From contig NZ_JACCBN010000001.1 of NCBI RefSeq assembly GCF_013409505.1, positions 3,410,001 through 3,474,000 of the forward strand: a stretch of DNA of 64,000 nt, written 5' to 3'. Source of the stretch: Actinomycetospora corticicola. GTDB lineage: Bacteria; Actinomycetota; Actinomycetes; Mycobacteriales; Pseudonocardiaceae. A program made the translations under genes and the position numbers. The notes under the pieces were generated by a model. That model searched no databases, was not told the DNA's origin, and was given only the letters and a program-made list of their open reading frames with translations. Shown here in pieces: positions 1 through 64,000 of the stretch (the stretch's first letter is position 1; every line of letters begins with the position of its first letter).

Positions 1-677
1 GCGAGCAGCCCCAGGGTCATGATCGTCATGTTCGCGACGACGTGGTCGAAACCGGTCGCGATGAACGCGAGGAGCACCCACAGCAGGAGCAGGAGCTTGG
101 CGGCGTCCGAGCGGGTGCGGGCCGCCATCCAGACGCCGAGCGTCACCAGCATGTTGCAGAGGATGCCGCGCAGCAGCATGGTGTCGACGCCCTCGGTGAC
201 CTTCTTCGTGGCCACCGACTCCAGCATCGCGGCCCCCGGGGGCGGCGAGCCCGGCGCGGAGACCAGCTCGAGGACGCCGCTGCCGTGGACCAGTAGCGAG
301 AAGACGATCGCGCCGACGAGGTTGCCGACGAAGGACACCGCGATGATCGCGGCGACCCCGCCGATGCCGGGCCCGCGCAGCCGGTCGAACAGGCCCATGA
401 CCGACACCATCATGTTGCCGGTGGAGAGCTCGGCGCCGGCGAACACCACGAGGGTCAGCGCGATGCCGAAGAGCAGGCCCTGCGCGAGCTTGCTGAACGG
501 GGACTGGGCGGCCTCGAGCGGCCCGGCCGCGGCGAACATGAGCACCACCGCGACGCCGACGTAGGCGCCGCCGAACAGCGTGTTGATGCCGTAGGCCAGC
601 GGCATCCGCAGCTCGTCGGTCTTCTTCTCGCCCGCGATGGCCTGCTCTCGCACGGCGTCGGGCACGGAGATCGGCAT
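1..677 (-). CDS. Formate/nitrite transporter family protein (3' end beyond window)
   Basis: Pentameric-type FNT inner-membrane channel for formate, nitrite or a similar small anion. The visible 225 residues begin MPISVPDAVREQAIAGEKK and contain several hydrophobic segments. The FNT signature FAGAELSTGNMM lies near residue 85, and a second helix reads IIAVSFVGNLVGAIVFSLL. The ATG at 677 is chosen because the family N-terminus begins a few residues before the first helix. The C-terminus lies outside the window. No nitrite reductase or formate enzyme gene is adjacent here, so the substrate cannot be decided. The roughly 105 bp upstream separates it from the exported-protein operon. Confidence 0.85.
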   Translation of the reverse strand, partial: MPISVPDAVREQAIAGEKKTDELRMPLAYGINTLFGGAYVGVAVVLMFAAAGPLEAAQSPFSKLAQGLLFGIALTLVVFAGAELSTGNMMVSVMGLFDRLRGPGIGGVAAIIAVSFVGNLVGAIVFSLLVHGSGVLELVSAPGSPPPGAAMLESVATKKVTEGVDTMLLRGILCNMLVTLGVWMAARTRSDAAKLLLLLWVLLAFIATGFDHVVANMTIMTLGLL

Positions 678-783
678 GGCTTCCCCCTCCGGGCCGGGGG
701 CCGGCCGCGTCGGGGATCCAGTGCCTCCCGGCGCATCGTGAAAAACCGATTCCGTGTGAACAGCACGAAACGTCCGATACCGC

Positions 784-1455
784 TCAGAGCAGACAGGGCC
801 CGGCCGTCGTCGTCAGCGTCGCGCTCCACGGCCCCGTCCAGGCGCCCGCGGTCGCCCGCACGCGCAGGTACACCGTGGTGCGCCCGACCGCCCGCACGGT
901 GACCGGGGACGACAGCGCGCTCGTGGTGCCGGCCGCGACCGGCGCGGCGAAGTCGGCGGTGGTGGCGGCCTGGAACTGGTAGGCGCCCGCCGTCGCGACC
1001 GCCGTCCACCGCAGCGTCGTGGCGGCCGCGCCCAGGCCGGTCACCACCCCGGAGGTCGACGTCGTCGGCGGGGCGGTGGTCGTCGTCGTGGCGGTGGTCG
1101 GGGCGACGACGGTGGTGGTCGCGGCCGTCGTGACCGGCGCCGGTGGCGTCGTCGTGGGGACCACCGTCGTCGTGGGCGCCGCGGTCGTGGTGGTCGCGGC
1201 GCGCGGCGAGACGGTGGGCGTGGGCGTCGTCGTGACCACCTGCTCCGGGAAGGACTCCACGCCACCCCCGGAGGCGGTGAACCGGCCGAGCAGCGCGCTG
1301 CACGCCCAGGCGTCCGCGGTCGCGGTGGTGGCTCCGAGCGCCCCTGCCCGGGCGGTCGCGTTGCCGGGGCCGCTGCTCGACCACGCGGCGACCGCGACCC
1401 CGCACCCGGTCAGCAGCCCGAGCGCGGTCAGCAGGGCGACGACGGCGCGGCTCAC
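784..1455 (-). CDS. Exported threonine-rich protein with fibronectin-III-like C-terminus
   Basis: A 223-residue protein starting at GTG 1455, sharing a 4-bp GTGA overlap with the stop of the upstream gene, which argues for translational coupling. The N-terminus is a signal/anchor segment (VVALLTALGLLTGCGVAVAA) followed by WSSSGPG. A middle region (roughly residues 75-125) is almost entirely Thr, Pro, Val and Ala and looks like a cell-wall spanning stalk. The last 80 residues contain the W-T-A...A-Y-x-F-Q pattern of an FN3 fold. A Cys in the signal region (LLTGCG) could be a lipobox, but the alternate-signal pattern shared with its two neighbours is the better fit. It is the last gene of the 2863-784 operon. 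Function is unknown; surface exposure is an inference. Confidence 0.65.
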   Translation of the reverse strand: MSRAVVALLTALGLLTGCGVAVAAWSSSGPGNATARAGALGATTATADAWACSALLGRFTASGGGVESFPEQVVTTTPTPTVSPRAATTTTAAPTTTVVPTTTPPAPVTTAATTTVVAPTTATTTTTAPPTTSTSGVVTGLGAAATTLRWTAVATAGAYQFQAATTADFAAPVAAGTTSALSSPVTVRAVGRTTVYLRVRATAGAWTGPWSATLTTTAGPCLL

Positions 1456-2414
1456 GGCGCGCTCACCACCGTCACCGTGACCGGGACCGCGAAGGTGGCG
1501 CCCTGGCAGCCGGTCTCCGAGGCGGTCGACATCGCGACGGCGCCGGGCAGCACGAGGGTGGTGCTCGCCGCGGGGACGAGGACGATGCCGGCCGGGTTCT
1601 GCGGGACGAAGCCGACCCCGGTGGTGACGCAGGTGCCGATCCCGCCGGCCGCGGTGGCCGCCCCGGCCGCGGCGATGGACGCGACCCGCACCCGGTAGGG
1701 GTTGGGGTTGGTCACGGTGAGCGCCGCGGTCCCCGTGGCGCCGGGGGTGAGCAGGCCGGACGTGACGGCGCTGCCCGCCACGGCGGTCGTGGTCGGGGCG
1801 AGCGCGGTGCCCCCGGAGAGCGCGGGCGACCCCGATCCGGACGCGAGCCAGGCCGCGACCGCGACCCCGGCCGCCCCCAGCGCCGCCGCGATCAGCACCA
1901 GCACGAGGACCACCGTGGTGCGGCGACGTCGCCCACCGAGCCGCCTGCGCCACCCGCGTCGGCCGGCGCGGCCGGGCGTCGGATCCGTCCGCTGCGGCGG
2001 GGTGTCGGACACGGGCGCCTCCGGGGCGGCGACGCGACGGACCGGGGAGGGCCGGTCGTCGGGACGGCGGGGTGGGGCCGGGCGGGCGTCGCGCTCCCGC
2101 GGCAGGACCGGGCCGATCCCGATGCCGGTGGCCGGGGTCGGTCGCGGCTCCCGCGAGCGGGGCACGGCCGCGCGGCCGCGCCCGTCGTCGGGACCCTCCG
2201 GCGTCGGCACCGGGAAGGCGCCGGAGGGCACGGCGAAGGCCGCTCCGGGCCTCGTCGGGACGGCCCGGAACGGCTCGGTGACCGCCTCCGGATCCACCGG
2301 GCGGCCGCGCGCGGTGCCCGCGAGGTGACGGGGGCGCCTGCCCGGCAGCGGGATCGGGCCCGTCCGCTCGACCGGGCCGCGCCCCTCCCGCTGGAGCAGC
2401 GAGTCGACCTTCAC
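1452..2414 (-). CDS. Membrane-anchored exported protein with long basic/proline-rich N-terminus
   Basis: A 320-residue protein starting at ATG 2414, overlapping the preceding stop by 4 bp. The first ~165 residues are Pro/Arg-rich and probably disordered and cytoplasmic. A single hydrophobic segment (TVVLVLVLIAAALGAAGVAV) follows, then AAWLASGSGS and an extracellular domain with TNPNPYRVRV, a Cys pair (GTCVTTG and ETGCQGATF) and a terminal beta-strand-rich stretch. The ectodomain is clearly paralogous to the 150-residue protein encoded just upstream (2411-2863): both contain NPNPY and a Cys-Gln-Gly motif. No enzyme motif is visible. The long cytoplasmic extension distinguishes it from its neighbours. 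Confidence 0.65.
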   Translation of the reverse strand: MKVDSLLQREGRGPVERTGPIPLPGRRPRHLAGTARGRPVDPEAVTEPFRAVPTRPGAAFAVPSGAFPVPTPEGPDDGRGRAAVPRSREPRPTPATGIGIGPVLPRERDARPAPPRRPDDRPSPVRRVAAPEAPVSDTPPQRTDPTPGRAGRRGWRRRLGGRRRRTTVVLVLVLIAAALGAAGVAVAAWLASGSGSPALSGGTALAPTTTAVAGSAVTSGLLTPGATGTAALTVTNPNPYRVRVASIAAAGAATAAGGIGTCVTTGVGFVPQNPAGIVLVPAASTTLVLPGAVAMSTASETGCQGATFAVPVTVTVVSAP

Positions 2415-2863
2415 CCCGCCGCGGACGCGAGGTCCGCCCGCAGGGGCATGGAGAACGTCTGGCCCTGGCAGGTGTTGTCGGGGTCGGCGACCATCGTGGC
2501 CGTCAGTGTGTAGGTGCCGGAGGCGCCGGGCGCGATGGTCCCGGTCGGGTTCGCCACGGCGGGGCTGGTCACCGTGCCGGCCGGGCAGGTGCCGACCTTG
2601 TCCGAGGTGCTCGCACCGATCCCGACCACCTTCACGGGGTACGGGTTCGGGTTGTTGATCGTGACCGTGTACGGGGTCGACGACCCGGGGTAGAGCGGCG
2701 TGCCCTTCGAGGCGGAGGCGATCGTCGAGTTCACGGCGACGCTCGAGGTCGTCGCGCCGGAGCCCTCACCGGTGGAGAGGTACGCCGCGAACGCGACGCC
2801 CGCGCCCGCGAGGACGAGCAGGACCCCGCCCAGGACGGCGAGACGCTTGCGGTTGTTCGTCAT
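2411..2863 (-). CDS. Small exported protein with alternate-type (SipW-cognate-like) signal peptide
   Basis: A 150-residue protein, first gene of a three-gene minus-strand operon. The N-terminus is KRLAVLGGVLLVLAGAGVAF followed by AAYLSTGEGSG, the hydrophobic-then-A-A-(W/Y)-x-x-x-G-x-G pattern I associate with proteins cleaved by SipW-like signal peptidases and assembled on the surface. The mature part holds NNPNPYPVKV, a Cys pair (GTCPAG and NTCQGQ) and a C-terminal beta-rich stretch, shared with the next gene. No signal peptidase gene is in the window. A pilus or matrix subunit role is only a suggestion. The start is the ATG at 2863; no stronger in-frame alternative is visible. Confidence 0.7.
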   Translation of the reverse strand: MTNNRKRLAVLGGVLLVLAGAGVAFAAYLSTGEGSGATTSSVAVNSTIASASKGTPLYPGSSTPYTVTINNPNPYPVKVVGIGASTSDKVGTCPAGTVTSPAVANPTGTIAPGASGTYTLTATMVADPDNTCQGQTFSMPLRADLASAAG

Positions 2864-2926
2864 GTCCCGTCGACCCGGCCGACGCCGTCCCGTGACGCAG
2901 GGTCACCGCATGGTGTGGTGAACGTT

Positions 2927-3868
2927 TCAGTCGAGGTAGTCGCCCATCCGGCGGAAGTAGTCCCCGGCGACGTGGTCGACCCCGTCCTCGTCGCGCACCC
3001 GCTGCAGCACCAGACCGTGCTGGTCGCCGTGCCAGGCCTCGGGACCGGCCACGACGATCACCCCGGTGCCCTCCCGGGCGAAGACCCGACCGTTCGTCCC
3101 ACCGCACCGGTTGCGCGACACGCTCGCCTCGAGCACCCGCAGCCGCCGGCCCTCGTGCAGGCACCAGGCGTTGGGATAGGGCCCGGTCTGGGCGCGGACG
3201 AGGTTGACCAGGTCCCTGGCCGGCCGGTCCCACGGGATCCGGTTGTCCCGGTCGGCGCGCCGGTGGAAGAAGCTCGCGTGCTCCGGGTCCTGACGCAGCC
3301 AGTCGTGCGGGCCGTGCTCGACGCGGTCGAGGGCGTCGAGCGTCAGCGGCCCGAAGAGCTCGACGGTGCGCTGGAACAGGTCCTCGGTGGTGTCGGTGGG
3401 GGTCACCGGCACGGTCCGCTGCGTGATGATGTCGCCGCGGTCGAGGTCCGCGTCCATCCAGTGCGCCGTGATCCCCACCTGCGACTCGCCGTTGATCAGC
3501 GCCCAGTTCAGCGGCGAGAACCCGGCGTACTTGGGCAGCAGGGCGTCGTGGGTGTTGACGGTGCCGCGGGTGGGGGCCGAGAACACCTTCGGCGAGATCC
3601 AGGTGCGCCAGTTGCAGGCGACGCCGATCTCCGCGCCGCTGTCGGTGATCGCGGCGACCAGCTCGTCGTCCACGGCCTTCTGCCGGTAGAGCACCGGGAT
3701 GTCGTGCTCGCGGGCGAGGTCGGCCACCGGTTCCTGGAAGATCGCCGGCTCGTGCGCCGAGTCCTCCTCGGGGTGGCTCACGAGGAGGACCACCTCGTGG
3801 CGGCTCTCGAGCAGGCTCGCGAGCAACCTCGTTCCCCACTTCTGGTAGCCGAACAACACCACGCGCAC
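2927..3868 (-). CDS. Formyltransferase family protein, probable hydroxyornithine-type siderophore formyltransferase
   Basis: A 313-residue member of the methionyl-tRNA formyltransferase/ArnA-like family, which transfers a formyl group from 10-formyl-tetrahydrofolate to an amine. The catalytic triad is visible: Asn in VACNWRTW, His in NTHDALLPKYAGFSPL (about residue 104) and Asp in DRGDII (about residue 146). A Fmt-C-like domain (IPWDRPARDLVNLVRA) follows. The start is GTG 3868 (VRVVLFGYQKWG); longer frames add unrelated residues. An IdeR-like box lies 24 bp upstream, which a tRNA formylase would not be expected to have. The iron link favours formylation of hydroxyornithine in a hydroxamate siderophore such as coelichelin-type compounds. 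No NRPS is adjacent, so substrate assignment is inferred. Confidence 0.75.
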   Translation of the reverse strand: MRVVLFGYQKWGTRLLASLLESRHEVVLLVSHPEEDSAHEPAIFQEPVADLAREHDIPVLYRQKAVDDELVAAITDSGAEIGVACNWRTWISPKVFSAPTRGTVNTHDALLPKYAGFSPLNWALINGESQVGITAHWMDADLDRGDIITQRTVPVTPTDTTEDLFQRTVELFGPLTLDALDRVEHGPHDWLRQDPEHASFFHRRADRDNRIPWDRPARDLVNLVRAQTGPYPNAWCLHEGRRLRVLEASVSRNRCGGTNGRVFAREGTGVIVVAGPEAWHGDQHGLVLQRVRDEDGVDHVAGDYFRRMGDYLD

Positions 3869-3891
3869 GGTCGCCTCCTCGCCCCCGTCGG

Positions 3892-3910
3892 TCAGGTGAG
3901 GCTCACCTAA
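3892..3910. promoter_or_regulatory. IdeR/DtxR-type iron box
   Basis: TCAGGTGAGGCTCACCTAA matches the IdeR consensus TTAGGTTAGGCTAACCTAA at 16 of 19 positions and is a 9-1-9 inverted repeat with one arm mismatch. It lies 24 bp upstream of the formyltransferase start (minus strand) and 103 bp upstream of eccB (plus strand), so it could act on either gene or both. Known biology: iron-loaded IdeR represses siderophore genes and the mycobacterial ESX-3 locus. Confidence 0.75.
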
Positions 3911-4012
3911 GCAGAGATCGAGACGCCCCGGGTCCGGATGCGACCTTGTTCTCCCACCTCGTTCTCCCGAACCGCCCCCACCGCGCACCGACGTCCGTCA
4001 TCGTCAGCACGC

Positions 4013-5302
4013 GTGGCGGGCAGGCGGGAGCTCATCGAGTCCGAGGACTTCCAGCGCCGCCGGGGCGTGGCCGCCCTGGTGCGCGGGGACGACCTCGCGG
4101 TGGCCGACGTCGCCCGGCGCCCGAACGCCGCGCTGCTCACCGGCCTCGTCGTCGTGGTGCTCGTGGCCGCGCTGTCCGCCGCCTCGGCGTTCCTCACCGA
4201 CCGCCCTCCCGACGGCTGGCGCGACGAGGGCACCGTCGTCCTCGACCGCGACACCGGCGCCCGCTACCTCGCCACCGACGGCCTGCTCCGGCCCGCACCC
4301 ACGCTCACCGCCGCGCTGCTCGCCGGGGGCCGACGCGGCGAGCCGGTGCTCGTCCCGCACGCGCGCGTCCTCACCGTGCCCGTCGGCACCGCCCTTCCCG
4401 ACGACGGGTCGCCGCAGCTCCCGCCGGCGCTCGCGGCTCCCGTGCCGCTCACCGCGTGCGTCACCGGACCCGACCGCGACGCCCCCGACCAGGTCGCCGT
4501 GTACGCCGGGCCCGTCGTCGGACCGTCGACGGCGGCCACCGGGTTCCTCGCGCGCGCCTCGGGGACGGGCGAGGCCGTGCTCGTCGCGGGGGGACGGACC
4601 CACCTCGTCGCCCCGCAGGCCCTGCCGCTGCTCGGCTGGTCCCCGGGGCAGGTCCGGGAGGTGCCGGGGCCGTGGCTGGGACTGCTCCCCCGCGGTGGCG
4701 AACTCTCCCTGCGGGAGGCGCCCGGGCCGGTCGTGGCCACCACCGACGGGACCCGGTACGTTCTCGACCGGGGCCGGGCGCGGCTCGTCGCCGACGAGAC
4801 CACGGCACGTCTGCTGCCCGCGCCGGTGCGCACCGTCGTCCCGGACGAGGTCCTGCGGCTCCCGGCCGGACCCGTCGTCGGGATCGCGGACGTCCCGAGC
4901 ATCCCGCCGACGGTGCCCGACCGGGAGGACGCCGCGGTCCCCTGCGTCGTCCGCGGCGGGGACGGCCCGACGCTGGCGGTGTTCGGCGCCGTCGCGGCGC
5001 CGGGGCTGCCGGCCGGCCCGGAACGGCTGCTCGCGGGCGGGGAGCGTGCGGTGCGGGTGACCTGGCACGTGCCCCCGGGCGGCGGGGCCCTGCTCGCGCC
5101 GCCGGAGTTCGACGCCGACGCGCGGCCGGCCGGGCGCACCGTCGACGAGGGCATGGTGCTGGTGGACGCCGGGCTCGGGTTCGGGGTGCGCGACGACGAG
5201 GCCCTGCGCGCCCTCGGCTACACCCGAGGCCAGGTCCTGCCGATCGGCCGACCGTGGTTCGCGCTGCTCGCCGGGGGCCCGCAGCTCGCCGTGCCGGACT
5301 GA
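4013..5302 (+). CDS. eccB: Type VII secretion core component EccB
   Basis: Core membrane component of the ESX/type VII secretion machine. The 429-residue product starts at GTG 4013 (VAGRRELIESEDFQRRR), corresponding to the conserved short cytoplasmic N-terminus. One transmembrane helix follows (ALLTGLVVVVLVAALSAASAF, about residues 38-60), then a large extracellular repeat domain. The two conserved cysteines of EccB that form a disulfide are present at about 149 (LTACVTG) and 311 (VPCVVRG). It is somewhat shorter than mycobacterial EccB (about 480-500). Two WXG100 genes follow, probably in the same operon. The upstream intergenic region carries an IdeR-like box, suggesting iron control. Confidence 0.88.
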   Translation: MAGRRELIESEDFQRRRGVAALVRGDDLAVADVARRPNAALLTGLVVVVLVAALSAASAFLTDRPPDGWRDEGTVVLDRDTGARYLATDGLLRPAPTLTAALLAGGRRGEPVLVPHARVLTVPVGTALPDDGSPQLPPALAAPVPLTACVTGPDRDAPDQVAVYAGPVVGPSTAATGFLARASGTGEAVLVAGGRTHLVAPQALPLLGWSPGQVREVPGPWLGLLPRGGELSLREAPGPVVATTDGTRYVLDRGRARLVADETTARLLPAPVRTVVPDEVLRLPAGPVVGIADVPSIPPTVPDREDAAVPCVVRGGDGPTLAVFGAVAAPGLPAGPERLLAGGERAVRVTWHVPPGGGALLAPPEFDADARPAGRTVDEGMVLVDAGLGFGVRDDEALRALGYTRGQVLPIGRPWFALLAGGPQLAVPD

Positions 5303-5385
5303 CTTTCCCGAAACCGCACCCACGGCGACGACGGGTCGGTCACCGTGAGGGTCGACCGCGGAACCCGACCCGGGAGGGGGCCCTG

Positions 5386-5715
5386 ATGGCGGGGCAGTAC
5401 GACGTCTCGACCGCGACGATGGCGCAGACGCAGTCGCGCATGGTCGCAGGAGTGGCCGACATCCGCTCGGAGCTCACCGCGTTGCGGGGGAAGCTCGAGG
5501 CCGTCCAGGGCCAGTGGCAGGGCGACGGCAGCACCGCGTTCGCCGGGGCGGGGGCCCGGTACGAGGCCGCGAACCAGAAGCTCAACCAGGCCCTCGACAC
5601 GATCTCGACCCTCGTCCGGCGCGCGCAGGCGGGCTACGAGACCAGCGACGCCGACGCGTCGGGCCGGATCGACCGCTCGGGCGCCGGCATGGACGTCGCC
5701 GTCCCCGGATTCTGA
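5386..5715 (+). CDS. WXG100 family type VII secretion substrate (EsxB-like)
   Basis: A 109-residue helical-hairpin substrate of the ESX system. The W-x-G turn is W44-Q-G46 in VQGQWQGDGS, at the normal mid-protein position. A C-terminal YxxxD secretion signal is present as Y84-ETS-D88. The ATG at 5386 is preceded by a purine-rich GGGAGGGGG. The last ~20 residues form a flexible tail. It lies 83 bp after eccB and 11 bp before the second WXG100 gene, so the pair probably forms a heterodimer secreted by the machine encoded around it. Confidence 0.9.
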   Translation: MAGQYDVSTATMAQTQSRMVAGVADIRSELTALRGKLEAVQGQWQGDGSTAFAGAGARYEAANQKLNQALDTISTLVRRAQAGYETSDADASGRIDRSGAGMDVAVPGF

Positions 5716-5726
5716 GGAGGACCACG

Positions 5727-6020
5727 ATGGCCGACCGGATCAAGGTCTCCTTCGGCGCGCTGGACACGGCGGTCGCCGACGTGCAGGGCGGGGCCCAGGC
5801 GATGGAGCAGCGCATGCAGCAGCTGCGCTCCGACCTCGCCCCGATGCTCGCGACGTGGGACGGCGCCGCGCGGGAGTCGTACGCGAACGCGCAGGCCCAG
5901 TGGGACGCGGGCTGGCAGGAACTGCAGGCGGCGCTCGGCGAGCTCGGCCGCACGACGGCGGGCGCCAACCAGGGCTACGCCGACGCCGAGCGCGCCACGA
6001 TGCAGTCCTTCCAGGTCTGA
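5727..6020 (+). CDS. WXG100 family type VII secretion substrate (EsxA-like)
   Basis: A 97-residue WXG100 protein with W44-D-G46 (LATWDGAARESY) at the helix turn. A good ribosome-binding site (GAGGAGG) lies just before ATG 5727. It also carries a YxxxE motif (Y84-ADA-E88), at the same position as the YxxxD of its partner. In mycobacterial EsxA/EsxB pairs only one member normally has this signal, so two may indicate homodimers or two secretion-competent partners. Two helices on either side of the turn are evident from heptad-like Ala/Leu spacing. It ends 48 bp before the convergent SDR gene. Confidence 0.9.
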   Translation: MADRIKVSFGALDTAVADVQGGAQAMEQRMQQLRSDLAPMLATWDGAARESYANAQAQWDAGWQELQAALGELGRTTAGANQGYADAERATMQSFQV

Positions 6021-6067
6021 CGGGCCGGGTCGGGCTGAGCGTCCGGCCCGGCACCCCGTCGGCTGCG

Positions 6068-6793
6068 CTAGGACGCCGTCGGGAGTTCGAGGGCTCGTGG
6101 CGGCCCGGAGAGGGACCGCTTGGCCACCACCGCGAGCCCGTCGAGGATCTCGATCTCGCCCGCCTCGAGTCCGTCGAGGGCGATCCGGACCAGGTCGGCC
6201 GGCTCGGTCATGGCCTCGGCGCCGAGGTCGAGCCCGGCATCGCGCGCGAACTCCTTCATCGTCGTGGTGGCGACCAACCCCGGCACGAGCGCGGCGACGA
6301 GCGTGCCCTGGCCCGCCAGCTCCACCCGGACCCCGTTGGTCAGTCCCCACTGGGCGGACTTGGCCGCGGCGTAGGCGGTATTGCCGTCGACCGTCTGCCA
6401 GGCCACGCCCGAGAGCACGTTGAGCACGGCCCCGCCACCGTTCCGGGCGAGGATCGGCGCGAAGGCCCGGATCATGGCCAGCGTGCCGTAGTAGTTCGAG
6501 TCCATCGTGGTCCGGATCGCGTCCAGGTCCCCGGTCACGAGGTTCCCGCCCGCGGTGGACGCGGCGTTGTTGACCAGGAGGTCGACGTCGCCGGCGGCCT
6601 CGGCCGCCGCGGCGACCGAGGCCGGATCGGTGATGTCGAGCCGCAGCACGTCGGCCCCGGGGACGTCCACCAGCTCCGGTCGGCGGGCCGTGGCGTAGAC
6701 CCGTGCTCCGCGGGCGAGCAGCTCGAGGGCGAAGTGCCGGCCGATGCCGCGGTTCGTCCCGGTGACGAGGGCGGTGGCCCCGCGCAGCTCCAT
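6068..6793 (-). CDS. SDR family NAD(P)-dependent oxidoreductase
   Basis: Classical short-chain dehydrogenase/reductase of 241 residues. The cofactor glycine motif is TGTNRGIG (residues 11-18), followed by the NNAAS motif. Catalytic Ser lies in VLSGVAW, and Tyr and Lys in TAYAAAKSAQ. The substrate cannot be inferred. It is divergently transcribed from a TetR gene, with a perfect 10-2-10 inverted repeat between them, so it is probably repressed by that regulator and relieved by its ligand. Together they form a small inducible unit inserted between the esx genes and eccC, which looks unrelated to secretion. Confidence 0.88.
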   Translation of the reverse strand: MELRGATALVTGTNRGIGRHFALELLARGARVYATARRPELVDVPGADVLRLDITDPASVAAAAEAAGDVDLLVNNAASTAGGNLVTGDLDAIRTTMDSNYYGTLAMIRAFAPILARNGGGAVLNVLSGVAWQTVDGNTAYAAAKSAQWGLTNGVRVELAGQGTLVAALVPGLVATTTMKEFARDAGLDLGAEAMTEPADLVRIALDGLEAGEIEILDGLAVVAKRSLSGPPRALELPTAS

Positions 6794-6810
6794 CGTGATC
6801 TCCTGTCGTC

Positions 6811-6832
6811 AACATGACCGAGCGGTCATGTT
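6811..6832. promoter_or_regulatory. TetR-family operator (perfect inverted repeat)
   Basis: AACATGACCG, a 2-bp AG spacer, then CGGTCATGTT: a perfect 10-bp inverted repeat 18 bp upstream of the SDR start and 52 bp upstream of the TetR start. A second, imperfect copy (AACCTGACC / GGGTCAACTT) lies at about 6851-6872, closer to the TetR start. Two sites in a divergent promoter suggest autoregulation plus control of the SDR gene. Confidence 0.75.
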
Positions 6833-6883
6833 CGTGAAGGGACGCTAGGCCAACCTGACCGCAGGGTCAACTTCGGTAGGGTC

Positions 6884-7492
6884 GTGCGGGTGACGACCCG
6901 GGACCGGCCGCAGCGCGCCGACGCCACACGCAACCGTGCCGCGCTGCTCGCCGCGGCGGAGGCGGAGTTCGCGGAGCGGGGTCTCGACGCGTCCATGGCC
7001 GACATCGCTCGGCGGGCGGACGTCGCCAAGGGGACGGTGTTCCGCCACTTCGCGACCAAGGAGGAGCTGATCGCGGCCATCGTCGGCGGGCATTTCCAGG
7101 CCCTCACCGAGGTCGCCCGCGCCCTCGGCGACGCCCCCGACGCCGGCGCGGCACTGGTGGAGTTCCTGACCATGGCCGCCGGAGGGCAGGCGCACCACGA
7201 CCTGTCGTTCCTGCAGACCGTGACCGAGGGCGACTCGACGGTCGCCGCGCTGCGCGACGAGCTCCACGCCGAGGTCGAGCACCTCGTCGCCCGGGCCCGG
7301 GACGCCGGCGCCGTGCGCCACGACCTGACCGGGACCGACGTCTGGGTGCTCATCTGCGCGCCCGTCCACGCGACCGGGTTCGTCCGGGATCCGGGACCGG
7401 ACCTGTGGCGCCGGTACCTCGCGATCATCGTCGACGGGCTGCGCCCGGCGGGGGCGCAGCCGCTGCCCGGGCCGGCGCCGACCTGGCCCTGA
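6884..7492 (+). CDS. TetR/AcrR family transcriptional regulator
   Basis: A 202-residue regulator with an N-terminal helix-turn-helix (DIARRADVAKGTVFRHF, about residues 41-57) and a TetR-type ligand-binding C-terminal domain. GTG 6884 or the in-frame GTG at 6890 could be the start; the downstream one removes only two residues. It is divergent from the SDR gene, with a palindromic operator between them. Its 3' end lies 17 bp from the convergent eccC stop. Ligand unknown. Confidence 0.88.
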   Translation: MRVTTRDRPQRADATRNRAALLAAAEAEFAERGLDASMADIARRADVAKGTVFRHFATKEELIAAIVGGHFQALTEVARALGDAPDAGAALVEFLTMAAGGQAHHDLSFLQTVTEGDSTVAALRDELHAEVEHLVARARDAGAVRHDLTGTDVWVLICAPVHATGFVRDPGPDLWRRYLAIIVDGLRPAGAQPLPGPAPTWP

Positions 7493-7509
7493 GCGGGCCC
7501 GCCCTCCCC

Positions 7510-10500
7510 TCAGTCGGCCTCCGGCACCCACCCGAGCTGCACGAGCTCCGGGTCCGCCCGGCGGGTGACGTACTGCGCCCGCCCCGGTGGCAGGTCCTTC
7601 GCGCGCACGCCGTGCAGCAGGGCGCCCTCCTCGCGCGGGCCCGAGAGCAGCAGTCCCGGGGTGCCGAGCTCGCGCAGCCGCCGCAGCACCGGCGCCATCA
7701 TCGCCGCCGAGGCCCCGGCCGCCGACCGGGCGAGCACCACGTGCAGCCCGACGTCCCGGCCCTGCGGCAGCAGGTCGAGCAGCGCCGTGAGCGGGTCCCC
7801 GCCCGGCGTCGCGACCAGGTCGTGGTCGTCGACGACCACGAGCATGTGCGGGCCGTCCCACCAGTCGCGAGCCCGTAGCCGCGCCGGGGTCACCTCCGGC
7901 CCCGGCAGCCGGGCCGTCATCCTCTCCGCCGCCGCGGGCAGGGTGCGGGCCGCCGCGGGGGCGGAGCCGAGGTACACCGACAGGTGCTCGGGCGGCACCG
8001 CGTCGAGCAGCGTGCGCCGGTAGTCGACCACCACCACCCGCAGGTCCTCCGGCGGGTGCGCGGCGCACAGCGCGGTCACCACCGCCCGCAGCGCGGCCGT
8101 CCGACCGGACCCGGCGTCCCCGAGGACCAGCAGGTGCGGGTCGCGACCGCCGAGCAGGTCGAGCGTGAGCGGGCCGAGGTCGCTCTCCCGCCGTCCGACC
8201 GCCCCGGGTGGCAGGTCGGCCAGCTCCACCTGCGGGGGCAGCATCCGGATCGGCGGCGCGACCGGTCCCGACCAGGCGGCCGCGACCCGCGCCGCGGTGG
8301 TCGCCGCATCTTCGGTGCAGCCCGACCCGTCGGTGATCACCGGAAGCGCGAGCTGCGCCCGGGACCCTGCCCCGACCAGGGCGCGCCCCGGCGTCGGCGG
8401 CACCGTCCGCGCGGCGCGGCGGTCGATCAGGGAGTCCGCCGGATCGCCCAGCCGGAGCTCGATGCGGGTCCCGAGGGCGTCGCGCAGCGCCGGCCGCAGG
8501 TCCCACCACCGACCGGCCGTCACCACGAGGTGCAGCCCGTGGCCGAGCCCGCGGGTGGCGAGGGCCGTCAGCCGCGGCTCGAGGTCCTCGAACTCCGCAC
8601 GCAGGACGCCCCAGTCGTCGACCAGGAGCAGCACGTCGGGCTCGGGCTCCGGGACGGCGACCGCGGTCGAGGGGCGCTCCCCCGGCCCGGCTCCCCGCGC
8701 GGCGGAGGAGCGCTCGCGATCGGCCACCAGCGTCTCGAGCTGGGCGACCAGCCGCCGCACCACCTCCGGGCGCTGCCGGCCCGCCACCCCGCCGACGTGC
8801 GGCCAGCCCGCCAGCGCCGCCAACGACCCGCCGCCGAGGTCGATCGCGTAGACGACGAGCTCGGCCGGGGTGTGGGTGAGCGCGGCGGAGGTGACGAGCG
8901 TGCGCAGGGCGGTGCTGCGGCCCGTGCGGGGTGCGCCGACGACGCCGAGGTGTCCGCCGGTGCCGGACAGGTCGACGACCAGGGGCTCCTGGGCCTGCCG
9001 GTCGGGCCGGTCGACGACGCCGAGACCGACGGCCAGGAGTCCGGGCCGCGGCGCGAGCAGGCCGCTCCCCGCCGTGAGGGCGGGCCGGGGCAGCACCGCG
9101 GTCAGCGGCAGGGCCGCCGGCAACGGCGGGAGCCACACCTGGTGCACCGGGTCGGCGGCCGCCCGCAGGCGGTCGACGACGACGTCGAGGGTGGACCGCT
9201 GCTCGGGGTCGGAGAGGGCGGGCCCGAGGGCCGGCAGCACGTCGGCGGCGTCGCCCCGACCGTCGAAGGCCCGGAACACCCGACACCGCGGGTGCCGCAC
9301 GACCCCGCGCACCGGCTCGACGTACGGCGCGGACACCGTCGAGACGCGCAACCGCCGGTACACGCTGGTGTCGACCTTGAGGTAGGCCGAGCCCGGTACC
9401 GGGGGCAGGTCGAACGCGTCGGTGTTGCCGATGACGGTGCGGCTCTCGGCGGCGGAGAACGTGCGCAGGGCCAGCCGGTAGGACAGGTGCGAGTCCAGCC
9501 CGCGCAGCCGTCCCTCCTCGAGGCGCTGCGTCGCGAGCAGCAGGTGCACGCCGAGCGAGCGGCCGACGCGGCCGATCTGCACGAACAGGTCGATGAAGTC
9601 CGGCTGCGCGGTGAGCAGCTCGGAGAACTCGTCGACGACCACGAGCAGGTGCGGCATCACCGGGACCGCTCCACCGCGCGCGACCCGCAGCCGCCGGTGC
9701 TCGCGGATGCCGGTGAGGTGACCCGCGTCCCGGAGCACCTCCTCACGGCGGCGCAGCTCGGAGCGCAGCGCGTCGCCGAATCGCTCGACGGTCTCCGGGT
9801 CGTCCTCCAGGTCGGTGATCGACCCCGCGACGTGCGGCAGCGTGGCCATCCCCGCGAACGTCGCCCCGCCCTTGTAGTCGACGAGCACGAGGGCCAGGTC
9901 GTCCGGCGGGTGCGTGGCGGCGAGCCCGGTCACGAGGGTGCGGAGCAGTTCCGACTTGCCCGACCCGGTCGCCCCGACGACGAGCCCGTGGGGCCCCATC
10001 CCGGACAGCGCCGCCTCCTTGAGGTCGAGCACCACCGGCGCCCCGTCCCCGTCGACGCCGAGCGGCACCCGCAGCAGCTCGGCCTCCGACCGGGGCCGCC
10101 ACGTGTCGGCGGGGTCGAGCGCGGCGACGTCGTCCACGCCGAGGAGGTCGGCCAGCCCGCCGACCTCGGCCAGGGCCCCGCGCCCGGCCCGCCGGGACAG
10201 CCGCATCGGGGCGAGGCGCCGCGCCAGCGTCTCCGCCTCGGCGAGGCCGAGGACGTCCGGGACGAGCTCCGTCACGACGGCGAGCCCGGCCAGCTCCGGC
10301 GGCGGGGTCCCGTCCCGCCCGCGGCGGACCTCCAGACCGGGCGGGCCGTCCACGTGCACGGTGACCTCGGCCGCCCCGGGGCGGTCCAGCGGGTCGGCGA
10401 GGACGTGCAGCACGCCGACCCCGAGCCCCGGCAGGTCCCCGAGCGGGTCGGGCACCGGCAGCGCGCCGTCGACGAGGACGACGAGCGCGGGCCCGGCAGG

Positions 10501-11457
10501 CCCCGGCGTCCGGAACGGGGAGAGGGACGGGGACGGACGTGCGGCGCGCCGGCGCTCGAGCTCCGCGCCGAGCAGGAGACGGAGCCCGTCCGCGTCCTCG
10601 GCGACGAGCAGGCCGGTGCCGTCGACGCCGCCGCCGGCGGGGTGCCGGGCGTGCGGCAGCCACTTGACCCAGTCCCAGGCCGCGCGGGCGGCCTCCGCGT
10701 CCGGGCCGTCCGGGCAGCAGACCGCGACCCGGACGTCGTCGGGCGCGTGCAGGCCCACGAGCTGGGCGAGCACCGCGCGGGCGAGGGCGCGCCCGCGGAC
10801 GGGGTCGCCGACCACCGCCACGGCACCGTGCAGCGGGACGGCGACCGGGACGTCCGGCACCGGCCCGAGCCGGTCGACGAGACGCCGGGCGGCGGCCTCG
10901 GTGCCGGGGTCGCGCGGCCGGGTGGGGTCGGCGTCGGCGAGGACCGGGGCGGCGAGCCCGGGGACCCGGGCCCGACCGACGCGCAGCACGAGGAAGTCGG
11001 GATCGTCGGGCCGGCGCTCCCAGAGCCGCTCGGCGCGTTCCGGGAGGCCGACGAGCAGCGGCGGGTCGGGGTGCTGCTCCTCGGCGACGCGGCGCTGGTC
11101 GTCCGCGGCGGCCCGCAGCTCGGCCCGGACCGCGGCGAGGTGCGCGACGTAGCGCAGCCGCGCGTCGGTGCCCTCCTCGCGCGACCGACCCCGCGTCGTC
11201 AGGATCATCAGCAGGCCCATGCCGAGGGCGCCGAGCACGAAGATGCCGCCGGCGAGGAAGGAGACCGGATTCCGGTTGACGATCGCGAACACCAGGATCC
11301 CGCCGCCGCCGAGCAGCGGGAACAGCGCGTACGTCCACGGCGTGGGCGGTCCGCCGCCGCTCGACGCGGGCGGATCGACGAGGCGGACGGGTCCGGGAGT
11401 TGGTCGAACCGGCCCACCGCGGGGTGGTCGGTGCACGAGGATGTCGTTCATGGCCAT
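7510..11457 (-). CDS. eccC: Type VII secretion ATPase EccC (fused EccCa/EccCb)
   Basis: Motor of the ESX system: a 1315-residue FtsK/SpoIIIE-type protein with two transmembrane helices near the N-terminus (from Trp41 and from about residue 65) and three tandem ATPase domains. ATPase 1 has a complete Walker A GATGSGKS (about residue 497) and Walker B LLVVVDEF. ATPase 2 (GAPRTGRST, about 842; LLLVDDW) and ATPase 3 (GDAGSGRT, about 1114; VVVDDHD) have the degenerate P-loops usual for substrate-binding domains. Mycobacterial loci often split this gene; here it is one reading frame. The ATG at 11457 has GGGGAGGG 10 nt upstream. The start region overlaps the divergent eccD start. Confidence 0.93.
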   Translation of the reverse strand: MAMNDILVHRPPRGGPVRPTPGPVRLVDPPASSGGGPPTPWTYALFPLLGGGGILVFAIVNRNPVSFLAGGIFVLGALGMGLLMILTTRGRSREEGTDARLRYVAHLAAVRAELRAAADDQRRVAEEQHPDPPLLVGLPERAERLWERRPDDPDFLVLRVGRARVPGLAAPVLADADPTRPRDPGTEAAARRLVDRLGPVPDVPVAVPLHGAVAVVGDPVRGRALARAVLAQLVGLHAPDDVRVAVCCPDGPDAEAARAAWDWVKWLPHARHPAGGGVDGTGLLVAEDADGLRLLLGAELERRRAARPSPSLSPFRTPGPAGPALVVLVDGALPVPDPLGDLPGLGVGVLHVLADPLDRPGAAEVTVHVDGPPGLEVRRGRDGTPPPELAGLAVVTELVPDVLGLAEAETLARRLAPMRLSRRAGRGALAEVGGLADLLGVDDVAALDPADTWRPRSEAELLRVPLGVDGDGAPVVLDLKEAALSGMGPHGLVVGATGSGKSELLRTLVTGLAATHPPDDLALVLVDYKGGATFAGMATLPHVAGSITDLEDDPETVERFGDALRSELRRREEVLRDAGHLTGIREHRRLRVARGGAVPVMPHLLVVVDEFSELLTAQPDFIDLFVQIGRVGRSLGVHLLLATQRLEEGRLRGLDSHLSYRLALRTFSAAESRTVIGNTDAFDLPPVPGSAYLKVDTSVYRRLRVSTVSAPYVEPVRGVVRHPRCRVFRAFDGRGDAADVLPALGPALSDPEQRSTLDVVVDRLRAAADPVHQVWLPPLPAALPLTAVLPRPALTAGSGLLAPRPGLLAVGLGVVDRPDRQAQEPLVVDLSGTGGHLGVVGAPRTGRSTALRTLVTSAALTHTPAELVVYAIDLGGGSLAALAGWPHVGGVAGRQRPEVVRRLVAQLETLVADRERSSAARGAGPGERPSTAVAVPEPEPDVLLLVDDWGVLRAEFEDLEPRLTALATRGLGHGLHLVVTAGRWWDLRPALRDALGTRIELRLGDPADSLIDRRAARTVPPTPGRALVGAGSRAQLALPVITDGSGCTEDAATTAARVAAAWSGPVAPPIRMLPPQVELADLPPGAVGRRESDLGPLTLDLLGGRDPHLLVLGDAGSGRTAALRAVVTALCAAHPPEDLRVVVVDYRRTLLDAVPPEHLSVYLGSAPAAARTLPAAAERMTARLPGPEVTPARLRARDWWDGPHMLVVVDDHDLVATPGGDPLTALLDLLPQGRDVGLHVVLARSAAGASAAMMAPVLRRLRELGTPGLLLSGPREEGALLHGVRAKDLPPGRAQYVTRRADPELVQLGWVPEAD

Positions 11458-12883
11458 GGCCCGTCAGCCCTCCCCGCCCGCGACCGGCGGCCGGGAGGCC
11501 TCCGGGGGCGCCTGGTGCACGGTGCGGGTCCGCGGGCCGGAGGGCGCCGTGGACGCGGCGCTCCCGGCGGACGCGACGGTGGCCGAGGTCGTCGACGAGC
11601 TCGCGGCCCGGCTGCTCCCCGGCGCACCGTTGGTCCGGGGCGCGGACGGACGGCCCTGGTACCTGCACCCCACCGGAGCCGGCCCGCTCCCGCCCGGCGT
11701 CTCGCTCGAGTCCGCGGGAGTGCGCGACGGCGACGTGCTGCACCTCGGGCCGTGGCCGATGCCGCGCCCCGCGCAGCCGGTCGACGACGGACTCGTCGCC
11801 CTCGCCGCGGGCGCGAGCCGGGCGCCGCGCTGGACCGTGCGCCGCGTCGGGGTGCTGGTGACGACGCTGCTGGTCGCGGTGTCGGCGGTCGGGGCGGCCG
11901 TGTCGCTCGCGGTCCCGGGCGGGCCGCTCGTGCCGCTGGCGCTCGCGGCGCTGCTGCTCGGGCTGGCGGCGCTGCAGCGCCGCGCCCGCCCGACCACGCC
12001 GCTCGACGCGGCACCGGCCGCCGACCTCCCGACGCTCGGGGCCGGGCTGGCCTCGCTGCCGGCGTGGGTCGCGGCCGGGGTGGCCGTGGGTCTCGCGGTG
12101 CGTGGCGGCCTGTCACCCGTGCTGACGCTCGCGGGGTCGGCGCTCGCGGTGGGAGCCGGGGCGGCCTGGCTGGTGTTGGGCGAACGCGGGCCCTGGTGGG
12201 CCGCCGCGGGGACGCTCGGGGTCGGGGTCTCGCTGCCCTCGGCCCTGGTGGCCGGCGGGGTGCTGCCCGCCCCGCGGGCGATCGCCGTGGCACTCACGCT
12301 CTGGTTGGTGCTGCTCGTGGCGCTGCCCTGGCTCGTCACCCGCAGCCGCACCTGGATCGAGCCGCGCGCGGACGCCGAGCATCTCGTCGACCACGCCGCC
12401 GCGACCCGGCACACCCTCGACGCGGCGGTGTCGGCGGGCAGCGCGGCGGCGGCCGTGGGGCTGTGGGTGCTGGCGACCTCGTCGGGCGGCGGCATCGTCC
12501 TCGGCTTCTGTCTGGCCGTGTCGGCCACGGCGGCCCTGCGGGCCCGGCGGTCGCTGTTCGTGGGCGAGTCGGCGTCGGTGGTCGGGGCCGGGGTGGTCGG
12601 GCTCGGGGGCGTCGGGTGGGCCCTGGTGCTGACCGGCGGCCCCGGCGTCCGCGGGGTCGTCGCGGTGGTGGCCGTCGCCGCGGTCGGAGCGCTGGTCGGG
12701 CTGGGTGGGGCGCTGCGCACGGCGGAGGTGACCGACGACGGGGTGGCGGCCTGGTGGCGCCGCCCCCGCACGCAGCGCCTCCTGGGGTGGTGCGAGACCG
12801 GGGTGGCCGTCGCGGTGCTGCCGCTGCTGGCCGGGGTCCTGGGCATCTACGCCGCCGCCGCGGACGCCGGGGCGCGGTTCTAG
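11450..12883 (+). CDS. eccD: Type VII secretion membrane protein EccD
   Basis: Multi-spanning channel component of the ESX machine, about 477 residues from ATG 11450 (alternatives at 11441 and 11456). The N-terminal ~100 residues form a ubiquitin-like domain (VRVRGPEGAVDAALPADATV), then about 11 hydrophobic helices begin near TLLVAVSAVGAAVSLAV. The ACGAGG at about 11435-11440 suits the 11450 start best. The gene is divergent from eccC with overlapping start codons, so each promoter must lie inside the other coding sequence or be shared. Its stop overlaps the stop of the convergent EspC-like gene in a CTAG palindrome. Confidence 0.88.
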   Translation: MAMARQPSPPATGGREASGGAWCTVRVRGPEGAVDAALPADATVAEVVDELAARLLPGAPLVRGADGRPWYLHPTGAGPLPPGVSLESAGVRDGDVLHLGPWPMPRPAQPVDDGLVALAAGASRAPRWTVRRVGVLVTTLLVAVSAVGAAVSLAVPGGPLVPLALAALLLGLAALQRRARPTTPLDAAPAADLPTLGAGLASLPAWVAAGVAVGLAVRGGLSPVLTLAGSALAVGAGAAWLVLGERGPWWAAAGTLGVGVSLPSALVAGGVLPAPRAIAVALTLWLVLLVALPWLVTRSRTWIEPRADAEHLVDHAAATRHTLDAAVSAGSAAAAVGLWVLATSSGGGIVLGFCLAVSATAALRARRSLFVGESASVVGAGVVGLGGVGWALVLTGGPGVRGVVAVVAVAAVGALVGLGGALRTAEVTDDGVAAWWRRPRTQRLLGWCETGVAVAVLPLLAGVLGIYAAAADAGARF

Positions 12884-13212
12884 CGGCCCGCCGCCGCGTC
12901 CGACGTGCCCGCGATCGTCCCGTCGATCGCCGTGCCGGCGCCGCCGTCGACCGTCTCGTAGGTGCCGGCGGCGGTGACCACGTTGCCGGCGGCAGCCGCC
13001 GCGGCGTTCGCCAGCTCCTGCGTCCGGCTCTGCAGCTCCGCCCCGAGTGCGGCGAGGGCGCCCGCGAGCCCGCCGCCGTTCACCCCGCCGCCGGCCGAAC
13101 CCGCCGCCCCCGCGGCCTGCGCACCCGCCGTCGAGAACCCGCCCCCGGCCGTGGTGAGCTCCCCCGCCCCCGCGCGCATCGCGGCGGTGTCGGCGTCGAA
13201 CGGCTGGGACAT
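12880..13212 (-). CDS. EspC-like type VII secretion substrate
   Basis: A 110-residue Ala/Gly-rich helical protein with the layout of EspC/T7SS-target families: a short polar N-terminus (MSQPFDADTAAMRAGAGEL), helix-forming Ala-rich segments and a YxxxD secretion motif (Y85-ETV-D89). It lacks a W-x-G turn, so it is not a WXG100 protein. Position at the end of the ESX locus supports the assignment. ATG 13212 follows GGAGCAACCC, a usable ribosome-binding site. It converges on eccD with four shared bases. Low complexity makes family assignment uncertain. Confidence 0.7.
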   Translation of the reverse strand: MSQPFDADTAAMRAGAGELTTAGGGFSTAGAQAAGAAGSAGGGVNGGGLAGALAALGAELQSRTQELANAAAAAAGNVVTAAGTYETVDGGAGTAIDGTIAGTSDAAAGR

Positions 13213-13351
13213 GGGTTGCTCCTGACCCCTCGGTGGTGATCGACGTCCTCACGGTAGGAGGGCGTCCCGCGCCGTGGGTGCCGTTTCGCAGAAGTCGACC
13301 GAGCAGGAAATCGGTGGGGCGCCGGGCCCGTCCGACCTACCGTCCTGCGAC

Positions 13352-14518
13352 GTGGAACGCATCAACGAACGCCTCGTGAACTGGGCGTCCATCCTCGATG
13401 CCGGCACGCGGGAGCAGGCCGAGACCGCGTCGCGGCTGCCCTTCGTCCACCCGCACATCGCCCTGATGCCAGACGCGCACCTCGGCCGCGGCGCTACCGT
13501 CGGCTCGGTCATCCCGACCGAGCGCGCCATCGTCCCCGCCGCCGTCGGCGTCGACATCGGCTGCGGGATGGCCGCCGTGCGGACGCAGTTCACCCGCGAC
13601 CGCTTCGCCGGCGACCTCGCGCCGCTGCGGCGGGCGATCGAGCGGGCGATCCCGCTCAACGCCGGCCAGCAGAACCGGACGGTCGTGGCGACGGCCGAGC
13701 CGCGCGTCGAGGAGCTGACGGAGCGGGCCGAGCGGGCCGGCTTCGACCCGGCCCGGGACAAGAAGGACTGGGCGCTGCAGCTCGGCAGCCTCGGCTCCGG
13801 CAACCACTTCATCGAGGTGACCGTCGACGAGCGGGACCGCGTCTGGCTGTTCCTGCACTCCGGGTCCCGCGGTGTGGGCAACAAGATCGCGCAGCGGCAC
13901 ATGAAGGTCGCGCAGGACGCCATGACCCGCTGGTGGATCGAGCTGCCGCACCGCGACCTCGCCTACCTCGTGGAGGGCACCCGGGAGTTCTGGGCCTACA
14001 TCCGCGAGCTGCGGTGGGCCCAGCACTTCGCGCTGCTCAACCGCGAGGAGATGATGGACCGGGTGGTGCGGCAGACCGCGGAATTCGTCGGTGAGCCGGT
14101 GATCGAGCAGGAGCGGATCAACTGCCATCACAACTACACCGAGCAGGAGACGCACTTCGGCAAGCAGGTGTGGGTCTCCCGCAAGGGCGCCATCAACGCC
14201 GAGCCGGGTCGTCCCGGACTGATCCCGGGCTCGATGGGGACGGCGTCCTACGTGGTGACGGGTCGGGGCGACGCGATGAGCCTGAACAGCTCGCCGCACG
14301 GCGCGGGCCGGGCCTACTCGCGGACGAAGGCGCGGAGGACGTTCACCATCGAGCAGCTCCGCGAGGCGATGGCGGGGATCGAGTACCGGGACACCGACGC
14401 GTTCCTGGACGAGATCCCGGCGGCGTACAAGGACGTCGACGTCGTGATGGCGGACGCGGCCGACCTCGTGGAGGTCCGCCACACGCTCCGCCAGATCGTC
14501 AACGTGAAGGGCCACTAG
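13352..14518 (+). CDS. rtcB: RtcB-type RNA ligase
   Basis: GTP/Mn-dependent RNA ligase joining 2',3'-cyclic-phosphate or 3'-phosphate ends to 5'-OH ends, used in RNA repair. All signature blocks are present: PDAHLGRGATVGS, GVDIGCGM (metal-binding Cys), GSLGSGNHFIEV, LHSGSRGVGN, NCHHNY, RKGAINAEPGRPGLIPGSMG and SSPHGAGR (guanylylated His). The length of 388 from GTG 13352 fits the short bacterial form; in-frame residues upstream are unlike the family. No archease or RtcA gene is adjacent. Convergence with nothing downstream suggests monocistronic expression. Confidence 0.92.
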   Translation: MERINERLVNWASILDAGTREQAETASRLPFVHPHIALMPDAHLGRGATVGSVIPTERAIVPAAVGVDIGCGMAAVRTQFTRDRFAGDLAPLRRAIERAIPLNAGQQNRTVVATAEPRVEELTERAERAGFDPARDKKDWALQLGSLGSGNHFIEVTVDERDRVWLFLHSGSRGVGNKIAQRHMKVAQDAMTRWWIELPHRDLAYLVEGTREFWAYIRELRWAQHFALLNREEMMDRVVRQTAEFVGEPVIEQERINCHHNYTEQETHFGKQVWVSRKGAINAEPGRPGLIPGSMGTASYVVTGRGDAMSLNSSPHGAGRAYSRTKARRTFTIEQLREAMAGIEYRDTDAFLDEIPAAYKDVDVVMADAADLVEVRHTLRQIVNVKGH

Positions 14519-14562
14519 GTCCGCCCCGACGGCGGGTCGTCCCCGGCCCGCGCGGTCCGCTC

Positions 14563-14620
14563 GCGAGGTTCACGTCAGGCACCCCGACCGGCCCCGGGAC
14601 CTGCCTCATGTGAACCTCGC
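14563..14620. promoter_or_regulatory. Long inverted repeat between rtcB and phoD
   Basis: Two 18-base arms (GCGAGGTTCACGTCAGGC and its complement with two mismatches) separated by 22 bp. It could terminate rtcB, which ends 45 bp earlier. Alternatively the GTTCAC half-sites resemble PhoP-box units and the downstream gene is a phosphatase, so an operator role is possible. The sequence alone cannot decide. Confidence 0.45.
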
Positions 14621-14720
14621 CTGGTTCGTCCGGATCGGTCTCCCCCTCGACACCGGACGCTCGCCCGGACGTCGCAGCGAGGCCATCCGCACGGCCCCAC
14701 GGCCGGGCGACCATGCAGCG

Positions 14721-16271
14721 GTGTCCCCCACCACCACACGGCGGGCCGTCCTGCTCGGGGGCGCCGCCGCGCTCGCCGCCGCGGCCACCAGCAGCCTCAC
14801 CGTCCCGCGCGCGCTCGCCGCCCCGGCGACCGGCGAGGTGTTCACCCTCGGCGTCGCCTCGGGCGACCCGACCCCCGACGGCGTCGTGCTCTGGACCCGA
14901 CTGGCGCGCGACCCGGAGCGGCCCGACGGCGGGATGACCGAGGGCGCGGTCGAGGTCGACTGGCAGGTCGCCGACGACGAGCGCTTCACCCGCGTCCGGG
15001 CGTCCGGCCGCGCCCGGACCGGGCCGCAGGACGGCTACGCGGTGCACGTCGAACCGCAGGGACTCCCGGCCGGCGGGACCTTCTTCTACCGCTTCGGCGC
15101 GCAGGGCCGGATCTCGCCGGTCGGCGTCACGCGGACGGCCCCCGTACACGGGCTGCAGCCGCTGACCATCGCGTTCGCCTCCTGCGCGATGTACGAGCAC
15201 GGGTACTTCACGGCCTACCGGCACCTGGCGCAGGAGCAGCCCGACGTCGTCCTCTTCCTCGGCGACTACATCTACGAGGAGGCGGCCGGGACCTACCGGG
15301 CCCCGAGCGGCAACCCCCGCAGCTACGACACCCCGGAGCCGCGCGACCTCGCGGGCTACCGCACCCGGTACGCCTACCACCACGCCGACGCCGACCTGCA
15401 GGCCGCGCACGCGGCGGCACCCTGGATCAGCGTGTTCGACGATCACGAGGTCGCGAACAACTGGGCCGGCGACGTCCCCGAGAAGCCCGACCCGGGGTTC
15501 CTGCAGCGCCGGGCCGCCGCGTTCCGGGCCTGGTACGAGAACATGCCGGTGCGCGCGGCGCAGCGGCCGCAGGGCTCGTCGATCCGGTGCTACCGCCGCC
15601 TGCACTGGGGCGACACCGCCACGTTCCACATGCTCGACACCCGGCAGTACCGCGACGACCAGGCCTGCGGCGACACCTACCCGAGCGACTGCGCGGAGCT
15701 GACCGACCCGCGGCGCACGCTGACCGGGGGCGAGCAGGAGCGGTGGCTCGTCGACGGCTTCCGCCGCTCGCGGGCGCGCTGGGACGTCCTCGGCCAGCAG
15801 GTGTTCTTCTCCGCGCTCGACCTCGTGCCCGGCCCGCCGCGCGGCTTCAACCCCGACGCCTGGGACGGCTACGCCGTGGAGCGCGACCGGATCGTCGACG
15901 CGTGGCAGCGGTCCCGGGTCCGCAACGCGGTCGTGCTCTCCGGCGACATCCACACCCAGTACGTGGCCGACGTGAGGGCGCGGTCCGGGGACGCGAGCTC
16001 GCCCGTCGTGGGCACGGAGCTGGTGTCGAGCTCGATCACGTCGGGCGGCGACGGCGCGGACCGGCCGGCGAAGGTCGTCGAGGCGCTCACGGAGAACCCG
16101 CACATCCGTTACGGCACCGACCGGCGCGGCTACCTCACGGCGCGGTTCGAGGCGGACGTGATGCGCACGGCCGTCCGGGTCGTCGACCGCGTCTCGACGC
16201 CGGGTGCCCCGGTGCGGACGGCGGCGGCGTTCACGGTCGCGGACCGCTCGCCGGGCCTGCGTCCGGGCTGA
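14721..16271 (+). CDS. phoD: Tat-exported alkaline phosphatase D family protein
   Basis: Secreted PhoD-type phosphodiesterase/phosphatase (about 516 residues from GTG 14721). The N-terminus carries a Tat signal (TTTRRAVLLGGAAALAAAA) ending near AlaLeuAla. The mature protein starts with the PhoD_N block (FTLGVASGDPTPDGVVLWTR), then metal-binding motifs FASCAMYEHG, LFLGDYIYE, DDHEVANNW and the late LSGDIHTQY. Such enzymes use Fe/Ca cofactors and release phosphate outside the cell during starvation. The longer upstream frame lacks a signal-like start, and the twin-arginine position fixes GTG 14721. A strong hairpin follows the stop. Confidence 0.9.
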   Translation: MSPTTTRRAVLLGGAAALAAAATSSLTVPRALAAPATGEVFTLGVASGDPTPDGVVLWTRLARDPERPDGGMTEGAVEVDWQVADDERFTRVRASGRARTGPQDGYAVHVEPQGLPAGGTFFYRFGAQGRISPVGVTRTAPVHGLQPLTIAFASCAMYEHGYFTAYRHLAQEQPDVVLFLGDYIYEEAAGTYRAPSGNPRSYDTPEPRDLAGYRTRYAYHHADADLQAAHAAAPWISVFDDHEVANNWAGDVPEKPDPGFLQRRAAAFRAWYENMPVRAAQRPQGSSIRCYRRLHWGDTATFHMLDTRQYRDDQACGDTYPSDCAELTDPRRTLTGGEQERWLVDGFRRSRARWDVLGQQVFFSALDLVPGPPRGFNPDAWDGYAVERDRIVDAWQRSRVRNAVVLSGDIHTQYVADVRARSGDASSPVVGTELVSSSITSGGDGADRPAKVVEALTENPHIRYGTDRRGYLTARFEADVMRTAVRVVDRVSTPGAPVRTAAAFTVADRSPGLRPG

Positions 16272-16290
16272 GGGTTACGATGACGAGGAC

Positions 16291-16321
16291 GGCGCCGGGC
16301 TCGTCCCTCGAGCCCGGCGCC
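16291..16321. terminator. Perfect 13-bp hairpin downstream of phoD
   Basis: GGCGCCGGGCTCG, loop TCCCT, CGAGCCCGGCGCC, located 20 bp after the phoD stop and followed by a pyrimidine-rich CCTCCTCTT. It lacks a long T-run, as is usual in GC-rich actinobacteria. It could also end a leftward transcript starting at the iron box at 16406-16424. Confidence 0.75.
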
Positions 16322-16405
16322 CTCCTCTTGCGCAGCCACCTCGGGCGCCACCACAACACCCTCGCGGCCGGTCTGCGGGCGGATCGTCAGTGCTGTCGAT
16401 CTCGC
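16291..16405 (-). ncRNA. Candidate iron-responsive small RNA
   Basis: An IdeR-like box with overlapping TAGGCT hexamers (possible -10) lies at 16406-16424, yet no convincing protein gene lies downstream on the minus strand. About 100 bp leftward is the perfect 13-bp hairpin at 16291-16321. This box-spacer-terminator layout is what an IdeR-controlled small RNA would look like; mycobacteria have one such RNA (MrsI). Only short, unsupported ORFs occur inside. This is a proposal, not an observation of transcription. Confidence 0.25.
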
Positions 16406-16424
16406 TGAGGTGAGCCTAGCCTAA
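16406..16424. promoter_or_regulatory. IdeR/DtxR-type iron box (second copy)
   Basis: TGAGGTGAGCCTAGCCTAA matches the 19-bp IdeR consensus at 16 positions (counting the central G/C as allowed), though its arms are less symmetrical than the copy at 3892. It overlaps the stop codon of the WYL regulator and lies about 135 bp beyond phoD, so neither flanking gene is an obvious target. Confidence 0.5.
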
Positions 16425-17437
16425 CTCGGTCGCCGCGCAACACCCCGGGCCGAGGAATCTGCGGCGCGGGCGCAGCGCTCGCCCATCCCCCGTAGCGCGA
16501 CGCCGAGTTCGGCGGGCTCCTCGACCTCGAACTCCAGCCCCAGGGCGGCCAGCGTGATCGCCACGCCCTGCACGTCGTCGCCGGCGAGACGCACGCGGCA
16601 GGTGCCGTCGCCGAGGTCGTCGAGCCCCACCTGGTCGGTCCAGATCCGCGCCCGCACCTCGTCGACCCCGGCGTGCACCCGGGCCCGGCACCGCACCGGT
16701 CGGACGTCGCGGACCTTGGAGGCGACGTACTCCGCCGGGTCCCCGCCCGGGACATCGCGCGGGGTGAACCGCGGTCCGGTGGCGAGGCCGTCCGGTGCCA
16801 CCCGCGGCACGATCCGGTCGAGGCGCAGCGTGCGCCAGTCGTCGCGGCCGAGGTCGTAGGCGAGCAGGTACCAGCGCCGACCCCAGGCGACCAGGTGGTG
16901 CGGCTCGACCCGCCGCCTCGACCCCGCGCCGTCGTGGGCGGTGTAGTCGAGCTCGAGCACCCGACGGTCCCGGCAGGCGCCGCCCACCGCGACGAGCGTC
17001 GCCGGTTCGACCGACGGCAGTGCCCGCAGCGGCGCGACCGTGGACACCCCGATCGCCGACACCCGCCGTCGCAACCGCTCCGGCAGGATCCGCTCCAGCT
17101 TCACGAGGGCCCCGACCGCGGTCTCGGAGAGACCGGCGATCCCGGCCCCGCCCGCCGTCTGCAGGCTCACCGCGACCGCGACGGCCTCCTCGTCGTCGAG
17201 CAGCAACGGCGGCAGCGCGGCTCCCGCGCCGAGGCGGTAGCCGCCGGTCGGACCGAGGTCCACCTCGACCGGGTAGTCGAGGGAGCGCAGCTTCTCCACG
17301 TCCCGGCGCACGGTGCGCACCGAGATGCCCAGCCGGGCCGCCAGCTCGGGCCCGGACCACTCGGGGCGGGTCTGGAGCAACGAGAGCAGGCGCAGCAGCC
17401 GGGCGGAGGTCTCGAGCACGGACGGATCGTGCCGCAC
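16421..17437 (-). CDS. YafY/PafBC-like WYL-domain transcriptional regulator
   Basis: A 338-residue regulator with an N-terminal winged helix-turn-helix (ELAARLGISVRTVRRDVEKL) and a central WYL domain (RRVEPHHLVAWGRRWYLLAYD, with LRLDRI). A C-terminal WCX extension follows. Such proteins bind a ligand or nucleic acid through the WYL pocket and control stress or metabolic genes. The start is either GTG 17437 or the in-frame GTG six codons later (VLETSARLLRLLSLLQ), which matches the usual family N-terminus better. It is transcribed alone; targets are unknown. Its stop codon lies within the iron box. Confidence 0.85.
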   Translation of the reverse strand: MRHDPSVLETSARLLRLLSLLQTRPEWSGPELAARLGISVRTVRRDVEKLRSLDYPVEVDLGPTGGYRLGAGAALPPLLLDDEEAVAVAVSLQTAGGAGIAGLSETAVGALVKLERILPERLRRRVSAIGVSTVAPLRALPSVEPATLVAVGGACRDRRVLELDYTAHDGAGSRRRVEPHHLVAWGRRWYLLAYDLGRDDWRTLRLDRIVPRVAPDGLATGPRFTPRDVPGGDPAEYVASKVRDVRPVRCRARVHAGVDEVRARIWTDQVGLDDLGDGTCRVRLAGDDVQGVAITLAALGLEFEVEEPAELGVALRGMGERCARAADSSARGVARRPS

Positions 17438-17537
17438 GAGGCGGCCAGGTCACGTCCTCCTCACGAGCCCGGGGTGTGGCGGGAGTGACTGCGTGTCGAC
17501 CGAGGGAGAACCGTCCGTCCCCGTACGATCAGTGCTG

Positions 17538-17774
17538 ATGGCCAGGCCCGTGAAGACCCCGCCCACGCCCCGCTACCGCTTCGAGCGGGAGGCGCGCTAC
17601 CTCGTCACGGTGATCGCCGAGGACGGCGAGCGGCTCGACCACCGGCTCGACGCCTACCAGGGCTGGCTCGCGGGCCCCGAGGGGATCCGGCACCGCTTCG
17701 GGATCGGTCGTCGTACCCGGACCGAGATCGCCGATCACCGCATCGCCGCGATGGTCGGCCCGCTCGCGGGCTGA
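17538..17774 (+). CDS. Small conserved-looking hypothetical protein
   Basis: A 78-residue basic protein starting at ATG 17538 (MARPVKTPPTPRYRFEREAR). It appears to be a single small alpha/beta unit with a YLVTVIAEDGERLDHRLDAY segment. Good codon bias, a following perfect hairpin (17794-17824) and the absence of a better frame support it as real. I do not recognise a family or function. Confidence 0.55.
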   Translation: MARPVKTPPTPRYRFEREARYLVTVIAEDGERLDHRLDAYQGWLAGPEGIRHRFGIGRRTRTEIADHRIAAMVGPLAG

Positions 17775-17793
17775 CCGCACGCGGTTCGCGGGA

Positions 17794-17824
17794 GCACGCC
17801 CGAACCCTGCCCGGTCGGGCGTGC
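17794..17824. terminator. 10-bp perfect hairpin
   Basis: GCACGCCCGA, 11-nt loop, TCGGGCGTGC, located 20 bp after the 78-residue ORF and upstream of the convergent BldM-like gene's stop. Probable bidirectional terminator. Confidence 0.65.
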
Positions 17825-17949
17825 CCCTGCGCTCGCGGGCGAGTCCCCGCGACGTCCGTGTCCGCTGCGATCCACGGGGCCCTGCTGCGATGCCGCCGCC
17901 TCCGACTCGGCGGTTCGCGGTCCCCGATCGCCCGGACGTCCGGCCGGAC

Positions 17950-18552
17950 TCAGCTGACGAGCCCGCAGCGGAAACCCTGCGCCACGGCCTGCGCCCGGTC
18001 CGAGGCGGACAGCTTGCGGAACAGCCGACGCGCGTGCGTCTTCACGGTGTCCTCGGACAGGTACAGCTCGCGCCCGATCTGACCGTTGCTCTTGCCCTGG
18101 CTCATCCCGCGGAGCACCTGCATCTCGCGCTCGGTGAGGTTCACGCCCGCACCCGGCTCCGCCGACTGGCGCTGGGCCGGGAAGACGTCACCCATCGTGG
18201 TCGACGCGAGGGCGGCGACCAGCTCGGGCCGCGAGGCGTCCCAGCGCAGGTAGCCCCGGGCGCCGCCCGCGATCGCGGAGGCGATGCTGCCGGCGTCGTC
18301 GGGCGCACCGAAGACGATGACGTTGGCCTGGTGGTGCGCCGTGACGAGCCGGCGGGTCGCCTCCGCGCCCGCGCTGACCGCACGCTGCGTCCCGATGAAC
18401 ACGACGTCGACCGGCTGCCGGGCGTACCGGGCGAGCAGGTCCTCCGGGGTGGCGACACAGTCGATGCGCTGCACGCCGGGCACCGCCGACATGACGCGGG
18501 TCAGGCCCTCACGCACACTGCGCCGGTCGTCGCAGATCAGAACCGTCCTCAT
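17950..18552 (-). CDS. BldM/WhiI-like orphan response regulator lacking the phospho-acceptor Asp
   Basis: A 200-residue LuxR/NarL-type regulator. The C-terminal helix-turn-helix (NLTEREMQVLRGMSQGKSNGQIGRELYLSEDTVKTHARRLFRKL, seen as motifs across residues 138-181) closely resembles Streptomyces BldM as I remember it. The receiver domain keeps the acidic pair (ICDDRR). At the expected phosphorylation site the sequence is VDVVFIGTQR, with Gly where Asp normally stands. It is therefore an atypical receiver that must act without canonical phosphotransfer. No kinase gene is adjacent. It is divergent from aroQ. A developmental or cell-division role is inferred from homologues only. Confidence 0.82.
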   Translation of the reverse strand: MRTVLICDDRRSVREGLTRVMSAVPGVQRIDCVATPEDLLARYARQPVDVVFIGTQRAVSAGAEATRRLVTAHHQANVIVFGAPDDAGSIASAIAGGARGYLRWDASRPELVAALASTTMGDVFPAQRQSAEPGAGVNLTEREMQVLRGMSQGKSNGQIGRELYLSEDTVKTHARRLFRKLSASDRAQAVAQGFRCGLVS

Positions 18553-18692
18553 ACAGACTCCGTCTCGGTGTTCGCCTCATCGCGGCGGACCGCCCTCGGT
18601 GGGCGCTTTCCTCATATCGGCGTCCCCGCCCGGGACCTTGACCCTCGAATCACACCGCTGTTGTTATCCCAGCGTGATCGTCTGGAGCGGCC

Positions 18693-19151
18693 ATGTCGCA
18701 GAATCGTGAACCACAGCCCCCGCGTCGGGTACTTCTCCTGCACGGGCCCAATCTCAACCTGCTCGGGCGACGCGAGCCGGAGATCTACGGCTCGGAGACC
18801 CTGGCCGACGTCGACGACCGGGCCCGCGCGCTCGGCACCGAGCTCGGGCTGACGGTGGACGCCCGCCAGAGCAACCACGAGGGCGTGCTGGTCGACGCGA
18901 TCCACGAGGCGATGACCGACTTCGCCGCCGTCGTCATCAACCCCGGCGCGTACACGCACACCTCGGTCGCCATCCGGGACGCGCTCGCCGCGATCCCCGG
19001 GCCGATCGTCGAGGTGCACATCTCGAACGTGCACACCCGCGAGCCGTTCCGGCACCACTCCTACGTCTCGCCCGTGGCGACCGCGGTGATCGCCGGGGCG
19101 GGCACGCTCGGCTACGACCTGGCGCTGCGGTTCGTCGCGACCCGGATCTAG
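18693..19151 (+). CDS. aroQ: Type II 3-dehydroquinate dehydratase
   Basis: Shikimate-pathway enzyme converting 3-dehydroquinate to 3-dehydroshikimate, a dodecameric type II enzyme. The 152-residue product contains [20 protein letters not shown] (with the flexible-lid Arg and catalytic Tyr), [14 protein letters not shown] and the substrate-binding [19 protein letters not shown]. Other aro genes are not adjacent. The ATG at 18693 adds a short ~11-residue N-terminal tail before the conserved VLLLHGPN. The stop overlaps that of the convergent hydrolase in a CTAG. Confidence 0.94.
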
Positions 19152-20008
19152 CGGGCGCGCAGGGCGTCCAGCTCCGCCGCGAGCACGTCCGGGAACTGCA
19201 GCGGCACGAAGTGCGTGCCGGGCACCCGGACCAGCCGTGCCCCCGGTACGGCGTCGGCGAGGGCGACCATGTCCTCGACCGGCGCCATCGTGTCGAACTC
19301 ACCGGCCACCACCGTGGTCGGTACGCGCACGGCGTCGACCGGGATCGGCGGTTCCTTCCCGGCCGCGAGCACCATCTGCGAGAACCAGGTCCAGTCGTGG
19401 TGCGAGAACTCCCGCGCCACCTCGGCGAGGGTCTGCAGCGGCGGCGGGGCGAGCGCCGCCAGCGCGTTCGCATCCATGCTGCGGGGCAGCAGCGAGATCA
19501 GGCCCGCCACCGGCGGCCCGACCAGGCGCAGCGACCAGGCGCTCGCCGTCGAGATCCCGCGGGAGAGGAACTCCGGCGCCCACGAGGGCCCGCTGCGGAA
19601 GCCGCCGCCCGCGACCCCGCCGAGCACGAGCAGCGAGGAGATCCGCTCCGGCGCCCGGCGTGCCGCCTCGAACGCGACGGCCACGCCCACCGACCAGCCG
19701 ATGACCGCCGCCGACTCGATCCCCGCCGCGTCCATCACGGCGAACATGTCGTCGACGTGGTCGCCGATCGTGATCCGCGCCGGGTCGGCGGGCCGCTCCG
19801 ACCCACCGAGCCCGCGGTGGTGCCACGTCACCGTCCGCGGCGCCGTCGCCGAGGGCTGTCCGTCGCCCCCCAGCCACGGCCACGCCGCCGGCGAGGCGCC
19901 GAGGCCGTTCGAGATGACGACATCGGGCCCGGGGCGCCCCACGCACCCGTTGTCCCACCACCGGATCCGGGTGCCGTCGGGGGCGACGACGTCGTCGAGG
20001 TGGGGCAT
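19148..20008 (-). CDS. Alpha/beta-fold hydrolase
   Basis: A 286-residue hydrolase starting at ATG 20008 ([17 protein letters not shown]). The nucleophile elbow is GWSVG, the acid is probably Asp in GEFDTMAP and the His is in [11 protein letters not shown]. An oxyanion region ([11 protein letters not shown]) precedes it. The long frame extending to 22630 is read-through of unrelated antisense sequence. It lies 26 bp downstream of the type II NADH dehydrogenase gene on the same strand, probably co-transcribed. Substrate unknown. Confidence 0.85.
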
Positions 20009-20034
20009 CGGACGGGCGTGGGGCCGGCGGTCGC

Positions 20035-21387
20035 TCAGGACGCCCGCGCGCGGATCTCGTCGCGCGACAGGTAGGACGTGGTGCCCTCGAACTCGTCGAC
20101 GGTGGCCTTGCGGTCGGCGAGGAACCCGATGCGGATGAAGTCGTCCCCGCCGAACAGGTGGAGGATCCAGTTGGCCACCACCCGGGCCCGCGTCCGCATG
20201 AGCGGCAGCGCGAACAGGTGGTAGCCCCGGGTCACGACCTGCGCGGGGGCACCCTTGAGTTCGAGGTTCAGCGGGTGCGCCACGGCCTGCGACCCGCCGA
20301 GGTCCACCACGAGGCCGAGGTCGTGGTGCTTGTACTGCGTGAGCGCGTCGCCGCGCAGCGAGGCCACCACGTTGTCCGCCGCCGTCGTCGCCATCCGCGT
20401 CGCGTGCTGCGCGGTCGGCGGGCAGATGGCCTCGGGGTCGTCCTGTGTGAGGTCCGGCACGGCGGCCGAGTCGCCCAGCGCGAACACCCCGGGGTGCCCC
20501 TCGACCTGGAGGTCGGCGCCCACCTTGAGGCGGCCGCGGACCAGGTCCACGCCGAGGTTCTTCACCAGCGGGCTGGACGTGACGCCCGCGGTCCACACCA
20601 GCGTGCGGCACGGGACCACCTCGCCGTCGGAGAACGTCACCGACTCGTCGGTGACCTCCGAGACGCCGGTCTCGAGCTTGATCTCCACCCCCCGCCGCCG
20701 CAGGATGTCCAGCGCCTGCTCGCCGAGCCGCTTGCCGAGCTCGGGCATCAGGCGGGGCGCGATGTCGATCAGCGTCCAGCGCACCATGCCGGGGTCGATG
20801 CGGGGGAAGCGCTTGAGGGCGGCCTCGCAGAGCAGCTGCAGGCACGCCGCGGTCTCGGTGCCGGCGTAGCCGCCGCCCACCACCACGAAGCGGCAGCGCG
20901 CCGCGCGCTCGGCGTCGTCGGTGGCCGCGTTGGCCAGTTCGAGCTGGGCCAGCACGTGGTCCCGCAGGTAGGCGGCCTGGGCCAGGTTCTTCATCCCGAG
21001 GGCGTGCTCCTCCAGGCCCGGGATGTCGAACTGGCGGGTGACGCTGCCCGGGGCGAGCACGAGACGGTCGTAGGGCAGGTCGATCTCCTCGCCGGAGATC
21101 TTGCGGACGACGCAGCACTTCTGCTCGAGGTCGACCCCGACGACGGTGCCGGGCAGCCGGTGGGCCCGCTTGACCGCGCGCGGCAGCGGCACGGTGACCG
21201 ACTGCGCGGTGATCACACCGGCCGCCACCTGCGGCAGCAGCGGGAGGTAGAGCATGTAGTCGTTGGGCGCGACCAGGACGACCTCGACCGAGCCGTCCTC
21301 CAGCTGCGGGCGCAGCACCTTCTCGAGGCGCTTCACCGTCTCCAGCCCGGCGAACCCCGCTCCCACCACCACGACACGCTCTGCCAT
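20035..21387 (-). CDS. ndh: Type II NADH:quinone oxidoreductase (NDH-2)
   Basis: Single-subunit, non-proton-pumping respiratory NADH dehydrogenase that passes electrons to menaquinone at the inner membrane. The 450-residue protein from ATG 21387 has an FAD-binding VVVVGAGFAGLETVKRL at the N-terminus, an NAD-binding FVVVGGGYAGTETA mid-protein, a second FAD motif (GVFALGDSAAVPD), and the conserved PPTAQHATRMA. An amphipathic C-terminal region ends with LHLFGGDDFIRIGFLADRKA, the usual membrane anchor. The ORF extends upstream to 21894 but without family-like sequence. Confidence 0.9.
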   Translation of the reverse strand: MAERVVVVGAGFAGLETVKRLEKVLRPQLEDGSVEVVLVAPNDYMLYLPLLPQVAAGVITAQSVTVPLPRAVKRAHRLPGTVVGVDLEQKCCVVRKISGEEIDLPYDRLVLAPGSVTRQFDIPGLEEHALGMKNLAQAAYLRDHVLAQLELANAATDDAERAARCRFVVVGGGYAGTETAACLQLLCEAALKRFPRIDPGMVRWTLIDIAPRLMPELGKRLGEQALDILRRRGVEIKLETGVSEVTDESVTFSDGEVVPCRTLVWTAGVTSSPLVKNLGVDLVRGRLKVGADLQVEGHPGVFALGDSAAVPDLTQDDPEAICPPTAQHATRMATTAADNVVASLRGDALTQYKHHDLGLVVDLGGSQAVAHPLNLELKGAPAQVVTRGYHLFALPLMRTRARVVANWILHLFGGDDFIRIGFLADRKATVDEFEGTTSYLSRDEIRARAS

Positions 21388-21509
21388 CACGAACCTCTCG
21401 ACGTCGGTCCCACCGCGCGGCCACGCCGGCAGCGGTGCGCGACGTCCCTTCCGCTGCGGAGATGCCCCCCGAGAGCCCGGATGACACCCTGTGCCGTGAT
21501 TCATCGGTC

Positions 21510-21526
21510 CGGTACGTGAGGTACCG
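21510..21526. promoter_or_regulatory. Small inverted repeat in the ndh/SDR divergent region
   Basis: CGGTAC, 5-bp spacer GTGAG, GTACCG, followed by another GGTACC-like half-site. It lies 31 bp upstream of the SDR GTG and could be an operator for the divergent pair. Confidence 0.3.
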
Positions 21527-21556
21527 GGTACCGACCGACGTCCTGGAGGCCCTGCC

Positions 21557-22660
21557 GTGAGTGCCGTGCTGTTCACCGGGTTCCCCGGCTTCCTCGGATC
21601 GGCGCTGCTGCCCCGCACCCTGCGCCGCGACCCGGACGCCCGGGCGGTCGCCCTCGTGCAGGAGCGCTGGCTGGGCCGGGCCCGCGAGGCGCTCGCGGAG
21701 ATCGAGCGGGCCGAGCCCGCGCTCGCGGGCCGGACCGACCTCGTCGTCGGGGACATCACGACGGCGGGTCTCGGGCTCGACCCGGCGGTGACCGAGCGGC
21801 TGCTGGGCGAGCCGCTGGAGATCTTCCACCTCGCGGCGGTGTACGACCTGTCGGTCGCACCGCGGATCGCGTGGACGGTGAACGTCGACGGCACCCGACA
21901 CGTCGTGGACCTCGCGTGGCGGGCCGCCGCCGGCGCCGGCCTGCGCCGCCTGCAGTACGTGTCGACCTGCTACGTCTCGGGCCGCTACGACGGGCTGTTC
22001 TACGAGGACGACCTCGAGCTCGGCCAGCCGTTCGCCAACCACTACGAGCACACCAAGCACGAGGCGGAGCGCGTCGTCGCGAAGGCCCGGGACGCGGGCC
22101 TGCCGGTGACGATCTACCGCCCGTCGGTGGTGGTCGGCGACTCCACCACCGGCCACACGCAGAAGTTCGACGGGCCCTACTACGTGCTCCAGCTGCTGCT
22201 CCGCCAGGGCTCCACCGCCCTGATGCCGCTGCCGACGGGGGCGGACCGGGTGGCGTTCAACCTCGTGCCGTCGGACTTCGTGGTCGACGGCATCGCCGCG
22301 CTCGCGGGGCACGACGCCGCCGTCGGGCGCACGGTCGCCCTGGCGCAGCCGCACCCGCCGTCGGTCACCGAGATGTGCGAGACGTTCGCGGACCGCGGCG
22401 GGCGGAAGCTGCGCGTGGTCCCGATGCCGACGTCCCTGGCCGCCTTCTCGATCGACCACGTGCCCGGGGTCGGGCGGCTGTTCAAGGTGCCGTCCTCGAC
22501 GCTGGACTACCTGACCCACCCCACGTTCTACGACACCGCGGCGACCACCGCGCTGCTCGCCGAGGTCGGCGTCTCGTGCCCGTCCTTCGCCGACCACGTC
22601 GGTCCGATGGTCGAATTCTTCCGCTCCCACCCGGAGGTCGGCAGCGCCGCGATGGTCTGA
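21557..22660 (+). CDS. Extended SDR, thioester-reductase/fatty acyl-CoA reductase-like
   Basis: A 367-residue NAD(P)-binding protein of the NAD_binding_4 (male-sterility/thioester reductase) type. The Rossmann motif is TGFPGFLG at residues 7-14. Catalytic Tyr-x-x-x-Lys occurs as YEHTK, followed by the IYRPSVVVGDSTTG block typical of this group. GTG 21557 is supported by CTGGAGG 8 nt upstream. It lacks adenylation and carrier domains, so it is a free-standing reductase or epimerase-like enzyme, possibly acting on acyl-CoA or lipid substrates. It is divergent from ndh. Confidence 0.82.
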   Translation: MSAVLFTGFPGFLGSALLPRTLRRDPDARAVALVQERWLGRAREALAEIERAEPALAGRTDLVVGDITTAGLGLDPAVTERLLGEPLEIFHLAAVYDLSVAPRIAWTVNVDGTRHVVDLAWRAAAGAGLRRLQYVSTCYVSGRYDGLFYEDDLELGQPFANHYEHTKHEAERVVAKARDAGLPVTIYRPSVVVGDSTTGHTQKFDGPYYVLQLLLRQGSTALMPLPTGADRVAFNLVPSDFVVDGIAALAGHDAAVGRTVALAQPHPPSVTEMCETFADRGGRKLRVVPMPTSLAAFSIDHVPGVGRLFKVPSSTLDYLTHPTFYDTAATTALLAEVGVSCPSFADHVGPMVEFFRSHPEVGSAAMV

Positions 22661-22723
22661 GGACGGGGGCGGTAGCGTGGCTGTGTGGCCGGGTCGAGCT
22701 CCCCTCCGCTTCGTCTCCCACCC

Positions 22724-23575
22724 ATGCGCATCGCGCTCATCGACTCAGGTCTCGGCATGCTCCCGACGGCGGGCTGGCTGCGCCACCTGCGTCCGGACGC
22801 CCACCTCGACCTGCTGATGGACCCGGCGGGGATGCCGTGGGGCTCCCGGCCGGGCGGGTGGATCGTCGACCGTGTCCTGTCCGCCGCGCGGCTCGCCGTC
22901 GAGCGGGGGGCCGACGCGGTGGTGGTGCCGTGCAACACCGCGAGCGTGAACGCCCTGGTCCCGCTGCGCGCCGAGCTGGAGCCGCACCGACCCGTCGTCG
23001 GGACCGTGCCCGCGATCAAGCCGGCGGCCGCGACCGGCGAGCCGTTCGGCGTATGGGCCACGGAGGCGACGAGCGCGAGCGACTACCAGGCCGATCTCGT
23101 CACGCTGTTCGCCGCGCCCGGCCAGGCGACCGCCGTGCCGTGCCCGGGGCTCGCACGGGCCGTGGAGAGCGCGGACGGCCGGGCGATCGGCGACGCGGTG
23201 GCCGCCGGGGCGGCCCGCACCCCGGCCGGGGTGCGGAGCGTGGTGCTGGGCTGCACCCACTACCCGCTCGTGTCGGATGCGATCGCCGCGGCCCTGCCCG
23301 GGGTGCGGCTCTTCGACAGCGCGGGGGCCGTCGCCGGCCAGACGCTGCGGCGCCTCGGGCTCGACCCGCGGCCGGACGCGACGCCCGCCGGGGTGTCCGT
23401 GCTGCTCTCCGGCGAGGAGGGTCCGCTGCCCGCCGCCGCCCGTGCCTACCCGGTGGGCGCCGCGCTGGCCGCGGGCGGTCCGGTCGACCTCGCCCTGCTC
23501 CCGCCGGCGGTCCGCGAGGCCGCCCCTGTGAGCCACGCGTCGATCTCTGGTGCACAACCGGTCCCCGGTCGTTGA
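22724..23575 (+). CDS. Divergent glutamate racemase-like protein
   Basis: A 283-residue member of the Asp/Glu racemase superfamily starting at ATG 22724 (MRIALIDSGLGML). Both catalytic cysteines are retained, in VVPCNTASVN and VLGCTHYPL, and the N-terminal Asp-Ser pair is present. Compared with canonical MurI, the DSGVGG loop is DSGLGM and the P-Y-G-x-x loop is PWGSRP, so specificity may differ. It could supply D-glutamate for peptidoglycan or act on another amino acid. A canonical murI elsewhere in the genome would argue for the second option. Confidence 0.72.
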   Translation: MRIALIDSGLGMLPTAGWLRHLRPDAHLDLLMDPAGMPWGSRPGGWIVDRVLSAARLAVERGADAVVVPCNTASVNALVPLRAELEPHRPVVGTVPAIKPAAATGEPFGVWATEATSASDYQADLVTLFAAPGQATAVPCPGLARAVESADGRAIGDAVAAGAARTPAGVRSVVLGCTHYPLVSDAIAAALPGVRLFDSAGAVAGQTLRRLGLDPRPDATPAGVSVLLSGEEGPLPAAARAYPVGAALAAGGPVDLALLPPAVREAAPVSHASISGAQPVPGR

Positions 23576-23583
23576 ATACCGGA

Positions 23584-23799
23584 ATGGTTGAGGCCTCCAC
23601 CGCCCGGGACGACCACGCGCTGCTCGTCGAGACCGAGGAGCGGCTCGTCGCCCGCTGGGGCGCGGAGGGCATCGCCCCGGACACGGTGCGCGGTGCGGTC
23701 GCGGAGGCCGTCGACCGGCTCGCCGGCGCCCGCGTCCGGTCGTTCCTGCCGATCCTGGTGGAGCGCTCGGTGCGACAGCGTCTCGTCGGCGCCTCCTGA
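23584..23799 (+). CDS. Three-helix bundle dimerisation-domain protein
   Basis: A 71-residue small protein from ATG 23584. The pattern EERLVARWG, then [35 protein letters not shown], matches the short actinobacterial three-helix bundle family (DUF3562-like) as I remember it. It follows the racemase-like gene by 8 bp and precedes the lipoprotein gene. Function is unknown; dimerisation is a family property. Confidence 0.65.
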   Translation: MVEASTARDDHALLVETEERLVARWGAEGIAPDTVRGAVAEAVDRLAGARVRSFLPILVERSVRQRLVGAS

Positions 23800-23839
23800 C
23801 GCGACCGGGGCATCACCCGCGCGCCCGTAGGCTGAGATC

Positions 23840-24631
23840 GTGATCCTCCGCCGGAACCTCGCGTGGCCCGGCGTCGGGATCCTCCTCGCCCTGGCGGTGC
23901 TGGCCGGCTGCGCCGGTCCCGCGTCCTCGGGCGGCCGCGGCCCGTCGTCGGGACCGACCGGCGCCGGCGTGGTGTGGCGCTCGGGCACCGGCGCGGACAC
24001 GGTCCTCGACTCGTACCGCGTGACGCCCTGGAACACCGACGACGCCGACGACCCCCGCGCGGTGTCCTCGCCGGACGCGCCGGGTCGCACCGCCGTCGAG
24101 TACACCGTGCCGGGCGGGGGCACCCGTTCCGAGCTCGAGCCCGCGTACCGCAGCTTCCGCCCCGGGGACGACTACTGGTTCGGCTTCGCGGTGTACCTGC
24201 CACGGGACTTCCCGGTGGACACCTCCGACTGGCAGGTCATCGCCCAGTGGAAGAACTCGGGTGACGGCAGCCCGCCGCTGTCGATCCAGGTCCGCGGCGG
24301 CCGCTTCGTGCTCGACGGCGGGGAGGGCATCGGGGAGCACTGGTCCCGGGACATCGGTCCCGCCCGGGCCGGGGCCCGCACCGACCTGGTGCTGAACGTG
24401 CACTTCTCCGACGACCCGGGCGAGGGCCGGGTCGACGTGTTCCAGGACGGCCGCGAGGTGGTCTCGGACTACCGGCCCCGCGGCGGGACCCTCTACCCGG
24501 ACGAGGTGTCCTACCTCAAGACCGGCCTCTACCGGTCGTCGGACATCGACGACGAGGGCTCGGTGTACTTCGACGACGTCGTCATCGCGACCAGCCGCGA
24601 GGCGGCCTCCACGCTCGCCTCGGACTCCTGA
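23840..24631 (+). CDS. Secreted lipoprotein with polysaccharide-lyase-like (heparin lyase I type) domain
   Basis: A 263-residue protein starting at GTG 23840 with a signal peptide and lipobox (ALAVLAGC; Cys about residue 22). The mature domain has the concanavalin-like jelly-roll markers seen in heparin-lyase-I-like proteins: TRSELEP, DDYWFGFAVYLP, WQVIAQWK, YLKTGLYRS and VYFDDVVIA. This suggests binding or cleavage of an acidic polysaccharide at the outer face of the membrane. No carbohydrate-utilisation genes are adjacent, so the substrate is unknown. Confidence 0.75.
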   Translation: MILRRNLAWPGVGILLALAVLAGCAGPASSGGRGPSSGPTGAGVVWRSGTGADTVLDSYRVTPWNTDDADDPRAVSSPDAPGRTAVEYTVPGGGTRSELEPAYRSFRPGDDYWFGFAVYLPRDFPVDTSDWQVIAQWKNSGDGSPPLSIQVRGGRFVLDGGEGIGEHWSRDIGPARAGARTDLVLNVHFSDDPGEGRVDVFQDGREVVSDYRPRGGTLYPDEVSYLKTGLYRSSDIDDEGSVYFDDVVIATSREAASTLASDS

Positions 24632-24653
24632 GTTCCCGGACTCCGGCGGCAGG

Positions 24654-25262
24654 TCACCGCGTCAGGAACGCCTCGACGGCGAGCCACACGCCGAAGACGA
24701 AGAACAGCACCGCCGCGCCGATCCTGATGGCCTTCTCCGGGAGCTTCTTGCCCAGCATCCGGCCGACCACGATCGCGAGGCCGTCGGCGATCACCATGCC
24801 GACCGTCGAGCCCAGCCACACGCCGACCACGCCGCCCCAGCCCTGGTACTGGGTGGCGAGGGTGATGGTGGCGAGCATCGTCTTGTCGCCCAGCTCGGCG
24901 AGGAAGAACGCCACCGAGGCGGCGAGCACCGCCGACCCGCTGGACCGGGCCGCCTTGTCCTCCTCGTCGGCGGTGAGCTCGTCGCCGCGCAGGGTCCAGA
25001 GGCCGAACCCGACGAAGGCGACCGCGGCCACGAGGTTGATCCAGAACGTGGGCAGGGCGGCGCCGAGCAGGTAGCCGACGCCCACGGAGACGGCGTGCAC
25101 CACCGCCGTGGCGGCCGTGATGCCGATGAGCACCGGGAGCGCCCGGTAGCGGGTGGCGAAGGTCAGCGCCATCAGCTGGGACTTGTCGCCGAGCTCCGCC
25201 ACGAAGATGACGGCGAAGCTGACGGCCGTGGCGGCCAGGAAGGTGGCCACGATGGGGTCCAC
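24654..25262 (-). CDS. TMEM165/GDT1 (UPF0016) family Mn/Ca transporter
   Basis: A 202-residue inner-membrane cation transporter with two inverted repeats of three helices. The signature E-x-G-D-K-(S/T) occurs twice: AELGDKSQLMA near residue 23 and AELGDKTMLAT near residue 121. The family exports Mn2+ (and Ca2+ in eukaryotes). A yybP-ykoY manganese riboswitch directly upstream strongly supports a manganese role. A charged cytoplasmic linker (RGDELTADEEDKAARSS) joins the halves. ATG 25262 has GAGGAC upstream. Confidence 0.93.
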   Translation of the reverse strand: MDPIVATFLAATAVSFAVIFVAELGDKSQLMALTFATRYRALPVLIGITAATAVVHAVSVGVGYLLGAALPTFWINLVAAVAFVGFGLWTLRGDELTADEEDKAARSSGSAVLAASVAFFLAELGDKTMLATITLATQYQGWGGVVGVWLGSTVGMVIADGLAIVVGRMLGKKLPEKAIRIGAAVLFFVFGVWLAVEAFLTR

Positions 25263-25328
25263 GAGGGTCCTCTCGTCCTGAGCGGATCAGGCCGAGGAAC
25301 ACGTCTCCGGCCCGACCCGTGGATGCAA

Positions 25329-25465
25329 CGGGATCGGAACCGAAGGTCTCGCCCGCCACCGTGGAGCCGGTGGCCGCCGCGACCGGATGCACGTGCCGGG
25401 CGACCGGCACGGCGATCAGTGTGTCGACCGCGGTGTTGGGAGCTACTCCCCCTCGTTCGATCCCG
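25329..25465 (-). ncRNA. Manganese riboswitch (yybP-ykoY family)
   Basis: On the minus strand, the leader of the TMEM165 gene contains the hallmark GGGGAGTAGC (25443-25452) followed by CTCCC, and the second conserved loop GGCGAGACC (25345-25353). The two ends pair through a perfect 8-bp P1 stem: CGGGATCG at 25458-25465 (RNA 5' side) with CGATCCCG at 25329-25336. The class binds Mn2+ and turns on manganese exporters. About 66 nt separate it from the start codon, room for an expression platform. Confidence 0.9.
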
Positions 25466-25755
25466 ACATTAGCAGGTCGACCGGGAGCTACCGGTCGACG
25501 CGACGTGTCTCACGGGCGCGAGCCTCTCGTCGGCGGGCGACGGCGTGTCGCCGTGCGGACGCGCCGTCACCCGCTCGGGCGCACGTCATCCGGACGCCGG
25601 TCACCGAGCGACCACGATCGGGGCGCCGGTCGCGCTGGAAACCGCGTCACGGGCGGGCCATGATCGACGTCACAGTCCCGGACGGAGCAACGGCGCGGTG
25701 TCGACCGCCGAACGGGGCACTCGGCGACATCGCATGGGTGCGGTGAGGAGGCGTG

Positions 25756-26790
25756 ATGACCGTCGACATCGACGTGCGGACCCGGCTGTTCACCTGGTTC
25801 ACCGACCGCGCCGGGGTCATCGCCATCAGCCGGATGACCGCGGAGGACCTCGCCCGCGCCCGCACCCGGCGGCTCTCGCACAACGTCGTCACGTCGCGGG
25901 TGTTCGGCCCGATGCCCGCCGACGTCTCGCTGACCGACCTGCGGGTCGACCTCGCCGTCGCGACCGGGCACGACTCCGGCCCGACCACCCTGCGCGTCTA
26001 CCGCCCGCACGGCCCGCTGCCGGGCGGCCGGCGGCGCGAGGACGGCCTGCCGATCGTGCTGAACTACCACGGCGGCGGTGGGTCGCTGGGCAACCTCGAC
26101 CAGTCCGACTGGCTGTGTGCCCAGGTCGCGGCCCGCGTCGGCGCCCTCGTGGTGTCGGTGGACTACCGGCTCGCCCCCGAGTACCCCTACCCCGCCGGTC
26201 GCGACGACGGGTACGCGGCGCTGGTCTGGGCCGTGCGCCACGCCGACGCCCTCGGCGGGCGGACCGACCAGGTCGCGGTGATGGGCGACAGCGCGGGCGG
26301 CAACCTCGCGGCGGTCGTCGCGATGCTGGCCCGCGAGGCCGGGCCGGCGATCGACGCCCAGATCCTCATCTACCCCGTCGTCGACCTGACGCTGGACGCC
26401 CCGTCGACCACGACCTACGAGTGCGGCCCGCTGCTGACGAAGGCGGACATGGACGTGTTCCGGGCCAACTACCTCGGCCCCGACGGCGACCCCACGGACC
26501 CGCTCTGCTCCCCGCTGCTCGCCCCCGACCACCGCGGGCTGCCGCGGGCCCTGGTCATCACCGCGCAGGTCGACCCACTGCACGACGACGGGGTCGCGTA
26601 CGCGGACCGGCTACGCGCGGCCGGGGTGCCGACCCGGCACTCCGACCACGCCCGCGCGATCCACGGCTTCATCACCTTCCCCGGCGTGTGCCGGGCGGCC
26701 GCCGCCGCGCTCGACGAGATCTGCGACGAGCTGGCGGCGACCTTCGGGACGGCTCAGGAGGACATGAAGAGCCCGCCGTTGACCGAGTAG
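25756..26790 (+). CDS. HSL-family (alpha/beta hydrolase fold-3) esterase
   Basis: A 344-residue hydrolase with the hormone-sensitive-lipase oxyanion motif YHGGGGS, nucleophile GDSAGG, acid in TAQVDPLHDD and His in AIHGFITFP. The start is ATG 25756 (or GTG 25753), with GAGGAG just upstream. Its last 37 bp overlap the convergent phaB gene. Beside the polyhydroxyalkanoate genes it could act on short hydroxyacyl esters, but that is only positional inference. Regions 25466-25752 upstream show no gene. Confidence 0.88.
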   Translation: MTVDIDVRTRLFTWFTDRAGVIAISRMTAEDLARARTRRLSHNVVTSRVFGPMPADVSLTDLRVDLAVATGHDSGPTTLRVYRPHGPLPGGRRREDGLPIVLNYHGGGGSLGNLDQSDWLCAQVAARVGALVVSVDYRLAPEYPYPAGRDDGYAALVWAVRHADALGGRTDQVAVMGDSAGGNLAAVVAMLAREAGPAIDAQILIYPVVDLTLDAPSTTTYECGPLLTKADMDVFRANYLGPDGDPTDPLCSPLLAPDHRGLPRALVITAQVDPLHDDGVAYADRLRAAGVPTRHSDHARAIHGFITFPGVCRAAAAALDEICDELAATFGTAQEDMKSPPLTE

Positions 26791-27494
26791 ACCTGGCCGG
26801 TGATGTAGCCCGAGTCGGGGTCGGCGAGGAACTCGACGACGCGCGCCACCTCGTCGGGCTGGCCGAGCCGGCCGACGGGCACCTGGGCCACGATCTTCTC
26901 CAGGGCCGACTCCGGGACGCCCGCGACCATGTCGGTCTCGATGTAGCCCGGGGCCACGCAGTTCGCGGTGACGCCCTTCTTCGCGCCCTCCGAGGCCAGC
27001 GACATGGTGAGGCCGAACAGGCCCGACTTCGTCGCGGCGTAGTTCGCCTGACCCGCGTTACCCCGCTCGCCGATGACCGACGAGATCGAGACGATCCGGC
27101 CGCTCCCGCGCTCGCGCATGTGCTGGAAGGCCAGGTGCGACATGTAGAACGTGCCGGACAGGTTGACCTGCACGACCTTGTCCCAGTCCTCCACGGTCAT
27201 CTTGTGCAGCATCTTGTCGGCGGTGATGCCCGCGTTGTTGACCAGGATGTCGATGCGCCCGTGCTGGTCGTAGACCTCCTGCACCACGCGCTCGCAGTCC
27301 TCGCGGTTGCCGATGTTGCCCTGGTGGATGGTCATGCCGGGGTACTTCTCGGCCAGCTCGGCCGCAGCGTCCCGCCCGTTGGAGTAGCCCACCGCCACCT
27401 TGCAGCCGCGGTTCGCGAGCCGTTCCGAGATCGCCTTGCCGATCCCGCGTGCGCCACCGGTCACCACGGCGACCTGTCCGGTCATGTCCGCCAT
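26754..27494 (-). CDS. phaB: Acetoacetyl-CoA reductase (PhaB-type SDR)
   Basis: NADPH-dependent reductase forming (R)-3-hydroxybutyryl-CoA, the monomer for polyhydroxybutyrate. The 246-residue SDR has TGGARGIG, NNAG, catalytic Ser in SISSVIG, Tyr/Lys in NYAATKSG, and ends GQVYSVNGGLFMSS. These blocks, particularly GNIGNREDCERVV and MLHKMTVEDWD, match PhaB more than FabG. The start is ATG 27494 with GAAGGG upstream; a GTG at 27497 is possible. It is divergent from the phaC-like gene, likely sharing control, and converges with the HSL esterase. Confidence 0.85.
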   Translation of the reverse strand: MADMTGQVAVVTGGARGIGKAISERLANRGCKVAVGYSNGRDAAAELAEKYPGMTIHQGNIGNREDCERVVQEVYDQHGRIDILVNNAGITADKMLHKMTVEDWDKVVQVNLSGTFYMSHLAFQHMRERGSGRIVSISSVIGERGNAGQANYAATKSGLFGLTMSLASEGAKKGVTANCVAPGYIETDMVAGVPESALEKIVAQVPVGRLGQPDEVARVVEFLADPDSGYITGQVYSVNGGLFMSS

Positions 27495-27748
27495 CACGAC
27501 ACCCTTCGCTCGTCGTCGTCCGCATCTGGTGCGGCTCCCACCGAGCGGTGACGTGCCCGCTGGTGTCGGCGGTCACACGTATCTATGCGTTCCGCGACAC
27601 ACCCGTGACGGGGACCCCCCGAACGTCGCAGCGCACGCGTCCGCGTGCCGCCGAGCGAGTGTTTGCGAACTATGCCTAGCGGACTTACGGTCCACCGAGC
27701 AGCCCGGTGCCGTCGCCTGTCGCCGGCTGCCCGAGGAGGAATCCCGCC

Positions 27749-29035
27749 ATGACCGTGACCAGTGACCGCCGCGCCGTGACCGACGGCGCCACCGAGGCCC
27801 CCGACGCGCCGGCCATCGACCCGGTCGACCCCGCGGCCTACCTGCGGACCTTCCGCGGCGAGACGCTGCGCAAGGCGACCACCGCCCTCGTCGAGGGTGG
27901 CGCGTACGTCACCACCCGCGCCCTCGCCCAGGCCGCGACCCCGCACCGGACAGTGTACGACGCCGTCCGCTGGTGGGGCCACGTGCTCGGCCGTCGCCGC
28001 CCGTCGTGGTCCACCGAGCACCGGATCGTGTGGGAGACGCCGATCGCCCGGCTGCGTGACTTCACCGACGGCGCGACCGACGACGTGGTCCCGACGCTGG
28101 TGCTCCCGCCGCAGGCCGGGCACGACTCGTGCATCGTCGACTTCCAGCCGACCCAGTCGCAGATGCAGGTCATCCGCAAGGCCGGCCTGACCCGCGCGTT
28201 CACCCTCGACTGGGTCGGCGCCACGCAGGCCACGAAGAACACGACGATCGAGGACTACGTCGCGGTCGTCGACCGTGCCGTGGACACCGCCCTCGAGGGC
28301 ACCGGGCACACGACGGTGAACCTCGTCGGCGACTGCCAGGGCGGCTGGCTCTCGACGATCTACGCCTGCGTGCACCCCGAGCGCGTCAACACCCTGACCC
28401 TCGCGGGCGCCCCGATCGACTTCCACGCCGGCGACACCGCCATCGGCGCCTCGTCGCGGGTGACGAGCCGGCGCTACGGCACGCTGCCCTACCAGGCGAT
28501 GGTCGCGATGGGCCGCGGGAACATGCCCGGCCAGTTCGTGCTCAACGGCTTCATCGCGATGAGCCCGGACGCCGAGATCGCCAAGCACGTCGACCTGCTG
28601 CGCCACCTCGACGATCCGGCCGCGATCGCGCGCTACCAGGCCTTCGAGGACTGGTTCAAGCACACGCAGGACGTGCCCGGCACGTTCTACCTCTGGCTCG
28701 TCGAGCACCTGTTCTCCGGCAACGAGCTGATCGAGGGCCGCCTGGAGGTCGGCGGGAAGCGCCTGTCCATGGCCGACCTGTCCTGCCCGCTGTTCCTGCT
28801 CGGCGGGGCGACCGACCACATCACCCCGCCGGTCCAGGTGTTCCGGGCCGCCGACGCGGTGTCCACGCCCGCGGACCAGGTCTGGAAGCGCACCGCCCCG
28901 GGCGGCCACCTCGGCCTGTTCATGGGCAACCAGGCGCTGCGCGAGGAGTGGCCGCCCCTCATGACCGAGGTCGCGCGCTACTCGGGAGTCACCTCGTCGG
29001 CCAAGCGCAAGGGCGCCAAGAAGAGCTCCGACTGA
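27749..29035 (+). CDS. Polyhydroxyalkanoate synthase-like protein (PhaC family)
   Basis: A 428-residue alpha/beta-fold protein whose lipase-box nucleophile is Cys: LVGDCQGGWLS (G-x-C-x-G-G, the PhaC signature). The acid is in LGGATDHITPP and the His in APGGHLGLFMG, completing the Cys-Asp-His triad of PHA synthases. The length lies between class III PhaC (about 355) and class I (about 590), and the N-terminal domain is abbreviated. Neighbouring PhaB and thiolase genes complete the route acetyl-CoA to polymer. GAGGAGG lies 9 nt before ATG 27749. Its C-terminus is Lys-rich. Confidence 0.8.
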   Translation: MTVTSDRRAVTDGATEAPDAPAIDPVDPAAYLRTFRGETLRKATTALVEGGAYVTTRALAQAATPHRTVYDAVRWWGHVLGRRRPSWSTEHRIVWETPIARLRDFTDGATDDVVPTLVLPPQAGHDSCIVDFQPTQSQMQVIRKAGLTRAFTLDWVGATQATKNTTIEDYVAVVDRAVDTALEGTGHTTVNLVGDCQGGWLSTIYACVHPERVNTLTLAGAPIDFHAGDTAIGASSRVTSRRYGTLPYQAMVAMGRGNMPGQFVLNGFIAMSPDAEIAKHVDLLRHLDDPAAIARYQAFEDWFKHTQDVPGTFYLWLVEHLFSGNELIEGRLEVGGKRLSMADLSCPLFLLGGATDHITPPVQVFRAADAVSTPADQVWKRTAPGGHLGLFMGNQALREEWPPLMTEVARYSGVTSSAKRKGAKKSSD

Positions 29036-29188
29036 ACCGATTCCCGTGAGCGGTCCTGCACCTTGGACGCATGCCAGGCCCTGGGGTGTGGGCACCGACA
29101 CGGGTAGGTTCGAGGACTCCGGCGGTCGTCGAGGTCCTCGCCCGACGTCGTGCACGCAGACTTCCCGACTACCTCCAGGAGGACGTCC

Positions 29189-30367
29189 ATGCCCGGCTCC
29201 GTCATCGTCTCCGGCGCCCGCACGCCCATCGGCAAGCTCTCCGGGGCCTACGCCGACCTGACCGCGCAGCAGCTCGGCACCACCGCGATCCAGAAGGCCC
29301 TCGAGCAGGCCGGCATCTCCGGGGACCAGGTCGAGTACCTCATCATGGGTCAGGTCATCCAGGCCGGCGCGGGCCAGAACCCGGCCCGCAAGGCCGGGAC
29401 CGACGCCGGCATCCCGATGTCGGTGCCGTCGTTCACCCTGAACAAGGTCTGTCTCTCGGGTCTCGACGCGATCGCGATCGCCGACCAGATGATCCAGGCC
29501 GGCGACTACGACGTCGTCGTGGCCGGTGGCATGGAGTCCATGACCGCCGCGCCGTACCTGCTGCCGAAGGCCCGCCGCGGCTACAAGTACGGCGGCGGGA
29601 AGATCATCGACGCCACCGAGTTCGACGCGCTGACCGACGTCTACGACCAGGAGTCGATGGGCGCCTCGACCGAGAAGTTCTCGAAGGCGATCGGCCTCAC
29701 CCGCGAGGCGATGGACGAGTACGCCGCGTCCTCGCACCAGCGTGCCGCCGACGCGGCCAAGAACGGCCGCTTCGACGCCGAGTACGCGCCGGTGTCGGTC
29801 CCGCAGCGCAAGGGCGACCCGGTGGTCGTCTCCGAGGACGAGGGCGTGCGTGGCGACACCACGGCCGAGGGCCTGGGCAAGCTGCGCCCGGCGTTCTCCA
29901 AGGACGGCATCATCACCGCCGGCACCTCCTCGCAGATCTCCGACGGTGCCGCGGCCGCGGTGATCATGTCGGAGAAGAAGGCGAAGGAGCTGGGCCTCGA
30001 GGTCCTGGCGCGCATCGGCCACCACGGCTGGGTCGCCGGCCCCGACAACTCGCTGCTCTCGCAGCCGTCGCGGGCGATCTTCAAGGCCCTGGAGCGGGAG
30101 GGCCTCGAGCCCAAGCAGCTCGAGATGCTGGAGCTCAACGAGGCGTTCGCCGCCGTCGCCCTCCAGTCCACCGCCGAGCTCGGTGTCGACCCGGAGCGGG
30201 TCAACCCCGACGGCGGGGCCATCTCGCTGGGCCACCCGGTCGGCATGTCCGGTGCCCGGATCGCGATCCACCTCGCGCACGAGCTCAAGCGTCGCGGTGG
30301 CGGCATCGGTGCCGCGGGCCTCTGCGGCGGCGGCGGCCAGGGCTCCGGCCTGATCCTGCACGTCTGA
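29189..30367 (+). CDS. phaA: Acetyl-CoA C-acetyltransferase (PhaA-type thiolase)
   Basis: Condenses two acetyl-CoA to acetoacetyl-CoA. The 392-residue thiolase has the acyl-accepting Cys in LNKVCLSGLDA (about residue 89), LELNEAFAA, the His in SLGHPVGMSGAR and the base Cys in AGLCGGGGQG. Ala of the usual GHPIGASG is Met here. ATG 29189 is preceded by CAGGAGG. It completes the PHA gene set with phaB and the phaC-like gene, although it could also serve fatty-acid oxidation. A perfect hairpin terminator follows at 30387. Confidence 0.88.
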   Translation: MPGSVIVSGARTPIGKLSGAYADLTAQQLGTTAIQKALEQAGISGDQVEYLIMGQVIQAGAGQNPARKAGTDAGIPMSVPSFTLNKVCLSGLDAIAIADQMIQAGDYDVVVAGGMESMTAAPYLLPKARRGYKYGGGKIIDATEFDALTDVYDQESMGASTEKFSKAIGLTREAMDEYAASSHQRAADAAKNGRFDAEYAPVSVPQRKGDPVVVSEDEGVRGDTTAEGLGKLRPAFSKDGIITAGTSSQISDGAAAAVIMSEKKAKELGLEVLARIGHHGWVAGPDNSLLSQPSRAIFKALEREGLEPKQLEMLELNEAFAAVALQSTAELGVDPERVNPDGGAISLGHPVGMSGARIAIHLAHELKRRGGGIGAAGLCGGGGQGSGLILHV

Positions 30368-30386
30368 TCGACCCGATCGACCCGCC

Positions 30387-30421
30387 ACGGGCGGTCACCC
30401 CGGCACGGGGTGACCGCCCGT
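30387..30421. terminator. Perfect 16-bp hairpin after the thiolase gene
   Basis: ACGGGCGGTCACCCCG, 3-nt loop GCA, CGGGGTGACCGCCCGT, 20 bp after the stop codon. Strong intrinsic terminator without a T-run. Confidence 0.85.
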
Positions 30422-30523
30422 CGGCGTTTCCACCGGCGCGAAGGGTTGCGTAGTAACCGGCGTCACGTGGAACCCTGCACGAGCACGCATGAGCGCATGA
30501 GCCGACCCGTTGGAGGGCGAAGA

Positions 30524-31612
30524 ATGCCGCAGGAGGTCCGGGGAGTCGTATCCCGGGAGAAGGGCAAGCCGGTCACCGTCGAGACGATCGTGATCCCCGA
30601 TCCGGGTCCGGGTGAGGCCGTGGTCGCGATCCAGGCGTGCGGGGTCTGCCACACCGACCTGCACTACCGCGAGGGCAACATCGAGGACGCCTACCCGTTC
30701 CTGCTCGGCCACGAGGCCGCGGGCACGGTCGAGGCGCTCGGGGAGGGCGTCACCGGCCTCGAGGTCGGCGACTACGTCATCCTCAACTGGCGCGCGGTCT
30801 GCGGCGTGTGTCGCGCCTGCCGCAAGGGCAAGCACCACCTCTGCTTCGACACCCACAACGCCGCGCAGGCGATGACGCTCAAGGACACCGGCGAGGAGCT
30901 CAAGCCGGCCCTGGGCATCGGGGCGTTCGCGGAGAAGACGCTGGTCCACTCCGGGCAGTGCACCAAGGTCAACCCCGACATCGATCCGGCCGAGGCCGGA
31001 CTGATCGGCTGCGGGATCATGGCCGGCGCCGGCGCGGCCATCAACACCGGTGAGGTCAAGCGCGGCGAGACCGTCGCGGTCATCGGCTGCGGCGGGGTCG
31101 GCGACGCGGCGATCGCGGGCGCGGCGCTGGCCGGGGCCACCACGATCATCGCGGTGGACACCGAGGACCGGAAGCTGGAGTGGGCGAAGGGCTTCGGCGC
31201 CACCCACACGATCAACGCCAAGAACACCGACCCGGTGCAGGGGATCCGCGACCTCACCGACGGCTTCGGCGCCGACGTCGTCATCGACGCCGTGGGCATC
31301 CCCGCCACCTGGAAGCAGGCCTTCGAGGCCCGCGACCTCGCAGGCCGGCTGGTCCTGGTCGGCGTGCCGTCGCCGGACATGAAGCTGGAGGCGGACTTCC
31401 AGCCGTTCTTCTCCCACGGCGGGTCGCTGCGCTCGTCCTGGTACGGCGACTGCCTGCCCAGCCGGGACTTCCCGATGCTGGTCGACCTGGCCCTGCAGGG
31501 CCGGTTCCCGCTCGACAAGTTCGTCACCGAGCGCGTCTCGCTCGACGACGTGGAGTCGTCCTTCGAGAAGATGCACCACGGCGACGTGCTCCGTTCGGTG
31601 GTGATCCTCTGA
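30524..31612 (+). CDS. mscR: S-(hydroxymethyl)mycothiol dehydrogenase
   Basis: Zinc-dependent NAD alcohol dehydrogenase (362 residues) that oxidises the formaldehyde-mycothiol adduct, and may also act as S-nitrosomycothiol reductase. Catalytic Zn ligands are in GVCHTDLHY and GHEAAG. The structural Zn lobe is C-x2-C-x2-C-x7-C in [15 protein letters not shown]. The NAD motif is GCGGVGDAA. The N-terminus [17 protein letters not shown] is typical of mycothiol-type enzymes. TTGGAGG precedes ATG 30524. The metallo-hydrolase gene overlaps its stop by one base, as in the mycobacterial Rv2259-Rv2260 pair that I recall. Confidence 0.92.
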
Positions 31613-32280
31613 TGGTCGGCTACGGGGACACGGTCGGCACCGGCGTCAACGACGGCGGGCCGATCGGCAACGTCGTCACCTCGGGCACGTTCGAGCTCGA
31701 CGGCGGGTCGTGGGACGTCGACAACAACGTCTGGATCCTGGGCGACTCCAGCGAGGTCGTCGTCATCGACGCGGCCCACGACGCCCAGGCGATCCGCAAG
31801 GCCGTGGGTGACCGCAACGTCACCGCGATCCTCTGCACGCACTCGCACAACGACCACGTCAACGCCGCCCCGGCGCTGTCGAAGGCGCTCGACGCGCCGA
31901 TCCTGCTCAACCCCGAGGACCGGGTGGTCTGGGACCTCACCCACCCCGACCTCGAGCCGGACGGCCAGTTCGAGGACGGCGAGACGTTCACGATCGCCGG
32001 GATCGACCTGAAGATGATCCACACACCGGGCCACTCCCCGGGGTCGACGTGCTTCTACGCGCCCGACCTCGGCGTCGTCTTCACCGGCGACACCCTGTTC
32101 CAGGGCGGCCCCGGGGCCACCGGCCGGTCGTACTCCGACTACGGCGTGATCCTCGAGTCGATCGAGCGCAAGCTGTTCTCGCTGCCCGGCGAGACGATCG
32201 TGCGCACCGGGCACGGGGACCACACGAAGATCGGCGACGAGTCGCCGCACCTGGAGGAGTGGAAGGCGGCCAAGGAATAG
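31612..32280 (+). CDS. MBL-fold metallo-hydrolase (mycothiol/formaldehyde operon partner)
   Basis: A 222-residue glyoxalase-II-like hydrolase with the metal-binding THSHNDH motif (residues ~80-86), GHSPGS, FTGDTLF and TGHGDHT. The stop of mscR overlaps its start (TGATG), so the two are translationally coupled. The likely role is hydrolysis of the S-formylmycothiol or another mycothiol thioester produced by MscR; this is inference from coupling and from glyoxalase II chemistry. Confidence 0.88.
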   Translation: MVGYGDTVGTGVNDGGPIGNVVTSGTFELDGGSWDVDNNVWILGDSSEVVVIDAAHDAQAIRKAVGDRNVTAILCTHSHNDHVNAAPALSKALDAPILLNPEDRVVWDLTHPDLEPDGQFEDGETFTIAGIDLKMIHTPGHSPGSTCFYAPDLGVVFTGDTLFQGGPGATGRSYSDYGVILESIERKLFSLPGETIVRTGHGDHTKIGDESPHLEEWKAAKE

Positions 32281-33506
32281 CCGCCCTCCCGGACACCGAG
32301 TACCCGGCCGACCCCTACCCGGGGGTCGCGCCGGGTTTCTCGTTCCTGCACGTCGACGCGCTGACCCACGAGCTCCGTCCCGACGACGGGTGCCGCGGTG
32401 GGTGGCGCGTCGGCGCCGCCGCGATCGACGACCTGCTCGACGTCCCGCTGGCGGGCCGCGTGCCGGTCCTGGCCTACGGCTCGAACTCCTGCCCGTCGAA
32501 GATCACCTGGCTCCGGGAGCACCTCGGCCTGCCCGGCCCCGTGGTCGCGCTGCGCGTGACGGTCCACGGGGTCGCCGCGGTGTGGGCGGCCGGCCTCCGT
32601 GTCCGCGACGACGCCCGCCCGGCCACGCTGGCGGTCACCTCCGGTGACAGCCCTCCCCCACGTGCCGACCCTCCCCCACGTGGCAGGAAAGCGTCGTTGC
32701 TGTCACCTGGTGACAGCAACGACGCTTTCCTGCCACGGGACGGGGACCCGGAGACCCACCACGTCTGGCTGGCGACGCCGGAGCAGGTCGCCGTGCTCGA
32801 CCGGTGCGAGGGACGCGGCAACCGCTACGACCTGGCCCGGCTGCACGCGGCGACCGTGCACGACGAGCAGGGCGTGCGGCTGGACCCGGTCCTGGGGTAC
32901 TGGCCGGCCCTGCGCCGCCCCGGCGAGGAGCCGCGGACCGACCGGTCGCCCCTGCTCGTCGACGGCGCGCCCGTACGGGTCCGCGACGTGGCGCAGGCGG
33001 CCGCCCGCGACCTCGAGGGCACGCCGGGGCCGGTGCCGGACGACGCGGCGGAGGTCGTCGACGGCTGCCCCGACCCGCGGGCGTGGCCGGACCGGGTGTT
33101 CGTCTACGGCACGCTGCAGCCGGGCGCGTCCGCGTGGTGGCGGCTCGCGCCGGCCGCCCGAGGGAGCGCACCCGCCGTCGGGACCGGGCAGGTGTACGAC
33201 ACCGGCCGCGGCTATCCGGCCCTCGTGGCCGGCCCGGGGACGGCGCGCGGGCACGTCGTCACCCTGGCCGATCCGGCGCGGGACCTGCCGGCGCTCGACG
33301 CCTACGAGGGGCCGGACTACCGGCGCGAGCGCGTCGTCGTGTACCGCGAGGCGAACGCCGCGGACCGGGCGTCCGACGGGTCCGCCACGGCGTCCTCCAC
33401 CGCGCCCTCCCCCGTGTCCGAGCCGGTCATCGCGTGGGCCTGGGTGTGGGACACCGCTCCCCCGGCGACCTGGCCGACCGTGACCGGCTCCTGGTCGGAC
33501 GCCTGA
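32259..33506 (+). CDS. Tandem gamma-glutamylcyclotransferase-like (AIG2/BtrG fold) protein
   Basis: About 415 residues with two cyclotransferase-like cores: LAYGSNSCPSKITWLREHL near residue 72 and VFVYGTLQPGASAWWRL near residue 284, each with the Y-G-(S/T) phosphate-binding-like loop. The second core retains LDAYEGPDYRRERV, containing the glutamate position of the fold. The first is interrupted (about residues 128-159) by a segment encoded by a perfect palindrome and short direct repeats. The start is uncertain: no ATG is available and GTG 32259, inside the preceding gene, is the nearest. Being third in the mscR operon suggests low-molecular-weight thiol or gamma-glutamyl metabolism. Confidence 0.65.
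   Translation: MEGGQGIAALPDTEYPADPYPGVAPGFSFLHVDALTHELRPDDGCRGGWRVGAAAIDDLLDVPLAGRVPVLAYGSNSCPSKITWLREHLGLPGPVVALRVTVHGVAAVWAAGLRVRDDARPATLAVTSGDSPPPRADPPPRGRKASLLSPGDSNDAFLPRDGDPETHHVWLATPEQVAVLDRCEGRGNRYDLARLHAATVHDEQGVRLDPVLGYWPALRRPGEEPRTDRSPLLVDGAPVRVRDVAQAAARDLEGTPGPVPDDAAEVVDGCPDPRAWPDRVFVYGTLQPGASAWWRLAPAARGSAPAVGTGQVYDTGRGYPALVAGPGTARGHVVTLADPARDLPALDAYEGPDYRRERVVVYREANAADRASDGSATASSTAPSPVSEPVIAWAWVWDTAPPATWPTVTGSWSDA
32680..32736. repeat. Perfect 57-bp palindrome inside a coding region
   Basis: Two exactly complementary 28-base arms flank a single central T at 32708. The left arm begins GTGGCAGGAAAGCG and the right arm ends CGCTTTCCTGCCAC. Immediately upstream are two direct copies of CCCTCCCCCACGTG (32651-32664 and 32669-32682). 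The insert is in frame and adds Pro/Ser-rich sequence to the first cyclotransferase-like domain. It resembles a mobile palindromic unit or intergenic hairpin that has landed in a gene. Confidence 0.9.
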
Positions 33507-33928
33507 TCGGTCACCGGCTCGTCCCCGTCCCCGTCCCCGGCCTCGACCTCGTCGTCCCGCGCGTGCCGGGGCGGGGTGACGGCCAGCGGCACGGACACGG
33601 TGAGCCGGCCCGCCGTCGGGACGAGGGCGATGTAGTCCGGGCCCGGACGGGGCTCGGTCACCGACTCGTCGGCGGGCGGCTGGTCGTCGCGCGCCTCCGG
33701 CACCGCCCCGGCGTCGGGAATGCCCGAGCGCCGCAGCAGCACCGCCGCGCGGGCCAGCAGCGCGAGCCCGGCGAGCAGCGCGAGCCCCGCGACGCCGAAC
33801 GCGACGAGGGCGAGCACCGGCGAGTGCAGCCGCGGTGCCTGGGTGATCGCGAGCGGGGCGGCCGCGGCGAGGAGCGCGACGGTCACGACGAGCACGACGA
33901 GCAGCCGCACCACCCACCCCCGACCCAC
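33317..33928 (-). CDS. Two-helix membrane protein with acidic tail
   Basis: A 203-residue protein starting at GTG 33928. Two hydrophobic helices (VVRLLVVLVVTVALLAAAAPL and VLALVAFGVAGLALLAGLALL) are followed by a hydrophilic domain with PDYIALVPTAGRLTVSVPLAV and an acidic stretch DDEVEAGDGDGDE. The last 63 codons (190 bp) overlap the convergent cyclotransferase-like gene; no earlier stop exists in this frame. The overlap section is low-complexity and may be a read-through tail rather than selected sequence. Function unknown. Confidence 0.5.
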   Translation of the reverse strand: MGRGWVVRLLVVLVVTVALLAAAAPLAITQAPRLHSPVLALVAFGVAGLALLAGLALLARAAVLLRRSGIPDAGAVPEARDDQPPADESVTEPRPGPDYIALVPTAGRLTVSVPLAVTPPRHARDDEVEAGDGDGDEPVTDQASDQEPVTVGQVAGGAVSHTQAHAMTGSDTGEGAVEDAVADPSDARSAAFASRYTTTRSRR

Positions 33929-33989
33929 GAGAACCCCGCGCCATGCTGCTCGATCGCGGGGCGATCACTCCAGCACCCGGCCGGGTCCG

Positions 33990-34007
33990 ACCCGATCACG
34001 ATCGGGT
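33990..34007. promoter_or_regulatory. Inverted repeat upstream of the NatAB-like operon
   Basis: ACCCGATC, AC, GATCGGGT: a perfect 8-2-8 repeat 49 bp upstream of the ABC ATPase start, in the divergent region shared with the two-helix membrane protein. Plausible repressor operator; no regulator gene is adjacent. Confidence 0.4.
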
Positions 34008-34056
34008 GGAGCGTCCCGGAGTGGACGCCCGTCGGACGACCAGGGACAGTGATCGC

Positions 34057-34971
34057 GTGCTGGAGATCGACGGCGTCTCGAAGCGGTACGGCACGATCCG
34101 GGCGTTGCGCGACATGACGTTCTCGGTGCGGCCGGGCGAGCTGTTCGGGTTCGTCGGCGCGAACGGCGCGGGCAAGACGACGACGATGCGCATCGTCCTC
34201 GGGGTGCTCGCCGCCGACGCCGGTGAGGTCCGTCTGGAGGGCCGGCCGATCGACGCCGCCCGTCGCCGCCGCATCGGCTACATGCCCGAGGAGCGCGGGC
34301 TGTACCCGAAGATGGCCGTCGGGGAGCAGCTGCGCTACCTCGCCGAGCTGCACGGCCGCAGCGCCGCCGAGGCGAAGGCCGCGGCCGCGCGCTGGACCAC
34401 CCGCCTCGGGATCGCGGAGCGCGTCGGCGAGGAGGTGCAGAAGCTCAGCCTCGGCAACCAGCAGCGCGTCCAGCTCGCCGCGGCCCTGGTGCACGAACCC
34501 GATGTCCTCGTGCTCGACGAGCCGTTCTCCGGGCTCGACCCGGTGGCCGTGGACGTGATGAGCGCGGTCCTCCGCGAGCGCTGCGAGGCGGGCGCCCCGG
34601 TCGTGTTCTCCTCCCACCAGCTCGAGCTCGTCGAGCGGCTCTGCGACCGGGTCGGGATCGTCCGCGACGGCACGATGATCGCGCAGGGCCGCGTCGACGA
34701 GCTGCGCGCCGGCGACGGCGCGGGGGCGACCGTGGTGGTCCACGCCCCCGACGCCCTGCCCGGCTGGGCCGATGCGGTCCCCGGCGTGACGGCGAGCCGG
34801 GTCGAGCACGACCGGACCGTCGTGACCCTCCGTGCCGCCGCCGACGATCAGGCCCTGCTGCAGGCCGCGCTCGCCACCGGGCCGGTGCGCGAGTTCACCC
34901 ACCGCCGCCCGTCGCTCACCGAGCTGTTCCGGGAGACGATGGGCGAGCGGACCGAGGCGGGAGCCGCGTGA
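34057..34971 (+). CDS. ABC transporter ATP-binding protein (NatA-like)
   Basis: A 304-residue exporter ATPase. Walker A GANGAGKTT, signature LSLGNQQR (Gly-to-Leu variant of LSGGQ, as usual in the NatA/DRI group), Walker B VLVLDEP, D-loop SGLDP and H-loop SSHQ are present. The C-terminal ~90 residues form the DUF4162-type extension. The start is GTG 34057 (VLEIDGVSKRYG). It overlaps the permease gene by 4 bp. Related pairs export Na+, drugs or peptides; the substrate here is unknown. Confidence 0.88.
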   Translation: MLEIDGVSKRYGTIRALRDMTFSVRPGELFGFVGANGAGKTTTMRIVLGVLAADAGEVRLEGRPIDAARRRRIGYMPEERGLYPKMAVGEQLRYLAELHGRSAAEAKAAAARWTTRLGIAERVGEEVQKLSLGNQQRVQLAAALVHEPDVLVLDEPFSGLDPVAVDVMSAVLRERCEAGAPVVFSSHQLELVERLCDRVGIVRDGTMIAQGRVDELRAGDGAGATVVVHAPDALPGWADAVPGVTASRVEHDRTVVTLRAAADDQALLQAALATGPVREFTHRRPSLTELFRETMGERTEAGAA

Positions 34972-36137
34972 GGACCGTCCTGCTCATCACCCGCCGGGAG
35001 TTCCTCGCGCGGGTCCGCGGCCGGGCGTTCGTCGTCTCGACCCTGATCATCCTCGTCATCCTCGTCGGCTACTCGCTCTTCATCGGCTCGATCGGCGCGG
35101 CCACCGACGGCGGGTCGACGACGGTCGCGGTGGCCCCGGAGACCGAGGCCATCACCCCGGCGCTGCGCACCGCCGCCGACGACCAGGGCCGCATCGTGCG
35201 GGTGGTGCCGGTCGCCGACGCCGCGGCCGGGCGGGCCCTCGTGGCCTCCGGCGACGCCGACGCGGCACTGTCCGGGCCGCCGACCCGCCCGCGCGTCGAC
35301 GTCGAGACCTCGCTCGGCAGCGCGGCCGGCTCCGTCGTCACCGTCGCGACGACCCTGGTCGCGCAGCAGCAGCTCCTGCCCGACCCGGCGGCCGCCGACG
35401 CCGCGGTCGCCGCCGCGGAGCCCGTCGTCGTCGCGGCCCGGCCGGAGGACCCGGCCCAGGGCCTGCGCATCGGACTGGGCGCGTTCGGGGCGTTCCTGCT
35501 GTTCTTCTCCATCCAGACCTACGGCGCGATGGTCGCCCAGGGAGTGGTCGAGGAGAAGTCGAGCCGGGTCGTGGAGATCGTGCTGGCCACCGTGCGGCCG
35601 TGGCAGTTGCTGCTGGGCAAGGTGCTCGGGCTGGGCGCCGTCGGGCTGCTGCAGCTGGTGATCCTCGGCGGCGCCGGGCTGGCCGTGGCGGGGACCGCCG
35701 GCCTGCTCGTCGCCGGGGCGGGGCTCGGCGGGACGCTGGTGTCGGTGCTCGTCTGGTACCTCATCGGCTTCGCGCTCTACGCGACCGTCTACGCCGCCCT
35801 CGGCTCCCTCGTCTCACGCCAGGAGGACACCCAGAGCGTCCTGACCCCGGTGTCGATCGTGGTGCTCGTCGGGTTCGCCGTCGGCTTCAACCTCGTGATC
35901 TCGGCCCCGACGTCGACGGCCCTGACCGTGATGTCGCTGATCCCGCCGTGGACCCCGCTGATCATGCCCGCCCGCATGGCGCTGGGCGGGGTGCCGGTCT
36001 GGCAGGTGGTGGCGGCCTTCGTCCTGACGCTGGCGTTCACGGCCGGCGTGCTCGCCCTCGGCGGGCGGATCTACGCCCGCTCGGTGCTGCGCACCGGTGC
36101 ACGGGTCTCGTGGCGGGAGGCGCTGCGCAGCCGGTAG
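34968..36137 (+). CDS. ABC transporter permease (NatB/ABC-2 type)
   Basis: A 389-residue ABC-2 permease from GTG 34968, overlapping the ATPase stop by 4 bp. An N-terminal helix (VVSTLIILVILVGYSLFIG) precedes a ~130-residue extracellular domain. Then five further helices begin with FGAFLLFFSIQTYGAMV, with the conserved VVEEKSSRVVEIVL cytoplasmic loop that contacts the ATPase. Stop 36137 is 12 bp from the convergent photolyase stop. Confidence 0.85.
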   Translation: MRTVLLITRREFLARVRGRAFVVSTLIILVILVGYSLFIGSIGAATDGGSTTVAVAPETEAITPALRTAADDQGRIVRVVPVADAAAGRALVASGDADAALSGPPTRPRVDVETSLGSAAGSVVTVATTLVAQQQLLPDPAAADAAVAAAEPVVVAARPEDPAQGLRIGLGAFGAFLLFFSIQTYGAMVAQGVVEEKSSRVVEIVLATVRPWQLLLGKVLGLGAVGLLQLVILGGAGLAVAGTAGLLVAGAGLGGTLVSVLVWYLIGFALYATVYAALGSLVSRQEDTQSVLTPVSIVVLVGFAVGFNLVISAPTSTALTVMSLIPPWTPLIMPARMALGGVPVWQVVAAFVLTLAFTAGVLALGGRIYARSVLRTGARVSWREALRSR

Positions 36138-36149
36138 GAGGCCGCCGGG

Positions 36150-37535
36150 CTACAGGGCGTTGAACCGGTTGAGCGCCTCCACGCGCTCGGCCTTGTGGTC
36201 CACCATCGGCTCCGGGTATCCCGACGGCGGGTCGGGCAGCTTCCAGGGCTGGTGGACCTTCTTGCCCTCGACGTCGGCGAGCTCCGGCACCCAGCGCCGC
36301 ACGTAGTCGCCCTGCGGGTCGAACCGCTCCCCCTGGGTCACCGGGTTGAACACGCGGAAGTACGGCGCCGCGTCGGTGCCGGTCCCCGCCGCCCACTGCC
36401 AGCCGTGCTGGTTCGACGCGAGGTCGCCGTCGACGAGCAGCTCCATGAAGTGCTTCGCGCCCCACCACCACGGCAGGTGCAGGTCCTTGACCAGGAACGA
36501 GGCCACGGCCATCCGCATCCGGTTGTGCATCCACGCCTCGCCCTGCAGCTGGCGCATCGCGGCGTCGATCGCGGGGAAGCCGGTGCGGCCCTCCTGCCAC
36601 TGGCGGAACTTCTGCTCGGCCGCCTTCCCCGTGTCCAGCTCGATCTTCTCGAACTTCGGGTCGAAGTTCTCGCGCGCACTCCGGGGGAACCACCAGAGCA
36701 CGTGCCCGTAGAAGTCCCGGAAGCACAGCTCGTTGCGGTAGGACGTCGCGCCCTTCCCGTTGCCGCGGGCGCCGGCGAGCAGGGTCCGTGGGTGCACCGT
36801 GCCGTACTTCAGGTGCACGCTCATCCGGCTCGTGCCCGGCTTGTCGGGGCGGTCGCGGGTGTCGTCGTAGTCGGTGAGGTGCTCGTCGACGAACGCCTCC
36901 CACTGCTCGTGGGCGGCCTGCTCCCCCGCCTCGGGCAGCTCGGCGTCGACCTTCGGGTCGTCGGGCACCTTCACCGCCCGCGGGCCGCCGTCCTTGTCGG
37001 ACGGGTCCATCCACGTCAGGGTCTTCGCGTCGGTGTCGGCGGGCTCCGCGTCCTGGATGCGCTTCGTCCACTCCCGGGAGAAGGGCGTGAACACCTTGTA
37101 CGGGTCGCCGTCGGACTTCGTGATCGTGCCGGGCTCGGTGAGGTACGGGGAGCCCGACCGCACCAGCTCGACCCCGTCACCGGTCGAGCCGAGCGCCTTC
37201 TCCACCGCCTCGTCGCGCTGCCGGCCGTAGGGCCCGAAGTCGGCGGCGACGTGGACCGAGTCCGCGCCGACGGCCTGGGCGATCCGCGGGACCACGTCCT
37301 CCGGGTCGCCCTTGACCACGAGCAGCTTCCCGCCGAGGTCCTCGTCCAGGGCGCGCAGGCAGCGGAAGAGGAACGCGGTCCGCCGGGGGCCGGCCGGTTC
37401 CAGGAGCGTCGGGTCCAGCACGAACAACGCCAGCGCGCGGTCGGCGCGCTCCTTCGCCGCGAGGAACGTCGGTTGGTCGCGGACCCGCAGGTCGCGTCGG
37501 AACCAGACGACGGCGGTCGTGTCAGCCGAACCCAT
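36150..37535 (-). CDS. phr: Class I deoxyribodipyrimidine photolyase
   Basis: Light-dependent repair of cyclobutane pyrimidine dimers. The 461-residue protein has the N-terminal photolyase domain (TAVVWFRRDLRVRDQPTFL) and a C-terminal FAD domain with WMHNRMRMAVASFLVKDL, LLVDGDLASNQHGWQW and FRVFNPVTQGERFDPQGDYVRRW (each a family block). The Trp residues needed for electron transfer appear in the WW and W-Q-W segments. It is a single gene; a strong hairpin just upstream (37583-37627) isolates it from citrate synthase. Confidence 0.93.
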   Translation of the reverse strand: MGSADTTAVVWFRRDLRVRDQPTFLAAKERADRALALFVLDPTLLEPAGPRRTAFLFRCLRALDEDLGGKLLVVKGDPEDVVPRIAQAVGADSVHVAADFGPYGRQRDEAVEKALGSTGDGVELVRSGSPYLTEPGTITKSDGDPYKVFTPFSREWTKRIQDAEPADTDAKTLTWMDPSDKDGGPRAVKVPDDPKVDAELPEAGEQAAHEQWEAFVDEHLTDYDDTRDRPDKPGTSRMSVHLKYGTVHPRTLLAGARGNGKGATSYRNELCFRDFYGHVLWWFPRSARENFDPKFEKIELDTGKAAEQKFRQWQEGRTGFPAIDAAMRQLQGEAWMHNRMRMAVASFLVKDLHLPWWWGAKHFMELLVDGDLASNQHGWQWAAGTGTDAAPYFRVFNPVTQGERFDPQGDYVRRWVPELADVEGKKVHQPWKLPDPPSGYPEPMVDHKAERVEALNRFNAL

Positions 37536-37582
37536 GCGGGCCAGGTACCCGCACCCGGCGTCGGGAAGCCCCGGTGGACGAG

Positions 37583-37627
37583 CGAAGGGCCCCGTCGGTC
37601 GAGGAGATCGACCGACGGGGCCCTTCG
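37583..37627. terminator. Perfect 20-bp hairpin between gltA and phr
   Basis: Exact 20-bp arms (CGAAGGGCCCCGTCGGTCGA and complement) around loop GGAGA. It lies 79 bp after the gltA stop and 48 bp before the phr start, so it terminates gltA transcripts and shields phr. Confidence 0.85.
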
Positions 37628-37705
37628 CCCGGTGCGGGCCGCGGATGGCGAGGGGCGCCCCTGGCCGACCTATGCGACCGGAGGTGCCCTTCGCTCGGAT
37701 CGGGA

Positions 37706-39007
<1,302 letters not shown>

Positions 39008-39213
39008 CGAATGCATCCCTCTCACGCTTCTTCGTGCGGGAGGGAGGGTCGGCACCGGTCGTCGGAGCGGGGACGGTCGGTCCCCGCGCCGGCTCCGGCG
39101 TCAGCCCGAGGCGAACTCCCGCGGGTGTTGGGGCGTCGTACGCTGGGCGAACCGTAGCGCTCACGCAGCGATCACCGCAGCACGGGAAACGGTGTCGAGC
39201 CCCGTGGCCCCGG

Positions 39214-40194
39214 TCACTGTTCCGCTGGGTGAGCCAACTCCGCGCGGGTCGGCGGCTCCGCGCCCGCGCGGGAGCAGGTCCACCCGGCGACACGCGCGGC
39301 GAACTCCAGCGCGGCGCGCCAGTCGTCGCCGGTCATGGCGGTGACGGCCGCCCGTCCGAGCCGGTCGTGGTCGTGCAGGTGGGCCAGCAGCGCCGCGTGG
39401 ACCGAGTCCCCCGCGCCGATCGTGTCCACCACCGGGCGGGAGGTGTCCGCGGGCACCTCGACCACACCCGTCGTCGTGAACGCGCGGAGTCCCTCGGCCC
39501 CGCGGGTGACCACGACCGCCCCGGCGCCCGCCGCGAGCAGATCCTCCGGCTCGCGACCCCACCAGGCGGCGTCCTCGTCGGAGAGCTTGACCAGGCCCGC
39601 GACGGCGGCGATCGCGTCCAGCCGGTCCCGGACGGCCGCCGCGTCGCCGACGAGGGCGGGGCGGATGTTCGGGTCGAGGCTGACGAACGTCCCCGCCGCC
39701 GCGGCGCGCCGGGCGAGGCCGGTGTACATCGAGGCGCCCGGCTCCAGCAGCAGGGAGAGGGTCCCGACGGCGAGCGCGGCCATCGGGGGCTCGCCGGGGT
39801 CGGCCACCAGCCGGTCGGCGGTGCCCTCGACGTGGAACGAGTAGCGGGCGTGCCCGGCCTCGTCGAGGGTCACGACGGCGAGCGTGGTCGGCTCCTCGCC
39901 GCGCTGCACGAGGTCGGTGTGCACGTGGGAGTCGGCGAGCCGCTCGAGCAGGGCGTCGCCGAACGCGTCGGTCGACAGGCGCGTGAGCATCGCCGTCGGG
40001 ACCTCGAGGCGCCCGAGCCCGACCGCGACGTTGTACGGCCCGCCGCCCAGCCGCGGCGCGAGCGGGGTCAACGCACCCCCCGTCGCTCCGCTCGTCCCGG
40101 CGGGCCGCTGCTCGACCGGCACGAGGTCCACGAGGGCCTCGCCGGCCGAGACGATGGTCGAGCTCCGCTCCGCTCCGTCTCCCGGGACGGTCAT
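39214..40194 (-). CDS. PfkB family sugar kinase (fructokinase-like)
   Basis: A 326-residue ribokinase-family kinase. PfkB signature 1 is present as GGGPYNVAVGLGRL and signature 2 as DTIGAGDSVHAALLA, with the catalytic Asp in GAGD. SAGEALVDLVP at the start is typical of fructokinases. ATG 40194 overlaps the stop of the upstream aldose epimerase gene (ATGA), so the two are translationally coupled and probably act in one hexose-use pathway. Substrate preference (fructose versus other ketose) is inferred. Confidence 0.85.
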   Translation of the reverse strand: MTVPGDGAERSSTIVSAGEALVDLVPVEQRPAGTSGATGGALTPLAPRLGGGPYNVAVGLGRLEVPTAMLTRLSTDAFGDALLERLADSHVHTDLVQRGEEPTTLAVVTLDEAGHARYSFHVEGTADRLVADPGEPPMAALAVGTLSLLLEPGASMYTGLARRAAAAGTFVSLDPNIRPALVGDAAAVRDRLDAIAAVAGLVKLSDEDAAWWGREPEDLLAAGAGAVVVTRGAEGLRAFTTTGVVEVPADTSRPVVDTIGAGDSVHAALLAHLHDHDRLGRAAVTAMTGDDWRAALEFAARVAGWTCSRAGAEPPTRAELAHPAEQ

Positions 40195-41093
40195 CGCACT
40201 GCCTCCAGGCCCCAGCGGACGGTCCAGGTCGCCCCGGGCTGCAGGACGACGAGGTCGGTGCCGGAGTTGAGCGCGTCCGGCGGGCACGTCATCGGTTCCA
40301 CGGCGACAGCCTTGCCCTCGCGGCCGAACGGGCTCCCGGGGGTGAAGGCCTGGACCCAGGCGACGTTGCGGTCGCCCCAGAGCCGGGTGCCGGTGCCGTC
40401 GGGCGCGACGAGCTCGGCGAGCACGCCCGCGACGCCGGGGCGGACGCCGAAGCAGGTGTCGAGCTCGAGGTCGGCGACCCGGCGGGGCTGTCGCAGGTTC
40501 TCGTCGTCGGTGACCGGCCGGGCCGCGCCCACGGGGATCTGCCGCTCGTCGACGTCGAGCACCGTGGTGGTGGGGACCTGGAGGGTGCAGTCGCCGCTGG
40601 GGTGGTCGCCGACGCGCAGGTAGGGGTGGGTGCCCACGCCCGCCGGCACGGCGCCGTCCCCGGTGTTGGTGAGGACGTGCGTGACGGTGAGTCCGGTCGG
40701 CGCCACCGTGTAGGTCGTCTCCACGTGCAGCGGCTGGGGCCAGCCGTGCGCCTGCTCGTCGTCGCCGCCCGGGACGTCGATCGCCAGGGTGACCGTGTCG
40801 TCGGTGTGCTCGACGAGCGTCCAGGGGCGCTTGCGGACGAGGCCGTGGATGGCGTTGCCGTTCGCCGGCTCGGTGACCTCGAGCTCGTGGGGCGTCCCCG
40901 CCCAGTCGAAGCGGGCGCCCGCAGTGCGGTTCGGCCACGGGATCAGCACGCAGCCCGCCCCCATCGGCGGGTCACCCTCGTAGGTCTCCACGTGGTGCGC
41001 GCCGTCGACGGTGAACGCGCGCAGCCCGGCCCCGACGCCGGTCACCACCGCGTGCGCACCGCCCGCGCGGATCTCGAACTCGCTCGGCGCCAT
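40191..41093 (-). CDS. Aldose 1-epimerase family protein (galactose mutarotase-like)
   Basis: A 300-residue epimerase interconverting alpha and beta anomers of an aldose. Blocks visible: VLIPWPNRTAGARFDW, NAIHGLVRKRPW, a catalytic His in GTHPYLRVG, the LDTCFGV segment and the Glu-containing AVEPMTCPPDALNSG. ATG 41093 is chosen; the frame continues upstream without homology. It heads the two-gene sugar operon with the PfkB kinase. A nested inverted repeat lies 70-130 bp upstream in the divergent intergenic region. Confidence 0.87.
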   Translation of the reverse strand: MAPSEFEIRAGGAHAVVTGVGAGLRAFTVDGAHHVETYEGDPPMGAGCVLIPWPNRTAGARFDWAGTPHELEVTEPANGNAIHGLVRKRPWTLVEHTDDTVTLAIDVPGGDDEQAHGWPQPLHVETTYTVAPTGLTVTHVLTNTGDGAVPAGVGTHPYLRVGDHPSGDCTLQVPTTTVLDVDERQIPVGAARPVTDDENLRQPRRVADLELDTCFGVRPGVAGVLAELVAPDGTGTRLWGDRNVAWVQAFTPGSPFGREGKAVAVEPMTCPPDALNSGTDLVVLQPGATWTVRWGLEAVR

Positions 41094-41161
41094 GGCGGCA
41101 CCGTAGTGGGTCACCGGGCGAGTCGGGACGATCCACGCAACCGGTTGCCGTGCGAGCCCCG

Positions 41162-41222
41162 GGATGTCAGCGGTGGCCCACGGCTGACATCCGGTGTCCG
41201 CCGTGGGCCACCGCTGACGTCC
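41162..41222. repeat. Nested inverted repeat with two alternative hairpins
   Basis: Arms of 22 bases (41162-41183 and 41201-41222) pair at 21 positions. In addition the first nine bases, GGATGTCAG, are exactly complementary to CTGACATCC at 41184-41192 in the loop, so two mutually exclusive hairpins are possible. It lies between divergent genes, not at a gene end, and could be a regulatory leader or a dispersed palindromic unit. Confidence 0.7.
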
Positions 41223-41328
41223 GGCTGCGCGCGGGAAGTCGGTGGACCCGTCGTCCCCGGAGGCCCTAGCCTGCGCCCCGTGATCTGAGCGCCCGCCGTC
41301 GTGTCCGTCCGGTCCCCGGGAGTGCTTC

Positions 41329-42108
41329 TTGTCATCGATCACGTACGTCCTCGTCCACGGCGCGTTCTCGACCGCCGCCGCCTGGGGCCCCGTCGCCCGC
41401 GACCTCGCCCTGCGCGGGCACCGGGTGGTCGCCGTCGACCTGCCCGGGCACGGGCTCGACGCCCGCGACACCGGCATGGTCGGCGTCTCGACCGCCGACG
41501 ACGTCGCCGCGGTCACGGCCGTCGTGCGCGCGGTGGACGGCCCGGTGGTGCTCGTCGGGCACAGCCGGGGCGGGCTGACCGTCACCGCAGTGGCCAACGC
41601 CGTGCCGGAGCGGCTCGCCCACGTCGTGTACGTGTCCGCGTGGTGCTGCGTCGTCGGCGGGCCGTCGGTCTACGCCTCGGTGGCCCCGTCGGCGCTCGAC
41701 CGGCTGGCGCCGCGGCTGCTGACCGCCGACCCCGCGGAGGTCGCCGAGCTCCGGGTGGACTTCCGGACCACCGACCCCGAGGCGCTCGACGCGCTCCAGG
41801 ACGCCCTGCTCGCCGACGGTTCGCGCACCGAACTGCTCGCGATGCTGGCGACGATGGACGGGCGGGAGTCGCTCGCGGTCGACGAGGCGATGGTGACGGT
41901 GGACCCGGACCGCTGGGGCCGCGTGCCGCGCACCTACGTCCGGCTCGGTGGCGACCGCGCGCTGATGCCGGCGCTGCAGGACCGGTTCGTCGCGGACTCG
42001 GAGGCCGTCGGCCTCCCGTTCCGCGTGGTCGACCTCGCGAGCAGTCACCTCGGGGTGCAGCTACGGCCCGGTCCCCTCGTGGACGTGCTGACCGGGCTCC
42101 CGTCCTGA
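41329..42108 (+). CDS. Alpha/beta-fold hydrolase (salicylate esterase-like)
   Basis: A 259-residue hydrolase of the EST/MES group: oxyanion motif VLVHGAFSTAAAW, then VVAVDLPGHG, nucleophile GHSRGG, acid region RLGGDRALMP and His in LASSHLG. TTG 41329 is the only start directly before SSITYVLVHGAF. It is divergent from the galM-like gene and ends before a hairpin terminator. Substrate unknown. Confidence 0.82.
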   Translation: MSSITYVLVHGAFSTAAAWGPVARDLALRGHRVVAVDLPGHGLDARDTGMVGVSTADDVAAVTAVVRAVDGPVVLVGHSRGGLTVTAVANAVPERLAHVVYVSAWCCVVGGPSVYASVAPSALDRLAPRLLTADPAEVAELRVDFRTTDPEALDALQDALLADGSRTELLAMLATMDGRESLAVDEAMVTVDPDRWGRVPRTYVRLGGDRALMPALQDRFVADSEAVGLPFRVVDLASSHLGVQLRPGPLVDVLTGLPS

Positions 42109-42130
42109 CGACGGGCCGCCGGGGCGTCGA

Positions 42131-42167
42131 TGGCTCCTCCGACGCGTCCGGTGCGACGGAGGAGCCA
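42131..42167. terminator. Hairpin between convergent hydrolase and ABC exporter genes
   Basis: TGGCTCCTCCG and its exact complement separated by 15 nt, lying 22 bp after the hydrolase stop and 45 bp before the exporter stop. Probable bidirectional terminator. Confidence 0.7.
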
Positions 42168-42211
42168 CCGACCCGACTCGGGAGGACCCGCCGTCGGGAC
42201 GCCGTGCGGGC

Positions 42212-43990
42212 TCACGCCGCCGTGAGTTCGGCGTACCGACCGTGCTCGGACACGAGGTCGGTGTGGGTGCCGGACTCGACGACCCGGCCGTGGTCGAGGA
42301 CCGCGATCCGGTCGGCGTCCTGGACCGTGGAGAGGCGGTGGGCGATCGTCAGGGTCGTCCGGCCGACGGCGAGGGCGTCGAAGGCGTCCTGCACGGCGCG
42401 TTCCGTGGCGTTGTCGAGGGCGGACGTGGCCTCGTCGAGCACCAGGATGCGCGGGTTGCGCAGCAGGGTGCGGGCGATGGCCAGGCGCTGGCGCTCGCCG
42501 CCGGAGAAGCGGTGTCCGCGCGGCCCGACGACGGTGTCGTACCCCTCGGACAGCCCCTCGATGACGTGGTGGACCTGGGCGGCACGGGTCGCCGCCTCGA
42601 TCTCCGCGTCGGTGGCGTCCGGCTTCGCGTAGCGCAGGTTCTCCCGCACGGTGGCGTGCAGCAGGTAGGTCTCCTGGCTCACGACGCCGACGATCGCGGC
42701 GAGGTCGTCCAGGCGCAGGTCGCGCAGGTCGACGCCGTCGATCGTGATGCGGCCGGTGTCCGGGTCGTGCAGGCGGGCCACGAGCGACCCGAGCGTCGAC
42801 TTGCCGGAGCCGGTCTCCCCCACCAGCGCGAGGGTCGTCCCGGCCGGGACGTCGAGGGACACGTCGTCGAGCGCCGGCCGGTCGGCACCGGGGTAGGTGA
42901 AGGTCACGTGCTCGAGGCGCAGCTCGCCGCGCGGGTGCCCGAGGTCCACCGGGTGCTCCGGCTCCTCGACCTCGATCACGGTGTCCTGGTACTCGAAGAT
43001 GCGGGCGAACAGCGCCAGCGAGGCCGACACCGAGACCCCGACGTCGAGCAGCGAGGACAGCGGCCGGAACACGCCGGCCTGCAGCGAGGTGAAGGCGACC
43101 AGCGTGCCGATCGACAGCGCGCCGGCGGTCCAGGGCAGTCCGGCGCCCAGGTAGATCAGGGCCGGGATCGCGGCGAAGACGATCGACATCGTCGCCATCA
43201 CCCAGCGGCCCGCGAGCTGGCTGCGCAGCTCCAGGTCGGTGAGGCGCAGCGAGGAGTCGGTGAACCGGGAGACGAGCGCGTCGCCGGTGCCGAGCGTGCG
43301 CGAGAGGCGGACGCCGTCGATCGACAGGCCCTCCTCGATGGTGACGTTGAGGTCGGCGAGCTCGCGCTGGCGCTGCGCGGTGATGGTGCGCCGCAGCCGG
43401 GCGACGCGCCGCGAGAGCAGCACGGCCGGGGGCAGCACCAGCAGCGTCACGAGCGAGAGCTGCCAGGACAGGGCGACCATCGCGACGGACGAGGCGATCA
43501 CCGTCGTCAGGTTGGCCGCGATGGAGGTGGCGGTGGAGGTGACGACGGACTGCATGCCGCCGATGTCGTTGGTGATCCGCGACTGCACCTCTCCGGTGCG
43601 GGTGCGCGTGAAGAAGCCGAGCGACAGGCGCTGCAGGTGGGAGAAGACGTCGGTGCGCAGCGTGTGCATCACGCGCTGACCGATCTTCGTCGAGATCCAG
43701 GTCTGCACGACGCCGAAGGCCGCGGTCACGGCGGCGACGACGACCATCCCGACGACGAGCCACACCAGCAGCGTGACGTCGCGCTGCGGCAGCGCGACGT
43801 CGATGACCTCGCGCAGCAGGAAGGGCTGGGCCAGCCCGACGATCGACGACGCGACGATCACGGCGACGACGACGGCCAGGGACCAGCGGTACGGGGCGAA
43901 CAGCCGGGCGATGCGGCGCAGCGAGACCTGCTTGGCCTGCTCGCGGTCGAGCCGGCGCTGTTCGGCGGAGACTTCGGAAGGGCGGGGCAA
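42212..43990 (-). CDS. ABC exporter, fused permease/ATPase
   Basis: A 592-residue half-transporter: six-helix transmembrane domain (about residues 30-330) then an ATPase with Walker [10 protein letters not shown] (about residue 390), signature FSGGERQR, Walker B ILVLDEAT and H-loop IAHRLS. It works as a dimer exporting lipids, drugs or peptides. A TTG start at 43990 is supported by AGGAGG 6 nt upstream. The divergent MarR gene and the palindrome at 44022-44034 suggest MarR-controlled, ligand-induced efflux. Confidence 0.9.
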
Positions 43991-44021
43991 GAAGCGCCTC
44001 CTGGGTTCGGTGAGGATTTAC

Positions 44022-44034
44022 TGAGGTTACCTCA
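44022..44034. promoter_or_regulatory. MarR-type operator candidate
   Basis: TGAGGT-T-ACCTCA, a perfect 6-1-6 palindrome between the divergent ABC exporter and MarR genes. Further TGAGG half-sites at about 44010 and 44038 flank it, giving a cluster of similar half-sites across about 35 bp. Confidence 0.65.
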
Positions 44035-44073
44035 TGATGAGGCTACAACAGCGTCCCGCGCTAGGGTGTTCCC

Positions 44074-44502
44074 GTGGAGCACGACGAACCCACGTCGGTC
44101 AGCGACCTGTTCTGGGCCGTCGCGCGCCGCCTGCGCCACACCTCCCGGGAGACGCTCGCACCCTGGGACGTGAACCCCTCGCAGCTGCGCGCCCTCGGCG
44201 TGCTCATGCGCCACGGCTCGGCCCGGCCGGGGGCGCTCGCGAAACACCTCGGGATCGCGCCGCGGTCGGCCACCGAGGTGGTCGACGCCCTGGAGGAGCG
44301 CGGGCTCGTGCACCGGGAGACCGACCCCGACGACCGCCGCGCCACCCTCGTCGTCGTGACCGAGCAGGGACGGGAGCTGGGCCGCGCCGTGCGCCAGGCC
44401 CGCGCGGCCGAGGCCGACCGGGTGTTCGCGGGGCTGGGCGAGCACGACCGCGCGGAGCTGGAGCGGCTCCTCCGCGAGGTGCTCGGACGCCTCGACGCCT
44501 GA
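44074..44502 (+). CDS. MarR family transcriptional regulator
   Basis: A 142-residue winged-helix regulator. The recognition region is PGALAKHLGIAPRSATEVVDALEERGLV (residues about 51-78) and the wing is DPDDRRATLVVVTEQG. The start is GTG 44074. It is divergent from the ABC exporter with a palindrome between, so it likely represses both the exporter and itself. Its stop codon abuts the convergent phosphotransferase stop as TGATCA. Confidence 0.9.
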   Translation: MEHDEPTSVSDLFWAVARRLRHTSRETLAPWDVNPSQLRALGVLMRHGSARPGALAKHLGIAPRSATEVVDALEERGLVHRETDPDDRRATLVVVTEQGRELGRAVRQARAAEADRVFAGLGEHDRAELERLLREVLGRLDA

Positions 44503-45423
44503 TCAGCCGACCTGGTCCCGCCAGGTGGCGACCAGCGGGAGGATGCCGTCGACGAGCTCCGCCGGCGCCTCGTCCGCGAGCCCGAGGCAGCAGACGACCT
44601 GGAGCCACCGGGCCGACTCGCACAGCGCCAGCAGCTCCCGGTCGGTCGGACGGCCGCCGCGCAGGACGGTCGCCTGGTCGTAGTCGGCGGCGAGACCGGT
44701 CAGGGCGAGGTCCCACTCGACCGGCCCGAGGCAGGCGTGCTCGAGGTCGGTGACGACGGGTCCGTCCGTCGTCATCAGGACGTTGTGCGTCGGCGCATCG
44801 CCGTGGACCGGTTGGAGCGCCGCGTGCGGGAAGGCCGCGGCGAACCGCTCCGGCGAGCCGAACACCGCGTCGATCCGCGCGTGCTCGCGGCGGGCGACGG
44901 CGAGGTCGTCCGGGCCGACGAGCTCCGGGTGTGCGGCGAGGAGGTCGAGCATCTCGGTCATCCAGTCGTCCCAGAAGACCAGGAACGGCAGGTCGACCTC
45001 GACGGCGCGGAGGGCCGTGTGGAGGTCGGCGACGTAGCCGGCGGGGTCGTCCAGTTCGACGACCGGGACCGTCTCCAGGTACTCCCACGCCGTCATGACG
45101 AGGCCGTCGCGCTCGAAGGGGACCGCGGGCAGCAGCGGTGAGGGACCCGTCGTCGGGAAGTCGAGCTCGCGGAGCGCGAACGACACCGCGAGCTCGGCCC
45201 GGCGCTCGGCGAGGGTGCGGGTGGGGTCGGCCTGGCGGGAGGGCGGGAGCACCGTCGGGATCCGCATGACGACGGGCGCGGGTGCGAGGTGCACGACGAC
45301 GGAGAAGAGGTCGTGCAGGACGACGGGGGTGTCCGCGACGACGCCGTACTCCTCGGCGACCGCCCGCGCGGCCGCCACCGCCCACTCGGTCCGGGCCGCC
45401 CGCGCCGTCTCGTCGATCGCCAC
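44503..45423 (-). CDS. APH-family phosphotransferase
   Basis: A 306-residue aminoglycoside-phosphotransferase-fold kinase. The catalytic loop is PVHGDAPTHNVLM and the metal Asp motif is VTDLEHACLGPVEWDL. The N-terminal lobe contains VVMRIPTV in place of a clear Lys. Such proteins phosphorylate small molecules, including homoserine, choline or antibiotics; nothing here specifies the substrate. The last base pair adjoins the MarR stop. Confidence 0.82.
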   Translation of the reverse strand: MAIDETARAARTEWAVAAARAVAEEYGVVADTPVVLHDLFSVVVHLAPAPVVMRIPTVLPPSRQADPTRTLAERRAELAVSFALRELDFPTTGPSPLLPAVPFERDGLVMTAWEYLETVPVVELDDPAGYVADLHTALRAVEVDLPFLVFWDDWMTEMLDLLAAHPELVGPDDLAVARREHARIDAVFGSPERFAAAFPHAALQPVHGDAPTHNVLMTTDGPVVTDLEHACLGPVEWDLALTGLAADYDQATVLRGGRPTDRELLALCESARWLQVVCCLGLADEAPAELVDGILPLVATWRDQVG

Positions 45424-45435
45424 GCGGGCAGGCTG

Positions 45436-46653
45436 TCACGCCGGGAGCGGCAGCCGTCCGTCCACGGTGAACTCCGCGTCGTCGCGCTCGGCGAGCACCG
45501 AGCCGTCCCGGTCCTCGAAGCGCTCGCCGAGGGGCTCGAAGTCCTCGGGGTCGGGGTCGTCGGTGGCACCGTCGTGGGTGACGACGATCCGGGCCTCCGT
45601 GGCCCGCCGGACGACCGAGACCCGGCAGGTCGTGGCCGCCGGGCTGCGGGTCGTGTGCGCGACGGCGACGCGGAGGAGCTCCACGAACGGCGCGGCGATC
45701 TCGTCGGGCAGCTCCACGTCCGCGCCGAGCACGGTCAGCTCGACCCCGGCGGTGTCGAGGTCCGACCGCGCCGTGCGCAGCGCGTCGGCCCATCGGTCCG
45801 CGGCCGGGTCCGCCGGCTTGTCCGCCTTGCCGCCGTCCGCCTTGCCGCCGTCCGCCTTGCCGCCGTCCGCCGTGCCGCCGTCCGCCGTGCCGCCGTCCGC
45901 CACGCCGCTGACCTCCGCGCTGCCGGCCGGCCCATCGCCACCGGCGGCGCTCCCGCCCTCGGCGCTCCCGCCCGCGTCGGTGGCGTCCGATCCGCCGCCG
46001 TCAGCCTTGCCGCCGTCAGCGTCGTCGCCGTCCGCCGTGCCGCCCGCCGGCTCCGACCCGACGCCCTGGGGCGTGGCCACCGCCGACGTGGTCTCGACCG
46101 GCGTGGTCTCCGTCGACGCGCTCTCCCCCGCTGCGGCCGGCGGCGCGGGCAGGACGGGCGCCGGCCGGGCCGATCCCGTGTACTGCCACCACCGGGTGAG
46201 GCCGTGGACGACGAGGCCCGTCACGAGCGTGCTCACCGCCGACGTCACGACCGTGAACAGCGGCGCACCCGCCACCAGGCCCGCGAGCACGCCGACCGAG
46301 ACGACCACCACGGCGAGGCCCGCGAGCCCGACCCGCGGCGGCAGCAGGATCCGCAGGCTCCCGGCGAGGAAGCCCGCGAAGCCGATCCAGCCGACCCCGA
46401 TCGCGACGATCGGCACGTAGACCAGGCAGGCGAGCGCGAGCAGCGCGACGACCACGCCCTCGCGGGGGTGCACGACCCCCGGCCGGCTGACGTAGCCGAC
46501 CTGGAGCCCGAGGACGGCGAGGGCGAGCACCAGCCCCAGCAGCGCGCCCGCGAGGTTGAGCGTCGGCGCGACGGCGGCGTAGGCGAGCAGGGCGTACCCG
46601 GCCAGGACGGTGACGACGAGCGGGGTGACGGAGCGGTCGGTCGGGGTCGTCAC
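45436..46653 (-). CDS. Membrane protein with degenerate DesK-type kinase domain and repeat linker
   Basis: A 405-residue protein from GTG 46653. The first ~155 residues contain about six hydrophobic helices. A ~130-residue low-complexity linker of ADGGK/ADGGT repeats follows. The last ~110 residues resemble the HATPase domain of NarL/DesK-type sensor kinases: FVELLRVAVAHTT at the N-box position, RIVVTHDGATDD at the G1 region, and FTVDGRLPLPA at the end. A phospho-accepting H-box and the Asn of the N-box are absent, so it is probably a pseudokinase. No response regulator is adjacent. The assignment of the degenerate domain is tentative. Confidence 0.6.
   Translation of the reverse strand: MTTPTDRSVTPLVVTVLAGYALLAYAAVAPTLNLAGALLGLVLALAVLGLQVGYVSRPGVVHPREGVVVALLALACLVYVPIVAIGVGWIGFAGFLAGSLRILLPPRVGLAGLAVVVVSVGVLAGLVAGAPLFTVVTSAVSTLVTGLVVHGLTRWWQYTGSARPAPVLPAPPAAAGESASTETTPVETTSAVATPQGVGSEPAGGTADGDDADGGKADGGGSDATDAGGSAEGGSAAGGDGPAGSAEVSGVADGGTADGGTADGGKADGGKADGGKADKPADPAADRWADALRTARSDLDTAGVELTVLGADVELPDEIAAPFVELLRVAVAHTTRSPAATTCRVSVVRRATEARIVVTHDGATDDPDPEDFEPLGERFEDRDGSVLAERDDAEFTVDGRLPLPA
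45820..45909. repeat. 15-bp tandem repeat (six units) in a coding linker
   Basis: Three identical units GTCCGCCTTGCCGCC, two units with CGTG in place of CTTG, and one degenerate unit lie head to tail. They encode the (A-D-G-G-K/T) repeats of the membrane protein linker. More diverged units occur to about 46045. A multiple of three keeps the frame, so copy number can vary. Confidence 0.9.
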
Positions 46654-46678
46654 CCGCCGGAGGGTACGGCCCCCGCGT

Positions 46679-47983
46679 CTACGCCTGGCTCGCCGGCGCG
46701 TCCTCGGGGGCACCGGCGACGGGCGCGCGGTAGCGCCAGAACGCCGGGAAGGCGAGGACCACGGCAAGCATCCCGACGACGACGGCGGCGCCACCCAGCG
46801 CGGTGGCCGCGCCGGTGCCGATCGCGTCGGCGGCCCAGCCGTGCCACAGGTCGGCGACCCGCGGCCCGCCGGCCACGACCACCACGAAGACGCCCTGCAT
46901 CCGGCCGCGCATCTCGTCGGTCGCCACGGTCTGCAGCATCGTCGAGCGGAAGACCGAGCTGACGAGGTCGGCAGCGCCCGCAGCCGCGAGCAGGAGCACG
47001 GCGAGCCACAGGATCGAGGTGAGGCCGGCCAGCGCCACGCCGACGCCCCACAGGGACACCGCGATCGTCACCGCCACGCCCTGCCGGGCGATCCCGTGCA
47101 GCCGCCCGGAGAGCAGCCCGCCCAGGGCGGCGCCGCCCGCGATCGAGGCGGAGAGCAACCCGTAGGCGGGTCCGCCGCCAAAGGTCTCGACGGCCGCCTC
47201 CGGGAACACCGCGCGCGGCATCCCGAAGCCCATCGCCACGAGGTCGGCGAGGAAGCTGACGAGCAGCACCTTCGACATCGCGGCGTAGCGGAAGCCGTCG
47301 ACCACCGACCGGAGCCCGGCGCTGGTGCGGATCGCGTGCAGCACGCCGCGCAGACCCGTCTCCGCGCCGTCGGCCACGGGCAGCCGTGGGAGCCGGTACG
47401 CCGCCCAGATCGAGACGGTCAGGCAGACGGTGTCGACGAGGTAGAGCACCCCGACGTCGATGAACGCCAGCGCCACCCCGCCCACCAGCGGGCCGGCAAA
47501 GGCGCCGAGCTGCTGCACCGTGAACCACAACGTGTTGGCCGCCGGGAGCTGGTCGAGCGGCAGGATCCGGGGCAGGACCGCGGACCGGGTCGGTTGGTTC
47601 ACCGCGAGACACGCGGTCTGCACGGCGAAGATCACGAGGACCGTCCACGGCCCACCGAAGTGCGTCAGGGCGCTCACGCCGAGCAGCGCCGAGCTCACGG
47701 CGATGCCGACGCCGGAGACGACGAGCAGCATCCGGCGGTCCACGGCGTCGGCGATCGCCCCGCCCCAGAGCCCGAACACCACCAGCGGCACGAGCCCGAA
47801 CAGCCCGGTCAGCCCCACCCAGGCCGACGACCCGGTCATCTCGTAGAGCTGGAACGGCACCGCGACGACGGTCAGCTGGGCACCGACGACGGTGACCACG
47901 CCCGCCGTCCAGAGCCGACGGAAGGCAGGCGTCTTCAGCGGGGTCGTGTCGGCGAGCAGGCCGCGCCGTGGTCGTTCGCTCAC
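46679..47983 (-). CDS. MFS transporter (EntS/MFS_3-like)
   Basis: A 434-residue, 12-helix facilitator. FRRLWTAGVVTVVGAQLTVVAVPFQLYEMTGSSAWVG spans helix 1, and the loop 2-3 motif is GAIADAVDRRMLL, as in the EntS-type exporter group. The start is GTG 47983. Proteins of this group export siderophores or drugs, but without further context the substrate is open. It lies 25 bp upstream of the pseudokinase-like gene on the same strand, so the two may be co-transcribed. Confidence 0.85.
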   Translation of the reverse strand: MSERPRRGLLADTTPLKTPAFRRLWTAGVVTVVGAQLTVVAVPFQLYEMTGSSAWVGLTGLFGLVPLVVFGLWGGAIADAVDRRMLLVVSGVGIAVSSALLGVSALTHFGGPWTVLVIFAVQTACLAVNQPTRSAVLPRILPLDQLPAANTLWFTVQQLGAFAGPLVGGVALAFIDVGVLYLVDTVCLTVSIWAAYRLPRLPVADGAETGLRGVLHAIRTSAGLRSVVDGFRYAAMSKVLLVSFLADLVAMGFGMPRAVFPEAAVETFGGGPAYGLLSASIAGGAALGGLLSGRLHGIARQGVAVTIAVSLWGVGVALAGLTSILWLAVLLLAAAGAADLVSSVFRSTMLQTVATDEMRGRMQGVFVVVVAGGPRVADLWHGWAADAIGTGAATALGGAAVVVGMLAVVLAFPAFWRYRAPVAGAPEDAPASQA

Positions 47984-48005
47984 CGAACGATCGTAAGCAC
48001 CGATC

Positions 48006-48929
48006 TCACATGGTCACGGTGCGAGCCCCGCCACGATGCGCGAATCCGACGTCCGGCCCGTCCCGGCTGCGCGATCCCGTCGGTCCGGGACCGCGCGCGA
48101 AGCGTGAGCGGCGGTCGTCGGCACCCTCCCTCCCGCGGCGCGCCGCTCCGGGCGATCCACGTCGCGCTGCTCCCGGAGGACCGATCGCCGTCCCGGGACG
48201 ACGTCGACACCGGGCCGGACGAGTCGGACCGTCAGCCGGTCCGCGCGACACCCGATCACCGGCGTCGGCCGGCCCGGGCGCCGCCGGACCCGATGCGTCC
48301 CGCGGACCGCACGACCGCCGGGGCCGCGCCGCCGACGGACGCGACCCGCTCGGCGAGCAGCCGGGCCCTCGCGCCGCGCGTCGGGCAGGTCCACCCCGGC
48401 GACGAGTCCGAACCGACGACGCACGGGAGAGCCGTCGACCACGCACCTCGTCGCTGTCGCCGGTGCCGGGGCGGCGCGGGACGACCTCCGGCTTGTCGAA
48501 CTCGCCGGGATCCATCTCGGCGTCGTCCGCGGACTGCGGTCGGAACTCGGGGGCGTCCGGCTCGGCGTCGCCGGGGAGGCCGAGCGCCTCGCCGAGGACC
48601 TCGGCCGGCCGGTCGAGGAGTCGGCGGACCTGCTGGGACGTCGCGCCCGTGACCACGAGCCGCACCTCCACCGGCGCGGGCGCCTCGGCGGCGGCGTCCA
48701 GCTCGGCCGCCAGCCACGGCTCCTCGCACAGCGCGCTCCACGCCGCGGGCGACAGCACCTGCGCCGCCAGGTCGTAGGCCACGTCCACGAGGTCCTGCGT
48801 CGAGGCGGTCCGCGCGACGTGCACCAGCAGGCGCTCGACCTCGGCCGTCGCTCGGCCGTCCGCGGCGAACACCCGCAGCATCGACCCGACGATCACCGAC
48901 CGGGTCTCGTCGAACACCAGTTCGTCCAT
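48006..48929 (-). CDS. Hypothetical protein with basic low-complexity C-terminus
   Basis: About 307 residues from ATG 48929 (MDELVFDETRSVIVGSMLRVFAADG). The first ~160 residues look like a real domain with regular helices (EVERLLVHVARTASTQDLVDVAYDLAAQVL) and an acidic tail. The remaining ~140 residues are Arg/Gly/Pro/Ala-rich and lack the codon-position pattern of a folded domain. A frameshift near 48460 or a genuinely disordered tail would both explain this. No family recognised. Confidence 0.5.
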   Translation of the reverse strand: MDELVFDETRSVIVGSMLRVFAADGRATAEVERLLVHVARTASTQDLVDVAYDLAAQVLSPAAWSALCEEPWLAAELDAAAEAPAPVEVRLVVTGATSQQVRRLLDRPAEVLGEALGLPGDAEPDAPEFRPQSADDAEMDPGEFDKPEVVPRRPGTGDSDEVRGRRLSRASSVRTRRRGGPARRAARGPGCSPSGSRPSAARPRRSCGPRDASGPAAPGPADAGDRVSRGPADGPTRPARCRRRPGTAIGPPGAARRGSPGAARRGREGADDRRSRFARGPGPTGSRSRDGPDVGFAHRGGARTVTM

Positions 48930-48976
48930 GCCCCGCAGGCTAACGGCCACCCCCGACAGTCACGGTGGCTGCGCCT

Positions 48977-49018
48977 GGTGAGCAGAAGAGGTCGCGATAG
49001 CGACCTTTTCTGCTCACC
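48977..49018. repeat. Hairpin repeat element, copy A (downstream of pdxH)
   Basis: 19-base arms (GGTGAGCAGAAGAGGTCGC and complement, one G-U type mismatch) around GATA. It sits 15 bp after the pdxH stop and shares its arm sequence with copy B at 60232-60273 downstream of sfnG. Functionally a likely terminator; the shared primary sequence suggests a dispersed element. Confidence 0.85.
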
Positions 49019-49032
49019 TGCGCGAAGCGCAC

Positions 49033-49683
49033 CTACGGCGCCAGGCGCTCGACCACCCAGTCGCCGCGCGCGGGGTTGAAGCGGAAGCGCAGCCGGTCGT
49101 GCAGCCGGGAGGTCCGGCCCTGCCAGAACTCGACGTGGGTCGGGAGCAGCCGCCACCCGCCCCAGTGCGGCGGCGGCGGGATCTCCTCGTCGTCGGCGAA
49201 GCGCGCCTCGACGGTGGTGAACAGGTCCTCGAGGGCCTCGCGGTCACGCACCGTGGCCGACTGCGGCGAGGCCCAGGCGCCGAGCTGGGAGGTGCGGGGA
49301 CGGCCGCGCCAGTACTCCGCCGTCTCCTCCTTCCCGAGCAGCTCGACGGCGCCGATGACGGTCGCCTGCCGCTGCATCCCGTACCAGGGGAAGGTCACCG
49401 ACGCCTGCCGCGTCTGGCGCAGCTGGTGGGACTTCTCCGAGGTGTAGTTGGTGAAGAAGGTGACCCCGCGGGCGTCGATGTCCTTGGCGAGCACCGTCCG
49501 GGTGGTCACGCGGTACTCGTCGTCGACGGTGCCGAGCACCATCGCGTTCGGGTCCGGCACGCCGGCCTCACGGGCGGCCTCGAGCCACGCGGCGAGCTGC
49601 TCGTGCCAGGTGGCGGCGAGGTCGTCCACCTCGAGTTCACCGGCGCGATAGTCGACACGGAGGTCCGCGATCGGAGCGTTCAC
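49033..49683 (-). CDS. pdxH: Pyridoxamine 5'-phosphate oxidase
   Basis: FMN enzyme converting pyridoxine/pyridoxamine 5'-phosphate to PLP. The 216-residue protein from GTG 49683 contains DPNAMVLGTVDDEYRVTTRTVLAKDID, FFTNYTSEKSHQL, SVTFPWYGMQRQ and the C-terminal FWQGRTSRLHDRLRF with the substrate-binding Arg-x-His. All are standard PdxH blocks. It is divergent from serC, itself a PLP enzyme. A longer upstream frame is unrelated antisense sequence. Confidence 0.95.
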   Translation of the reverse strand: MNAPIADLRVDYRAGELEVDDLAATWHEQLAAWLEAAREAGVPDPNAMVLGTVDDEYRVTTRTVLAKDIDARGVTFFTNYTSEKSHQLRQTRQASVTFPWYGMQRQATVIGAVELLGKEETAEYWRGRPRTSQLGAWASPQSATVRDREALEDLFTTVEARFADDEEIPPPPHWGGWRLLPTHVEFWQGRTSRLHDRLRFRFNPARGDWVVERLAP

Positions 49684-49777
49684 CCGGCCACGGTAGGCAC
49701 GCGGGACGGCCCGCGGGAACCCCGTGAGAGATGGGACAAATCGACGGTGGGGCGCACGCGCACGCCACAGGTGGTGA

Positions 49778-50947
<1,170 letters not shown>

Positions 50948-51055
50948 CGGAGCTCGACCCGGTCGGGGTGGAACGCGCGGCGCGCCTCCCTCGAAGGGGG
51001 CAGGCGCTCGCCTAGCGTCGTCGGTGGACTTGCAGGGCTACCGGGGAGGCCGACC

Positions 51056-52018
51056 ATGCGCGAGCTCCGGGTCGTGGGCCTGGGTGACGACACGTCGACG
51101 GTGATCCTCGAGGACCCGATCCGCCACGAGCGGTTCACCATCCCCTCCGACGAGCGGCTCCGGGCCGCCGCGCGGGGCGACGTGCGGCGGCTGGGACAGA
51201 TGGAGATCGAGACGACGTCGCCGCTGCGGCCGCGCGACATCCAGGCGCGGATCCGCAGCGGGGAGTCGGTCGCCGACGTGGCGGCCGGGGCGGGGGTCCC
51301 GGCGGCGCACGTCGAGCGGTTCGCCTACCCGGTGCTGCTCGAGCGCGCCCGGGTCGCCGAGATCGCCCGGCGGGGCCACCACGTGCCCGCGGAGGGACCG
51401 GCGGATCCGCGGACGCTGGGCGAGACGATCGGCTCGGTGCTCTCCGGCCGCGGCCAGGACGCCTCCGACGCGACGTGGGACGCCTGGAAGGGCGAGGACG
51501 GGCGCTGGGTGGTGGCCATGTCGTGGCGCACCGGGCACTCCGACCACCTCGCCCACTGGACCTACACCCCCGGTGCCTCCGGGGGTGCGGTGCAGCCCCG
51601 CGACGAGTCGGCGCGGGACGTGATGGGGCTCGACCCGGCGCCCGGGCCGCGCCGCGCGGACGGCAGCGCCGCCCGACCCGCCGTCGGGAACGGCGGCGAG
51701 GCGCCGGAGGAGGTCGCCGAGCCCGAGCAGCAGCAGGAGGAGGAGTCGGCGGTCGCCGTCGGCGGTGGACCGGCGCCGCGCCCGAACGCCGCCACGCGGC
51801 CGACGGGCGGGACCCGGGCCCGGGGCTCGCGCTCCGTCCCGGACCAGCGGACCCCCGAACGCCCCCGTCAGGCCCGTCCGCGGGAGACCTCGCGGACGGA
51901 CCCGGGTCGGGACGACGGCGGAGGGGCCGGTGGGACCGGCAAGGGCCGGCCGAAGTCGCACCCGATCGTCCCCTCGTGGGAGGACGTGCTGCTCGGGGTG
52001 CGCTCACCCCGCAGTTAG
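51056..52018 (+). CDS. sepH: Septation protein SepH
   Basis: Actinobacterial cell-division protein that binds and stimulates FtsZ assembly. The 320-residue protein begins MRELRVVGLGDDTSTVILED, followed by the DUF3071 helix-turn-helix region (LRPRDIQARIRSGESVADVAAGAGVPAAHVERFAYPVL). A WDAWKGEDGRWVV segment and a long Pro/Arg-rich disordered tail ending HPIVPSWEDVLLGVR complete it; the C-terminal motif is typical. GGGGAGG precedes ATG 51056. Its 3' end overlaps the convergent DUF2537 gene by 15 bp. Confidence 0.92.
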   Translation: MRELRVVGLGDDTSTVILEDPIRHERFTIPSDERLRAAARGDVRRLGQMEIETTSPLRPRDIQARIRSGESVADVAAGAGVPAAHVERFAYPVLLERARVAEIARRGHHVPAEGPADPRTLGETIGSVLSGRGQDASDATWDAWKGEDGRWVVAMSWRTGHSDHLAHWTYTPGASGGAVQPRDESARDVMGLDPAPGPRRADGSAARPAVGNGGEAPEEVAEPEQQQEEESAVAVGGGPAPRPNAATRPTGGTRARGSRSVPDQRTPERPRQARPRETSRTDPGRDDGGGAGGTGKGRPKSHPIVPSWEDVLLGVRSPRS

Positions 52019-52672
52019 GACCGCGACCACCAGGGGTGGGACCGCGAGCCCCATCCCGGTGAAGGCACCCCACACCGCCCAGCGCCACGTCGGCACCGTG
52101 CGGTTGAGCCACAGCGCGGGCACGAGGCCCGCGACGACCACGAGGTCGATCAGCACGCCGAACCACCCCAGCCCGGCGACCAACGGCAGCGCCAGCGCCA
52201 GGTTCGCCGCGAGCACGAGGCCCGCCACGATCGCGGCGAGGGTCGTCCCGGTCACCCAGGGAGTGGGCTCGGTGAAGACGGTCGAGACGGTCCCGGGCAC
52301 GCGGCGGCCCCGACGACGGGTCGGGAGCGGCACCGCGGGCACCCGCGGCGCGGTGGTCACCGCGCGCAGCGGGATGCGCAGCCCGGTCACGGGGTCGCGG
52401 TAGTCCACCGGGCGCCGCAGCACCACCGAGACCCGCGCCGCGAGGTGCCGGCCGGTCCGGCTGACCCGGACGCCCTCCGACGACCGGGGGCCGGCCCCGG
52501 AGCGCTCCCAGGCGTCGGCCGCCCGGGCCCAGTCGTCGAGCTCGCCCACGAGGCCGGGCGTGAGGTCCGCGCCGGGCGCGTAGTGGCCCCAGCCCTCGTC
52601 GACGGCCGCCCCGAGCGGGTGGCCGCCCACCAGGGCACGCCCGCGGCGGGCGCCGACCTCGAGGACGGTCAC
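52004..52672 (-). CDS. DUF2537-family membrane protein
   Basis: A 222-residue protein from GTG 52672. The cytoplasmic N-terminal half carries the ARRGRALVGGHPLG and WGHYAPGADLTPGLVGELDDWARAADAW segments. Two or three C-terminal helices follow (TLAAIVAGLVLAANLALALPLVAGL onward). It is coupled to the SpoU methyltransferase by a 4-bp GTGA overlap and converges on sepH, an arrangement I recall as Rv0881-Rv0883c in M. tuberculosis. Function unknown. Confidence 0.75.
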   Translation of the reverse strand: MTVLEVGARRGRALVGGHPLGAAVDEGWGHYAPGADLTPGLVGELDDWARAADAWERSGAGPRSSEGVRVSRTGRHLAARVSVVLRRPVDYRDPVTGLRIPLRAVTTAPRVPAVPLPTRRRGRRVPGTVSTVFTEPTPWVTGTTLAAIVAGLVLAANLALALPLVAGLGWFGVLIDLVVVAGLVPALWLNRTVPTWRWAVWGAFTGMGLAVPPLVVAVLTAG

Positions 52673-53496
52673 GCGGTCCCCGCGCTGCCGACGGCGTGGA
52701 AGGCGACCGCTCCCGCCGTCGCGACGTTCAGGGAGTCGACGCCCGGCACCATCGGGATGCGCACGTGGACCTCGGCGAGGGCCAGGGCCTCGTCGGACAG
52801 CCCCGGGCCCTCGGCACCGAGCAGCAGGGCGACGCGCTCGCGGTCGGCCAGCGCGCCCGGCGCGACGTCCCCCGCGGGCGTGAGGGCCCCGAGGACGAAG
52901 CCGTGGGCGCGCAGCGCGGTGGTGAGCTCCGGCCAGGACGCGATCACGAACGGCACGCGCAGGACATGGCCCATCGACACGCGGACGCTGCGCCGGTAGA
53001 GCGGGTCCGCGCAGCCCGGGGCCAGCAGCACGGCGTCCACGCCGAGCGCGGCGGCGTTGCGGAACAGCGAGCCGAGGTTCTCGTGGTCGTTGACGCCCTC
53101 CAGGACCGCGACGCGGGTCGCGTGCGCGAGCAGGTCGTCGAGGTCCGGGGCGGGGGCGCGGTCGGCGCTCGCGAGCACCCCGCGGTTGAGGTGGAAGCCC
53201 ACGACCTCGGCCATGGTGTCCGCGTCGGTGACGAAGGCGGGGACGTCGAGCGCGGCGAGCTCGGGCGCGAGTTCGTGGATGCGCCGGGGCACGCCGAGCA
53301 GGGCCCGCGGCGGGTACGGCGAGGCGAGCAGCCGGCGCACCACCACCGTGCCCTCGGCCAGCACCAGACCCCGGCCGCCGGGGCGGTCCGGGCGACGGTC
53401 CGCCCGGGAGAGGTCGCGGAAGTCGTCCAGCAGGGCGTGCCGGACGGCGGGTGGATCGGGCTCCCCCGCTCCGTCGAGTTCCACGATCCGCGCCAC
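52669..53496 (-). CDS. SpoU-family rRNA methyltransferase (TrmH superfamily)
   Basis: A 275-residue SPOUT enzyme transferring methyl from SAM to 2'-OH of RNA. Three motifs are visible: ENLGSLFRNAAALGVDAVLL, ALLLGAEGPGLS and IPMVPGVDSLNVATAGAVAF, forming the trefoil-knot SAM site. An N-terminal ~90-residue SpoU substrate-binding domain (LAEGTVVVRRLLAS) precedes. The start is GTG 53496. It is coupled downstream to the DUF2537 gene. The exact rRNA or tRNA site is unknown. Confidence 0.9.
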   Translation of the reverse strand: MARIVELDGAGEPDPPAVRHALLDDFRDLSRADRRPDRPGGRGLVLAEGTVVVRRLLASPYPPRALLGVPRRIHELAPELAALDVPAFVTDADTMAEVVGFHLNRGVLASADRAPAPDLDDLLAHATRVAVLEGVNDHENLGSLFRNAAALGVDAVLLAPGCADPLYRRSVRVSMGHVLRVPFVIASWPELTTALRAHGFVLGALTPAGDVAPGALADRERVALLLGAEGPGLSDEALALAEVHVRIPMVPGVDSLNVATAGAVAFHAVGSAGTA

Positions 53497-53706
53497 GACC
53501 GCATCGTTCCAGACGTGATCTCCTCCGGGCTCGAACCGTGGGGTGTGCCGGCCGGGGGCACGGGGCATGCCGAGGGCACGGGTGCGGCGCGCGGCGCTCG
53601 GCCCTGACGGCACGGTCCGCGACTGACAGGATGGGGTCGGCCGGGGAGGCGCAGCGGGGCTCGACCGAGGACCGCAGAGCGTCCCCCGGATACGGGAGGC
53701 GAAGAC

Positions 53707-54252
53707 GTGAGCGAGATGCGGGTGGTCGGCGTCCTGGCCGTCGACGACGCGGCACAGCAGACGGCGTCGGACGCCAACCGGCATCCGGTGGTGCTCCTGC
53801 AGGAGACGACGGGCAAGCGGTGCCTCCAGATCTGGATCGGCCTGGCGGAGGCCGAGGCGATCGCCCTGGAGCAGCAGGGCCGACTGCCCGAACGCCCCCT
53901 GACGCACGTCCTGATCGCCGACGTGGTCACGGCGCTCGGGCGCACCCTGGAGCGGATCGAGATCACCGAGGTGCGCGGCGGCACCTTCTACGCCGACCTG
54001 GTCTTCGACCGCGGACTGCGGGTCTCCGCCCGCCCCAGCGACTCGATCGCGATCGCGCTGCACGTCGACGTGCCGATCCACGCCACCGAGGCCGTGCTGG
54101 TCGAGGCCGGGGTGCTCGTCGACGACGACGAGTCCTCCGGCGAGGAGGGCGAGGGCGACGGCGCGGCCGACGTGCCCGACGAGGAGGAGGTCGACCGCTT
54201 CCGGGCCTTCCTCGACAACGTCTCCCCCGAGGACTTCGGCCGCGGTTCCTGA
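53707..54252 (+). CDS. Bifunctional nuclease family protein (DUF151)
   Basis: A 181-residue protein from GTG 53707 with the BFN/DUF151 core: VVLLQETTGKRCLQIWIG, then AEAEAIALEQQG, TLERIEITEVRGGTFYADLVF, and RPSDSIAIALHVDVPIHATEAVL. An acidic Asp/Glu-rich tail follows. The start follows a weak purine-rich stretch (GGAGGCGAAGAC), a usable ribosome-binding site. Homologues are proposed to have nuclease activity; the catalytic residues are not well defined. The gene is common in actinobacteria. Confidence 0.88.
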   Translation: MSEMRVVGVLAVDDAAQQTASDANRHPVVLLQETTGKRCLQIWIGLAEAEAIALEQQGRLPERPLTHVLIADVVTALGRTLERIEITEVRGGTFYADLVFDRGLRVSARPSDSIAIALHVDVPIHATEAVLVEAGVLVDDDESSGEEGEGDGAADVPDEEEVDRFRAFLDNVSPEDFGRGS

Positions 54253-54386
54253 CGGCGGGCTCCCCACACCTGCCGCACGGCCTACTGCGACCACCGCATC
54301 TGCATGTGCGCCGAGCGGCGCCCTCCCCGGGAGCATCTCCGCTGAACGGACGCTATGACGAGGCGAACGGTGGTCGCCCCTGGTGT

Positions 54387-54406
54387 GTGACACACGGCTG
54401 TGTCAC
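54387..54406. promoter_or_regulatory. Inverted repeat upstream of the GCS2 ligase gene
   Basis: GTGACACA, CGGC, TGTGTCAC: a perfect 8-4-8 repeat about 190 bp upstream of the ligase start, within an otherwise geneless 345-bp intergenic region (54253-54597). Candidate operator, regulator unknown. Nothing else notable is seen in that region. Confidence 0.45.
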
Positions 54407-54597
54407 CGTGATCGGGGTCGTCGGGGGAGAGCACCGCCCGACCTCCGCCCGACACGACGGGCGGGGGTGCGGGCCGAGAGAGGGAGCCGGGCACTGATGG
54501 GGCCGACCGCCGTACCGACCGTCCCGGCGCACTCCCACGACCGTCTCGGCAGCCCACCGCCGTGCCGCCCGTCGGCGGGAGGCGGGAACCCCTCCTG

Positions 54598-56082
54598 ATG
54601 GGACGGGTCGTCTCACGTACCGCCCTGTCCGACCGCGACGAGTACCGCAGCAAGGTCCACCGCTGCCTCGACGCCCTCCGTCGGATGGTGACCGAGGACC
54701 GCTTCGCGGCCGACGAGCTGCGCACCGGCGTCGAGCTCGAGCTCGCGCTGGTCGACGAGGACATGCGTCCTGCGATGCTCAACCACGCGGTGCTCGACCG
54801 GTCGGCCTCCGACCTGCTGACCACCGAGCTGGGCCGCTGGAACCTCGAGATCAACCTGCCGCCCCGGACGCTGCCCGGGAACTCGGCGTGCGAGCTCGAG
54901 GACGACGTCGTCGCCTCCATCGGGTGTGCGCGGCGCTCCGCGGCCGTCGTCGGGGCCACCCCGGTGACGATCGGCATCCTGCCGACCCTGCGGGCGGAGC
55001 ACCTCGACTCCGACCAGCTCACCGACGACCCGCGCTACGACCTGCTCAACCGGCAGATGGTCGGCGCCCGCGGGGAGCCCTTCCACCTCGACATCGCCGC
55101 GCCCGGCAGCGCCGACCCCGAGCACCTCGTCCTCGACGTCGACTCGATCGCCCCCGAGGCGGCGTGCACGTCGCTGCAGCTCCACCTCCAGCTCACCCCG
55201 GAGACGTTCCCGGCGCACTGGAACGCCGCGCAGGCCATCGCCGGCGTGCAGGTGGCCCTGGCCGCGAACTCGCCGTTCCTGCTGGGGCACCGGCTCTGGG
55301 CGGAGACCCGGGTGCCGCTGTTCGAGCAGTCGGTCGACGTCCGCCCGGTCGAGCTGCGCAACCAGGGCGTCCGGCCCCGCGTGTGGTTCGGGGACCGCTG
55401 GGCCTCGTCGGTCACCGACCTGTTCGAGGAGAACGTCCGCTACTTCCCCGCCCTGCTGCCCCTGGTCGACGACGAGGACCCGCTCGCGGTCCTCGACGAC
55501 GGGCAGGCGCCACAGCTGCACGAGCTGCGGCTGCACTCCGGCACGGTCTGGCGGTGGAACCGCCCGGTCTACGACGTCGCCGACGGGGTGGCCCACCTGC
55601 GCCTGGAGAACCGGGTGCTGCCTGCGGGCCCCACGGCCATCGACGCCGTCGCGAACGCCCTGTTCTTCTACGGCCTCGTCCGCGGGCTCGTGGCGAGCGA
55701 GCACCCGCCGTGGACGTCGATGACCTTCGCGGCGGCGCACGAGAACTTCGTGGCCGGGGCCCAGTACGGCCTGGACGCGGAGCTGTACTGGCCGGGGCGC
55801 GGGAAGGTGGCCGTCGACCGGCTCGTGCTCGACACGCTGCTGCCGCTCGCCCGGGCGGGCCTCGAGGCCTGGGACGTCGAGCCCGCCGTCGCCGACCGCT
55901 ACCTCGCCGTCATCGAGGCGCGCTGCCGCACGGGGTGCACGGGTGCCTCGTGGCAGAGCTCGATGGTGCACGCGCTGGAGAAGGACGGCTGCTCGCGCCC
56001 GACGGCGATGGAGCGGATGCTCGAGCGCTACGTGACGAACATGGCCGAGAACATCCCGGTGCACGCCTGGCCGGTGACGTAG
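54598..56082 (+). CDS. Glutamate-cysteine ligase family (GCS2-type carboxylate-amine ligase)
   Basis: A 494-residue ATP-dependent ligase of the GCS2/YbdK superfamily. Visible blocks: TGVELELALVDEDMRP (first glutamate/Mg site), LEINLPPRTLPGNSA, STSLQLHLQL-like core (TSLQLHLQLTPETF), VALAANSPFLLGHRLW and LRLENRVLPAGPTAIDAVAN. It would form a gamma-glutamyl or other amide bond. Candidate products include gamma-glutamylcysteine, as for ergothioneine synthesis, but no egt genes are adjacent. The ATG at 54598 has only a weak Shine-Dalgarno sequence. Confidence 0.85.
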   Translation: MGRVVSRTALSDRDEYRSKVHRCLDALRRMVTEDRFAADELRTGVELELALVDEDMRPAMLNHAVLDRSASDLLTTELGRWNLEINLPPRTLPGNSACELEDDVVASIGCARRSAAVVGATPVTIGILPTLRAEHLDSDQLTDDPRYDLLNRQMVGARGEPFHLDIAAPGSADPEHLVLDVDSIAPEAACTSLQLHLQLTPETFPAHWNAAQAIAGVQVALAANSPFLLGHRLWAETRVPLFEQSVDVRPVELRNQGVRPRVWFGDRWASSVTDLFEENVRYFPALLPLVDDEDPLAVLDDGQAPQLHELRLHSGTVWRWNRPVYDVADGVAHLRLENRVLPAGPTAIDAVANALFFYGLVRGLVASEHPPWTSMTFAAAHENFVAGAQYGLDAELYWPGRGKVAVDRLVLDTLLPLARAGLEAWDVEPAVADRYLAVIEARCRTGCTGASWQSSMVHALEKDGCSRPTAMERMLERYVTNMAENIPVHAWPVT

Positions 56083-56089
56083 CGACCGG

Positions 56090-57340
56090 TCAGGCCGGGG
56101 CCGCCGCGGCGGCGCGGGCCCGGCGCGCCTGCCATGTCACGACCCCCGCCGCGACGACGACGGTGGCGACCGTGAGGACGCCGCCGATGACCAACGGGGC
56201 GCGGCCGCCCCAGGCGTCGGCCATCCAGCCGAGGACGGGTCCGCCGAGGGGCGTGCCGCCGAGCAGGACCAGGACGTAGAGGCCCATCACCCGCCCACGC
56301 ATCGACTCCGAGACGCCGAGCTGCACGGCCGAGTTGGCCGCCGTCGTGAAGACGAGCTGGCCGAGGCCGGTGGGCACGAGCAGCAGGGCCGTGAGGGCGT
56401 AGGTGGGCATGACGCCGGTGAAGAGCTCCGCGACGCCGAAGAACAGGCCGGCCAGGAGCACGGTGCGCAGGCGCGGGCGCCCCGCCCGGCGGGCGGCCAC
56501 GAAGGTGCCGAGCAGGCACCCGACGGCGAGCGCCGAGGTCAGCAGGCCGTAGGACTCGGCGCCGCGGTCGAACACGAGCCGCGCGGTGATCGCGAGCGTC
56601 ATGAAGAAGTTGATGCCGAACGTGGAGACGAAGAAGACCACGGTGAGCAGCAGGACGAGGTCGGGCCGTCCGCGGACCTCGCGCAGCCCGTCGCGGATCG
56701 CGCCCTTCGCACGGGCGACGCGCTCGTAGGCGAACATGTCGCCGGGCCGCATGAGGGCCAGGCCGGTGAGCACCGCGGCGAAGGTCGCGAAGTTGACCAG
56801 GAACACCCAGCCGGTGCCGACCGCGGCGATCATCAGGCCGGCCACCGCCGGCCCGACGATGCGGGCGGTGTTGAAGGTCATCGAGTTGAGCGCGACGGCG
56901 TTCTGCAGCGACCCCGGCCCGACCATCTCCCCGGCGAAGGACTGGCGCACCGGGGCGTCGACGGCCGAGAAGCAGCCGTTGAGGAAGCACAGCAGGTACA
57001 CGAGGCCGAGCGTGGCGGTGCCGGTGACGTCGAGGACGCCGAGCACGAGGGCGCAGAGGCCCATGCCGACCTGCAGGCCCATGAGCACGCGGCGCTTGTC
57101 GTACCGGTCGGCCAGGGCGCCGCCGGCGAGCGAGAGCAGCAGGGTGGGGCCGAACTGCAGCGCCGCGGCCACCCCGAGCGCGACCGGGCTGCCGCCGGAG
57201 AGGTTGAGGACCAGCCAGTCCTGGGCGACCCGCTGCATCCAGGTCCCGACGAGCGAGACCACCTGGCCGGAGGCGAAGAGCCGGTAGTTGCGGATCCGCA
57301 GCGACGCGAACATCGTCGTCGTCGCCGTCTCCGCCGTCAC
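56090..57340 (-). CDS. MFS transporter (EntS/MFS_3-like)
   Basis: A 416-residue, 12-helix transporter from GTG 57340. FASLRIRNYRLFASGQVVSLVGTWMQRVAQDWLVL is the typical N-terminus of the MFS_3 exporter group, and GALADRYDKRRVL the loop motif. It converges on the GCS2 ligase gene 8 bp away. The upstream region holds TTAGGTAGGCTCA, which resembles half of an iron box but has a 1-bp deletion. Export of a siderophore or drug is possible but unproven. Confidence 0.85.
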   Translation of the reverse strand: MTAETATTTMFASLRIRNYRLFASGQVVSLVGTWMQRVAQDWLVLNLSGGSPVALGVAAALQFGPTLLLSLAGGALADRYDKRRVLMGLQVGMGLCALVLGVLDVTGTATLGLVYLLCFLNGCFSAVDAPVRQSFAGEMVGPGSLQNAVALNSMTFNTARIVGPAVAGLMIAAVGTGWVFLVNFATFAAVLTGLALMRPGDMFAYERVARAKGAIRDGLREVRGRPDLVLLLTVVFFVSTFGINFFMTLAITARLVFDRGAESYGLLTSALAVGCLLGTFVAARRAGRPRLRTVLLAGLFFGVAELFTGVMPTYALTALLLVPTGLGQLVFTTAANSAVQLGVSESMRGRVMGLYVLVLLGGTPLGGPVLGWMADAWGGRAPLVIGGVLTVATVVVAAGVVTWQARRARAAAAAPA

Positions 57341-57387
57341 GACTCTTGAGCCTACCTAACGACTTCGCCCCCAGCCGGTGAGACGGG

Positions 57388-57603
57388 CTACTTGGTGTCC
57401 TCGAGGGCGAAGCCGACCTTGATGGTCACCTGGAAGTGCTGGACCTCGCCGTTCTCGACGTGGCCGCGGATCTCGGAGACCTCGAACCAGCCGATCTCGC
57501 GCAGCGTCTGCGACGCACGCTTGAGAGCACCCTTGATCGCGTCGTCGACGCCGATCTCCGAGGTGCCGACGATCTCGGTCTTGGAGTAGATGTTGTCCGC
57601 CAC
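57388..57603 (-). CDS. Dodecin family flavin-binding protein
   Basis: A 71-residue protein from GTG 57603 (VADNIYSKTEIVGTSEIG). Dodecins form hollow 12-mers that store and protect flavins. Family features are visible: the EIVGTSE strand, AIKGALKRASQTLREIGWFEV helix with the flavin-stacking Trp, EIRGHVENGEVQHFQVTIKVGF. It lies alone, with a GGAGCC ribosome-binding site upstream. Confidence 0.93.
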   Translation of the reverse strand: MADNIYSKTEIVGTSEIGVDDAIKGALKRASQTLREIGWFEVSEIRGHVENGEVQHFQVTIKVGFALEDTK

Positions 57604-57704
57604 GGGGCTCCTTCGTCGGGGGGAATCCGATGCGGTCGCGAGGTTCCGCGCCCGCCTGGTGAACCCGTACCCGTTCTCGCCCGGACACCCACGTGCGCGA
57701 CGAC

Positions 57705-58307
57705 TCAGGCGCGCACCCGTACGTGGTCGACCGCCGCGGCGAGCGCGAGTTCCAGGACGTGGAGGTCCCGGTGGAGACGGGCCAGCATCAGGCCGCCCTG
57801 CAGGGCGGCGAGCACCCCGACGGCCAGCTCGTCCGCGTCCCGGGTCGGGTCGACCCGTCCGGCCCGCTGCCCCCGGGCGAGGAGCGCGGCGATCCGGTCC
57901 TGCCACGCGGTGAAGGACGCCGCCTGCCGGGCGCGCCACCGCTCGTCCGTCTCGACCTGCCCCGACAGCACCCCGAGCGGACACGCCAGAGGCTCCCCCT
58001 CCGCACGGTGGAACTCCCACACCGAGGCCGCCCAGGCCTGCAGGTCCTCCCCGGCCAGCTCCGGCTGCGCCTCGAGGACCCGCTCGAGCTGGCGGTCGAT
58101 CACCGCGAGGACGAGGTCGGACTTGTCCGCGAAGTAGTGGTAGAGCTGCGACTTCCCGGTGCCGCTGGCGGCGAGCACGTCCGCGATCCCGGTCGCGGCG
58201 ATCCCCCGGGCGTACATCAGCCCGGCCGCCGCATCGACGATCGCGTCGCGCGTACGCCGACCCCTGGCCGTGAGTGGCCGTTCCGGCCCCGTCTCGACGA
58301 CGTCCAC
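57705..58307 (-). CDS. TetR/AcrR family transcriptional regulator
   Basis: A 200-residue regulator from GTG 58307. The N-terminal helix-turn-helix is GIADVLAASGTGKSQLYHYF (about residues 41-60). The C-terminal domain has the PLACPLGVLSGQV motif of the LmrA/YxaF-like group. It is divergent from the molybdopterin/b561 gene. The perfect ACCGATCGGT at 58319-58328 lies only 12 bp from its start, so it probably represses itself and the divergent gene. Confidence 0.88.
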   Translation of the reverse strand: MDVVETGPERPLTARGRRTRDAIVDAAAGLMYARGIAATGIADVLAASGTGKSQLYHYFADKSDLVLAVIDRQLERVLEAQPELAGEDLQAWAASVWEFHRAEGEPLACPLGVLSGQVETDERWRARQAASFTAWQDRIAALLARGQRAGRVDPTRDADELAVGVLAALQGGLMLARLHRDLHVLELALAAAVDHVRVRA

Positions 58308-58318
58308 CGGTTGAGTGT

Positions 58319-58328
58319 ACCGATCGGT
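58319..58328. promoter_or_regulatory. TetR-type operator candidate
   Basis: ACCGATCGGT, a perfect 10-bp palindrome extended by TTGA/TCAA-like flanks (TTGAGTGT on the left, TCAATTC on the right). It occupies the 44-bp divergent gap between the TetR gene and the molybdopterin-domain gene. Confidence 0.65.
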
Positions 58329-58351
58329 TCAATTCTGGGTAGGGTGCGCGC

Positions 58352-59770
58352 ATGACGACGGAGGACGCGACCGAGCAGGGCGTCGCGGACGAGCCCACCC
58401 CGGGCCGGCCCGGTGGGGTCCGCACGGCGGTGGAGCCGGAGTACGGCTTCCCCGCGCCGCTGTTCCGGGCGGCCGCCCGCATCCCGGTACCCCCACCGTT
58501 CCACCCGCGGACCTGGCGCAGCCCCCTACGCGGCACGTGGCTGACGTCGGTGTTCGGCGCGCTGCTCCTCGTCGGGCTGCCGATCGTCATCCTCACCGGG
58601 CTGATGTCCTACATCGCCTACGGGCCGCAGTTCGGCCAGGCGATCCCCGGTGACGTGGGCGGCCTGCACCTGCCGTTCTTCGACTGGCCCACCAACCCGT
58701 CGTGGTTCTACCGGCTCACCCAGGGCCTGCACGTGGTCGGCGGGATGGTGCTCACGCCGATCGTGCTGGCCAAGCTGTGGTCGGTGGTGCCGAAGCTCTT
58801 CGCCTGGCCCCCGGTGACGAGCGTCGCGCAGCTGCTCGAGCGCATCTCGCTGCTCGCCCTGGTCGGCGGCATCCTCTTCGAGTTCGTCACCGGCCTGATG
58901 AACTCCCAGTACGACTACTCCTGGGGCTTCGGCTTCTACACCGCCCACTACTACGGCGCCTGGGTCTTCATCGCGGGCTTCGTCTCGCACGTGGTCATCA
59001 AGCTCCCGACGATGGTCCGGGCGCTGCGGTCGGGCCCGCACGGGACGGGCGCCTTCGCGCGCTGGCTGCACGACTCGCCGGCGGAGACCGAGCCCGAGCC
59101 GATGGACGCCCACGGGCTGGCGCCGCTGGACCCGAACCGGCCGACCCTCTCCCGCCGCGGCCTGCTCGGCCTGGTCGGCGGGGGCAGCGTGCTGGTCGGG
59201 GTGTTCTCGATCGGGCAGACGTGGGACGCGCTGCGCCCGCTCGCCCTGCTCTCGCCGCGTGGTCAGTCCTACGGCGACGGGCCCAACGACTTCCAGATCA
59301 ACCGGACGCTCTCCGGGTCGGGGATCGACCCCGTGGCGCTCGGGGACGGGTGGCGGCTGCGCCTGACCGGAGGGTCGAGCGAGGTGTCGCTGTCCCGCGC
59401 CGACCTCGCCGCGATGCCGCAGCACACCGCGGTCCTGCCGATCGCGTGCGTGGAGGGCTGGTCGACCACGCGCACCTGGTCCGGGGTCCGGCTCCGGGAT
59501 CTCGCCGCCCTCGCGGGCGTGCCGGACCCGGACAACGCCTTCGTCCAGTCCGTCGAGACGTCCGGCGCCTTCGCGCGGGCGACGCTGCAGTCGAACCAGG
59601 TGCTCGACGAGGACTCGCTGCTGGCCCTGCGGGTCGGGGACGACGACGGCGGACCCATGGCGGACCTCTCGCCCGACCACGGCTACCCGGCGCGCGTGAT
59701 CGTCCCGGCGCTGCCGGGCGTGCACAACACCAAGTGGGTCGCATCCATCGACTTCCGGAGGCAGGCATGA
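58352..59770 (+). CDS. Cytochrome b561-type membrane domain fused to a molybdopterin oxidoreductase
   Basis: A 472-residue fusion. The first ~245 residues form a b561/YedZ-like domain with helices from LRGTWLTSVFGALLLVGLPIVIL and His residues (GLHVVGG, AHYYGAW, SHVVIK) suited to two hemes. An internal TLSRRGLLGLVGGGSVLVG helix follows. The C-terminal ~180 residues are a sulfite-oxidase/MsrP-type Moco domain; the Moco Cys lies in LPIACVEGWSTTRTW. It would pass quinol or heme electrons to the external Moco site. It differs from the usual MsrP/MsrQ pair, which are separate genes. The start is ATG 58352. It overlaps the next gene by 4 bp. Confidence 0.82.
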   Translation: MTTEDATEQGVADEPTPGRPGGVRTAVEPEYGFPAPLFRAAARIPVPPPFHPRTWRSPLRGTWLTSVFGALLLVGLPIVILTGLMSYIAYGPQFGQAIPGDVGGLHLPFFDWPTNPSWFYRLTQGLHVVGGMVLTPIVLAKLWSVVPKLFAWPPVTSVAQLLERISLLALVGGILFEFVTGLMNSQYDYSWGFGFYTAHYYGAWVFIAGFVSHVVIKLPTMVRALRSGPHGTGAFARWLHDSPAETEPEPMDAHGLAPLDPNRPTLSRRGLLGLVGGGSVLVGVFSIGQTWDALRPLALLSPRGQSYGDGPNDFQINRTLSGSGIDPVALGDGWRLRLTGGSSEVSLSRADLAAMPQHTAVLPIACVEGWSTTRTWSGVRLRDLAALAGVPDPDNAFVQSVETSGAFARATLQSNQVLDEDSLLALRVGDDDGGPMADLSPDHGYPARVIVPALPGVHNTKWVASIDFRRQA

Positions 59771-60255
59771 CCCTCTGGCGGCGCCTGTACGGCGCGAACC
59801 CGCTGCACCTGCTCGCCGTGCTCGGCTGCCTGGCGCTGTCGGCGTACGTGGTGTCGCTCCTGTGGGAGGACCCGAGCTGGGTGGCGCTGCTGATCTGGTT
59901 CGTCGGCGCGGTGATCGGACACGACCTCGTGCTCTACCCGCTCTACGCGCTGGCCGACCAGCCGCTGGTGTTCGCCCGCTGGGCACGGCGACGCTACGGC
60001 CGGGAGCGGCCGGTGCTGGTTCCCGCGGTCAACCACGTGCGGGCGCCCGTGCTCGGCTCGGCCGTCCTCGGCCTGATCTACCTGCCGACCATCACCCGGC
60101 ACGGCGAGGACGCGTTCCGCTTCACCGCCGGGCTGGGCATGGAGGGCATCTTCCAGAACTGGCTGCTGATCACCGCCGTGCTGTTCCTCGGCAGTGCGGT
60201 GATCTACGCGGCGAGGTGCGGCTTCGCCGCACGTGAGCAGAAACGGTCGGTATGA
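59767..60255 (+). CDS. Small membrane protein coupled to the Moco/b561 gene
   Basis: A 162-residue protein with about four hydrophobic segments (LHLLAVLGCLALSAYVVSLLW, WVALLIWFVGAVIGHDLVLY, VLGSAVLGLIYLP and NWLLITAVLFLGSAVIYAA). Its ATG overlaps the preceding stop (ATGA), so it is translationally coupled and may assist assembly or quinone access of the fusion protein. Its stop lies in the loop of the hairpin repeat copy B. No known family recognised. Confidence 0.78.
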   Translation: MTLWRRLYGANPLHLLAVLGCLALSAYVVSLLWEDPSWVALLIWFVGAVIGHDLVLYPLYALADQPLVFARWARRRYGRERPVLVPAVNHVRAPVLGSAVLGLIYLPTITRHGEDAFRFTAGLGMEGIFQNWLLITAVLFLGSAVIYAARCGFAAREQKRSV

Positions 60256-60273
60256 CGACCTCTTCTGCTCACG
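60232..60273. repeat. Hairpin repeat element, copy B (between a membrane-protein gene and sfnG)
   Basis: 18-base arms (CGTGAGCAGAAACGGTCG and complement with two mismatches) around a 6-nt loop that contains the TGA stop of the plus-strand gene. It begins 10 bp after the sfnG stop. The arm sequence is shared with copy A (48977-49018). Likely bidirectional terminator. Confidence 0.85.
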
Positions 60274-60283
60274 CGCGCAGCAC

Positions 60284-61405
60284 CTACGCCTGGGCGGCGA
60301 GCGGGCGCTCGGCCAGCTCGGCCTCCTTCTCGCGGATGATCGGCAGGACCTTCTGGCCGAACTGCTCGATCTCCTCCTTGACGTGCAGGAAGCACAGCAG
60401 GTTGAGGTCGACGCCGAGCTTCTTGTACTCGATCACCCGGTCGGCGACCTGCTCGGCGGTGCCGATCAGCTGGGTCTTGAACCCGTCGTTGTACTGGACG
60501 AGGTCCTCGAAGGAGGACTCCGCCCACATGCCCTTGCCGTCCGCGGCGGACTTGCCGGCCTGCTGGACGGCGTCGCGGAAGCCGTGCACCTGCTCGACGT
60601 TCGCCTTGTCGACGATCTCGCGCAGGGTGTCGCGGGCCTCGGACTCGCTGTCCCGGACGATCATGAAGCCGTTGAGGCCGAACTTGACCGAGCGGTCGTG
60701 CGCGGCCGCCTCGGCGTTGATGACGTCGAGCTGCGCGGTGACGCCGTCGAAGTCCTTGCCGTTGGAGAAGTACCAGTCGGACACCCGGCCGGCCATCTTC
60801 TGCGCGGCGGTGGAGTTGCCGCCCTGGAAGATCTCCGGGTGCGGCCGCTCGGGGGTGTTCAGGGGCTTCGGCTTCAGCGAGTAGTCGTGGAAGCGGTAGA
60901 AGTCGCCCCGGAACTCGAAGTTGTCCTGCTCCCAGATGCCCTTGAGGCAGGAGATGAACTCCTCGGTGCGCCGGTAGCGCTCGTCGTGCTCGAGCCACGG
61001 CTCGCCGAAGGCGGTGAACTCGCCCTTGAACCAGCCGGAGACGACGTTGGTGGCGAAGCGGCCGTTCGTGAGGTGGTCGGCAGTGGCGCCGAAGTTGGCG
61101 AACACGCCGGGGTGCCACATGCCGGGATGCACCGCGGCCATGACCTTCAGCCGCTCGGTGGCCATCATGATCGCGAGCGAGAGCGAGGTCGACTCGTGCT
61201 GGTACTCGGCGGAGTAGCTCGCCATGTACCGGACCTGGGAGAGCGCGTACTCGAAGCCGTTGTTCTCGGCCGCGATCGCGGTCTCGCGGTTGTAGTCCCA
61301 GTTCCAGTCGGTGCGCTGCTCGATGGTGCTGGTGACCAGGCCACCGGAGACGTTGGGGACCCAGTAGGCGAACTTGAGGGGATCGGTCGGGGTGCCGACG
61401 GACAC
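60284..61405 (-). CDS. sfnG: Dimethylsulfone monooxygenase (LLM flavin-dependent)
   Basis: A 373-residue FMNH2-dependent luciferase-like monooxygenase converting dimethylsulfone to methanesulfinate and formaldehyde, a sulfur-scavenging reaction. SfnG blocks are prominent: FAYWVPNVSGGLVTSTIEQRTDW, YALSQVRYMASY, TSLSLAIMMATERLKVMAA and NVVSGWFKGEFTAFGEPW. The GTG start at 61405 is preceded by GAGGAGG. A cysteine-type leader peptide gene lies upstream, and the leader RNA can mask this ribosome-binding site. The formaldehyde by-product could be handled by the mycothiol pathway encoded at 30524-32280. Confidence 0.9.
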   Translation of the reverse strand: MSVGTPTDPLKFAYWVPNVSGGLVTSTIEQRTDWNWDYNRETAIAAENNGFEYALSQVRYMASYSAEYQHESTSLSLAIMMATERLKVMAAVHPGMWHPGVFANFGATADHLTNGRFATNVVSGWFKGEFTAFGEPWLEHDERYRRTEEFISCLKGIWEQDNFEFRGDFYRFHDYSLKPKPLNTPERPHPEIFQGGNSTAAQKMAGRVSDWYFSNGKDFDGVTAQLDVINAEAAAHDRSVKFGLNGFMIVRDSESEARDTLREIVDKANVEQVHGFRDAVQQAGKSAADGKGMWAESSFEDLVQYNDGFKTQLIGTAEQVADRVIEYKKLGVDLNLLCFLHVKEEIEQFGQKVLPIIREKEAELAERPLAAQA

Positions 61406-61408
61406 GGG

Positions 61409-61504
61409 GGCCTCCTCGAGGCAGGGGGGGGCGCCCGACGAACGGGCGGGAGGGACGGAGCGCGCAGGCGGTCAGGAACGACACGCCTGGGTCGCGAGGA
61501 GGCC
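61409..61504 (-). promoter_or_regulatory. Anti-Shine-Dalgarno pairing between leader peptide and sfnG ribosome-binding site
   Basis: On the minus strand, GGCCTCCTCG (61504-61495, inside the leader peptide codons Gly-Leu-Leu) is exactly complementary to CGAGGAGGCC (61418-61409), which contains the sfnG Shine-Dalgarno sequence. A ribosome stalled at the leader Cys codon, four codons after this segment, would cover it and free the site. This is a predicted mechanism from sequence complementarity. Confidence 0.6.
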
Positions 61505-61552
61505 GAAGTCGACGTGGCGCCGCCGCGTCAGTGGCACTCCCGCGTTACCCAT
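61472..61552 (-). CDS. Cysteine-attenuator leader peptide upstream of sfnG
   Basis: A 26-codon ORF ending RRRHVDFGLLATQACRS then TGA, 66 bp before the sfnG start. The HVD...x...CR(S/P) ending is the pattern of actinobacterial leader peptides found ahead of sulfur-assimilation genes (annotated as putative leader peptide), which act as cysteine-sensing attenuators in mycobacteria. The single Cys is the third-last residue. Either ATG 61552 or GTG 61537 could be the start; a TTGACA hexamer lies at 61584-61589 on this strand, but no clear -10. Confidence 0.75.
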   Translation of the reverse strand: MGNAGVPLTRRRHVDFGLLATQACRS

Positions 61553-61612
61553 CGGACACAACCGTTGCGGCCGATCGTCGCACTGTCAACCGGTGACCGA
61601 CCGACTCACACC

Positions 61613-63049
61613 TCAGCCGCCCAGTGCGGCGCTGATCGGGCCGACCGCGAAGTAGGCCACGAAGGCCACCGCGACGACCCACATCAGCGGGTGCAGCGTG
61701 CGGGCCCGGCCCGTCGCCGCGTGCAGCACCACCCAGCTGATGAACCCGACGCCGATGCCGTTCGCGATGGAGTACGTGAAGGGCATGACCACGATGGTGA
61801 GGAACACCGGGAGCGCGACCCGGAACTCGCCCCACTCGATGTCGCGGACCCCGCCCATCATCAGGGCGCCCACGACGACGAGGGCCGGCGCGGCCGCCTC
61901 GACGGGCACCACCTCGTAGAGCGGGGTGAAGAACATGGCGGCGAGGAAGAGGACGCCGGTGACGACGTTCGCGAGCCCGGTGCGGGCGCCGCTGGCGATC
62001 CCGGAGGCGGACTCGACGAAGACGGTGTTGGAGCTCGACGACGCGGCGCCGCCGGCGACCGCGCCCGCTCCCTCGACGACGAGGGCCCGCCCGATGTTCG
62101 GCAGCTGCCCCTTCTCGTCGAGCAGGCCCGCCTGCCGGCCGAGCCCGGTCATCGTGCCCATGGCGTCGAAGAAGTTCGCCAGGACGAGGGTGAAGACCAG
62201 CAGCGTCACCGCGATGATCGGGAGCCGGGTGAACGCGCCGAGGGACACGTCGCCGACCAGCGAGAGGTCGGGGATCCCGACCACCGAGGACGGGAGGCCC
62301 GGGTAGCCCAGGTTCCAGCCCTTCGGGTTGGTGCCGTTGGACGGGCCGACCTGCGCGATCGCCTCGACCACGATCGCGAGCACCGTCGTGGCGACGACCC
62401 CGATGAGGATGCCGGCCTTCGTGCCGCGGGCGACCAGCACCGAGGTCAGGAGAAGGCCGACGCAGAACACGGCCGTCGGCCAGCTCGCGATAGAGCCCTC
62501 GATGCCGAGCCCGACCGGGACGGTGGTGTTGGCGGCGTCGGGCAGGCGGCGCACGAACCCGGCGTCGACCAGGCCGATCAGCGCGATGAAGGCGCCGATG
62601 CCCGCGGCGATGGCGATCTTCAGCGCGTCCGGGATCGCGGCGAAGACCGCCGTGCGGAACCCCGTGAGCCCGAGGATCACGATGATGACGCCCTCGACGA
62701 CGACGAGGCCCATCGCCTCCGGCCACGTCATCTGCGGCGCGATCGTCACCGCCACCAGGGTGTTGATCCCGAGGCCGGTCGCCAGCGCGAACGGGAAGTT
62801 CGCGATGAGCCCGAACAGGATCGTCATGACCCCCGCGACCAGGGCCGTCACCGCGGCGACCTGCGGGACCGACAGCGTCGCCCCGAGGACGTCACGCTTG
62901 GCGCTCGGCGCGGACGGGTCGAGACTGCCGAGGATCAGCGGGTTGAGGACCACGATGTAGGCCATTGTCACGAAGGTGACGAGGCCGCCGCGGACCTCCG
63001 CCCCGACGGTGGATCGGCGCTCGCTCAGGTGGAACAGTCGCTCCAGCAC
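61613..63049 (-). CDS. NCS2-family purine (adenine/guanine/hypoxanthine) permease
   Basis: A 478-residue, ~12-helix proton-coupled nucleobase permease of the AzgA/GhxP group. Typical blocks: GGLVTFVTMAYIVVLNPLILG near the N-terminus, FPFALATGLGINTLVAV, and the C-terminal ANFFDAMGTMTGLGRQAGL and SSSNTVFVESASGIASGARTGL (the substrate-binding helix 10 region). GTG 63049 is the start. It is divergent from the DUF2530 gene. Purine metabolism genes are not adjacent. Confidence 0.92.
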   Translation of the reverse strand: MLERLFHLSERRSTVGAEVRGGLVTFVTMAYIVVLNPLILGSLDPSAPSAKRDVLGATLSVPQVAAVTALVAGVMTILFGLIANFPFALATGLGINTLVAVTIAPQMTWPEAMGLVVVEGVIIVILGLTGFRTAVFAAIPDALKIAIAAGIGAFIALIGLVDAGFVRRLPDAANTTVPVGLGIEGSIASWPTAVFCVGLLLTSVLVARGTKAGILIGVVATTVLAIVVEAIAQVGPSNGTNPKGWNLGYPGLPSSVVGIPDLSLVGDVSLGAFTRLPIIAVTLLVFTLVLANFFDAMGTMTGLGRQAGLLDEKGQLPNIGRALVVEGAGAVAGGAASSSSNTVFVESASGIASGARTGLANVVTGVLFLAAMFFTPLYEVVPVEAAAPALVVVGALMMGGVRDIEWGEFRVALPVFLTIVVMPFTYSIANGIGVGFISWVVLHAATGRARTLHPLMWVVAVAFVAYFAVGPISAALGG

Positions 63050-63093
63050 GGCGGCACCCTAGCGCCCCTCCGTCCCCGCCGTAGGGTGCGTGT

Positions 63094-63336
63094 GTGGTCG
63101 AACCCGACTGGCAGCCGCCCGCGCTCCCCCGGCGTCTCACCGACCCGGTCCGGCCGGTGCTCGTCGGTGCGGTGGTGTGGCTGGTCGCGCTGGTCGTGCT
63201 CCTCGTCGTCGGCGGCCCGGGGCCGTGGATCTGGGCGTGCGTCGTCGGGGTGGGCCTCGGCGGTGTCGGGCTCTCGGTGCTCGCGCTGCAGCGCCGGGCG
63301 AACGCGCGCGGGTCGAAGGGCGCCCAGAAGCTCTGA
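63094..63336 (+). CDS. DUF2530 family membrane protein
   Basis: An 80-residue protein with two hydrophobic helices (VLVGAVVWLVALVVLLVVGG and WIWACVVGVGLGGVGLSVLAL) and a basic C-terminus. The short size and PALPRRLTDPVRPVLVG beginning match DUF2530 proteins. The start is GTG 63094. It is divergent from the purine permease, and convergent with the DUF1501 gene, 7 bp apart. Function unknown. Confidence 0.8.
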   Translation: MVEPDWQPPALPRRLTDPVRPVLVGAVVWLVALVVLLVVGGPGPWIWACVVGVGLGGVGLSVLALQRRANARGSKGAQKL

Positions 63337-63343
63337 GGGCCGG

Positions 63344-64000
63344 TCAGGTCGCGAGCACCCCGGACAGCGGCGTCCGACCGGGGCCGAGCACCGACCCGGG
63401 GTCGGCCCCCAGCACCCCCGACAGCACCGTCGCGTAGACGTCGCGGAAGTCGGTCGAGGCCCGCAGGTCCCCGGCGTCGAGGTCGGTCAGGCTCGGCTGC
63501 TCGCCGTACAGGCCCCCGACGACGGGGGCTCCGAGCAGGAACACCGGGTTCGCCGTGCCGTGGTCGGTCCCCTGGCTGGCGTTGGCGAGCACCCGGCGGC
63601 CGAACTCGGAGTAGACCATCGTCACGACCTGCCGCCCCGCGTCGGTGGTGCCGAGCCGCGCCACGAACGGTGTCAGCGCCGCGTCGAGTTCGGCCAGGAG
63701 ACGCTGCTGCGTGTCGCGCTCGTCGGCGTGGGTGTCGAAGCCCCCGAGCGAGACCGACCAGACGCGCGTGGGGACGCGCGCCTCGACGAGGGCGGCGATC
63801 GTCTGGAGCTGGTCGGCGAGCTGGGAGTGCTTCCCGCCGCCGGCCGGGCTGCCCGCGGCGGCCCCGGCGTCGTTGCCGGACGCCCCCCGATCGCGGGAGG
63901 CGGCGAGCGTGGGGCCGAGCACCTGCTCCACCTGGGCCAGGTCGCGCCCGGACCGGGCGACCCGGGCGCGCAGCAGGTCGTCGGACGGGTCGACCCCGGC
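63344..64000 (-). CDS. DUF1501 family protein (5' part beyond window)
   Basis: C-terminal 218 residues of a DUF1501 protein, a group of mostly Tat-exported, sulfatase-like or surface proteins often paired with DUF1800 proteins. Visible family blocks: VWSVSLGGFDTHADE, VVTMVYSEFGRRVLANASQGTDHGTANPVFLLG and DLRASTDFRDVYATVLSGVLG. The frame continues to the window edge without a start. The segment GASGNDAGAAAGSPAGGGK looks like a flexible loop. Function poorly known. Confidence 0.88.
   Translation of the reverse strand, partial: AGVDPSDDLLRARVARSGRDLAQVEQVLGPTLAASRDRGASGNDAGAAAGSPAGGGKHSQLADQLQTIAALVEARVPTRVWSVSLGGFDTHADERDTQQRLLAELDAALTPFVARLGTTDAGRQVVTMVYSEFGRRVLANASQGTDHGTANPVFLLGAPVVGGLYGEQPSLTDLDAGDLRASTDFRDVYATVLSGVLGADPGSVLGPGRTPLSGVLAT

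Follow-up and report, generated by a model that had tools for sequence, protein, structure and literature searches.

The dimethylsulfone monooxygenase gene, sfnG, of Actinomycetospora corticicola is preceded by a short open reading frame (ORF) that, with a probability of roughly 0.6, is a cysteine attenuator: a leaderless, UGU-sensing leader whose output would pass through Rho-type termination, through access to the sfnG Shine-Dalgarno (SD) sequence, or through both. Support comes from conservation of the ORF, selection on its residues, the spacing of a putative promoter, the company that such leaders keep with sulfur genes, a rule of UGU usage at one codon and the composition of the spacer that follows. 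The feature that is constant across lineages is the presumed sensor, a single Cys codon situated 11 codons past the His and almost always written UGU. This fixed UGU is the most striking feature of the leader and was absent from an earlier note on the same DNA. The leaderless start, ribosome stalling, cysteine as the signal, an effect of the peptide in the exit tunnel and the participation of Rho are all steps of a model that we infer from sequence.

The window, i.e. the whole stretch of DNA that was analysed, comprises 64,000 nucleotides of a host genome of 6.17 Mb in a single contig, and the closest named matches of its SfnG protein, among the matches listed, are from Actinomycetospora. The earlier note had described a 26-codon ORF just ahead of sfnG, and this is present as described: the ORF, MGNAGVPLTRRRHVDFGLLATQACRS, consists of 26 codons plus TGA and runs on the minus strand from ATG (61552-61550) to TGA (61474-61472), with the GTG start of sfnG (61405) 66 bases past the leader stop. 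A profile search confirmed the identity of sfnG (TIGR04021, 599 bits, above the cut-off of 382.95). The elements of the locus are as follows.

60284..61405, minus strand: sfnG, dimethylsulfone monooxygenase, 373 aa (TIGR04021 and Pfam Bac_luciferase).
61410..61422, minus strand: local hairpin GCCUC-GAG-GAGGC over the SD.
61411..61417, minus strand: SD of sfnG, GAGGAGG, read from the sequence.
61419..61471, minus strand: C-rich, G-poor spacer from leader stop to SD, a possible Rho-loading region (C and G counts).
61472..61552, minus strand: leader peptide ORF.
61481..61483, minus strand: regulatory Cys codon, TGT (UGU).
61495..61504, minus strand: anti-SD of the earlier note, GGCCTCCTCG, the exact complement of the SD.
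61508..61522, minus strand: codons of the RRHVD core, 9-13 residues ahead of the regulatory Cys.
61561..61589, minus strand: putative promoter, with TTGACA at 61589-61584, a 17-nt gap and a weak -10, AACGGT, at 61566-61561.

The TTGACA element starts 23 bases past the end of an upstream permease gene (61613-63049, minus strand, Pfam Xan_ur_permease). A GTGTGA motif lies 22-23 bases ahead of TTGACA in 14 of the 17 genus loci (22 in the window) and 34 bases ahead in one, and is missing in two. The region ahead of TTGACA holds GTGGAA(C/T) in 6/6 g46, 2/2 g13 and 2/7 g22 loci and in none elsewhere; either motif is possibly an activator site. Rfam gave three matches over positions 60000-62000, all far under their gathering scores.

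Comparison of sfnG loci indicated that the leader is widespread within the genus and family. The gene was found in 17 of 18 genomes of the genus, the window's own included, and all 17 loci, the window among them, have an ORF in which a Cys follows the motif LTRRRHVD[FHY]G. Among 297 genomes of a family sample, 117 contain sfnG; a strict scan, which required neither a Cys at H/A+11 nor its codon, revealed the leader before 77 of these genes, and a wider scan added three RRYVD/RRAVD variants (80/117). Conservation of the ORF among orthologues, which the earlier note had proposed as a check, was observed, and it marks the ORF, on comparative grounds, as a genuine leader peptide beyond what chance would provide. 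A class sample of 296 genomes contained sfnG in 43 genomes, at 44 places; leaving out the window's own genome and one member of the family gives 42. The leader was present within 900 bases of sfnG in 7 of these 42 places (6/6 in one family, 1/6 in another, 0/15 in the largest and 0/15 in the other five), one contig holding only about 200 bases upstream of the gene. Among the best 80 matches of a scan of named genomes, the leader was found in 14/14 Actinomycetospora, 60/60 Streptomyces, 1/1 Pseudonocardia, 1/1 Streptantibioticus, 0/3 Gordonia and 0/1 Microbispora. The class and named-genome scans, as well as part of the wider family scan, required a Cys at H/A+11 and ignored its codon. Because no such leader was seen, within the bases searched, in 37 of the 117 family loci and in 35 of the 42 class-sample places, sfnG does not need it. 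Loci without the leader make up 18 of 20 in one genus, g16, and all 11 in another, g27; in 8 of the 18 from g16, the sfnG motif is preceded at about 60 bases by the end of a frame on the same strand, which suggests an operon under other control. A search of plasmids returned 238 records with an sfnG-like gene.

The earlier note had also assigned the ORF to the cysteine-type leaders that precede sulfur genes, and similar leaders were indeed found ahead of other sulfur genes in the same genome. The nearest described family is NF042934, a cis_reg_atten 'putative leader peptide' of Actinomycetes. Its core, as read from NF042934 matches, is R-R-(H/A)-V-D with a Cys 11 residues past the H/A, and the window peptide has the same motif. 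The L-x-R-V-(A/S) element that lies between core and Cys in those matches is missing from the window peptide, which has FGLLATQ in contrast to the NF042934 consensus LxRVxS(C/A); R-V is found in many other sfnG leaders. The window peptide scored 14.5 bits against the profile (13.5 in the genome scan), under a cut-off of 27. Of 29 representative sfnG leaders, 27 match NF042934 at E<=1 (best 1.1e-7), and two from the class sample (L212 and L221) exceed its cut-off. Scores against the Cys-rich leader families NF042933 (Ms5788A) and NF042936 (Ms4527A) were weak, 13-15 bits under cut-offs of 45. We take these two families to be the leaders of Canestrari et al. 2020.

The genome of the window contains 21 NF042934 matches at E<=10, four of them over the cut-off and the sfnG leader among the rest. 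Eight NF042934-like leaders (L178, L175, L181, L183, L176, L174, L177 and L143) fall within about 53 kb, at 174-227 kb of this genome. Downstream genes were chosen by codon-position GC and matched with only their first 160-260 residues; with scores that are all below cut-off, they resemble SsuA, an alkanesulfonate monooxygenase (SsuD-like), two SfnB/DszC-like oxidoreductases, a nitrite/sulfite reductase, an OsmC-like protein and an MFS transporter, while one more was judged by eye to be rhodanese-like. No clear gene was found downstream of L176 and L181. Because these downstream genes match sulfur genes, the leader type is tied to sulfur supply. Several of the eight clustered leaders precede such genes (SsuA-, SsuD-, SfnB/DszC-, sulfite-reductase- and OsmC-like), and the cluster is perhaps a ribosome-directed sulfur regulon.

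The regulatory Cys is almost always encoded by one and the same codon. In all 77 strict leaders, a Cys lies 13 codons past the first R of RRHVD and is encoded by TGT; with the three variants included, the codon is TGT in 78 of 80 family sfnG leaders, the two TGC exceptions being RRYVD variants from a single genus (g41; genomes G057 and G090, loci L134 and L138). The remaining Cys codons of these 80 ORFs comprise 7 TGT and 28 TGC (Fisher p 5e-18, uncorrected for relatedness), and the sfnG coding stretches of the 117 loci have 0 TGT and 34 TGC. Third-place T reaches at most 39% in the other codon columns of the leader. That highest value is found at the Asp codon of RRHVD (39% of 80 leaders vs 7% at the His column), which is high for GC-rich genomes. 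The rule extends to a Streptomyces group of 60 Streptomyces loci and one Streptantibioticus locus, in which the regulatory Cys is TGT in 61/61, compared with 10 TGC and 2 TGT one codon earlier and 29 TGC and 4 TGT one codon later. A second Cys in this group, at H+13, two codons past the regulatory one, is also mostly TGT (17 of 19 cases).

The same preference is found in leaders of the NF042934 type in general. The set examined comprised 103 loci, 90 from 59 genomes of the class sample and 13 from the window's own genome (six weaker loci being left out); it includes three sfnG leaders, that of the window among them, and leaves out at least one place that scored over the cut-off. Ninety-six loci fit the motif, with 93 TGT, 2 TGC and one lacking a Cys at H+11, and seven were set aside; three of these are long frames, and TGT is used in each of the remaining four. 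Thus, TGT is used in 97 of 99 NF042934-type leaders with a Cys at H+11, as against 20 TGT and 70 TGC at the other Cys codons of these leaders and 29 TGT and 200 TGC in the longest frames downstream, some of which are not real genes. The sulfite-reductase-like leader of the window's own genome is an exception that uses UGC. One tRNA-Cys, with anticodon GCA, was found in the 25 tRNA loci examined of 49 tRNA matches, a second being possible; since it is the only one found, UGU would be read by wobble. Conservation of UGU for the sake of pairing with the SD was considered and is unlikely: of the 55 distinct Streptomyces-group rows, 27 have a C opposite the third U, with which neither U nor C can pair, yet these rows retain UGU, although this comparison uses one helix register and another may apply in part of those rows.

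Selection also acts on the peptide. For the RRHVD codons of the 77 leaders, pS was 0.638 and pN 0.029, a ratio of 0.05 (all pairs pooled, tree ignored); the codons vary between leaders and the residues stay. Codons 5-12, taken as a block over the same leaders and in the same way, gave a ratio of 1.03 and thus no restraint, with Arg, Val and Gln recurring. Furthermore, 71 of 77 leaders have TTGAC 35-38 nt ahead of an ATG or GTG that is in frame, compared with 1 of 1540 shuffles, a spacing that fits transcription starting on the leader's own start codon. A generic scan for consensus promoters scored none at the TTGACA site. Transcription would probably start at or near the leader ATG, to give a leaderless mRNA.

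We propose that the mRNA would begin at the start codon of the leader and that the 26 codons would be translated while RNA polymerase is still making them. With cysteine plentiful, ribosomes would pass the single UGU and leave at the stop codon three codons on, exposing the C-rich spacer and keeping sfnG expression low. When Cys-tRNA is scarce, a ribosome would halt with UGU in its A site, perhaps held there by RRHVD, which by then would be in the exit tunnel, 9-13 residues behind. With a ribosome parked there, the fate of the RNA downstream would change, so that SfnG is made and sulfur is scavenged from sulfones. As the output shared among lineages we favour a shielding of the transcript from early Rho-type termination within the C-rich spacer, to which masking of the SD by the leader would be added in some of them.

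That the system works by Rho-type transcription attenuation alone, with Rho loading on the spacer past the leader stop unless a ribosome sitting on UGU blocks it, is the strongest competitor, to which we give somewhat less than an even chance. Rho-dependent attenuation by a stalled ribosome operates at E. coli tnaC, where a peptide-conserved leader is likewise followed by a Rho-suited region; tnaC differs from the sfnG leader in its signal and its stall site, and Rho is here a proposal. C exceeds G between leader stop and SD in 17/17 genus loci, 74/76 of the family loci scored and 61/61 of the Streptomyces group, and in the first 66 bases past the stop in 92/96 NF042934-type leaders. Among the controls, C outnumbered G in 17 of 34 genes of the window that have a gap upstream and in 22 of 40 sfnG loci lacking a strict leader; three of these 40 have variant leaders. 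No terminator-like site was found in a search for intrinsic terminators. The case for Rho acting alone is one of composition, which suits Rho and is no proof of its action; the richness in C could instead keep the spacer open or pair it with the G-rich SD. A study from 2005 suggests Rho for mycobacterial cys leaders and, in the portion available, calls the prediction weak (PMC1262725), while a 2026 paper, in its accessible part, places the cysteine genes of Mycobacterium smegmatis under translation attenuation.

The earlier note had advanced a different output, in which GGCCTCCTCG forms a 10-bp helix with the SD of sfnG and so masks it, and a ribosome stalled at the Cys codon frees the SD. As a full account this is unlikely, and the purely translational action that the note had supposed is here no more than a proposal. 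The complementarity itself is exact: GGCCTCCTCG (61504-61495) is the reverse complement of CGAGGAGGCC (61418-61409). The minimum-energy fold predicted for 61380-61570 pairs 9 of the 10 helix bases in this manner and is more stable than that of shuffled sequences (z -2.8; 2 of 200 shuffles fold as well). The helix GGCCTCC/GGAGGCC is not conserved, being exact in 3 of 17 genus loci (L001, which is the window, L015 and L024) and 7 bp long in L013 and L017, while the best leader:SD match anywhere in the leader is 5-6 bp in the other 12. The note had named, among the grounds for giving up its proposal, loss of the ORF or of the complementarity among orthologues; the complementarity proved not to be conserved, and the ORF proved conserved. 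RNAalifold did not choose the 10-bp helix as a structure of the genus, whether applied to all 17 loci or to the two subtypes separately (8 and 9 loci).

Recoding and swapping likewise failed to establish selection for the helix. An equally strong helix arose in 8% of window recodings that followed the codon use of three neighbouring genes with the Cys codon recoded too, and in 20% of those that followed genus sfnG codon use with TGT kept (p 0.20). More than chance is thus not established for the complementarity of GGCCTCCTCG in the window, which about a fifth of recodings equal. Over all strict leaders, 13 of 77 reached p<=0.05 in a first test, in which the Cys codon was recoded as well; with TGT fixed and genus codon usage applied, 4 of 77 did so (the three loci of g17 and one of g20), about as many as chance would give. 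When SDs were swapped between genera, 11 of 77 leaders, clustered in relatives, reached p<=0.05, with p 0.016 each for the window, L015 and L024, which shows that the match in these three is unusual among leader-SD pairs and is not evidence of selection. Leader:SD matches of 7-11 bp near the Cys codon are also found in some Pseudonocardiaceae (g17, three g26 loci and parts of g5). The hairpin arms CCUC/GAGG over the SD are found in 17/17 genus loci with differing loops; because the SD arm cannot vary freely and no compensatory change was seen in these loci, their conservation is weak evidence.

Modelled energies for opening the SD-start region were computed from 24 bases before the RRHVD codons and omit 10 of the 77 loci, in which spacers exceed 150 bases. 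One stalled ribosome lowered the modelled cost from 20.2 to 17.0 kcal/mol in the window, from 19.6 to 14.0 in L015 and from 14.6 to 10.3 in L024, and a fully occupied leader brought it to 8.7-11.9 kcal/mol in these three, as SD masking would predict. Counting against masking, stalling lowered the modelled cost by no more than 1 kcal/mol in the other 14 genus loci. Mean values were 11.8 kcal/mol free and 11.2 stalled for the genus, and 10.3 and 9.3 kcal/mol for all 67 modelled loci; outside the genus, 15 or 16 of 50 modelled family loci dropped by at least 2 kcal/mol.

Further support for masking comes from the Streptomyces group. In about half of its 61 loci, those that have an ACAGGAG-like SD, leader bases like CUCCUGUUGC, the UGU included, pair with GCAACAGGAG at the SD, and a stalled ribosome brings the modelled cost of opening from 12.7 down to 7.4 kcal/mol in 31 loci, with a drop of at least 2 in 27 of them. 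No modelled switch was seen in the other 30 (6.4 to 6.1 kcal/mol). Pairing extends to 96.8% of cells in 28 distinct rows (32 loci), as against 12.9-57.5% when the register is slid by 1-4, and to 83.5% in all 55 distinct rows, as against 20.9-56.2%, although the helix was read from those very sequences and beats slid versions for that reason alone. At one pair of the helix U-A (22 rows) and C-G (19 rows) interchange, partly along one deep split, with C-G in 2 of the 28 rows. Changes on both sides were found at 1 pair in the true register and at 0-4 pairs when slid, so that they are no commoner than in slid versions and covariation is not established by them. Permutation of SDs within the group reached the observed pairing in 0 of 5000 trials (relatedness ignored). 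Synonymous recoding gave 1 of 61 at p<=0.05, a test that is uninformative here because Ser-Cys-Cys itself spells an anti-SD. Masking of the SD by the leader is still credible outside the genus, on this helix and on the modelled energies. About half of the Streptomyces-group loci have their helix elsewhere in the leader, at the Cys codon, so that masking varies by lineage; it seems to come and go, at different sites of the leader, while the sensor stays.

A further alternative is arrest by the nascent peptide, as with TnaC, in which the RRHVD-to-Cys peptide would stall the ribosome on a small molecule and not on uncharged tRNA. Known arrest peptides contact the exit tunnel in the range 9-13 residues back, where RRHVD would lie, and the core is kept at the residue level at a fixed distance from the Cys. 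Arrest of this kind alone would not require UGU over UGC at one codon, and we regard it as improbable. That the ORF is a functionless chance frame, as might have been supposed when it was noticed in one sequence only, is refuted at the comparative level by its conservation, residue selection, fixed UGU and fixed promoter spacing, and is hardly credible.

Leaders of this general kind are already known. Canestrari et al. 2020 is cited for cysteine-responsive attenuation in M. smegmatis, which one citing paper describes as translational in the passages available (PMC9031893, PMC13236596). The 2005 study predicts leaders with runs of Cys codons before cys operons of Mycobacterium and others, as its available portion states (PMC1262725), and a study from 2015 describes, in the portion available, Cys-rich leaderless upstream ORFs in mycobacteria, one of them before cysA2 (PMC4633059). 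The M. smegmatis attenuators resemble the window leader in being short, leaderless Cys ORFs that act on downstream genes, leaderless here being a prediction, and differ in having contiguous Cys codons, whereas the window leader has a single one, sfnG as its target and an SD pairing that is not conserved. In Rhodobacterales, the cysS attenuator uORFC-8-2 is, according to the accessible text, likewise a short upstream ORF with Cys predicted to sense by ribosome stalling; it has tandem Cys codons in which UGC dominates and an intrinsic terminator, whereas the sfnG leader has one UGU and no terminator was found (PMC8632094). None of the eight leader peptides given in a reannotation of Streptomyces lividans contains RRHVD (PMC8079986). 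No publication on a leader peptide for sfnG or sulfone use, or on UGU in cysteine leaders, was found among the top matches of a literature search by titles and abstract starts, in which subscription journals were thinly covered. The cysteine-type leader is genuine and of a known kind, and sfnG as its target was unreported in that search.

A broader reading, which we hold only tentatively, is that the leader represents a class-wide actinomycete cysteine sensor of one codon, in which R-R-(H/A)-V-D in the tunnel primes a stall at a fixed, wobble-read UGU and outputs differ by gene. If so, the peptide would make one slow codon do the work of the contiguous Cys codons of mycobacteria, with SD masking as the output in some genes and, for the majority, a Rho-type spacer rich in C. 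In 97 of the 99 leaders of this type that were examined, the codon presumed to sense cysteine is UGU at its fixed position, in genomes whose Cys codons are mostly UGC. For sfnG itself, the attenuator proposed here would make the use of sulfones by soil actinomycetes answer to a ribosome that senses cysteine and not to a DNA-binding regulator like SfnR of Pseudomonas.
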